From NCBI RefSeq assembly GCF_003815775.1, contig NZ_CP033927.1, forward strand, positions 1-30,209: 30,209 nt of DNA, written 5' to 3'. A model generated the notes under the pieces. The model made no database searches. It saw only the letters and a program-made list of their open reading frames with translations, and was not told the DNA's origin. This document shows, piece after piece, positions 1 to 30,209 of this stretch. This DNA comes from Chryseobacterium joostei (GTDB lineage Bacteria > Bacteroidota > Bacteroidia > Flavobacteriales > Weeksellaceae). The position numbers and the translations under genes are program-made. Within the stretch, counting starts at the first letter, position 1; every line of letters starts with the position of its first letter.

Positions 1-87
1 GAAAACTTCTAGCTCTGAAATTTTCTTTACCTTACAAATTAAAAAGAGTTCCGGTGTTATCAAAGATTTTAAGTTTAATTATTTCCT

Positions 88-435
88 TTATTCCTGAATT
101 TTAAAGGGTAGCCACATTTTAACGAGTTTTTCAAAACGTGGTTGTAAGAATTCCTTAATTTTTTCAAAATCATCTACCGTGATATTATCAATAATATGAG
201 GTGAGAAAACACCTCTACGCTGAAATACCATGAATATTTCTAAAATATACTTTTCTTTCTTTTCCTCATTTTCTCGTAAATCCCATCTAAAAACAAAATT
301 TAAATCAGGATTAAGTTTATTATATACTTCTAAAAATTCATCAAAGGAATCCCATTCTGCTCCTTCTTTTCTGTTATAAAAATTTCTATCTGCACAATAA
401 TAATCATGCTCTATTAATAAGTCTTTAAATTCCAT
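88..435 (-). CDS. Hypothetical protein, last gene of the mob operon
   Basis: This 115-residue protein is not recognised. It is soluble, acidic and rich in aromatic residues (Phe, Tyr, Trp), with no signal peptide, membrane segment or clear catalytic motif. The N-terminal third is hydrophilic; the middle (about residues 50-75) looks like a beta-rich segment containing FRWDL and ILEIFMVF, and the C-terminal third looks helical. Its ATG at 433-435 lies 6 nt after the stop of the preceding gene (442-993), which itself follows the relaxase, so the three are probably co-transcribed with mobC. A supporting role in mobilisation is possible but rests only on position. That it is a real gene is fairly safe from the tight operon spacing and the full-length open frame; function unknown. 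Confidence 0.7.
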   Translation of the reverse strand: MEFKDLLIEHDYYCADRNFYNRKEGAEWDSFDEFLEVYNKLNPDLNFVFRWDLRENEEKKEKYILEIFMVFQRRGVFSPHIIDNITVDDFEKIKEFLQPRFEKLVKMWLPFKIQE

Positions 436-441
436 AATTTA

Positions 442-993
442 TTATAAGTTTTTTAATTCTTTTACAAATAAAAGGTTAGCTCTATTACAGTTATCACACC
501 ATATTTGAAATTTTCTTCCATCTACACTTAACCCACATACTATTCTTTGTTTCCCTGCAGAATAACATTTTTTACAACGAAACATATTCATTTCTTCCGG
601 AATATCAATTTTTTCTGATGAATGGAGCAAAATATCTTCTATTTCTTCCAACAATTTATCATCCTTTTCTTCCCATTCTTCAATTCTCAAATTTAAGTCT
701 ATCTCCTGGTATTTATATCTTTTTAAATTTTTCAGTTGAATGTATAGTATAAAAATTAAAATACCTATCAAAATTACACCTATTAGTATTTGGTATTTAT
801 AAGAAAAATAGCCTATTAAAATCATTCCTACAGTTGTTACATAGAAAGTTAACCATTTCTTTTTAACCATTTCCTGCAGTCTTTTTTTTGTCTCGTTTAG
901 AGTTTCTAGATTATCATCAATTGACCATAACCTAACAGCAGTCAGATTCCCTTCAAAAGAGAATTTTTTATTTGAGTTACTATTTTTTTCCAT
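442..993 (-). CDS. Two-TM membrane protein with C-terminal zinc-ribbon-like cysteines
   Basis: This 183-residue protein is of unknown function. Residues about 50-85 form two closely spaced hydrophobic segments (TVGMILIGYFSY, then ILIGVILIGILIFILYI), an inner-membrane hairpin. A charged region of likely coiled coil follows (about 90-125). The C-terminus carries two Cys-x-x-Cys pairs, CKKC and CDNC, about 25 residues apart, which is the spacing of a small zinc ribbon. The ATG at 991-993 lies only 3 nt beyond the relaxase stop codon, so it is in the mob operon and may be translationally coupled. A membrane-anchored zinc-ribbon protein beside a relaxase could help dock the relaxosome at the membrane, but that is inference. 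The membrane hairpin and cysteines are seen directly. Confidence 0.75.
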   Translation of the reverse strand: MEKNSNSNKKFSFEGNLTAVRLWSIDDNLETLNETKKRLQEMVKKKWLTFYVTTVGMILIGYFSYKYQILIGVILIGILIFILYIQLKNLKRYKYQEIDLNLRIEEWEEKDDKLLEEIEDILLHSSEKIDIPEEMNMFRCKKCYSAGKQRIVCGLSVDGRKFQIWCDNCNRANLLFVKELKNL

Positions 994-996
994 ATT

Positions 997-3900
997 CTAA
1001 TATTTTGATTTTCCTTTACTTTTATTGTTTCCTTTTTTAATATTTGGTTTTTTATTTCTCAGATTATTAGTAGTAATAAGCCCGGATAAAACAGTGGTTA
1101 AATGGTTCATATTTTGATTATTTCCTATAGATTTCAAGCTCTCTTTTAAACTTTGATAATTCGCTTTATCTGCACTCGTGAAAAACATATCTTTTTCAGT
1201 CATTCCATTCTTTTTTAATTCAAAGGCAGCTCCCTTAAAGTTACCATTCTCAGTAAGAATATTAATCTTCCTGTTTACTTGTGCCTTTTCCTCATTTCCT
1301 TTCCCAAAATGATTGAGAATTTTTTCCTGGAGAACTACATCCGTTTTAATTTGGAAGCTTTTCTCTGTAGCGTTGGAACTATTCACCAGGGAAAGCTTAA
1401 TTCCTGAATTTTTTTCTTCTATATGTATACCTTTTGAATTTAAATACTCCTGCTTATTAGGAATATCATTAGTAATTGCCTTATTGAAATAGTAGTCTAT
1501 ATAATTCTTTTCCGCAATTCCTTTTAATACAGAAATATCTTTTTCCGGAAGCTTGTCTTTAATTTCTTCCACTACTAGCATTTTATCCGGAATCTGCATT
1601 TTTCCTTCATTTCCTGATACTTCATTAACCATATCCTTTATAACAGGGGAATAGAATTTATATACATTATTCTCAGCAACAAATTTCTGTAGCTCTGAAT
1701 CTATTTTAATATCTGTTTTCATTGTATATTTTCCGGTTTTCTCTGTTACTCCCCCTTCATCATTTCTAAATCCTTGTAGGGCTAATAAGGCTGCCGGATT
1801 TTCAAAAGTTTTTGACAGAGTGAAGTTAGCATCCAAAGACATTTTTTCTTTCATAATTGCCTGTTCTATTGCATCCGGAGAACTTATTTTTTCTATAAAA
1901 TCTTTTATTTTATTATCATCTATTTTATGGTCCTGGGTAAGTTCCTTAAATTTCTCTAATGATAAATCTTTGTTAACCGATATATATTCTAAAAGGTCAC
2001 TATGATAAGATGCTTTTTGCTCTTTTACTATAGTGGAGAAGGCTTCATTAAGTACCATACTATCCCCTAGTTCTTGAAACCTTGGTTCATCATTCTTAGT
2101 GAAGAAAATATCTTTCTCTGTTAGACCATTATTCCTAAGCTCCATTGCTACTCCTACATAATTTTCGCTTTCTATAAGAGTATGTATTTTCCTGTGAATC
2201 TGTGCTTGTTCCGGGTTATCTTTTCCTACTTGCTTTAAAATATTCTCTTGCAATACGGAATCAACTTTTATCTTTTCTTCCTTTTCTATAGCTGTAGAAG
2301 AGTTAACCAGGGAAAGTTTACTACCATTCTCCTGTTCATCAACCTGTATACCTTTTGAATTCAAATATTCTTGCTTATTTTGGATATCCTCTTCTATTGA
2401 CTTGTTAAAGTAATAATCAATATAGTCTCGCTCAGCTACTCCTTTTAATAAGGAAACATCCTTTTCCGGAAGCTTGTCTTTGATTTCTTCTACTACTAGC
2501 ATTTTTTCCGGAAGCTGCATTTTTCCCTCATTTCCTGATACCTGTTGTACCATATCCCGGATTAATGGAGAATAAAATTTATAAACATTGTTTTCAGCTA
2601 TGTAGTTCTGCAGTTCTGCATCTACCTTCATTTTTGTTTCTACAGTATGCTTTCCTGTCTTTTCAGTTATTCCAGGTATTGAAGGTCTGTCTTCTGTAGC
2701 AGGAATCTCTTGGCTTCTATATCCTTGTAGGGCTAATAAGGCTGCCGGATTTTCAAAAGCTGCAGCTAAATTTATATTTCTCTCAATATTTTTTTTCTCG
2801 GAAGACTCTGCTTTATTGATTGACTCCTGAGTACTCATTGAATCTACAAACTTTTCTATTTTCTCTGCAGGAATATTTTGTTCTTTCACTACCTCTGCTA
2901 TTCCTTCTGCAAAAAGAGTCTTTTTCTGAGACATATTCTCTAATAAAGTACTTCTATAATCTACTCCTGCTTCTCTTATGAAGAAATACAAAGAATCATT
3001 AAGTAATTTATTGTGTTCTTTGTCCTCTGTGTAAATTTTCCAATCTTCATTACTTTTCAAAATTTCTCGCTCTGTTTCCGGAAGAATCTCAATGTTAACT
3101 CTTGACCAAATTTTATCTTCTATTGCTAGTCTTGACTTAATTACCTCTTTATCATTTTCAACCTCTTGGTGATTTAGTTTTTCCCCTAGAGGTTTTAAAA
3201 AATCTTGTTCTAAGCCTTTCAAAAGGAATGGTTCTGTATAACCTTCTATTTTTGCTGATAAATTAGCTCCATTTTGGACTATTTCTATTCCATGCTTGTT
3301 TAGATATTCCAAAACTTTTTCCGGTTCCATTTCGGTCTTAAAAGCCCTGTTTTTAGTATCAATACCATACTCTTTATTTATTAGCTTTTCCAGTTCAGTT
3401 CGATATTCTCCCTGCAGCTCTTCAATTTTAAATAGCTTTTCATGAGCAAAATATATATCTTTTGTAACTTTCACCTGGTAATCCGGAAGTTTCTCTTTTT
3501 TCTCTTTCTCAGGTTCATTGGTTTCTTTTAGTTTCTCCGCTCTTTCTTCTATTTTCTCAGTTATATTTCGTATTCCCTTTAAAGTATTTTGTACCTCGAA
3601 TGGCAAAGGTTCTTTTGGGTTAAAAAGCTTTTCTACTACGGCAATATTATTGACTCCTGTAAATGAGTAATAAGTTTCTTTATCAAATCTCCTCTGCTCC
3701 TTCTCCTGTTCCTGGAAAGATTCTACTACTTTATCTAAAGTTCTATTTTTTTCAGAAAAATAAGTTCTGAGAGATTCATTTTCCTTGTCTGTGAGGAAGC
3801 CTTTAAGCTCATTGTATTGTTTACCTACTTCCAGGTAATTAAATATGTTCTCTTTCTGATAAATATCCTGAACAAAAGATGAAGTAAATCCCTGGGCTTT

Positions 3901-4989
3901 CATGTCATTTCGATAAGCAAAAAGAGCCTCAGTATAAATTTTATTTTTTAATTCTGGGCTGAGTTCTACTTTTGTTTCTTCGCTCAATTTTGAAGTATCT
4001 AACTTTTTTAAATCATTACTATTGAAAGCATTTTTACTTACTTTATCAATAAATATATATCCTGTTTTTTCATTTTTTATGATTTCAATTGACTTACTGT
4101 AATTGTTAAAATCTTCTATTTTTATTTTTTCAAAAACTTTCAGTTCTTTTTCAAACCTTGCCTGAAATGAAAGTAATTTTCCATAATTTTTAGATGCGTT
4201 TTCAAAATTTCCCTGGATGGATTCTTTTAATTTTGGATGGGAAAATTTTTTACTTAAATCACTTCCGGAAACTGCTAAAGTTCCTTTCTCTTCAACATAT
4301 CTTCCTTTAACTTTATCAGTTACTGCAAAAGATACCCCGGTGAAATTTTTCTTATTTGAAACATAAGTCTCAATGTGATATTTTTCTTTCAATATTTGCT
4401 GAAAATCATTAAACCTCCGGGGCTTTAATGTCATCACTTCTTTTACAGATTGAGTTAAATAATTTTTATAATCTGCAGATTTATTTAATTCTACATGATT
4501 CTTTTTATCTATTGAAATTTCTTTTTTAATACTAGAAACTATTCTTAAACCGTGCTTTTTTTCTAAGCCCCGGTTAATTTCCATGAGTCTGTATTGTTCC
4601 CAATTTCGGGAAACTTTTGTTCCATCATCTTTAATAGAATGTGTGATGATATGAATATGAGGATGGTCTTGGTCATGATGTCTAACTGCCCAAACTGGCT
4701 GCTCACCATAACCCAATTTTTCTAGGCATTCCCTGGTTATTTCTTCCATCTTTTCATTGGTCAAAATCTCCTTATCTTCTATGGGAAAATTAAGAGAAAG
4801 ATGTACGTAAGGGTCTGCCATACTGTCATCAAGTTTTGAGATTGCCTTAAAAGACAATTCTACAGATTTTTTACTATTATCGTCAATTCCTTGTGAATAT
4901 AATTTTTCTGCTACCCCTTCTTCTATCTTCTTAAAATGGTAGTTAGTAAGGCTCTCTAAAGTGCCTACATGAGTAAGATTACCTATCAT
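997..4989 (-). CDS. mobA: MOBP-type relaxase with long repetitive C-terminus
   Basis: The relaxase nicks one strand at oriT, stays covalently attached to the 5' end through a tyrosine and pilots the strand into the recipient. The N-terminal 150 residues match the relaxase/mobilisation nuclease family (PF03432 type). Tyr17 in LTNYHFKK is the likely nucleophile, and residues 104-113, HHDQDHPHIH, are the three-histidine metal-binding motif. The protein is 1330 residues, much longer than the 300-500 usual for mobilisation relaxases. The extra part is Glu/Lys-rich and has no recognised helicase or primase motif. It contains a tandem duplication of about 317 residues (about 667-983 and 984-1300, landmark FENPAALLALQG at about 745 and 1062), and a weaker third relative near 560-625. 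It follows mobC by 6 nt and is followed by two small genes. The start is the first ATG of the frame, 11 codons before the conserved LxxLxxY region. The family call is strong; the symbol is generic. Confidence 0.9.
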   Translation of the reverse strand: MIGNLTHVGTLESLTNYHFKKIEEGVAEKLYSQGIDDNSKKSVELSFKAISKLDDSMADPYVHLSLNFPIEDKEILTNEKMEEITRECLEKLGYGEQPVWAVRHHDQDHPHIHIITHSIKDDGTKVSRNWEQYRLMEINRGLEKKHGLRIVSSIKKEISIDKKNHVELNKSADYKNYLTQSVKEVMTLKPRRFNDFQQILKEKYHIETYVSNKKNFTGVSFAVTDKVKGRYVEEKGTLAVSGSDLSKKFSHPKLKESIQGNFENASKNYGKLLSFQARFEKELKVFEKIKIEDFNNYSKSIEIIKNEKTGYIFIDKVSKNAFNSNDLKKLDTSKLSEETKVELSPELKNKIYTEALFAYRNDMKAQGFTSSFVQDIYQKENIFNYLEVGKQYNELKGFLTDKENESLRTYFSEKNRTLDKVVESFQEQEKEQRRFDKETYYSFTGVNNIAVVEKLFNPKEPLPFEVQNTLKGIRNITEKIEERAEKLKETNEPEKEKKEKLPDYQVKVTKDIYFAHEKLFKIEELQGEYRTELEKLINKEYGIDTKNRAFKTEMEPEKVLEYLNKHGIEIVQNGANLSAKIEGYTEPFLLKGLEQDFLKPLGEKLNHQEVENDKEVIKSRLAIEDKIWSRVNIEILPETEREILKSNEDWKIYTEDKEHNKLLNDSLYFFIREAGVDYRSTLLENMSQKKTLFAEGIAEVVKEQNIPAEKIEKFVDSMSTQESINKAESSEKKNIERNINLAAAFENPAALLALQGYRSQEIPATEDRPSIPGITEKTGKHTVETKMKVDAELQNYIAENNVYKFYSPLIRDMVQQVSGNEGKMQLPEKMLVVEEIKDKLPEKDVSLLKGVAERDYIDYYFNKSIEEDIQNKQEYLNSKGIQVDEQENGSKLSLVNSSTAIEKEEKIKVDSVLQENILKQVGKDNPEQAQIHRKIHTLIESENYVGVAMELRNNGLTEKDIFFTKNDEPRFQELGDSMVLNEAFSTIVKEQKASYHSDLLEYISVNKDLSLEKFKELTQDHKIDDNKIKDFIEKISSPDAIEQAIMKEKMSLDANFTLSKTFENPAALLALQGFRNDEGGVTEKTGKYTMKTDIKIDSELQKFVAENNVYKFYSPVIKDMVNEVSGNEGKMQIPDKMLVVEEIKDKLPEKDISVLKGIAEKNYIDYYFNKAITNDIPNKQEYLNSKGIHIEEKNSGIKLSLVNSSNATEKSFQIKTDVVLQEKILNHFGKGNEEKAQVNRKINILTENGNFKGAAFELKKNGMTEKDMFFTSADKANYQSLKESLKSIGNNQNMNHLTTVLSGLITTNNLRNKKPNIKKGNNKSKGKSKY
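1090..2991 (-). repeat. In-frame tandem duplication inside the relaxase gene
   Basis: Two copies of a unit of about 951 bp (317 codons) lie head to tail, roughly 2041-2991 and 1090-2040. Paired landmarks sit 951 bp apart: the string encoding FENPAALLALQG (about 2721-2757 and 1771-1806), KMLVVEEIKDKLPEKD, and KQEYLNSKGI. Parts of the DNA are almost identical between copies, while others have diverged to about half identity at protein level, so the duplication is not recent but is kept in frame. Confidence 0.85.
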
Positions 4990-4995
4990 TGCATC

Positions 4996-5376
4996 TTATT
5001 TATCTAAAAGCTTAATCAAATTATCATTGATTTGAGTATTTTTTTCTAAAATGGACTTCAATAGAAAGAAAATTTCACCTTCTTTTTTTATTCCGGAATT
5101 ATAAAACTTTGTTAACTGATTAAGATTGGTTCCTTGTTTATTAATTTCTCTTACCATAGCATAAAAATCTTCTTTTGGAATTCCTATGCTTAGTCCAGGT
5201 GAAACATTTTTAATTTCCTTGTAAACACAATATCTCAGAAATTTTGAATTATTACCCCCGAAATAAATTGCTGACTTCTCTTCTATTTTTTTCCTTTCTT
5301 CTTCATTAAACCTGACAGTTATTCCTTTCTTAAACTCTTCTTCCGGAAGCTTTTTTTTTGTTCGGCTTTGACTCAT
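4996..5376 (-). CDS. mobC: MobC-like relaxosome accessory protein
   Basis: This protein (126 residues from the chosen start) binds oriT DNA as part of the relaxosome and helps the relaxase load. It has the form of the MobC/NikA family: a basic N-terminus (SQSRTKKK), a ribbon-helix-helix-like segment (ITVRFNEEERKKIEEKSA), then the family signature near residues 85-100, INKQGTNLNQLTKFYNSG. The frame is open upstream to 5553, but that extension reads as a Phe/Ile/Tyr-rich run unlike any MobC, and the family begins close to MSQSR, so I chose the ATG at 5374-5376. The stop is 6 nt before the relaxase ATG, so the two genes form an operon. The upstream region is very AT-rich and may contain MobC binding sites. 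Confidence 0.85.
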   Translation of the reverse strand: MSQSRTKKKLPEEEFKKGITVRFNEEERKKIEEKSAIYFGGNNSKFLRYCVYKEIKNVSPGLSIGIPKEDFYAMVREINKQGTNLNQLTKFYNSGIKKEGEIFFLLKSILEKNTQINDNLIKLLDK

Positions 5377-5595
5377 TTTGAAAAAATATAAGTCAAAGAT
5401 AAACAATAAAAAATAAAAAATGTAATACATATCTACACCTTGCTTATTGATTGATTCAATAGAGGGGCGAAAAATTTCTGTTTTAATACTGATTATCAGA
5501 TATTTAATAAATATTTCAACTTTTGAAAAGTCCAAAAAGATACTTTTTCTCAAAAATCCATTATACTCTTATAATTACTTAAATTTCAATTAATT

Positions 5596-5674
5596 ATAAA
5601 ATAATTAACTTTTAACGTTTTTATTTTCATGAGATAATATTTTTATATGTACACATAAAATAATTAACTTTTAA
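5596..5674. repeat. Pair of 20-bp direct repeats upstream of mobC
   Basis: The string ATAAAATAATTAACTTTTAA occurs at 5596-5615 and again, identical, at 5655-5674 (59 bp apart). The first copy overlaps an inverted repeat (5590-5608). Spaced repeats beside a relaxosome gene are candidate binding sites for MobC or for the product of the divergent gene at 5791; the low complexity of the region weakens this. Confidence 0.6.
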
Positions 5675-5763
5675 AAATACTTTATAATATACTATAATAA
5701 ACATCTAAAATATAGATAATTATGATTATTATAATTTTAATAAATATTAATAAAAATATATCG

Positions 5764-5771
5764 TATATTTG
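5764..5771 (+). promoter_or_regulatory. Candidate -7 box of the gene at 5791
   Basis: TATATTTG matches the Bacteroidota -7 consensus TAnnTTTG and lies 19 nt before the ATG. No TTG or TTTG is seen 19-21 nt further upstream, so only half of the promoter is supported. Confidence 0.45.
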
Positions 5772-5790
5772 AAAATATTTTTAACTAAAA

Positions 5791-6345
5791 ATGAAGATAA
5801 AATACAGACTTAAATATTCAGGAAAAATGGACGAATTACTTGCTCCTTATATTGGAAAAAAGCTTGTAATTTCAGTAGAAGAATTCAGAGAATTTTTTAA
5901 CGTTCCTAATATAAAAACATCATCAGCTCTAGTACAAAAAATTATAGAAACCTGTAAGAGAGAATTTGATGAATTGGAGCAAATTAATTTCAATTTTGAA
6001 GTAGCTAAAAAATTTAAGAAAACTCAATTTTTCATTTTTTATCCTTACAATAATGAACCTAACTTTTTTTTAAGCTCCATCCAGGATAAATTTAAAATTG
6101 AACCTGAAAAGGAAAAATATATTGAACCAACAAAAAACTTATCCTTTGAAGAAATAAGCACTCCAGTAATTGCCCAGGAAGAAAAAATTATTCCCACAGA
6201 ACCGGAAGAAATTGAAGAAGAAAAAGTAAAATATGAGTTTGAAAATTTCACAAATTTTAAAGTACCTGATTATGATAATTTTAATACCGATGATATACAA
6301 TCCGGGTTAGAAAGAATAAGAAAAATGCGCCAAAATGGCGGATAA
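5791..6345 (+). CDS. Small winged-helix protein resembling the C-terminal half of a Rep initiator
   Basis: This 184-residue protein has an N-terminal part (about residues 10-90) that reads like the second winged helix of Rep_3/RepB-type initiators. It has a helix with ISVEEFREFF and a short loop, then a recognition-type helix (ALVQKIIETCKREFDEL) and a beta wing ending in FFIFYP. The same arrangement occurs in the C-terminal half of the full-length initiator at 7365-8513. Residues 100-160 are a Glu/Pro/Lys-rich linker and the end is a short basic helix (ERIRKMRQNGG). There is no first winged helix, so it cannot be a complete initiator. It may be a DNA-binding regulator of copy number or of mob genes. 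It is divergent from mobC and followed by a strong terminator. The fold assignment is from pattern only. Confidence 0.5.
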   Translation: MKIKYRLKYSGKMDELLAPYIGKKLVISVEEFREFFNVPNIKTSSALVQKIIETCKREFDELEQINFNFEVAKKFKKTQFFIFYPYNNEPNFFLSSIQDKFKIEPEKEKYIEPTKNLSFEEISTPVIAQEEKIIPTEPEEIEEEKVKYEFENFTNFKVPDYDNFNTDDIQSGLERIRKMRQNGG

Positions 6346-6442
6346 ATAAATTAAATAGTCCAAAGAGATATTTATTTTTATTTCCCTATTTTTGCTTTGA
6401 GATACTCAATTTTTCTTTTGAGTTTCATGGTTATTAGTTTTT

Positions 6443-6472
6443 AAATCCTCGTATAAACGAGGATTTTTTTTA
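6443..6472. terminator. Bidirectional terminator between convergent genes
   Basis: AAATCCTCG and CGAGGATTT form a perfect 9-bp stem around TATAAA, followed on the plus strand by a T-run. On the minus strand the stem is also followed by T-rich sequence. It serves the plus gene ending at 6345 and probably the minus gene ending at 6474. A smaller hairpin, ACTCAA/TTGAGT, lies upstream at 6404-6423. Confidence 0.85.
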
Positions 6473-6473
6473 C

Positions 6474-6956
6474 TTAAATGTACCATCTTTTATAAAATTT
6501 AGATATATCTTTTGTCTTGTCTTTAGATTTTCTTTCTTCCGAAAAACTTTCTGCATATTCTAAAACATAAGGTCTTAATTTCTTCAAAATTGTTTTTCCT
6601 GTTTTTATTCTACTCTCGAAAACCTTTTTATAATCCTCATTCTCTGAAACTATTGCTATTCTGATTTGATATTCTTTTTTTGTTAGTTCATCTATTACCA
6701 AAATTAGATTTTCAAAATATATAATTCTCCTGGCTATTACTTCAAAAGCATCCTGAATGTTTGGAAAGGAAAAACCAAATACATCATTATCGGTCCTCCA
6801 AAAAAGTTCTGCCGTTTCTCTATCATTTTTTTTTCTTAAATGAAGATAATATTCTACTGATTCAATATAGGTACTGAATTCATCACTTCTTTCCGTTCTG
6901 TGAACTTCCTTTGCTAAAAGAGAATTCTTAAAATCTTCTAATACTGTATTTCTCAT
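6474..6956 (-). CDS. Hypothetical protein between inverted motif copies
   Basis: This 160-residue soluble protein is unrecognised. It appears mostly helical, with an acidic N-terminal half (residues 20-60, rich in Glu and Tyr), a central segment with hydrophobic helices (ARRIIYFENLILVIDEL, about 75-95) and a strongly basic C-terminus (EERKSKDKTKD followed by FYKRWYI). No Cys/His metal site, signal peptide or nuclease motif is visible. It stands alone: the plus-strand gene upstream is convergent and separated by a terminator, and the iteron array lies behind its start. The gene and terminator together are enclosed by inverted copies of AGTCCAAAGAGATA, which raises the possibility that it moves or is regulated as a unit. 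Start: the first ATG, 6954-6956. Confidence 0.65.
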   Translation of the reverse strand: MRNTVLEDFKNSLLAKEVHRTERSDEFSTYIESVEYYLHLRKKNDRETAELFWRTDNDVFGFSFPNIQDAFEVIARRIIYFENLILVIDELTKKEYQIRIAIVSENEDYKKVFESRIKTGKTILKKLRPYVLEYAESFSEERKSKDKTKDISKFYKRWYI

Positions 6957-7083
6957 ATTAAAATTATTTCTGTTTAATAGATGCGGTCTATAGATATTTA
7001 TCTCTTTGGACTTTTCTAAATTATCTATGACTATTATATCTATACACTATACTTCCTTTATGGTTCTGTTATATTAAACTTGT

Positions 7084-7366
7084 ACACTTTTGGAGGTCGT
7101 TATTATAAAACACTGGTTTTCAATAGTATTTTTATGCTAATTTTCAATTTACTCCGACACTTTTGGAGGTGGTTAGAATATACTCCGACACTTTTGGAGG
7201 TCGTTAATGATATACTCCGACACTTTTGGAGGTCGTTAATGATATACTCCGACACTTTTGGAGGTCGTTAATGATATACTCCGACACTTTTGGAGGTCGT
7301 TAATGATATACTCCGACACTTTTGGAGGTCGCAAATGTTAAAACTCCGACACTTTTGGAGGTCGTT
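7084..7366. repeat. oriV: Iteron array, predicted oriV
   Basis: Seven copies of a 22-24 bp unit with core ACTCCGACACTTTTGGAGGT begin at 7151, 7182, 7214, 7246, 7278, 7310 and 7343, with a period of 31-33 bp. A truncated eighth copy (ACACTTTTGGAGGTCG) lies apart at 7084-7099. Each unit contains a short inverted repeat CTCC/GGAG. The period of three helical turns places all copies on one DNA face, as expected for initiator-bound iterons. The last unit overlaps the stop codon of the rep gene (7365-7367). The spacers between copies 2-6 are identical, so the array has expanded recently. It is directional, and the repeats vary little, which fits iterons and not CRISPR spacers. Confidence 0.92.
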
Positions 7367-8513
7367 ATACATACTTTTCATACTCTTTTGACAGTTCTTC
7401 GGGAAAAGAAGTTGCCATCCATTCCATTTTTTTTGCGAGGTCTGGCGTTGCTGTACTTTTATGAAAATCTATATATGTAGTCCTTTTACTATCAGAGTCT
7501 CTCTTACTATCTTTCAGCCATTCTGAATAATTATGCTTTAATTCAGCTAACGGTAAAAACACGGCTTCCGGGTATCTTCTTTTATATGCTGCTAATAACA
7601 AATTTCTTAATAAGCCTTGTTTCACTTCTTTCCAGGCTTTCTCTCTTTCTACTTTATTTAAAGGTTCATTTGCTCCAGTTTCTAAATGAAATTTTATTCC
7701 ATATTCAAATTTATGATTGGGTAATGTAAACCAGGAAAATGAGACCCCTTTATTCTTTAAGTCCGGAAGTTCAAGTAACTCTGAAAAAGCCTTTTTAATT
7801 TTTTTCTTAATATAACTTGCTTCATTGCTATCAATTCCTAGAATTGTCTTAATTTCATCAAAATCAAGTTCTTTTATACTTTTGTTATTACCCACCATTT
7901 GATTAATGGTGTCTTTAATCTTAAAATAAAGTCCATCATTATTTTTTCGTGTAGAAATTTTCAGAGAATTAATATTTACATCAAAAAATAGAAAAGATAG
8001 ATTAGCAATGAATTTTTCACTTAGTTCATAGTCATATACTTTTTTAAAAGTCTTTCCTACTTTTACAGTTCTTATATTCAAAGAAGTTATGAATTGGATA
8101 CTATCAACTCCCTCTCCCTTTTTATATTTTGCTATTTTGGTGTAATAAAACTTTCCTTTTTCTTTTGGAAAATGGAATATATCTGTAAATAGACAATACA
8201 ATGAATTTTCAAAAACTGATTCAAAAACAGGTATTTCTGCAGCTTCTAATTCTTCTATTGAATTTTCTCTTAGTTGTCGTGGATTTTTATGTTTAGTCCA
8301 AATTACATGCTGTGGCTGTAAATTGAATTCTTTACAAAACTTTACAGGGTCTAAAACTCCATTACCAAACAAATCATGTTGATGCTGATGAGCTAGGTAG
8401 ACGAGTAATAAAAACATTAGTTTGCCATCATCCAGGCTGTATTTTTTAAAATGTAGATAATGATATGAAATATTTTTATCTACTCTAACCATATTTGTTG
8501 TGAATGCTGTCAT
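7365..8513 (-). CDS. repB: Plasmid replication initiator, Rep_3-like
   Basis: This 382-residue protein is predicted to bind the adjoining iterons and open the origin. It has the two-winged-helix layout of Rep_3/RepB-type initiators. The first domain is in about residues 10-150, including the helical LDDGKLMFLLLVYLA region usual at the start of these proteins. The second is about 175-280, with the FDEIKTILGI helix, a positively charged helix (ASYIKKKIKKAFSELL) and a wing ending SFSWFTL/KFEYGIKFHLE. The C-terminus (about 290-382) is basic with several Trp and Arg residues (KRRYPEAVFL, WLKDSKRDSDSKR). The iterons lie just 3' of the gene, the last one overlapping its stop codon. The start is the only ATG consistent with the conserved N-terminus. 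A perfect palindrome (8549-8562) and a -7-like box lie in the upstream region and could be its control site. Confidence 0.85.
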   Translation of the reverse strand: MTAFTTNMVRVDKNISYHYLHFKKYSLDDGKLMFLLLVYLAHQHQHDLFGNGVLDPVKFCKEFNLQPQHVIWTKHKNPRQLRENSIEELEAAEIPVFESVFENSLYCLFTDIFHFPKEKGKFYYTKIAKYKKGEGVDSIQFITSLNIRTVKVGKTFKKVYDYELSEKFIANLSFLFFDVNINSLKISTRKNNDGLYFKIKDTINQMVGNNKSIKELDFDEIKTILGIDSNEASYIKKKIKKAFSELLELPDLKNKGVSFSWFTLPNHKFEYGIKFHLETGANEPLNKVEREKAWKEVKQGLLRNLLLAAYKRRYPEAVFLPLAELKHNYSEWLKDSKRDSDSKRTTYIDFHKSTATPDLAKKMEWMATSFPEELSKEYEKYV

Positions 8514-8531
8514 TTAATAATTTTTTTTTCT

Positions 8532-8601
8532 TATATTTGTATCACAAAGAGATAATTATCTCACTTAATAAAAACCTGGTCATTTTTGTGGCTGGGTTTT
8601 T
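8532..8601 (+). ncRNA. Candidate small RNA or regulatory hairpins upstream of rep
   Basis: A perfect -7 box (TATATTTG, 8532-8539) on the plus strand is followed by GAGATAATTATCTC (8549-8562), a perfect palindrome that would form a 5' hairpin. After it comes a terminator-like stem from AAAACC (about 8571) to GGTTTT (about 8599), ending in six Ts. In the plus-strand RNA the stem has 12 pairs including three G-U wobbles; the same positions would be A-C mismatches in a minus-strand RNA, so the hairpin fits plus-strand transcription better. The predicted RNA (about 8543-8601) is about 60 nt. No -33 TTG is seen at the right distance. Alternatively, the palindrome is an operator for rep and the stem the terminator of the minus operon ending at 8602. 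Confidence 0.45.
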
Positions 8602-9144
8602 TCATGGAAAATTAACAGTTGGTGAAGTTCCATCTTCATTAGTCCTGGTAATAAGAATTTTTTCTATCCTAATTTCTGTTAACTGAATTTCCTCCGGAGC
8701 AACTTTATGCCCTTTATCTATAAAATAACTCTCTAACTCTTTTTTTCCCTGTTCTATTGCCTTATCAAAGATATTTTCGATTATAGTAATATATTCTTCT
8801 GTACATTCTAATATAACTTTATGGGAGAAAAATAAATTCCTATTTACAATAGCTGTATGCCTAGAAAATGGGAAACGAACAAATAAGCCTGTTTTTCCTT
8901 TGTTTTCTTGTTTTTGCAGGTATACCCTCACTGCCTTTATTTGAAAGGTCGTATTATTCTTAAAAGTACCTATAATCTCTTTAGTCGTCTTTCTTCGTAC
9001 AGTCCAAAATATCCATTCATCTTTATACTGAGCTTTTACAAATTTTTCAAAGATAAATAGTCCTCTATTTAAACTATTATATGGAACTGCAGGACCACTT
9101 TTCAGCTTTACTATAGCCTCATAACGTTTGTTCTTATCTGCCAT
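8602..9144 (-). CDS. Hypothetical protein, last gene of the partition operon
   Basis: This protein (180 residues from MADKNK, or 186 from an upstream ATG at 9160-9162) is unrecognised. It is soluble, basic in the N-terminal half and beta-rich in the middle: alternating hydrophobic strands (WIFWTVRRKTT, FQIKAVRVYLQ, GLFVRFPFSRH, VILECTEEYITII) are followed by an amphipathic helix (FDKAIEQGKKELESYFI). It contains no obvious catalytic motif. Either start overlaps the upstream gene (9134-9379), so translation is coupled. I prefer 9144 because MADKN gives a normal soluble N-terminus and the upstream codons encode LFYYG, an overlap artefact. It lies downstream of parA, which does not establish a role in partition. 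Confidence 0.65.
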   Translation of the reverse strand: MADKNKRYEAIVKLKSGPAVPYNSLNRGLFIFEKFVKAQYKDEWIFWTVRRKTTKEIIGTFKNNTTFQIKAVRVYLQKQENKGKTGLFVRFPFSRHTAIVNRNLFFSHKVILECTEEYITIIENIFDKAIEQGKKELESYFIDKGHKVAPEEIQLTEIRIEKILITRTNEDGTSPTVNFP

Positions 9145-9379
9145 ACCATAATAAAATAGCATTTAACAAAATCATAAAACCTGCTACTATACACATATTG
9201 AAAATAAATTTTTTCTTCGTTATGGTACGTTCTGCAAAACTTTTTCCCTGAAATGCTAGAGATGCAATCATTACAATTATGGAAATAAAAATCAAAAAGT
9301 TTTTCCCATAAAAGTTATATCCTAAAAACATGCTTATAATTAAAATTAATGCTATTATAGGCGTTATAATTTTTCCCAT
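9134..9379 (-). CDS. Small two- to three-TM membrane protein
   Basis: This 81-residue protein is almost entirely hydrophobic. One membrane segment spans about residues 5-22 (IITPIIALILIISMFLGY), a second about 28-44 and a third about 62-78 (CIVAGFMILLNAILLW), with a basic loop between them (ERTITKKK). There is no signal for cleavage. Its ATG (9377-9379) follows the stop of the preceding gene by 2 nt and its own stop overlaps the next gene. Function is unknown; possibilities such as surface exclusion or holin-like action cannot be told from sequence. Confidence 0.65.
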   Translation of the reverse strand: MGKIITPIIALILIISMFLGYNFYGKNFLIFISIIVMIASLAFQGKSFAERTITKKKFIFNMCIVAGFMILLNAILLWYGR

Positions 9380-9381
9380 TG

Positions 9382-9717
9382 TTAAATTTTATTTTTAGTT
9401 TTATTTTTAATTATATCTATTAGTTCTGAGAGAAATATGATTAATGTATAAAAGGGTAAAAATCCTAATGTTATTCTACTAACCCAGGTATTTTCGTTCA
9501 CACTTAGATTTATTTCATCTGAGTTGTTAACTAATGAGTATAATATTATAATTTGCAAAATGATTGAAAGGAGATTAAATTTTTTTGAATTTAATATTGT
9601 ATTCAAATTATACAGAATGATTAAGATATATGCCATTTGCAAAAATTGAGCTTTAAATAAGTCTGCAAACATACCTACCATGCTAAATATTGCGTTGAAA
9701 ATCTCACCTACTTCCAT
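9382..9717 (-). CDS. Small membrane protein
   Basis: This 111-residue protein has three hydrophobic stretches: about residues 7-40 (FSMVGMFADL and FLQMAYILIILYNL), 47-65 (LLSIILQIIILYSLV) and 80-100 (ITLGFLPFYTLIIFLSELI). It ends in a short Lys/Asn-rich tail. Its ATG at 9715-9717 lies inside the last codons of the upstream gene (10-bp overlap), which supports translational coupling in the parA operon. No family is recognised. Confidence 0.65.
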   Translation of the reverse strand: MEVGEIFNAIFSMVGMFADLFKAQFLQMAYILIILYNLNTILNSKKFNLLSIILQIIILYSLVNNSDEINLSVNENTWVSRITLGFLPFYTLIIFLSELIDIIKNKTKNKI

Positions 9718-10187
9718 ACTATCTCCTTATTATTTTTTTTAATCAGCTCTACCATTTCCGAGATCATGTCTAACCTGGAATATTTTATTAATCCCTCTTC
9801 CATTATTCTATAATAAAGAAAATCATTAATCATTTTCACGGAATCCGAAGGAAGGTCTATTGAACTATTTTTTTTTGGTCTTTTATCAGTTCCTCCCCTG
9901 GGTCCTGTTGAAAGTTTAACTTTCGGCATATCACGTTTTATCTTATATTTCTCCTTTAGTAATTTAAGACCATAAATAAAAGCTTGAGACTGTGAATAGT
10001 CTGTCTTCTTTTTTGTTATCATGTGAGTCCGGAACCTAAACAGCGCTTCCCAATCGTCCTTATACATATTTAAAGAGATTTTTACTATTTCATTGTCTTC
10101 ACTCTTCTTGTTTATCTCAGGTGATTTATTCAATTTTAAATCATTAATTTCCTGGTCAAAGCCCTCTATTTTAAAAGTATCATCCAT
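9708..10187 (-). CDS. Probable ParA partner, ribbon-helix-helix DNA-binding protein
   Basis: This 159-residue protein directly follows parA with a 1-bp overlap of stop and start (shared A at 10187). That is the usual arrangement of a type Ib partition operon, in which the second gene encodes a small centromere-binding protein. Residues about 36-80 look like a ribbon-helix-helix: a short strand (VKISLNMYKDDW), a helix (EALFRFRTHM) and a second helix (SQAFIYGLKLLKEKYK). A second, similar segment occurs at about 112-150 (SIDLPSDSVKMINDFLYY and DMISEMVELIKKN), so it may carry two such units. The middle is basic (GPRGGTDKRPKK). It is not a ParB with the HTH_ParB fold. The role comes from context plus fold pattern; I do not see a clear centromere repeat next to the operon. 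Confidence 0.65.
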   Translation of the reverse strand: MDDTFKIEGFDQEINDLKLNKSPEINKKSEDNEIVKISLNMYKDDWEALFRFRTHMITKKKTDYSQSQAFIYGLKLLKEKYKIKRDMPKVKLSTGPRGGTDKRPKKNSSIDLPSDSVKMINDFLYYRIMEEGLIKYSRLDMISEMVELIKKNNKEIVWK

Positions 10188-10933
10188 TAGAATATTTTTT
10201 CTATTATTTCGTTTGCTAAATTTTTATAGTCTTCACTCGCTCTTGACTTTGGAGCAATCTGAAATACTGTTTTTCCCGCCGTTTTAGCCGTCTCAACACT
10301 TTCGTCAATTCTTACCATTGAGCTAAAAAAATACCCTTTTCCTTCTTGCTGTGCTAATGGGGAAAAAGTCTTGAACCTTCGATTCCTTACATTAACCCGG
10401 TTAAAGAAAAATCCTAGAAGATTTAATCCTGGATTAAAATCCTTTTTTATCCTTACAATCTGTGGTAATAATTCGTTAATACCATCTACTGAATATTCTT
10501 CCGGCTCTATTGGAGAAATAACCAAATCACTACTACACAAAGCAATTTCACCTAGTTTCATCTTTCCATTTAATGGACTTGGGGGACAATCAATAATAAC
10601 CAGGTCAAAAGGAAATTTTGAATTCAAATAGTTTAATCTTTCCCTTAAGTCAGTACGTTGATAATCCTCTGCAGATATTTCTCTACTACCTGATAGAATA
10701 TAAAGATTTTCCCCTCTTTGAGTTAATCTGAAATCTCCTGTTTTATCCATAAAATTTTTAATGTTATAAGGAAAGGTTTTTTCAATTTTATATCCTTTTG
10801 AAAGGTTTCTTTGTTCGTCGAAGTCAATCAATAATACTTTCTTTCCTCGCTCAGAGAAAGCAGCTCCTAAATGTATTGACGTGGTGGTTTTACCTACTCC
10901 ACCTTTTTCAGTTATAATACTTATAATTTTCAT
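10187..10933 (-). CDS. parA: ParA-family partition ATPase
   Basis: This 248-residue deviant-Walker ATPase moves plasmid copies apart on the nucleoid. It has the KGGVGKTT motif (residues 10-17) with the signature lysine, motif A' around LLIDFDEQ (34-41), and a Walker B region DLVIIDCPPSP near residue 110. It also has the C-terminal arginine-rich region typical of ParA. There is no N-terminal helix-turn-helix, so it is the short (type Ib) form and autoregulation probably depends on its partner. That partner is encoded next with a 1-bp overlap. A hairpin (10960-10985) separates it from the upstream membrane-protein gene. No clear TAnnTTTG box is seen upstream. The family call is firm. Confidence 0.95.
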   Translation of the reverse strand: MKIISIITEKGGVGKTTTSIHLGAAFSERGKKVLLIDFDEQRNLSKGYKIEKTFPYNIKNFMDKTGDFRLTQRGENLYILSGSREISAEDYQRTDLRERLNYLNSKFPFDLVIIDCPPSPLNGKMKLGEIALCSSDLVISPIEPEEYSVDGINELLPQIVRIKKDFNPGLNLLGFFFNRVNVRNRRFKTFSPLAQQEGKGYFFSSMVRIDESVETAKTAGKTVFQIAPKSRASEDYKNLANEIIEKIF

Positions 10934-10959
10934 TGGTATATATTTTAAGTTTTTGAAAA

Positions 10960-10985
10960 CTTCAGCCCCGATTAAGGAGCTGAAG
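10960..10985 (-). terminator. Hairpin between the accessory block and parA
   Basis: CTTCAGC and GCTGAAG form a 7-bp stem around a 12-base loop just after the stop of the minus gene 10991-11278. On the minus strand it is followed by GTTTTC and more T-rich sequence, a modest terminator for the accessory operon. It could alternatively be a partition or control site in the parA leader. Confidence 0.6.
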
Positions 10986-10990
10986 ATATT

Positions 10991-11278
10991 TTAATTAATC
11001 TTGTCTTTATTTACTTTACTTTTTGCTTGTATATATATAACTAGCAATGATAATATAAAGAATAAAAGCCCTATAAAACCTGATAAAAACAATAGGTATT
11101 CTTTCCCTGTATAGAAGGCGGCTGTTCCTCCAATCCCTCCGGAATAATAAATACTCCTTTTATTAAGGAAATCATTGAATAGGTGAATTTTTCCGCCAAA
11201 GAAAACCAAAATAATATACGTTATTGTACAAATTGCTAAAACGCTTATACAAATATTTCCTATTTTATTCATATTCAA
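10991..11278 (-). CDS. Small membrane protein
   Basis: This 95-residue protein has two clear transmembrane helices, about residues 7-28 (ICISVLAICTITYIILVFF) and 60-85 (LLFLSGFIGLLFFILSLLVIYI). A glycine-rich loop between them (YYSGGIGGTAAFYTG) faces the periplasm if the basic ends are cytoplasmic. The C-terminus is lysine-rich. It begins 9 nt after the stop of the upstream gene, so it is the last member of the minus run that starts at 12435. No family is recognised. Confidence 0.65.
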   Translation of the reverse strand: MNMNKIGNICISVLAICTITYIILVFFGGKIHLFNDFLNKRSIYYSGGIGGTAAFYTGKEYLLFLSGFIGLLFFILSLLVIYIQAKSKVNKDKIN

Positions 11279-11287
11279 TTTTTATTG

Positions 11288-11509
11288 TTAAAATCTTTCA
11301 ATTATTATACACTGTTTTTCTTTCGACTGTTCCCAATCTTGGCCAACTTTTAATTTCCATTCCTGACCATTAACATCTGTAAATAAAACAGTATTATTTT
11401 TTTCAGAAAGTAAACCAACAAATCTCTCTCCTACTTCTATAGTAGAACCTTTTTCTTTTTTTCCTGTTAGTCTCACTACTTCAAAGACTACATAAACTTC
11501 TTTTTCCAT
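11288..11509 (-). CDS. Small hypothetical protein
   Basis: This 73-residue soluble protein looks all-beta: alternating strands (YVVFEVVRL, RFVGLLSE, TVLFTDVNG, EWKLKVGQDW, CIIIERF) would fit a small barrel, but no family is recognised. A perfect 18-bp-arm inverted repeat containing the shared GTTAAATAACT motif lies about 30-70 nt upstream of its ATG (11507-11509), so it probably has its own control site inside the accessory block. Confidence 0.65.
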   Translation of the reverse strand: MEKEVYVVFEVVRLTGKKEKGSTIEVGERFVGLLSEKNNTVLFTDVNGQEWKLKVGQDWEQSKEKQCIIIERF

Positions 11510-11540
11510 TGTATTTTGAATGTTTAAAATTAATAAAATA

Positions 11541-11578
11541 AATCAAATAATTTAGTTAAATAACTAAATTATTTGATT
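11541..11578 (-). promoter_or_regulatory. Perfect 18-bp inverted repeat carrying the shared accessory operator motif
   Basis: Two 18-bp arms (11541-11558 and 11561-11578) are exact reverse complements around AA. The centre reads TTTAGTTAAATAACTAAATT, the same core seen at 12078, 13649 and 14271. It lies between a stop codon (11585) and the next minus gene's ATG (11509). Being all AT with no T-run outside the stem, it fits an operator better than a terminator. Confidence 0.6.
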
Positions 11579-11584
11579 GTAAAT

Positions 11585-11878
11585 TTATCTTTCTCTTGGA
11601 AAGCATAGAACTGAATTCTCAAAGTAGAATTTCATTTTATTGGCATTGCATCCAGGCAGCTCAATAGTACTCCAAAAAATCTTGTTATAATTCCCATCAT
11701 CCAGGACAATTGTAAACTTACTTTTGTGTTTTCTTTTGATTCTCCATACCTGGAACTCTTCTCTTTTAATTACTTCCAACTCTTGAAGCTTTACGATTGC
11801 CCTCATAAGAATTGTTGAATTTTGGTCTATCAAAAATCTTTGCAAACCGCTGGTAATATAAAATTGGGCTTTCTCCAT
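11585..11878 (-). CDS. Small hypothetical protein
   Basis: This 97-residue basic, soluble protein is of unknown function. The N-terminus looks helical (FYITSGLQRFLIDQN and TILMRAIVKLQELEVI); the remainder is beta-rich (FQVWRIKRKHKSKFTIVLDDG, NKIFWSTIELPG, KFYFENSVLCF). Its two Cys residues do not form a metal motif. It follows the 58-residue gene (11890-12066) by 11 nt in the same direction. Small basic beta proteins are common in plasmid leading regions, but nothing here identifies a known anti-restriction family. Confidence 0.6.
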   Translation of the reverse strand: MEKAQFYITSGLQRFLIDQNSTILMRAIVKLQELEVIKREEFQVWRIKRKHKSKFTIVLDDGNYNKIFWSTIELPGCNANKMKFYFENSVLCFPRER

Positions 11879-11889
11879 TGTAATATTTT

Positions 11890-12066
11890 TTAGTCCTCTA
11901 ATTCTGTAAAATATCCATTTAGCGAAGTTGCTTGATAAGATAAATATTCCTCAGATTCATCTGCTTGAACATATTCTATATTATCTCCTGCAGATAAAAA
12001 TTGTTGCTCACTCATTACTGAATACTCATCATTTTCATGGTCGAAAATTAAATAATACGTTTCCAT
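11890..12066 (-). CDS. 58-residue acidic protein
   Basis: This short gene starts at ATG 12064-12066 (METYYLIFDHENDEY) and ends with TAA at 11890-11892. The product is very acidic: Asp and Glu make up over a quarter of its residues, and there are almost no basic ones (VQADESEEYLSYQ). Small, strongly acidic plasmid proteins can mimic DNA, as Ocr and ArdA do, but there is no recognisable homology and this is only a suggestion. The gene has the shared GTTAAATAACTTAA motif 12 nt upstream and is followed closely by another minus gene, which supports it being real. Confidence 0.6.
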   Translation of the reverse strand: METYYLIFDHENDEYSVMSEQQFLSAGDNIEYVQADESEEYLSYQATSLNGYFTELED

Positions 12067-12077
12067 TATTTAAAATA

Positions 12078-12099
12078 TTTTGGTTAAATAACTTAATTA
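12078..12099 (-). promoter_or_regulatory. Shared accessory operator/promoter motif, copy 2
   Basis: GGTTAAATAACTTAATT lies 12 nt upstream of the ATG at 12066. It differs at one base from the copies upstream of ssb (13649) and of the gene at 14243. It overlaps the last codon of the upstream small gene (12097-12195). Confidence 0.6.
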
Positions 12100-12195
12100 A
12101 AAATTAAACTTATCTACTGCCATTATCAAAATTACTGCAGCAAATAAAAGAAAGATACCCATTCTAGGGCTTAAAGTGTCTTGGTGTGGTTTCAT
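12097..12195 (-). CDS. 32-residue single-TM peptide
   Basis: The ATG at 12193-12195 opens a 32-codon frame, MKPHQDTLSPRMGIFLLFAA and on through VILIMAVDKFNF, ended by TAA at 12097-12099. It has a short polar N-terminus and one hydrophobic helix (about residues 12-27), the form of a small inner-membrane peptide. Its start lies 3 nt after the stop of the preceding minus gene (12199-12435), so it is probably translated by coupling. Its size makes it easy to miss; the tight spacing is the main support. Confidence 0.5.
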   Translation of the reverse strand: MKPHQDTLSPRMGIFLLFAAVILIMAVDKFNF

Positions 12196-12198
12196 GAC

Positions 12199-12435
12199 TT
12201 ATTTTTTTTTGGTTAATTTTTCTAGCTCTCCGGATTTATTGTTGATGATAAAATCTAAAGTTCCTACTTCTATTGAGTTATTAGGAATTTCATCGTTATC
12301 AATCATTTCCTTAGCCCTTGCGTTGGCTTCTTGCTTATGAGCGTTGTAACCTTGCTCATAACCAATGTAAAATTCTGCGGTTAAAATAGATGCTCCTATT
12401 ACAATACCGATTAGTACTAAAATTGTTCTTTTCAT
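12199..12435 (-). CDS. Small membrane-anchored protein, first gene after repeat copy 1
   Basis: This 78-residue protein has one N-terminal hydrophobic helix (residues 4-24, ILVLIGIVIGASILTAEFYIG), either a membrane anchor or a signal sequence without a clear cleavage site. A polar helical region (HKQEANARAKEMIDNDEI) and a basic end (LEKLTKKK) follow. It is unrecognised. It is the first gene downstream of the 592-bp repeat copy 1: its ATG (12433-12435) is 20 nt from the repeat end. The next small gene begins 3 nt after its stop. Confidence 0.65.
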   Translation of the reverse strand: MKRTILVLIGIVIGASILTAEFYIGYEQGYNAHKQEANARAKEMIDNDEIPNNSIEVGTLDFIINNKSGELEKLTKKK

Positions 12436-12454
12436 AGTAAATTAAATTTTGGGG

Positions 12455-13046
12455 TTATATTTTAAAAATTATTTGCTTTGTTTTCGAGGACAATCTGTTT
12501 TCTCTGAGAGATGGAGAGTCCTTTTGAAAAAGCATACTTAATGCTGTTTTTTTTGTTGTTCCGGTGATGTCAAAGAACGCAGCTCTTATTTACTTGCTTC
12601 GTTACTGAGGATTCGTTTTTCTGTGCCAATTAACCATGAAATTTTCTAGGGCTAAAAATGGGAAAGGTGTCAGGCGTAGTTTTTTGTGGAAGGTTTGATT
12701 TTTTTTTTAGCCAAAAAAAAAAATTGAATACCCAAAAAACTATCTAGCAGAAAAATTTTTATCACTATAAAATTTCAAATTTGCACAAAGAAAATCGTTA
12801 TCATTCAGTAACAAAGAAGTGAGTGAATAAGAGCTGCAAGGGTTCTTTGTATCATCAACCGGGGCGACAAAAAAAACAAACATTAAGGCTTTTTCAAAAG
12901 AGGACTTTCCATGATTAAAAAAATTCCAAAACTTAAACCAGGAAGGGAAAGGAGGGGAGGGTTTAGGTTTTGTCCTTATGGATTCCGGGAGAAGTTTTCC
13001 CTGGGGACTTAGCCAGGGAAAAGCAAAGGGAAATTTTCTTCCGGAT
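12455..13046. repeat. 592-bp direct repeat, copy 1, with giant foldback
   Basis: This segment recurs almost unchanged at 14791-15382. By eye the only differences are one T in the TTTTT run at the start, a two-base change near 12502, and one A in a poly-A run. It does not encode a plausible protein. Within it, 12511-12911 is a giant imperfect palindrome centred near 12711. Exact blocks in the left arm reappear as reverse complements in the right arm, in order: TTTTGAAAAAGC, CTTAATG, CAAAGAAC, GCAGCTCTTATT, GTTACTGA, TAGTTTTTTG, and a poly-T facing a poly-A. A purine-rich G-run tract follows (about 12940-12962), then a perfect 10-bp stem (TTTTCCCTGG 12995-13004, CCAGGGAAAA 13013-13022). It lies directly upstream of the minus gene run beginning at 12435. 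Confidence 0.9.
12464..12494 (-). promoter_or_regulatory. Candidate minus-strand promoter at the edge of repeat copy 1
   Basis: On the minus strand ATTG (12494-12491) is followed after 19 nt by TAATTTTT (12471-12464), one base away from TAnnTTTG. The spacing is correct for the Bacteroidota housekeeping promoter. It lies just outside the foldback and about 29 nt before the ATG at 12435. The same sequence is present in copy 2. Confidence 0.45.
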
Positions 13047-13282
13047 AAAAAACACAATAGCGAAGGGAGAGCTGGGGGATTGTGGACTTTTCTTGAAAAT
13101 AGGGAAAAAAGGAGAGGGAAAAGAAAGGCGGTTTTCCCATTTTTCATTTATTTATAGCTCAGCGATCCTGACGAAATTTTTATAGAAAAATTATGACAGG
13201 ATTGCTATCCTTTTTAAAGCGGGCTAGTCCATTTCGGACTATTCCCTAAAACTTAAATAAAGCCCTATTTAGGGCTCTATTT
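13047..13282. other. Non-coding region with nick-like hairpin, between repeat copy 1 and ssb
   Basis: No gene is seen here. It begins with a purine-rich stretch (13060-13130), followed by a strong interrupted hairpin at 13163-13205: outer arms ATCCTG (13165-13170) and CAGGAT (13197-13202), inner arms AATTTTT/AAAAATT around ATAG. ATCCTG is the core of the IncP/MOBP nick sequence; here it occurs on both strands of one hairpin, and on the minus strand it is preceded by AGGATAGC, an extra small inverted repeat. A third hairpin, TAGTCC-ATTTC-GGACTA, lies at 13225-13241. The hexamer ATCCTG also occurs by chance elsewhere in coding DNA, so oriT is only a candidate reading. Confidence 0.45.
13261..13276. 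terminator. Terminator downstream of ssb
   Basis: AGCCCTA and TAGGGCT form a 7-bp stem with a 2-base loop, directly after the ssb stop (13283). T-rich sequence follows on both strands. Confidence 0.75.
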
Positions 13283-13615
13283 TTAAACTATGTTGCTAAC
13301 TATGAAATTCACATTAGTATAGGTTTTTTCATCCTTTGTGGTTGTTGATATTTCTATCTTATTACTTTCCACAATGATTTTAGTACCTTTTTTCAAACTG
13401 TTCAATAATTGCTCCGGTGTTTCTCCGGAAGTCATCCACCTAACACAATTATAATACTGTGGTTCATAGATGGTTTTTTGATTTTGGTCTTTCTTTGCTG
13501 TTGGGAAGTTGTGAGCCACTGTGAAGTTTAAAACTCCTTTGTCTTCCGCTAGTTTTCTGAATGTTGCATCTGCAGTTAAATGACCGTCAAAAACAACGTG
13601 AAATAAATTTGCCAT
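13283..13615 (-). CDS. ssb: Single-stranded DNA-binding protein
   Basis: This 110-residue single-OB-fold SSB coats single-stranded DNA, probably protecting the transferred strand in the recipient or replication intermediates. Family features are the start ANLFHVVFDGHLTADATFRKL, the GVLNFTVAHN strand, the aromatic YYNCVRW block near residue 55, GTKIIVES, and the final strand VNFIVSNIV. Odd feature: the protein stops right after the OB fold and lacks both the flexible linker and the acidic DDDIPF-like tip that recruits partner enzymes in chromosomal SSBs, so it may be a coating-only form. It is the last gene of the run downstream of repeat copy 2, has the shared GTTAAATAACTTAA motif 34 nt upstream, and is followed by a terminator. 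Confidence 0.9.
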   Translation of the reverse strand: MANLFHVVFDGHLTADATFRKLAEDKGVLNFTVAHNFPTAKKDQNQKTIYEPQYYNCVRWMTSGETPEQLLNSLKKGTKIIVESNKIEISTTTKDEKTYTNVNFIVSNIV

Positions 13616-13648
13616 AATTGATTGATTTTAAAGATTAAATATAAAATA

Positions 13649-13670
13649 TTTTAGTTAAATAACTTAATTA
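13649..13670 (-). promoter_or_regulatory. Shared accessory operator/promoter motif upstream of ssb
   Basis: AGTTAAATAACTTAATT with flanking ATATTTT lies 34-55 nt upstream of the ssb ATG (13615). It is identical over 20 bases to the copy at 14271 and one base off the copy at 12078. The core AGTTA-AA-TAACT is an inverted repeat, so a dimeric regulator is plausible. Confidence 0.65.
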
Positions 13671-13676
13671 ATTTGA

Positions 13677-14243
13677 TTAATACCATGAACTCCAACTTAA
13701 TTTTGAGCCATCGTATTTAGAAGCGTCCTGCACCTCATTTATTTTTACAGATGCATATTTTGTAATTCTCTTTTGAAAAGGTTCTCCCCTTAGAATTTCT
13801 TTATTTGGTGTGCAAGTTCCGTGGTCTTGACCTTCATACTCCCTATTCTGACCGATTTCTTGAAGGGTAACCGTTGAATTAGTTCGGCTTATTACCAGGT
13901 AAAAATTAATGTTCGTTTGCTCATACCCCCAACTCGAATAAAGGACTGTTCCCTCCTGGATGGCATCAGCTATTTTTTTTCTATTGTCAAAGAATTCCTT
14001 TTTCTTTTCTGCAGTTTTATTTAAGACATCTTTTATACCTGCTATTTTCTCCGCTCTGCTATCTTCTGAAATAGTTCTATTGTAGTATGCAGGATTAATT
14101 TTCCTTCCACTAAAAACCATATAATAAAAGCAATCTAGCTTTTCAAAAGTAACTATTAAATTGCCTTCAAAATCTTCATTGTTAATATTTGTTGCGCCTT
14201 GAGTATATAAGCTTATGACCTCTTGTCTAGTTCTTTTTTTCAT
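13677..14243 (-). CDS. Hypothetical plasmid protein
   Basis: This 188-residue soluble protein has two parts. The N-terminal half (1-95) has a basic start, a strand-rich middle (LIVTFEKLDCFYYMVFSGRK) and a helix (LNKTAEKKKEFFDNRKKIAD). The C-terminal half includes GTVLYSSWGYEQTNINFYLV and VTLQEIG. That segment resembles a small beta domain (start xxxLYSSWGYdQTN) that I recall from unnamed accessory proteins of many plasmids; no function is known to me. It lies between ssb and another unknown, with the shared operator motif 28 nt upstream of its ATG (14241-14243). A role in establishment after transfer is inferred from position only. Confidence 0.7.
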   Translation of the reverse strand: MKKRTRQEVISLYTQGATNINNEDFEGNLIVTFEKLDCFYYMVFSGRKINPAYYNRTISEDSRAEKIAGIKDVLNKTAEKKKEFFDNRKKIADAIQEGTVLYSSWGYEQTNINFYLVISRTNSTVTLQEIGQNREYEGQDHGTCTPNKEILRGEPFQKRITKYASVKINEVQDASKYDGSKLSWSSWY

Positions 14244-14270
14244 AATATTTTTATTTAATTATTTTAATTA

Positions 14271-14292
14271 TTTTAGTTAAATAACTTAATTT
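14271..14292 (-). promoter_or_regulatory. Shared accessory operator/promoter motif, copy 4
   Basis: AGTTAAATAACTTAATT, 28-49 nt upstream of the ATG at 14243. It is the same sequence as the copy upstream of ssb. It overlaps the A-run leading into the hairpin at 14294. Confidence 0.65.
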
Positions 14293-14293
14293 A

Positions 14294-14314
14294 AAAGGGG
14301 AATTTCACCCCTTT
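14294..14314 (-). terminator. Hairpin at the end of gene 14313-14786
   Basis: AAAGGGG and CCCCTTT pair around AATTTCA, overlapping the stop codon at 14313. On the minus strand it is followed by TTTTAAATT, so it may be a weak terminator or attenuator between two genes of the run. Confidence 0.5.
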
Positions 14315-14786
14315 ATTTTATTTTTTTAAGATAAATTTCTCCTGGTTCTCTGTCTCCGTAAACATGTGTTACAGACACTACTTCATAAAGAGTAGTACCA
14401 AACTTAAAATTCTCTTCTTTTTTCGGTGGAGAAAAGAAATGTTCATCCGAGATAAATTTTCTTTTTTTCCCTTCTCTTACTTCATACACGTAATACATTC
14501 TTTCCATCCTCATGCATATTTCAGATACTAATTCCGCCATTAAACTTTCTTTCCATTGATTTTCTGGAAAAATCGGCGGTAACCCTGGATTTGATAATGA
14601 TTTAAAAAATCTTCTGTCCAATAAATCATCCAGGTAAATTTTTAAAGAGTCATTGGTATCATTTTCATTTATAAGGCTTATTTTATGGTTTCCATGCTCT
14701 AACTCTTGCACGTCATTAATGATAAAAATCTTTCCTGTGCTTACTAATTTAAACTTAGTATTTAATAATTGCTTTTTAGTTCTCAT
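14313..14786 (-). CDS. Hypothetical protein, first gene after repeat copy 2
   Basis: This 157-residue soluble protein is unrecognised. The N-terminal 60 residues are beta-rich (FKLVSTGKIFIINDVQEL, HKISLINEN, LKIYLDDLLDRRFF) and could be a small barrel. A Pro-rich stretch (LSNPGLPPIFPEN) leads to a helix (LMAELVSEICMRMERMYYV), and another strand region (TTLYEVVSVTHVYGD) follows. No catalytic or metal motif is seen. Its ATG (14784-14786) lies 5 nt from the end of repeat copy 2, so transcription and translation signals for it must be inside the repeat. Confidence 0.65.
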   Translation of the reverse strand: MRTKKQLLNTKFKLVSTGKIFIINDVQELEHGNHKISLINENDTNDSLKIYLDDLLDRRFFKSLSNPGLPPIFPENQWKESLMAELVSEICMRMERMYYVYEVREGKKRKFISDEHFFSPPKKEENFKFGTTLYEVVSVTHVYGDREPGEIYLKKIK

Positions 14787-14790
14787 ACGT

Positions 14791-15382
14791 TTATATTTTT
14801 AAAAATTATTTGCTTTGTTTTCGAGGACAATCTGTTTTTCCTGAGAGATGGAGAGTCCTTTTGAAAAAGCATACTTAATGCTGTTTTTTTTGTTGTTCCG
14901 GTGATGTCAAAGAACGCAGCTCTTATTTACTTGCTTCGTTACTGAGGATTCGTTTTTCTGTGCCAATTAACCATGAAATTTTCTAGGGCTAAAAATGGGA
15001 AAGGTGTCAGGCGTAGTTTTTTGTGGAAGGTTTGATTTTTTTTTTAGCCAAAAAAAAAATTGAATACCCAAAAAACTATCTAGCAGAAAAATTTTTATCA
15101 CTATAAAATTTCAAATTTGCACAAAGAAAATCGTTATCATTCAGTAACAAAGAAGTGAGTGAATAAGAGCTGCAAGGGTTCTTTGTATCATCAACCGGGG
15201 CGACAAAAAAAACAAACATTAAGGCTTTTTCAAAAGAGGACTTTCCATGATTAAAAAAATTCCAAAACTTAAACCAGGAAGGGAAAGGAGGGGAGGGTTT
15301 AGGTTTTGTCCTTATGGATTCCGGGAGAAGTTTTCCCTGGGGACTTAGCCAGGGAAAAGCAAAGGGAAATTTTCTTCCGGAT
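14791..15382. repeat. 592-bp direct repeat, copy 2, with giant foldback
   Basis: Nearly identical to 12455-13046, offset by 2336-2337 bp and in the same orientation. The foldback occupies about 14848-15247 (centre near 15047), followed by the G-run tract and the 10-bp stem (15331-15340/15349-15358). Identity ends sharply at TTCCGGAT in both copies; the flanks (purine-rich and AAAAAACAC after copy 1, GGGTGAAGC after copy 2) are unrelated. The other end stops 5 nt before the ATG of the minus gene at 14786. Confidence 0.9.
14801..14831 (-). promoter_or_regulatory. Candidate minus-strand promoter at the edge of repeat copy 2
   Basis: ATTG (14831-14828) and TAATTTTT (14808-14801) are separated by 19 nt, the same as in copy 1. 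The -7 box lies about 15 nt before the ATG at 14786, giving a very short leader. It would drive the run 14786 to ssb. Confidence 0.45.
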
Positions 15383-15528
15383 GGGTGAAGCTTGGCAGCG
15401 TTAGGAATTGAGCGGTATGTTTGAAATCCTTTTTTTTGAGAAAAATAAATAAATAAATAAAAAAGTCCAAAGAGATAATTCTCGAAAAAAAAGATTGAGT
15501 AGCGAAAGTCCGACCTTTAGGGAACGCC
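15383..15528. other. Intergenic segment after repeat copy 2
   Basis: No gene is seen. It contains an imperfect AGGA/TCCT hairpin followed by eight Ts (about 15402-15438, a weak plus-strand terminator), an AAAT tandem run (about 15443-15460), a copy of AGTCCAAAGAGATA (15464-15477), and a perfect 7-bp stem TTTAGGG-AACG-CCCTAAA (15516-15533) overlapping the stop codon of the next minus gene. Confidence 0.6.
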
Positions 15529-15762
15529 CTAAATTTGTTTAATATAGACCGTATTTCCTTCTATCTTATCTATCTTGGTGTAAATCTTCCTTTTAGGTTC
15601 TTCCATATCAAAATCAATCTGTTTACCGACTTGAGGAAAATCATTTTCTTCCATTCCTCCAACTACAATAATAATACCCCTAGGAATAATAATAGTTTTA
15701 CCTAGTTTACCTGGAACTTTCAAAATTTCTTTAACTGCAAATTGTACTTTCTTTTTACTCAT
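15529..15762 (-). CDS. Small hypothetical protein
   Basis: This 77-residue protein (from MSKKKVQ) is basic and beta-rich: strands VQFAVKEILKV, KTIIIPRGIIIVVGG, KQIDFDMEE, KIYTKIDKIEG and TVYIKQI suggest a small five-stranded barrel. It is unrecognised. The frame is open for 12 more codons upstream (to 15798), but MQFCFINLKFNI looks like intergenic sequence read through, so I use the ATG at 15760-15762. It is divergent from the transglycosylase gene, with a TTACGG/CCGTAA hairpin (15817-15832) between them. Confidence 0.6.
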   Translation of the reverse strand: MSKKKVQFAVKEILKVPGKLGKTIIIPRGIIIVVGGMEENDFPQVGKQIDFDMEEPKRKIYTKIDKIEGNTVYIKQI

Positions 15763-15816
15763 AATGTTAAACTTTAAATTAATAAAGCAAAACTGCAAAA
15801 AGAAAAATCAAAAGCC

Positions 15817-15832
15817 TTACGGAAACCCGTAA
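15817..15832. promoter_or_regulatory. TTACGG hairpin in the divergent intergenic region
   Basis: TTACGG-AAAC-CCGTAA forms a 6-bp stem. A related hairpin with a 7-bp stem, ATTACGG-TTTC-CCGTAAT, lies at 16843-16860 on the far side of the transglycosylase gene. Similar palindromes flanking one gene may be binding sites of the same regulator, possibly the XRE protein at 16902. Confidence 0.4.
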
Positions 15833-15914
15833 ACAATGGAAAAAAACCTAAAAAAACATAAATAATCCTATTAAAAAAGAAGGAAAAAAACCTATTAATT
15901 CACTATATTTGAAT

Positions 15915-16805
15915 ATGATAAGAGCTACTATATTTCTTTCGATTATTACCCTTCCACTTGTTTTAAAAAGCCAGGAAAAAGAGTCATTTATTAAATATAA
16001 TGAATCTTATATAAAAAGTTTAGGAGAAGACAATGAAATAATAGAGACTTTAGAAGAATCTACATATAAAGAAAGATTTAATTATCTTAATGCAAATACA
16101 CCCTTACCGATTGACTATAATGATGTGACTTATACCTATGTTAAGAAATATTTGTCTTATAGATGGTATGGAAAAATAATAGGACTTTCGAGCTATTATT
16201 TCCCATTATTTGAAAAAAAACTTGCTCAATATGGTTTACCATTAGAATTAAAATATTTAGCAGTAGTGGAGAGTGCATTGAACCCCAGGGCAACCTCTTG
16301 GGTAGGAGCTGCAGGATTATGGCAATTTATGCCGGCAACCGGTAATCAATATGGAATAAAAAAAAATGACTATATAAATATCTTTTATGACCCTGTAGGC
16401 AATACGGACTCTGCAGTAAGATATTTAAAGGATTTATATTTGGAATTGGGGGATTGGAACTTAGCGATATCAGGTTATAACTGTGGTGCTGGAAACGTAA
16501 GAAAGGCAATAAGAAAGGCGGGAAGTAAGAATTATTGGAAAGTTCGTCCATATCTTCCGAAAGAAACACAAGCCTATGTGCCTTCATTTATAGCGGTTAA
16601 TTATTTATTCAACTTCTATAAAATGCACAATTTCAAACCTTCATATTTTAAACATTCTTTTCTTGACATGACAATAATAAAAGTTAATGAACAAACTTCC
16701 CTCCAGGAATTAGGAAAAAAGTTTGATTATAAACTTTTAAAATTTGCCAATCCTCAATTCACCACGAGTACAGTTCCAAAAGGAGCAATAGTGTATGTAA
16801 AGTAA
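15915..16805 (+). CDS. Lytic transglycosylase, MltD/SLT family
   Basis: This enzyme (296 residues from the ATG at 15915) cleaves the glycan strands of peptidoglycan. In a conjugative element it is the likely VirB1-like component that opens the wall for the transfer channel. A signal peptide covers residues 1-18 (IRATIFLSIITLPLVLKS). The SLT domain (about 95-215) has the catalytic glutamate in VVESALNPRATS (Glu119), then GAAGLWQFMPATG and the SGYNCGAGNVRKAI motif, as in family 1F (MltD). The C-terminal 40 residues, with VNEQTSLQELGKKFDYKLLK, look like one LysM-type wall-binding repeat. The frame also allows a TTG start at 15909. TATATTTG (15904-15911) matches the -7 box but lies so close to the ATG that the message would be almost leaderless. 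It lies outside the tra operon. Confidence 0.92.
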   Translation: MIRATIFLSIITLPLVLKSQEKESFIKYNESYIKSLGEDNEIIETLEESTYKERFNYLNANTPLPIDYNDVTYTYVKKYLSYRWYGKIIGLSSYYFPLFEKKLAQYGLPLELKYLAVVESALNPRATSWVGAAGLWQFMPATGNQYGIKKNDYINIFYDPVGNTDSAVRYLKDLYLELGDWNLAISGYNCGAGNVRKAIRKAGSKNYWKVRPYLPKETQAYVPSFIAVNYLFNFYKMHNFKPSYFKHSFLDMTIIKVNEQTSLQELGKKFDYKLLKFANPQFTTSTVPKGAIVYVK

Positions 16806-16842
16806 GAGTAATTATTTCTTTGGACTTTTTTGTTTATTTATA

Positions 16843-16860
16843 ATTACGGTTTCCCGTAAT
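16843..16860. promoter_or_regulatory. ATTACGG hairpin upstream of the XRE gene
   Basis: ATTACGG-TTTC-CCGTAAT, a 7-bp stem, lies 42 nt upstream of the XRE start and 38 nt after the transglycosylase stop. It has no T-run, so an operator is more likely than a terminator. Confidence 0.4.
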
Positions 16861-16880
16861 ATTCTATCTTACATATAAAA

Positions 16881-16888
16881 TACTTTTG
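16881..16888 (+). promoter_or_regulatory. Candidate -7 box of the XRE gene
   Basis: TACTTTTG matches TAnnTTTG and ends 13 nt before the ATG at 16902. No -33 TTG is seen at the expected distance. Confidence 0.4.
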
Positions 16889-16901
16889 AAGAAATAATGA
16901 T

Positions 16902-17282
16902 ATGAAAAAAGAAAAACTCCGATATATACGAAAATTAAAAGGATACTCACAGAGAGAACTTGCAGAAATTATTTTTACAGAGGTTTCAAATTATAGCAGA
17001 AAAGAAACTGGTACTGTTAAAATTTCTCGTTCTGAGTGGATTAAATTAGCTCAATTTCTTGAAGTTCCTTTAGAAGAAATTTATCAGTCTGATAGTCTAG
17101 GAAAAAAACCGATAGATGCCTATACTGCCAATTTGGAGCATGAAATTATCATACTTGAAAGCGAACTCCTAAACTTATATTTTTATGAAAAAGCTAATTC
17201 TATTTTAAAAGAAGAGAATATATATTTGAAACGAGAAAATGAAAGGCTAAAATTAGAACTTGATTATTTTAAAAGAAAATAG
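16902..17282 (+). CDS. XRE-family transcriptional regulator with C-terminal coiled coil
   Basis: This 126-residue protein has an N-terminal helix-turn-helix of the Cro/C1 type in residues 3-62: LRYIRKLKGYSQRELAEII, then EVSNYSRKETGTVKISRSEW and LAQFLEVPLEEIY. Residues 75-126 are a long heptad-patterned helix (LEHEIIILESELLNLY and EENIYLKRENERLKLELDYF), likely a dimerisation coiled coil. It is probably a repressor or activator of element genes. It lies between the transglycosylase and the predicted small RNA, and the stop codon is embedded in a terminator hairpin. Candidate targets by position are the TTACGG hairpins (15817, 16843) or the tra operator at 27327, without direct evidence. Confidence 0.85.
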   Translation: MKKEKLRYIRKLKGYSQRELAEIIFTEVSNYSRKETGTVKISRSEWIKLAQFLEVPLEEIYQSDSLGKKPIDAYTANLEHEIIILESELLNLYFYEKANSILKEENIYLKRENERLKLELDYFKRK

Positions 17283-17300
17283 CCGGGATCTATCCCGGCT
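17281..17300 (+). terminator. Hairpin at the end of the XRE gene
   Basis: AGCCGGGAT and ATCCCGGCT are exact 9-bp arms around CT. The stem includes the last base of the stop codon. The following sequence has only a weak T-tract (GTAATTTT), so termination may be partial. One of the few GATC sites of the window lies in it. Confidence 0.65.
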
Positions 17301-17342
17301 ACAATAGTAATTTTAAACTTAATTTATGAGAAATTAAGCTCG

Positions 17343-17372
17343 TTGTAAAATTACCTTTTTTTTATATATTTG
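17343..17372 (+). promoter_or_regulatory. Full Bacteroidota promoter of the predicted small RNA
   Basis: TTG at 17343-17345 and TATATTTG at 17365-17372 are separated by exactly 19 nt, matching the -33/-7 consensus. No plus-strand gene follows. Confidence 0.75.
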
Positions 17373-17375
17373 CAT

Positions 17376-17459
17376 TACTTTAAAAGTGGTAATAATAGCA
17401 CCATTTTTTTTAGCTTTAAATTTACACGAGACCGGGTTTTAGTAGCCCCGGTCTTTTTT
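17376..17459 (+). ncRNA. Predicted small RNA of about 84 nt
   Basis: A complete promoter (17343-17372) is followed within 90 nt by a strong intrinsic terminator (stem GACCGGG 17430-17436 with CCCGGTC 17447-17453, then six Ts). No open reading frame lies between them: the only protein-coding direction downstream is minus. The 5' part can form a small hairpin (TGGT/ACCA near 17386-17403), followed by a U-rich single-stranded segment (CCATTTTTTTT) and then the terminator. This is the layout of a trans-acting bacterial sRNA. The start is estimated from the -7 box. It matches no RNA family I recognise. Confidence 0.6.
17430..17459 (+). terminator. Intrinsic terminator of the small RNA
   Basis: GACCGGG and CCCGGTC form a 7-bp GC-rich stem with a 10-base loop followed by TTTTTT. 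It points toward the convergent tra operon. Confidence 0.85.
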
Positions 17460-17466
17460 ATAAAAA

Positions 17467-17490
17467 AAGGTCTCCTAATTAGGAGACCTT
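17467..17490 (-). terminator. Terminator of the tra operon
   Basis: A perfect 24-bp palindrome, arms AAGGTCTCCTAA and TTAGGAGACCTT, lies 5 nt after the stop of the last tra gene (17496). On the minus strand it is followed by seven Ts. Confidence 0.92.
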
Positions 17491-17495
17491 AATTT

Positions 17496-18956
17496 TTACA
17501 TTTGACTGAAACTAACAGGGACTGTAACAGAATTTGATATTGTTTGTCCTGTATTAGTAAATACTTCTACTTTTAAAATCCCGCTAGTAGGTGGGTTTGG
17601 TATATTGTCGTACAAAGAGAAAGTACGCCATAGAACCTGTCCGGTTTGAAAAGTTTGTCCTTGAACGTCTAAACTAGGACCATTTACATTTTCAGTGAAA
17701 TCATAAGAATGAAGTTCAGTCCCATGATACCAGCTAATTGTATATTTTACGTTGGTAATTTGTGTAGCTCCTGCGGATTGGGCTTTTAATGTTCTATTGA
17801 ATCCCATAAGATACATTCTCATTAATGCTCCCTGAACTTGAAATTTTAGGTCAATACTTCCTGATAAAGTTCCTACGAACTGAATTGCAGGAGATACTGT
17901 AATATTAAAAGATTTTATTTCACTTTCGTTTCCAAATTCATCTTGAGCCTGAAAATTCAATGTATAAGTTCCTTGTTCTAAAGCTTTAAAATCATAGCTA
18001 AATGAATTATTAACCATAGCATAACTGATATAAGCATTATTGGTAGTTTGAATAGCATTTGGATTGCTATTACTACTTGATGAAATCCAAGTCTTGTACT
18101 TAATCGTACTATTTGAAGTAGATGGAGTTTTTTTAATCACTCCTGTTAAGTTCATTTGTGTATTAGGACTTACAGTTGTAGCATTCAAATTTAAACTCTC
18201 TATTACTATTTGTCTTGCTTCAATAGTTTGTTGTATTTCATAATCTTTTGACACTGTAGCGTTACTAATCGTATAATGAAGAGCTACTTGCCCGGAAACA
18301 TTAGTACTTAAAGTTGTAGTGAATGATGCTATATTATTGATTGGATATTCTTGTCCTATTACAGCAGGAACCCCATTAAATTTAATTGTTCCATTATAGT
18401 CAGTAAATTTAATTTTAAAGCCTGTTGCAGGAGTATTGGCATTTGGAGTAATTTTCATTGTATAAATACTCTCGTCTGATTGCCAAATTTGTGCTGTTCC
18501 TCCTATGTATGTATGAGCAAATTCAGATAATCCATATTTTAAGGAAAACTCTTCATCTTTAGAAGTTCCTTTTTCATTTTTAACAGAAAACTTGATAATA
18601 TGGTCACCTGCTACAGTTCCCGTATATTCAAATGTATTGTTCTGCTCTGTAAATGTATATTCCTGATTAGGATTAAGAACTACACCATTTAATTTTAAAG
18701 TTCCTGTTAAATTAGATGTAAATTTGAAAGTTGTTTTAAGCGTTTCAAATTTATAATTTGGTTTTATATTGAATTTTATTTGGTTTTGTTCGCCAATAGC
18801 TTTTTCAATAAAATATGTGTCTCTTTCTATTGAAAAACCAAATTGTCCTCCATTAGTAGTTTCTTCCCAATCTCCATCCTGGGAACATGATTGAATAGAA
18901 ACGACAGTTAATGTTATAGCTAAAAATAATGCTAATAATTTAAATATTTTGTTCAT
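17496..18956 (-). CDS. traQ: TraQ-like multi-domain lipoprotein
   Basis: This 486-residue protein closes the tra operon where traQ lies in Bacteroides conjugative transposons. An N-terminal signal ends in a lipobox (SIQSC), so Cys24 should be lipidated and the protein anchored to the outer membrane. Residues about 38-140 and 150-245 are related beta-sandwich (Ig-like) units with the DUF3872/TraQ pattern: a strand, then GTLKLNGVVLNPNQEYTF in the first and GTIKFNGVPAVIGQEYPI in the second. Two or more further Ig-like units follow (about 250-355 and 358-486). Known TraQ proteins are about 150-170 residues with one such domain, so this one is expanded about threefold. It could be a surface adhesin or outer channel component. 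Confidence 0.7.
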   Translation of the reverse strand: MNKIFKLLALFLAITLTVVSIQSCSQDGDWEETTNGGQFGFSIERDTYFIEKAIGEQNQIKFNIKPNYKFETLKTTFKFTSNLTGTLKLNGVVLNPNQEYTFTEQNNTFEYTGTVAGDHIIKFSVKNEKGTSKDEEFSLKYGLSEFAHTYIGGTAQIWQSDESIYTMKITPNANTPATGFKIKFTDYNGTIKFNGVPAVIGQEYPINNIASFTTTLSTNVSGQVALHYTISNATVSKDYEIQQTIEARQIVIESLNLNATTVSPNTQMNLTGVIKKTPSTSNSTIKYKTWISSSSNSNPNAIQTTNNAYISYAMVNNSFSYDFKALEQGTYTLNFQAQDEFGNESEIKSFNITVSPAIQFVGTLSGSIDLKFQVQGALMRMYLMGFNRTLKAQSAGATQITNVKYTISWYHGTELHSYDFTENVNGPSLDVQGQTFQTGQVLWRTFSLYDNIPNPPTSGILKVEVFTNTGQTISNSVTVPVSFSQM

Positions 18957-18969
18957 AATTTAATGTTTG

Positions 18970-19542
18970 TTAGTTAATATAAAATTTTAGTCCAGTAAAA
19001 ATTGCGTAGTTTGATTTAGAAAATTTTGATTTTATATCATAAAATTGAGTGTAGTTTCCAATTAAAGATATTTTTCTTGCTAAGACTATTTCTAATTCTG
19101 CAGAACCAGATATTCCATATACAAATCCCGTTACTTTTTCAGGTATTATTGCATTAAATTTTGGGTCTCTTTCCTTTCCTTCATTTACTTTCTCATAAGC
19201 TGCAAATGCTCCTACATAAGCATTAATAAAAACAGGATAAAGACCTTCATACGAATATCCTCCGGAAATATTTAGTCCATACTTTTCATACGGTAGTAAC
19301 TGATTTCCGGTATATTTAACATTAGTTTTGTGATAAAATACTTCTGCTTTTGCTAAAAATCCCTTATCTCCTAAAACATGATTATAACCTGCTATTGCCA
19401 TGAAAGAGTTCTTTTTTAGTGAGTCTCCTGATGGAATAAATCCATAAGCAGCATGGATTCCACTTTGTTCAGCTCTTCTCCCTTGTGCGTTAAATAATAA
19501 TGCGATAAATAATAGTACAATTATATATAATCTCTTTTTCAT
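18970..19542 (-). CDS. traO: Conjugal transfer outer-membrane protein TraO
   Basis: This 190-residue protein has a signal peptide (residues 1-21, MKKRLYIIVLLFIALLFNAQG). The remainder alternates short amphipathic strands ending in aromatics (GIHAAYGFIP, SFMAIAGYNHVLG, FLAKAEVFYHKTNV, YGLNISGGYSYEG, PVFINAYVGAFAAYEK, ISLIGNYTQFYDI), and its last strand ends in FYIN. That is an eight-stranded outer-membrane barrel of the TraO family (PF10626). Its place between traN and traQ agrees. It probably helps build the outer-membrane part of the channel. Spacing to neighbours is 7 nt upstream and 13 nt downstream. Confidence 0.85.
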   Translation of the reverse strand: MKKRLYIIVLLFIALLFNAQGRRAEQSGIHAAYGFIPSGDSLKKNSFMAIAGYNHVLGDKGFLAKAEVFYHKTNVKYTGNQLLPYEKYGLNISGGYSYEGLYPVFINAYVGAFAAYEKVNEGKERDPKFNAIIPEKVTGFVYGISGSAELEIVLARKISLIGNYTQFYDIKSKFSKSNYAIFTGLKFYIN

Positions 19543-19549
19543 AACTTCT

Positions 19550-20245
19550 TTAGTTTACATATTCAGCTCCTAAAATGTAGGATGGTTTTATTTCTAATGT
19601 GATATTTCTCTCTCCTTCGTTTTCACTTAATACAGCATTTAGCTTTTTATTTTCATTGATTGTGAATTTATCAAATACATAAACTATTTTCTGTTTAGTT
19701 TTTTTGGATATCGTTTCAGGTTGGTTAGTCCAAATTGGTAGAAAAATTTTTTCCTGGGTATCAAAGTCTTGCTCTGACTTTATGCCTTTTTTATTTTTTT
19801 TCTCATCAATCGGACTTGTTATAAAACTGATACTTTGAAGGTCATAATTAATATTACTACGATTAGCTATTTCCAACATTATAAAAATTTTCCCATTGGC
19901 TGAGTAAACTCCTTTTACAAAGCCTTCTATACCTCTTAATAAAGCTGAGTTCCGGTTGTTAATCCATCCTTTTTTCTTTAGAATTTTTTGTGCTGTTTTC
20001 TCATAAACTGGGCTTTCTTCTACAACTAAATTCTTTTTTTCTTCTACTGCAGGTAAAACTTCTGCAGGGGGAGCCTCTGTCTGCTCTTTTGGTTCTGCAG
20101 CAACTATTGCTGCAGGAGTTTCATTTACTTTCTTCTTAATAACAGAAGATTTTTTAACTGACTTCTTGTGAGTGTTTTTTTTCTTTTGCTGAGCAAAACA
20201 TAAAACACTTGCCACAAGGAAAATTGACATTGCTAATTTTCTCAT
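19550..20245 (-). CDS. traN: TraN-like (DUF4138) protein with shortened N-terminus
   Basis: TraN is the VirB9-like protein that, with TraM, forms the outer core ring of the Bacteroidota type IV system. This 231-residue protein has a signal peptide (about 1-18, CFAQ cleavage). A Lys/Ala/Pro/Glu-rich linker follows (20-85), then a domain matching the C-terminal half of DUF4138: GIEGFVKGVYSANGKIFIML, EIANRSNINYDL, VYVFDKFTINENKKL and ITLEIKPSY. The usual TraN is about 300 residues with an N-terminal beta domain before this region; here that domain is absent and the linker takes its place. Order in the operon (after traM, before traO) supports the call. Confidence 0.8.
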   Translation of the reverse strand: MRKLAMSIFLVASVLCFAQQKKKNTHKKSVKKSSVIKKKVNETPAAIVAAEPKEQTEAPPAEVLPAVEEKKNLVVEESPVYEKTAQKILKKKGWINNRNSALLRGIEGFVKGVYSANGKIFIMLEIANRSNINYDLQSISFITSPIDEKKNKKGIKSEQDFDTQEKIFLPIWTNQPETISKKTKQKIVYVFDKFTINENKKLNAVLSENEGERNITLEIKPSYILGAEYVN

Positions 20246-20252
20246 TTTTGAT

Positions 20253-21278
20253 TTATTTTAAAATTACTATTTGACATTCGATATTTGATAGGGGTATTTT
20301 TGTTTCCCTGGTGTTTGATTGCCCCCCATAAGATGCTCTACTTAGAATTCCCCCTACTACCGGTATTCTACTTGCTTGACTTACGGCTTCATCCCTTATT
20401 ATATTTCCTCTTCCTGTAGAGGAAGTATTTTCATTTACAACTAATGGAAGTCCTTCCTCTCCATCATATCCTAATATTTTTCCTGATACTGAATAGGTTT
20501 TACCATTAGCCTTAATTGAAGTTATTTTTGCTAAAACTCTGTCTTCTTCTAATTTAATAACACCTGTTGCATAGCTTTTCCCTTTAGGTATATTCTCACC
20601 ATTTAAAGTAAAGTTCTCTAATAAAACAAATGAAATACTTCTGTTGTTGGTAGCATAACCCTGGGAAATTAACTTAGATTTTACTTGAGTTAAAATAGCT
20701 GCCGGAGCTTTTCTCTCTTCATAACTATTATTCGTATAACTTGCTTCTTTAATAGGTTCCTGCTTATATACCTCTGTATAAGTAGGCATATTTTGTGTTG
20801 AGTTTTCTACAGGTCTTTTTTTACTTGAATATCCAATTCTACTATTAGATGGTTCTTTCTCCTGCCACATTTCGTAGTTACCATAAGGAGAGTAAGTTGA
20901 TGATGCAGATTGTTTAGGTGATGCAGATTGTTTAGGTGCTGAAATATCTTGTTTATCTAATTTATCTAAATAGTCTAGCTCATTATTAGCACTTGTATTA
21001 CCTTGATAACCTGAATTTCCGGATTGCTCTGAAATAACATCGTAGTTCGTATTGTTTTCAGCTTCACCAATTCCATTTACTTTAGCTACAGAAACGGAAT
21101 CTTTATTAGCGTCCTTACCTCCAACTTTCCAGGAAATTGCCTTTTCTGACTTTTCTTCTTTTTTATTTGCAACCTGGGAAACAATTAGTAATAATAATAC
21201 CCCAACTATGCAAAAAAATAGAACTTTTTTCTCCTTATAAAATTGAATTACTTTTTCTTCTATTTGTTTATAATCCAT
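20253..21278 (-). CDS. traM: Conjugative transfer protein TraM (VirB10-like)
   Basis: TraM spans the envelope as the VirB10-like scaffold of the channel. This 341-residue protein has one inner-membrane helix (about residues 18-37, VLFFCIVGVLLLLIVSQVA). A long Ser/Asn/Tyr/Lys-rich periplasmic linker follows (40-190, with several YxxY stretches and an exact KQSASP duplication). The C-terminal beta domain (about 195-341) is the conserved TraM part: AILTQVKSKLISQGYATNNR, FVLLENFTLNGENIPKGKSY, GKILGYDGEEGLPLV and the RIPVVGGILSRASYGG segment. Its start overlaps the end of traK by 11 bp. Family confidence is high. Confidence 0.9.
   Translation of the reverse strand: MDYKQIEEKVIQFYKEKKVLFFCIVGVLLLLIVSQVANKKEEKSEKAISWKVGGKDANKDSVSVAKVNGIGEAENNTNYDVISEQSGNSGYQGNTSANNELDYLDKLDKQDISAPKQSASPKQSASSTYSPYGNYEMWQEKEPSNSRIGYSSKKRPVENSTQNMPTYTEVYKQEPIKEASYTNNSYEERKAPAAILTQVKSKLISQGYATNNRSISFVLLENFTLNGENIPKGKSYATGVIKLEEDRVLAKITSIKANGKTYSVSGKILGYDGEEGLPLVVNENTSSTGRGNIIRDEAVSQASRIPVVGGILSRASYGGQSNTRETKIPLSNIECQIVILK
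20901..20936. repeat. Perfect 18-bp tandem duplication inside traM
   Basis: TGATGCAGATTGTTTAGG occurs twice head to tail, encoding two copies of a KQSASP hexapeptide in the linker of TraM. The identical in-frame copies indicate recent slippage; linker length may vary between relatives. Confidence 0.95.
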
Positions 21279-21957
21279 TGTTTTGTTGATTTTCCTGATT
21301 ATTATTTTCTGCAGTAATTTCAGCTTCTTTAATTTCTTCTTTTACTCCAAGTTTATCCAGGTGATAATTTTTTATTCTGAACCCTGTGAAATTATTGTCT
21401 ACTTGTCTAGTCTGTTCTAATTCTCCTCCTGCTTCTAAATTGTGGATTGTTTTTGATTTTCCGGCTACTACTATGAATTCAGCTTTATAGTTGAATTGAT
21501 AAGGCTTTTTAGAGAAATCAATTACAATATCCTGTGGTTTTAATTCTATTTTTGTAGAACTTTTTGAGTTGATTATATCAGTGTAAAAATTATCATTGAT
21601 TAATGATTTTCTTAATCTTTTTGTTGATTCATCAGACATATCAAACGCCTTATTTTGTCTGACATTGATATAGTCCTGGTACGGTTCTAAATTCCAAAAA
21701 TAATCGTTGAATAGCTGAATTGCTCCTTTTGCTGATGCATCCATATTCTGGCCATAATCTTGACTTCTTACAGCTTTATAAGCTTGGTTATCTACGAAAA
21801 TATATACTTCATCCTTTGCCTTATTAGTTATTTCAGCAGCTTTATTCATATAAATCAATAGCATTGCTATAGAAAATAAAAAGCAGCCTAATACAGAAAC
21901 ATATATAATTGTTTGCGAAAATTTTTCTTTTTTCGAGATATCGTTTAAAAACTTCAT
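21268..21957 (-). CDS. traK: Conjugative transfer protein TraK (VirB8-like)
   Basis: TraK is the VirB8-like assembly factor of the inner-membrane complex. This 229-residue protein has a cytoplasmic basic N-terminus (KFLNDISKKEKF), one membrane helix (about residues 17-36, IIYVSVLGCFLFSIAMLLIY) and a periplasmic NTF2-like domain. The family-typical segment AIQLFNDYFWNLEPYQDYIN lies near residue 80-100, followed by DMSDESTKRL and a strand-rich end (YQFNYKAEFIVVAGKS, TGFRIKNYHLDKLGV). The Asn/Gln-rich tail (NNNQENQQNNGL) overlaps the start of traM by 11 bp. Position between traJ and traM agrees. Confidence 0.92.
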   Translation of the reverse strand: MKFLNDISKKEKFSQTIIYVSVLGCFLFSIAMLLIYMNKAAEITNKAKDEVYIFVDNQAYKAVRSQDYGQNMDASAKGAIQLFNDYFWNLEPYQDYINVRQNKAFDMSDESTKRLRKSLINDNFYTDIINSKSSTKIELKPQDIVIDFSKKPYQFNYKAEFIVVAGKSKTIHNLEAGGELEQTRQVDNNFTGFRIKNYHLDKLGVKEEIKEAEITAENNNQENQQNNGL

Positions 21958-21964
21958 AATTATT

Positions 21965-22798
21965 TTAAATTTTTGTTACGACTTTTGATAAAGCCATTGC
22001 TGCCGATTTTAATTTAGAAGATGCCCCATTAGCTGCACCACCTCCTGAGTCCATTACCCACCCTATAAGGCTTGGAGTACTAAAATAACTTAAGGCTATC
22101 ATGAAATAGAAGAGCATTCCTAACTGTATGTTTTCAAAATATTGTATCATATCTGCAGGATTTTTAGCCAACTTATGTTCTATAGATGCTAAAAAGACTG
22201 TTTTTCCTATCCAATCGATTAGCATTAACCCAGGTATATAAAGGCTTACTTCAATTGCTTTTAATAAAGCGCCTTGCCATAGATGACTTATTGAAGGAAT
22301 AAAGCTTAAAGAGATATTAATTGGCGCAATAAATACTAAGAGAGCTACTTTAAAAACTACTTTCATTTTAACGTATAGAAACCCGATTATTGCTAATATA
22401 TTGATTGCTGTTAATGCGAAAATGAAACAACTTTTTTTTAGTTCTAATCCTATTTGGTTAGAAACAATTTCTACAGGATTTATTGAAATTTCTGCAGGTG
22501 GTTCTTTCATAAAGTCGTCTATTGATATTCCCATGCTAAAAGGAACTGCAGCACTTCCTTTATAAAGACCTTGTACGAATTTACTATATCCTAAGAGAAA
22601 AATTAATAGAGGAACCCATTTTACATAGCCCCATATATCCCCTCCGTCTATCCAATTTCTTACGCATTGAACCAAAGCTCCTGCCCCAGCAATAACTAAT
22701 AAAATATCTAACGTTGAGTCACTTTGACTAAGAACCTGTGCAAGTGCTTTATCAAAATTTTCGTTTGCATTTTCTGCAACATAATCTAATAATCCCAT
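21965..22798 (-). CDS. traJ: Conjugative transfer protein TraJ (VirB6-like)
   Basis: This 277-residue polytopic inner-membrane channel component has hydrophobic segments at about residues 32-50, 62-82, 120-145, 150-172, 182-200 and 228-248. Its family marks are the N-terminal region with ALVQCVRNWIDGGDIWGYVK, the central GFLYVKMKVVFKVALLVF and the SISHLWQGALLKAIEVSLY segment. The C-terminus is Gly/Ala/Ser-rich (GGGAANGASSKLKSAA). It lies 1 nt after the preceding gene and 7 nt before traK. The usual TraJ of Bacteroides elements is somewhat longer (about 300-370 residues), but the core is intact. Confidence 0.88.
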   Translation of the reverse strand: MGLLDYVAENANENFDKALAQVLSQSDSTLDILLVIAGAGALVQCVRNWIDGGDIWGYVKWVPLLIFLLGYSKFVQGLYKGSAAVPFSMGISIDDFMKEPPAEISINPVEIVSNQIGLELKKSCFIFALTAINILAIIGFLYVKMKVVFKVALLVFIAPINISLSFIPSISHLWQGALLKAIEVSLYIPGLMLIDWIGKTVFLASIEHKLAKNPADMIQYFENIQLGMLFYFMIALSYFSTPSLIGWVMDSGGGAANGASSKLKSAAMALSKVVTKI

Positions 22799-22799
22799 A

Positions 22800-23330
22800 T
22801 TATTTTACATCTTTAAGCTGTTCATTAATAAATAAAAGCTGTTTTTTATTTTGTTCTACTAAGGCAGAAGTATCAGCTAAAACTTTTAATTTATCCTGAG
22901 TCTCTATTGCTTCTGCACTATAGGTCATAAGTTTTTTTGTTACTAAATAAGACTGAACGGTGAATGATGATATATCTAAAATTGCATTAATTGCTTGGTC
23001 TGCATTTGAGATTTTCTTTTTTTGCTTAATCGCTTTTATTCCACTTACTAAAACTTTTGCTATGTTAATAACATCAGATTTTTTCTTTTCCAATTCAGCT
23101 ACTTTAGTATTGATTAATAGAGGATTTGGAGACGCTTTTTTTCTCATTTCACTTTGTTTCTCCCTATTCTCCATTGATTGCATTTTGCTATCTATTTGAC
23201 GTAGATATGCTACCATTTCCTGATTTTGGTCGCTAAGACTACCTAATACTGTTTTTGCTAATTCAACATATTGTGCGTTTACTAAATTGGCAAATAAGCC
23301 AAACATTAAAATCAAAATACTCTTTTTCAT
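22800..23330 (-). CDS. traI: VirB5-like transfer protein (TraI position)
   Basis: This 176-residue secreted protein has a clean signal peptide (residues 1-20, MKKSILILMFGLFANLVNAQ) and an otherwise helical, coiled-coil-rich mature part: LSDQNQEMVAYLRQIDSKMQ, a Lys-rich helix with KVAELEKKKSDVINIAKVLV, and a C-terminal helix (LVEQNKKQLLFINEQLKD). This is the form of VirB5-like minor pilus proteins and of the DUF4141/TraI proteins found after traG in Bacteroides elements. The assignment relies on position and secondary structure more than on sequence motifs. Its start overlaps the last codon of traG by 4 bp; traJ follows after 1 nt. Confidence 0.7.
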   Translation of the reverse strand: MKKSILILMFGLFANLVNAQYVELAKTVLGSLSDQNQEMVAYLRQIDSKMQSMENREKQSEMRKKASPNPLLINTKVAELEKKKSDVINIAKVLVSGIKAIKQKKKISNADQAINAILDISSFTVQSYLVTKKLMTYSAEAIETQDKLKVLADTSALVEQNKKQLLFINEQLKDVK

Positions 23331-25828
23331 GATTCTTTATTTTTTTGGTTATTTAATTCTGCATATTCTTTAGCTGTAATAATGGGGTTGTTATTATTTT
23401 TTAAATCCAACCTGGTTAACTTTACTTTTTCCTCTGGGTCAGATTCATATATTGCTTTTTCTTCGTTAGAAACCTCCATACCATAAGTTTTAATGTACTT
23501 TCTACCCACTAAAATGGCGAATTCTCTACAGTTGATTCCTTCCGGAAGTTTTTTCCCCAAAGAGAATATTACATTTGCCTGACTTTCAGTAAGAGATAAA
23601 AGCTCCTGAACATATTTCTTTCTTCCGGAATACTTGCTGATATTTAAAACAAAGCCTAATTCTGAGTTATTAAGAACCGCATTCTTAATAATTTCTGATT
23701 CAAAGAAGTCTTCCGGTTCTTGCGAGGTGAAAATAGTTCCTCCATTTTGAGAACGTACGGTTTTAATCGTATCTTTAATAAAGCCTACTAATAAAGGTTT
23801 ATCCATTGCGGTCCAAACTTCATCATAGTGGATGAACTTAATGAACTCTAAAAGTTCCTGACTGTATAACTTTGATTTATATAAATTTGTTAACAGTAGA
23901 GTAACTATGGCAAATAAAGCAGGATTGTCTTTTAACTCCTTAATTTGAAAGGTAATATATCTGTTACTTTTAATGTTTTGCAACCTTTCATCACTATTAT
24001 TCAGAAGATAATCATATATACCGCCTTGATAAAATTCTTTTAACAGGAAAATATACTTTTTCACATTGATAATGTCTTCAATACCAAACTCCTTAACAAT
24101 GCTTTCTGAGTTTTCTTTTAAGAATTCGTAGAATGTATTAAACTTTCTTTCTAGCTCAATATCATAGTAACGGTTTAGTATTTCAATAAAGAATCCTCCT
24201 ACTATTTGAGCTTCACTATCATTAGCTATATCTAAAATAGTTAAGAGTAGGTATTGTAATGTTGAAATTTTATCTCCTCTTTTTTCACCTTTTAAAACTA
24301 AGAAAGGATTAAGTCCAATTTTAGTATCAGTGGAAATTTTCATAAAGAAACCATGTTTCCCCTTTGTTACATGATTGACAAAATTCGTAGACCTTTCAAA
24401 AGAACTGGAACCATCTATATTAAAAACGTGCTCTCCTAAATTAAAATAGTGCATTAATATTGCGTTCCATAAAAAAGACTTACCACTTCCTGTAGCTCCT
24501 ACAGACCATGCATTATAAGCTGTTATATCTTTTCTCCTTTTTAACGTTCTAAAGATGTCTAGCTTCTCCGGATTTCCACTTAAGATATCTATTACTCTGA
24601 ATCCATCATAGGAATTCCCTTTTGTAAAATCTTCGCAATAAAAAAAGCTAAAAGCTTGTTCTTGAGTTATTGGAAAATAAAGGTCAGCAGGCAACCCAAT
24701 CCCATTTCCCCCACAAGTAGCAAAGTAAAGGTCAATAGTATCTACTACATTTTGTCTCAAAAATATAGGAAAATCCTCTGATGTACTTATTTCTTCGGTT
24801 ATAATATTTGTATGGGTAAGTACAACTTTTTGATGGTTATCTAAAATTTCTTTTCTAAAGCTTTCAATCTGCCCTTTAAAAATTTCATTTTTCTCTTCAT
24901 CTACAGATTTGTTTTTTTTGTCTTTTTCAGAAGAGAAAAATTTCGCAAAGTTTCCAAGTACATTTTCTTTCTTTTTCAGCATTTTTAAATACTGTTCCTG
25001 GGCAGGAATATAGAAGTATTGATTAAGAATATGGTCTTCTTTTATTTCCAACCCTAAAGGGCTTAAAAGTGATTTTGGAATATACATTTCTGTTCCTCCT
25101 GTCTTTTCAGTATCATGAAGATATTCAGGAAGAACATCAGGAAGTTGTTCTAATTTTTCTACAGTATAGGTGTGAAGTTTTTTCTTTCCTAAAATAATTT
25201 CTCCTTTTGTAATGTCTAAATCAGATTTAACATTTTTATCTTGAGATAGGGTCTCCCACAAAGTAAAAAGTTGTTCAAACTGTTCTTGTGTTTCTAAAAG
25301 CTCTCCTTTTAAAACTGACTTTTTTAATAATTGCGAAATTGCTTTTTTCTTTTTCTCAAATATTATTAAATTTTCTTTTGAAATATATTCTTTATCAATT
25401 ACAGGTTTAAATATATTCCCGGATTTTTCCTTTTTAAGAAATTGATTTGTATGATTACTTTCGTATTTAAGGTAATTTTCAGGAACAGAAGAAAAGAATA
25501 TGTAGGATATTTGCTCTCTTACTTTTCTCCCTTTGAAATGTTGAAAATTAAATTCTTCGATAAACGTTGGGGAATCAATTTCATCATCATAAGGTCTATT
25601 AACAAAGAATTCTGTTTTTTGTATAATAGAATTTTCCCCCATTATGTCTATAAGCTTATTGTATAAACCTCTTAGTTGACTAAAATCTTCTGTTGTCTTT
25701 CCATATAAATTGGGATAATGTACTCTAAAACCAAAAGACAGTACCCCCTTTTCTTTTGCAATAAGAGTATCAGAATTCTCAATAGCGTATATCGGATGAT
25801 TAACCTTATTTAGTAAGTAGTTCTTCAT
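23327..25828 (-). CDS. traG: Conjugation ATPase TraG (VirB4-like)
   Basis: TraG energises channel assembly and pilus biogenesis. The 833-residue protein has an N-terminal region (1-400) with the alternating strands typical of VirB4 and a second half that is the ATPase. Walker A is GATGSGKS at about residues 443-450, followed by the FNIDGSSSFER segment. Walker B lies in FIHYDEVW (about 663-668), followed by the TIFTSQEPEDFFES region and NAVLNNSELGFVL. The C-terminus is intact (GREFAILVGRKYIKT type end). The length is typical. Its ATG lies 23 bp inside the end of traF, and the next gene overlaps its end by 4 bp, so the tra genes are translationally coupled. Confidence 0.95.
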   Translation of the reverse strand: MKNYLLNKVNHPIYAIENSDTLIAKEKGVLSFGFRVHYPNLYGKTTEDFSQLRGLYNKLIDIMGENSIIQKTEFFVNRPYDDEIDSPTFIEEFNFQHFKGRKVREQISYIFFSSVPENYLKYESNHTNQFLKKEKSGNIFKPVIDKEYISKENLIIFEKKKKAISQLLKKSVLKGELLETQEQFEQLFTLWETLSQDKNVKSDLDITKGEIILGKKKLHTYTVEKLEQLPDVLPEYLHDTEKTGGTEMYIPKSLLSPLGLEIKEDHILNQYFYIPAQEQYLKMLKKKENVLGNFAKFFSSEKDKKNKSVDEEKNEIFKGQIESFRKEILDNHQKVVLTHTNIITEEISTSEDFPIFLRQNVVDTIDLYFATCGGNGIGLPADLYFPITQEQAFSFFYCEDFTKGNSYDGFRVIDILSGNPEKLDIFRTLKRRKDITAYNAWSVGATGSGKSFLWNAILMHYFNLGEHVFNIDGSSSFERSTNFVNHVTKGKHGFFMKISTDTKIGLNPFLVLKGEKRGDKISTLQYLLLTILDIANDSEAQIVGGFFIEILNRYYDIELERKFNTFYEFLKENSESIVKEFGIEDIINVKKYIFLLKEFYQGGIYDYLLNNSDERLQNIKSNRYITFQIKELKDNPALFAIVTLLLTNLYKSKLYSQELLEFIKFIHYDEVWTAMDKPLLVGFIKDTIKTVRSQNGGTIFTSQEPEDFFESEIIKNAVLNNSELGFVLNISKYSGRKKYVQELLSLTESQANVIFSLGKKLPEGINCREFAILVGRKYIKTYGMEVSNEEKAIYESDPEEKVKLTRLDLKNNNNPIITAKEYAELNNQKNKES

Positions 25829-26123
25829 TATTTTCTGTAATTGGTGTAAATTCCCTTTTATATTGTATTGGTTTTGAGCCGTTGGCTTTTGTCTTCTTTA
25901 TATTATTTTTTTGGTTTTTTTTATCCATTTTTTTAAAATATGGATAAAAACCAACGATTGGAACCATATAGAGTAGTAAGGTTAACATGGTTACCCCTAT
26001 TGCAGAGAATAGAAGTAACCATGATAGAGTTACTACACCGAAGAATTGCATAGCATAATTTTGATTAAGTCCTATAAACCTAATTTCCTTTTGCAATCCT
26101 TTATTTACTCGGTAATTTTTCAT
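25806..26123 (-). CDS. traF: Conjugative transfer protein TraF (VirB3-like, DUF4133)
   Basis: This 105-residue inner-membrane protein has the VirB3-like layout. A short N-terminus (MKNYRVNKGLQKEIRFIGL, in which YxxNKGLxxxIxFxGL is the family signature) is followed by two adjacent membrane helices (about 26-41 and 44-62, VVTLSWLLLFSAIGV and LTLLLYMVPIVGF) and a basic tail. The frame is open further upstream to 26285, but that part overlaps traE out of frame. The ATG at 26121-26123 shares one base with the traE stop (TAATG), so that is the start. The 3' end overlaps traG by 23 bp. Confidence 0.9.
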   Translation of the reverse strand: MKNYRVNKGLQKEIRFIGLNQNYAMQFFGVVTLSWLLLFSAIGVTMLTLLLYMVPIVGFYPYFKKMDKKNQKNNIKKTKANGSKPIQYKREFTPITENNEELLTK

Positions 26124-26404
26124 TAAATACCAAATATTTGCTTTACTCCAAATAAAGCCCCTGCAGCAACAGCAGCTCTCACCGCCCATTCTCCTGCTGA
26201 AAAACCTACATTTGAACCCGTTTTGTTTGCAATAATCATTACTACAACAAGTATAGCCGCAGCTCCAAAACTTAAATACATGCAAATGTCATATATGATT
26301 AAAACTCCTGTCTTAATCTGACCTGAAAATTGTTTAAGGTAGTTGATTAATGCATCAAGTCCTCCCGCTAAAAATGCTGCTAATGGTGTTGCTAAAAAAT
26401 TCAT
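26123..26404 (-). CDS. traE: Conjugative transfer protein TraE (VirB2-like, DUF4134)
   Basis: This 93-residue, very hydrophobic protein is the pilin-like VirB2 counterpart. A first hydrophobic segment (residues 4-22, LATPLAAFLAGGLDALINY) is followed by a loop with FSGQIKTG and two membrane helices (about 35-60, IIYDICMYLSFGAAAILVVVMI, and 72-92, AVRAAVAAGALFGVKQIF). There is no clear signal cleavage site, unlike many TraE proteins. It is the first recognisable T4SS gene of the operon, 16 nt after the gene at 26421, and its stop overlaps the traF start by one base. Confidence 0.9.
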   Translation of the reverse strand: MNFLATPLAAFLAGGLDALINYLKQFSGQIKTGVLIIYDICMYLSFGAAAILVVVMIIANKTGSNVGFSAGEWAVRAAVAAGALFGVKQIFGI

Positions 26405-26420
26405 AGTTTTAAAATTTTAT

Positions 26421-27302
26421 TTATTTATTTTTTTTCTTTTTTTCTTCTCTAGGAAAATATATATCATTTATTATTTTCCAATTATAAAGCTCCTTTAAAT
26501 TAGTCCTGTTAGGTCTATGGATTTGAACATTATGAAAGAAAGATAATTTTTCAATCATGCTTAAAATGATTTTTCTACTCTCTTTTTTAAATAAATCAAA
26601 TTCCGGAAACTTTAATTTTATTATATTTTCCTCCTGGATAAATATCACTATATCATTAATTGCGAAATTTGTTCTTATTAATGTTGTATTAATATTTTCC
26701 TTGATTTTAAGAAAAAAGCTTTTTACTTCATCAATTTTGTCTTTATTATTAGATGTATAGCATAATACTGTCTCTTTAGAATCAAAAGTAAATTTCTCCC
26801 CTGTTATTGCTTCTATTATTCTGAGTTCTTGATAAAATGATTTTACTGAATTTTTAAGAGCTATTTTAAAACTTAAAAGTTCCCTATTAAAATTTTTATC
26901 TATAAAAGCATTGAATTGGGATAAAGCTTCATTCTTTGTACTTGATAAGTATACATAAACAGAATTATCTTGATTAAATAATCTATCATAATAAACAGCT
27001 TCTAATGGACTATCTACTATAATTACTTGTGCTATATCTAAATCTAAATTTGAATGCCATAGTTGGTCTGAAATGGCTTTTTCCTCCAGGTCTGGACTTA
27101 TGATATAGGACTGCTGAGAAACATCATTAAGAAACAGTAGATTAACTCCCATTTTTTTAATTAGTAATACTTTCCCTTCAAAAGCCTGGAAGAAAAAAAT
27201 ATCTTCAGGTAAATTAAGTTTATCTAAAAATATTAGTTCTTCTGCAGACAATCCTTCTGTATCTTGTGGTGCTTCTTCAAAAAAATTTAAATCTTCGTCC
27301 AT
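26421..27302 (-). CDS. Degenerate Toprim-like protein leading the tra operon
   Basis: This protein (293 residues from MDEDLNFF) is not a named Tra protein. Residues about 90-145 resemble the Toprim fold of the DUF3991/Toprim_2 proteins found on mobile elements. A strand and loop AQVIIVDSPLEAVYYDRLF correspond to the usual ESPIDALSY-type motif, and the next strand is VYVYLSS followed by a helix. The normally conserved first Glu is Asp here, and no clear DxD pair follows, so catalysis is doubtful. The C-terminus is lysine-rich. It is the first gene of the minus tra operon; a palindromic operator and a -7 box lie just upstream. An alternative ATG lies at 27314. The fold assignment is tentative, and a nucleic-acid-binding accessory role is inference. 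Confidence 0.55.
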   Translation of the reverse strand: MDEDLNFFEEAPQDTEGLSAEELIFLDKLNLPEDIFFFQAFEGKVLLIKKMGVNLLFLNDVSQQSYIISPDLEEKAISDQLWHSNLDLDIAQVIIVDSPLEAVYYDRLFNQDNSVYVYLSSTKNEALSQFNAFIDKNFNRELLSFKIALKNSVKSFYQELRIIEAITGEKFTFDSKETVLCYTSNNKDKIDEVKSFFLKIKENINTTLIRTNFAINDIVIFIQEENIIKLKFPEFDLFKKESRKIILSMIEKLSFFHNVQIHRPNRTNLKELYNWKIINDIYFPREEKKKKNK

Positions 27303-27322
27303 AATTATTTGCATATAAAAAA

Positions 27323-27344
27323 CAAATGTAGCAATTTTGCTACA
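27323..27344. promoter_or_regulatory. Palindromic operator over the tra promoter
   Basis: TGTAGCAATTTTGCTACA (27327-27344) is a perfect palindrome of 8-bp arms around TT in the 58-bp gap between divergent starts. On the minus strand it overlaps a -7 box TACATTTG (27330-27323) of the tra operon. A dimeric repressor bound there would block the operon and perhaps the coupling-protein gene on the other side. The -33 element is not clear. I found no second exact copy of the palindrome in the window. Confidence 0.7.
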
Positions 27345-27360
27345 AAAATAATAAAAAAAT

Positions 27361-29583
27361 ATGAAGTCCAAACAATCTTTTATTCTTTTTTCTGTGATAT
27401 TTTACTTTGCTGCCTTTTTCGTCTTATCATCTGTTATAATGGATGATACAATTGATGGAAATGCAATACATAAGTGGACATCCCGGAGAGATATTTCTGA
27501 AAATCAGCTTAAATTTTTTATGATTATGCCTTTAATAATTATTGCTAATTTTAGTAAAAACTATTCTGAAAAGCTCCCAAAGATTGAGAATATTACAGTA
27601 ATAGGATTGGTAAGCTTAGCAATACTTTTTATCCCTGCCAATTTTTTAATCTTTCTTCCCAGGGCTGCTATTGTAGGTATTTATTTTCTATGTTTTGCTA
27701 CTAACCTGGGTCTCGCTTTTATGATTGGGACTTATCTTTTTTCTAAAAAAGCTATTCGAGACCAATTTAATGATGAGAATGAGACATTTGAGCAAACAAG
27801 GGAAAAAATTGAGACTCCCTTTTCTTTGAACCTGGAATATGAATTTTACTTTGAAGGTAAATGGAATAAGGGTTGGGTTAATTTAATAAATGTATTTGCC
27901 GGAATTTGGATTTTTGGTCTTATGAATAGTGGAAAATCATTTACCTGGTTTTTACAAGCAATTTATCAATTTATTAAAAAGGACTATACTTTAGCAGTTT
28001 TTGATTATAAATTTCCTGAACTTACGAATATCACCTATAAAATGCATAAAAGGTTAAAATCAAAGAATAATTTCTTTGTCCTTTGTTTGGATGATGCAAC
28101 AGTAAGTAATAGGTGTAATCCTATTTCTAACCGCTATATAAAATCCGTCCAGGATATGGATGTTCTTTCAGAGATTTTTATAAAAAGTAATAATAATCAA
28201 TTTGATAAATTTTTTGATGGCTCCGCTCAGGGTATTTTGACTGCAATTATGTATATATTACGAGTATGGGAGAGAAAACATGGTATTCCTGTTTGTTCTG
28301 TTTCTCATGCTATGATTCTTTCTTCTGTAAAAATTGATTATCTCCTTCCTCAGCTTCTTTCTCAACGAGATATATTAGCACAAGTAACGTCTGTTAGGGA
28401 CGGATTTTTAGCTGCTGAGTCTTCAAGTGGACAGCTAGCCGGACAGCTCGGAAGTTTAGCAAATAATTTAAGAAGTTTAATCAGTAAGGATATTCTATAT
28501 ATCTTAAGTGGGAATGATTTTGATTTGGAGCTAAATAATCCGGATAATCCAAAAATATTGTGTATTGGTTCTTCACAAAAGAAAGCACAAATTACAGCTC
28601 CTATTGTCAGCGTATTTTTTGAAATAATTGCGAGAGAAACTAACGTAGTTAATAAAAAAAGGTCGCCTTTTATGATTCTTGGGGACGAATTTGCAAGGGT
28701 TTTCTTTAAATCTCTTCCGGAATATGTATCTTCCGGAAGGTCTAACCAATGTGGAATTATGGCAGGAATGCAAGGAATACCACAATTAGAGGAAAGATTG
28801 AAAAAGGAAGTATCTTCCGCTATTGTAGATATTACGGCAAATCTTATCTGTGGTAAGGCAGGAAATGAGACTGCTAAGTATGTATCTGAAAGAATTGGTA
28901 AAACCAATCAAAAAAGAACAAATCTGCAGGAAAGCGCAGAAGGTGAATATTCTTTTAATCATGGAACTGACAAGGACTACCTTGTTTCACAATCTAGAAT
29001 TTCTACGCTCGGAGTCGGTGAATTTTGTGGAACTATTGTTGACGAATACAACCTAAAAATAAAGCAAAAGAGATTTTTTGGTCGTTTCCTTTTCGATAAA
29101 AACATCACCCCTATATTGGAAGATAATAACGAAATAGAGAAACTTATAAAACCTGACCCAGTAAGAGTAGAGCATTTCTTCCAATTACATAAAAATGAAA
29201 TGGAAACTTACGGTTTTTTCGATACCATATCTTCTACAAAGAGTGGTGAATTATACCAAAAAATTTATATTTTTGATTTTTATATTCTATTTTTAGAATT
29301 AGACCTGGATGGTTTAGAAAATCTTATTTACAAAGATTTAAGTTCAAGGGAACTCCGGGAGATAGAAGAACTTAAAGAAATCGTTTATGAACGACTTAGA
29401 AAAAAAATAGAAAGTAATGAGATTGATAAGTTTTTGACAGACCATCAAAATCAGTTATATGACCAAATTGAGGAAATTGTAAGAGCTGAATATTTTGAAA
29501 TGATGGGAAAAAAAATACAGGATGATTTATTTAATGTAGAAAACAAGACAGAAACCTTAATTACTAAAGAAGAATTATTTTAA
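27361..29583 (+). CDS. virD4: VirD4-type coupling protein (TraG/TraD family)
   Basis: This 740-residue ATPase recruits the relaxase-DNA complex to the secretion channel. Four hydrophobic segments in residues 5-125 anchor it in the membrane (for example FILFSVIFYFAAFFVLSSVI). The Walker A sequence GLMNSGKS is at residues 186-193. Walker B is FMILGDEF with Asp442-Glu443, followed by a TraG/TraD C-terminal region (YVSSGRSNQCGIMAGMQGIP, then TANLICGKAGNETAKYVSER). The last 150 residues are a charged helical tail with no recognised domain, probably for cargo binding. It is transcribed away from the tra operon, an unusual position since it is often inside the mob or tra operon. Its stop shares one base with the next start (TAATG). 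Confidence 0.93.
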   Translation: MKSKQSFILFSVIFYFAAFFVLSSVIMDDTIDGNAIHKWTSRRDISENQLKFFMIMPLIIIANFSKNYSEKLPKIENITVIGLVSLAILFIPANFLIFLPRAAIVGIYFLCFATNLGLAFMIGTYLFSKKAIRDQFNDENETFEQTREKIETPFSLNLEYEFYFEGKWNKGWVNLINVFAGIWIFGLMNSGKSFTWFLQAIYQFIKKDYTLAVFDYKFPELTNITYKMHKRLKSKNNFFVLCLDDATVSNRCNPISNRYIKSVQDMDVLSEIFIKSNNNQFDKFFDGSAQGILTAIMYILRVWERKHGIPVCSVSHAMILSSVKIDYLLPQLLSQRDILAQVTSVRDGFLAAESSSGQLAGQLGSLANNLRSLISKDILYILSGNDFDLELNNPDNPKILCIGSSQKKAQITAPIVSVFFEIIARETNVVNKKRSPFMILGDEFARVFFKSLPEYVSSGRSNQCGIMAGMQGIPQLEERLKKEVSSAIVDITANLICGKAGNETAKYVSERIGKTNQKRTNLQESAEGEYSFNHGTDKDYLVSQSRISTLGVGEFCGTIVDEYNLKIKQKRFFGRFLFDKNITPILEDNNEIEKLIKPDPVRVEHFFQLHKNEMETYGFFDTISSTKSGELYQKIYIFDFYILFLELDLDGLENLIYKDLSSRELREIEELKEIVYERLRKKIESNEIDKFLTDHQNQLYDQIEEIVRAEYFEMMGKKIQDDLFNVENKTETLITKEELF

Positions 29584-29927
29584 TGCAAGAGCTTACTGAT
29601 ATAGAAATTAAAGAACTAAAAATTGACCTGGATAAAAAAGTAGGGGATCTTTCATTTTTAGGCGAACGCTTAAAATTGATTCGTGAAGAACTAAAAAGCC
29701 AGGGAGACATTACCTGCAGCAAAACAGAGATTGTTAACAAAATTGTATTTGGAACTAAAAATGACCGGATGAACCTTGCCAGGATAGAAAGCGGAAAATA
29801 TGGAAATTTAAAAAATATATATAAACTAATTTTCTTCTATTACTTAAAAGGTGTTAACCCGGAATGGATAATTATAGAAGATAACTCTAAAATTAAAAAG
29901 TATATAAAGAAAGTTAGTCTTTGTTAA
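29583..29927 (+). CDS. Helix-turn-helix protein coupled to the coupling protein
   Basis: This 114-residue protein has residues about 22-90 that look like an XRE-type DNA-binding domain. It has an opening helix (LGERLKLIREELKS), a spacer with polar insertion (QGDITCSKTEIVNKIV), the recognition pattern with ARIESGKYGNLKNIYKLI, and GVNPEWIIIED, which is typical of the end of such domains. The short insertion between the first two helices makes the fold less standard. Stop-start overlap with the coupling-protein gene places it in the same transcript. By position it is the best candidate for binding the palindrome at 27327 and controlling both directions; that is inference. Confidence 0.65.
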   Translation: MQELTDIEIKELKIDLDKKVGDLSFLGERLKLIREELKSQGDITCSKTEIVNKIVFGTKNDRMNLARIESGKYGNLKNIYKLIFFYYLKGVNPEWIIIEDNSKIKKYIKKVSLC

Positions 29928-29938
29928 AGTGAATGAAG

Positions 29939-29970
29939 AAAGCCCTTGTTTATTACAGGGGCTTTTGTTT
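29939..29970. terminator. Terminator after the coupling-protein operon
   Basis: AAGCCC (29940-29945) pairs with GGGCTT (29959-29964) around a 13-base loop, followed by TTGTTTT. On the minus strand the same stem would follow the stop of the gene at 29970, so it may serve both directions. Confidence 0.75.
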
Positions 29971-30200
29971 TATGTATTTCCTATCCTTATGACGTAGACT
30001 CCTACCAGGTGAGTAAAATAAGTTTTCTTTTCTGTTTCTTTATCCTGATAGACTTCGCTTCTTAAAATACATGCAATCTTATAAATTGCTGATTTATTTA
30101 AATTTTCAATCTGCGAAATGTATTTATTGTAAAAGCTTATTTCAAAAACTTCTGATTTTCTCCGGTGTAGAGCTAAAACTTCAATAGTTCTTTTCTTCAT
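29970..30200 (-). CDS. Small hypothetical protein at the window edge
   Basis: This protein (76 residues from MKKRTIEVLALH) is unrecognised. It is basic, with an amphipathic N-terminus, a central helix (QIENLNKSAIYKIACILRSE) and a beta-rich end (YFTHLVGVYVIRIG). The frame is open through the remaining 9 bases of the window, so the true start could lie outside. It is convergent with the coupling-protein operon. Confidence 0.5.
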   Translation of the reverse strand: MKKRTIEVLALHRRKSEVFEISFYNKYISQIENLNKSAIYKIACILRSEVYQDKETEKKTYFTHLVGVYVIRIGNT

Positions 30201-30209
30201 TCCATTGGA

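Follow-up and report, generated by a model that had tools for sequence, protein, structure and literature searches.

What are two nearly identical, apparently non-coding repeats of 592 bp, each largely a foldback, doing directly in front of two minus-strand gene runs in Chryseobacterium joostei? The window analysed here is the whole 30.2-kb contig (30,209 nt), evidently a conjugative plasmid (Table 1). The two copies show 4 differences in total (two 1-nt indels and two adjacent substitutions; 99.7% identity), and blastn against the 4.9-Mb genome returned only these two, plus their own reverse-complement self-matches. When positions 12440-13060 were folded, the + strand reached -129.8 kcal/mol, where 20 shuffles averaged -62.1 (z -14.7), and the - strand -117.7 kcal/mol (z -10.6). 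Alignment, self-match and folding thus confirm the repeats, the foldback of about 400 nt and the location upstream of minus-strand runs reported in an initial annotation; copy 1 starts 19 nt, and copy 2 only 4 nt, from the start codon of its first gene. The element is unlikely to encode protein, because the single longer reading frame (12740-13147, minus strand, 135 aa) spans the palindrome and no annotated gene lies under the element match in the two named plasmids found. Rfam gave no match at gathering score within the window and seven sub-threshold matches in 12000-15700, all far below their families' gathering scores, and phage records gave no match.

Table 1. Features of the plasmid discussed in the text (positions in the window; arm roles refer to the proposed promoter, with the 5' arm as template side and the 3' arm as non-template side).
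Feature	Position	Strand	Remarks
Element copy 1, candidate folded-strand promoter	12455..13046	+	Upstream of minus run starting 12435
Foldback of copy 1	12511..12912	+	Self-match 71% (blastn), fold; apex near 12710 (offset 256)
CGAGGAC near left end	12485..12491	+	Kept in most relatives
5'-arm block CCGGTGATGTCAAAGAACG	12561..12579	+	Strongly conserved; would be in leader RNA
Template-side bulge AACCA, 5 nt, copy 1	12632..12636	+	Opposite -7 box in folded + strand
-7-like box CAAATTTG, then CA, copy 1	12776..12783	+	3' arm; aligned with TACATTTGCA of ICE group
3' tail with two further predicted hairpins	12912..13046	+	Copies in G017, G163 and C. shandongense have a similar tail
Element copy 2, candidate folded-strand promoter	14791..15382	+	Upstream of ssb-containing minus run starting 14786
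Foldback of copy 2	14848..15248	+	Self-match 71% (blastn)
Bulge AACCA, copy 2	14969..14973	+	Placed by sequence identity with copy 1
-7-like box CAAATTTG, copy 2	15112..15119	+
First gene downstream of copy 1, 78 aa	12199..12435	-	No Pfam or PADLOC family
DUF6876 protein	11585..11878	-	Run downstream of copy 1
First gene downstream of copy 2, 157 aa	14313..14786	-	No Pfam or PADLOC family
Second gene downstream of copy 2, 188 aa	13677..14243	-	No Pfam or PADLOC family
Plasmid SSB	13283..13615	-	Run downstream of copy 2; PF00436, E 4.4e-11
NikA/MobC-like protein	4996..5553	-	PF21983
Presumed oriT interval	5554..5790	.	Position only
Relaxase, MobA/VirD2-like nuclease domain	997..4989	-	PF03432; presumed lagging side

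The search for relatives took the element beyond this plasmid, to other plasmids and to ICE-like regions. Two elements per replicon recur (the window plasmid, G017, G117 and a C. taklimakanense plasmid), each copy heading its own gene run, and two elements per ICE were found in G029, G009 and G236. Of 51 copies examined we kept 29, removing near-identical copies and window copy 2; G063, G040 and G045 are covered as 3-kb loci only, and the copy set leaves out 15 genomes with matches of just 27-51 bp, one of which (L033) was seen without SSB. The position before start codons is nearly fixed, and the first gene encodes an SSB N-terminus in 38 of the 51 copies and an ArdC-like protein in four. Downstream genes across the elements are of the SSB, ArdC (PF08401+PF18818), methyltransferase-like and DUF6876 kinds, the last also below the second element of one ICE (L064). 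An order-wide scan of 395 genomes with an ICE element found, outside its own family, only matches of 24-46 bases (E 7e-5 to 9e-4); it gave five genomes with a second short match, three of which were studied.

Pairing is conserved among these relatives. Across 20 ICE-type elements the promoter stem comprises 1299 cells, 96.5% of them paired, compared with 41-54% when the arms are slid against each other, and two-sided changes affect 15 pairs and 47 cells, compared with at most 6 and 9 after sliding. Further pair types show no excess in the same stems (30, against 28.1 in shuffles; 132/500). The mismatches between the arms are asymmetric: read on the + strand in a strand-symmetric arm alignment, G·T outnumbers A·C by 335 to 95 (29/29 deduplicated elements), where arm composition alone predicts 251:179. 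This points to selection on one strand, the + strand, which would be the template for the downstream genes. Strand mutation bias, visible as 55% keto at fourfold sites, may add to the G·T excess.

The initial annotation had also placed a promoter, TTG-N19-TAATTTTT, at the element edge. That sequence can be read in the window and is not conserved, as minus-strand TAnnTTTG occurs in the 5' arm plus leader of 0/29 elements. A conserved promoter-like box does exist, inside the hairpin and on the other strand. TAnnTTTG is given as the Bacteroidota -7 consensus in the available text of PMC9723704 and PMC7366714, and its exact form lies on the + strand of the 3' arm, the would-be non-template strand of the hairpin, in 21/29 elements (2.7 expected); the remaining eight, the window's group included, have CAnnTT[TC]G, one off the consensus and lacking an upstream TTTG. 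A TTTG stands 16-18 nt upstream of the box in 19/29 and is absent in 10/29. The one host rrn leader read, out of seven, carries TATCTTTGC and TACTTTTGCA boxes. The window box deviates from TAnnTTTG at one base and has no TTTG 16-18 nt upstream, and a folded-stem sigma promoter can be proposed for the window copies themselves only with that reservation. The 5' arm and leader together show no + strand enrichment of TAnnTTTG (12/29, 10.9 expected). Minus-strand TAnnTTTG occurs in the 3' arm of 10/29 elements (4.3 expected), never with a TTTG 16-21 nt upstream, and in neither window copy; in duplex DNA these boxes would point at the genes, which makes an ordinary promoter possible in those ten.

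Opposite the conserved box, the template side of the folded + strand carries extra bases. The excess within the box is at least 3 nt in 26/29 elements (bulge 3-5 nt) and in 3/3 second ICE elements; the exceptions among the 29 are G117a (none), G068a (2 nt) and G104, which misfolds. Alignment of first with second ICE elements left the box region unaligned, and their arm match therefore rests on reading by eye. For the conserved 5'-arm block, a boxA antiterminator was considered and dropped: GTTCTTTGACAT has no occurrence in the genome outside the two element copies, and the single rrn leader read has no close match to it.

The same architecture recurs in a diverged group within a second family. 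Matches came from 43/349 genomes; the best 10 places were studied and nine elements counted (G363 left out). Box and bulge (at least 3 nt) are repeated in 9/9, all nine carry TACCTTTGC, and G·T exceeds A·C by 53 to 12 in the core, or by 108:60 summed over wide spans. One element, G1238a, runs opposite (2:3), and its + strand folds no better. A further search of 395 genomes matched in 230, and the 15 places (12 genomes) above the curated cut-off were examined, 8/15 having no ssb in the stretch. Among PRTRC-type ssb loci outside the sequence family, 5/7 testable ones have only a foldback of ~200 bp, in four of these five without a box in the 3' arm, and G·T:A·C sums to 13:15.

Wherever the relaxase side is visible, the gene runs under the elements read toward it, and the order of mobC and relaxase genes suggests that the elements stand on the leading side of transfer. 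In five related elements a hairpin with TTYCCTCTTGC is found next to mobC/relaxase, and its strand matches the favoured one; from these oriT-like hairpins and the gene order, the + strand is probably the transferred strand. The hairpin and motif were not found in the window, whose presumed oriT interval gave only AT-rich matches, the pattern being no more frequent than chance. Four exact matches to the pattern elsewhere (L058, L067, L167 and the second in L202) had no hairpin and were set aside as chance.

We consider it likely, with a probability of roughly three in four, that each 592-bp element is an Frpo-like single-strand promoter, active when folded, for the Bacteroidota housekeeping sigma factor. 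That a Bacteroidota equivalent of Frpo is used twice here had been suggested before, and the + strand G·T asymmetry, the box, the bulge, the compensatory pairs, the placement and the likeness to F Frpo support it. From these computed features we infer polymerase use, the transferred strand, timing and shut-off. In conjugation, a recipient would receive the + strand, beginning with the region to the right of the MobC and relaxase genes, and this strand would fold into an imperfect hairpin roughly 200 pairs long. Its non-template strand would be the 3' arm, which carries the -7 box (TAnnTTTGC generally, CAAATTTGCA without TTTG in the window), and its template the 5' arm, where 3-5 extra unpaired bases would leave the box partly open. 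RNA polymerase would start beside the box and exit via the 5' arm onto the single strand, producing a leader of roughly 190 nt (a hand estimate) and then the leading genes before a second strand exists; these would be the ssb and DUF6876 runs here, while relatives would express ArdC or a methyltransferase-like gene. Synthesis of the complement would then turn each arm into a duplex of its own; with the box now directed away from the genes, and no intact box in the 5' arm, the switch would go off. The element may also prime second-strand synthesis.

Priming leads to the first alternative, in which the foldback acts as an initiation site on single-stranded DNA (priming or primosome, sso/ssi-like), the box makes only primer RNA and the genes use other promoters. 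Such a site would need the same folded strand and box, and it is the + strand that appears selected; the 3' tail, a possible priming site or read-through block, adds hairpins, the minus-strand boxes in the 3' arm of 10/29 elements could, in the duplex state, drive the genes, and the Frpo paper has primer RNA synthesis in its title too. The tie of the element to the start codons of ssb, ArdC and methyltransferase-like genes, with each copy heading a gene run, argues the other way, and we hold this alternative to be unlikely as a full account, while noting that priming and a folded promoter are compatible.

Less probable still is a control at duplex or RNA level resembling EGeRS1 of the pLS20 family, in which a structured leader would block read-through until relieved after transfer. 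According to the available text of PMC8708921, EGeRS1 sequences are repeated, structured and 420-751 bp long, precede establishment operons that include ardC and methyltransferase genes, and cluster together within one plasmid in almost all cases. The size (592 bp), the several copies per plasmid, mostly clustering together, and the downstream genes are similar here, and the leader RNA would contain the strongly conserved 5'-arm block. However, with a leader RNA of minus-strand genes one would expect the minus strand to be the one with more G·U, and the excess is on the + strand. The same text argues that EGeRS1 is not a single-strand promoter and reports no promoter in its fold, whereas the Bacteroidota fold contains a sigma-type box; in EGeRS1 the transferred strand serves as non-template, and in the Bacteroidota elements the favoured strand is the template. 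Membership in EGeRS1 was accordingly rejected on the box in the fold, with a transferred strand that is itself deduced.

A structured + strand RNA, non-coding or antisense, fits the G·T (G·U) excess, and the box could fire rightward in duplex DNA. Yet a transcript started at the box, which is in the 3' arm, would not include the 5' arm, + strand TAnnTTTG is not enriched in the 5' arm plus leader, and no Rfam family matches at gathering score; we judge this reading very improbable. A MITE-like mobile foldback, suggested by two near-identical copies with an inverted repeat, can practically be dismissed given the absence of other copies in the genome, the conserved position before start codons, the two-sided changes in the arms and flanks that, read on both sides, show no target duplication.

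The folded-promoter reading has its closest parallel in F, whose Frpo1 and Frpo2 are likewise two near-identical foldbacks, 317-318 nt long and situated in the leading region. One precedes ssb and the other a gene run that includes DUF932, a kind of gene found after ssb in our second-family locus L168 as well. In the available text of PMC9849209 the two foldbacks are 92% identical and ~5 kb apart, and the genes below depend on them for early expression. As a control, G·T:A·C on the transferred strand is 10:3 in Frpo2 and 8:4 in Frpo1, small numbers from near-identical copies, and the T-strand folds are better by 7.3 and 10.0 kcal/mol, respectively. Sequences homologous to F Frpo exist in ColIb-P9. 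Blastn of Frpo1/2 against the elements of window copy 1, G011 and G321a gave a single 20-nt match, to G321a (E 0.002), and membership in the Frpo sequence family of enterobacterial plasmids was discarded. Frpo has canonical -35/-10 boxes instead of TAnnTTTG, and the Frpo2 fold has 8 unpaired bases on the 3' arm assigned to no box, whereas the Bacteroidota bulge is on the template side and in the -7 box. The Bacteroidota elements also occur in chromosomal ICE-like regions and are known from computation, while Frpo was tested in vitro and in vivo. Computed single-strand promoter candidates of leading regions, Frpo' and Frpo*, upstream of anti-defence genes, were also reported by Samuel et al. 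2024 (PMC11541004); in the text available they were found through similarity to five known Frpo/ssi sequences or an E. coli-type -35/-10 consensus, and that main text contains no word with the stem Bacteroid.

Beyond the window, we lean somewhat towards the view that Bacteroidota conjugative plasmids and ICEs own a widespread class of single-strand promoters whose box points at the genes only when folded, in which the conserved 3-5-base template-side bulge is a built-in melted region that also breaks the box of the duplex 5' arm, and second-strand synthesis is the off-switch. Such a box-and-bulge design is not described for Frpo in the portions of that literature available. If true, the pre-opened -7 box would make it simple to test how a promoter can be confined to single-stranded DNA, and expression from incoming single-stranded DNA also occurs in Bacteroidota and is no enterobacterial speciality. 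Bacteroidota ICEs and plasmids hold many unnamed leading genes, and the elements would then mark establishment and anti-defence operons, with SSB, ArdC and methyltransferase-like genes among them, alongside unknowns like DUF6876 and the genes that open the two window runs.

The window spans an entire contig of 30,209 bases and encodes a relaxase, a NikA/MobC-like protein, a TraG-type ATPase, coupling-protein genes, SSB and ParA. The initial annotation had described two near-identical 592-bp non-coding copies of a foldback element in it, W1 (12455-13046) and W2 (14791-15382), and these proved real, with 4 alignment columns differing; a blastn search of the host's own genome returned these two copies only. 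The foldback is far stronger than that of shuffled sequence on both strands, and the + strand is the more stable, with a fold energy of -129.8 vs -117.7 kcal/mol for the - strand. Copies sharing a replicon were 99.7%, 97.1% and 99.8% identical in the three cases compared, and the window copies are about 80% identical to those of genome G017. The near-identity within replicons would fit homogenisation and fresh duplication alike. Further features are collected in the table.

Coordinates of features in the window and at related loci
Feature	Position	Remark
Element tail, two extra predicted hairpins	12912-13046 and 15249-15382	resembles the tails of G017, G163 and C. shandongense copies
Strongly conserved 5'-arm block	12561-12579	would fall in leader RNA
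Iteron-like array, 32-bp direct repeats	7146-7363	adjoins 382-aa gene
382-aa gene	7365-8513	no Pfam family matched
Separate gene with Rep3_C match	5791-6345	
39-nt repeat around TTAGTTAAATAACTTAAT, between minus genes	11537, 12065, 13636, 14258	operator-like
Internal duplication, 3' half of relaxase gene	1361-1660 vs 2282-2581	76%
AGTCCAAAGAGATA-type motif, intergenic	6342, 6993, 15449, 16810	direct and inverted copies
Shorter foldback (~200 bp), different type, upstream of ssb	L159, L161, L169, L170, L171	PRTRC-type loci; no strand asymmetry
Candidate oriT, hairpin + TTYCCTCTTGC	L005 1613; L006 33168; L202 17464; L080 8865; L082 125	plasmids L005, L006, L202; contigs L080, L082

Relatives of the element were detected by blastn (E<=0.001) in 36/173 genomes of the genus and 58/320 of the family, counts that include the host itself and 15 genomes whose matches were very short. 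To judge from the named plasmids, that family is probably Weeksellaceae. In PLSDB, blastn matched two plasmids, from Chryseobacterium shandongense and Elizabethkingia anophelis, and an ICE-type query added a C. taklimakanense plasmid with two element copies. We examined 51 copies, both window copies among them. The first gene leftward has an SSB N-terminus in 38 (one such protein, from locus L056, was checked), with 15-81 nt between gene and left end of the element. It is ArdC-like in four (two Pfam-checked, the C. shandongense one annotated as a zincin-like metallopeptidase), methyltransferase-like in one (G089) and without an assigned family in eight, including both window copies. ArdC is needed in the recipient (PMC7213743).

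In order to compare the two strands, the arms were aligned with scoring identical for both. On the + strand we counted 335 G·T vs 95 A·C pairs, in the same direction in 29/29 deduplicated elements. Since 55% of fourfold sites in the window's leading genes are keto on the + strand and arm composition alone predicts only 251 to 179, mutation bias may account for part, not all, of this excess. The elements are kin, and the sites counted are therefore not independent; taking W1, G117a, the E. anophelis copy and G121 to represent four dissimilar subgroups still gave 53 G·T and 15 A·C. A 5' leader RNA of the minus-strand genes would predict the opposite of this + strand excess. For plasmid F the control regions were those preceding ssb and the gene at 64032, assigned by position to Frpo2 and Frpo1, respectively; the two copies are reported to be 92% identical (PMC9849209). 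Their foldbacks span 317 and 318 nt, the transferred strand folds better by 7.3 and 10.0 kcal/mol, and G·T:A·C is 10:3 and 8:4, small numbers from near-identical copies. Frpo of plasmid F has no sequence relationship with the elements described here.

The promoter stem was also analysed for compensatory change across 20 ICE-type elements, leaving out the poorly aligned outer right arm. Of 1299 cells 96.5% were paired, vs 41-54% when the partner was slid, although the structure was derived from the same alignment and the test is thus biased in its favour. Two-sided changes occurred at 15 pairs and in 47 cells (slid, at most 6 and 9; shuffle means, 8.9 and 13.6), and further pair types did not exceed the shuffles in these elements (30 vs 28.1). 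RNAalifold reported two-sided changes at 15/82 pairs for the 20 ICE-type rows and at 19/51 for 10 window- and plasmid-type rows.

Published work gives TAnnTTTG as the -7 consensus, with TTTG at -33 in B. fragilis, whose counterpart in F. johnsoniae was looked for and not found (PMC9723704, PMC7366714). Of the host's seven rrn leaders, the one read shows the same type of box. We found exact TAnnTTTG on the + strand of the 3' arm in 21/29 elements (2.7 expected from shuffling), and CAnnTT[TC]GC at its position in the other eight, the window's group. TTTG lies 16-18 nt upstream of the box in 19/29, the window being among the 10 without it. On folding of the + strand, the non-template side would be the 3' arm and the template side the 5' arm, and transcription started at this box would thus run into the minus-strand genes; in duplex form the box faces the opposite direction. 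In the predicted minimum-energy folds of 26/29 elements, the template arm exceeds its partner by a net 3-5 bases at the -7 box, with G104 misfolded and uncounted. TAnnTTTG occurs in 0/29 (1.9 expected) on the minus strand across the 5' arm and 60 nt of leader, the place for an ordinary gene-adjacent promoter. For the 3' arm the minus-strand count is 10/29 (4.3 expected), none with TTTG 16-21 nt upstream; these boxes could serve as duplex promoters, and in the elements concerned they argue against a strict off-switch. Neither W1 nor W2 has TAnnTTTG on the minus strand.

A search of 395 genomes of the class for PRTRC ThiF loci led to 15 places in 12 genomes that scored above the curated cut-off. 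Seven had an ssb match, each with an upstream foldback beating the best of 8 shuffles, two of them narrowly. The signature was present in two, both from G321, a genome of a second family of the order. The other five have the shorter foldback without asymmetry (G·T:A·C 13:15 summed), four of them without a 3'-arm box; one, L171, is on the chromosome of the window's own host. Searching 349 genomes of the second family by blastn with the G321 element led to the 10 best places being studied, of which nine, from six genomes, entered the counts. TACCTTTGC lies 59-70 nt past the apex in all nine. The template-side excess was present in 9/9, and the neighbouring gene has an SSB N-terminus in 4/9 (one Pfam-checked). 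The core set around the box gave G·T 53 vs A·C 12, G1238a alone being reversed, and wide spans summed to 108:60. Three ICEs (L043, L064, L071) carry a second, diverged element 6-10 kb leftward, the side on which MobC and relaxase lie in L056. There the spacer is different, the other arm is, by reading, altered to match, and the template-side excess is retained. In L064 a DUF6876 gene comes next after this element.

As to the transferred strand, leading genes point toward MobC and relaxase, which point away, in the window, the named plasmids and L056. Next to mobC/relaxase, five related elements have a small hairpin and, after it, TTYCCTCTTGC, in constant orientation relative to the foldback element (in L080 the hairpin is imperfect); it was not found in the window. 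Relaxases generally nick 3' of such a hairpin.

Searches of open-access papers, by title and start of abstract, found none on single-strand promoters in Bacteroidota, and the main text of Samuel et al. 2024 (PMC11541004) has 0 occurrences of the stem "Bacteroid". Judged from sequence, the most favoured reading of these elements is that they would act as Frpo-like folded promoters.
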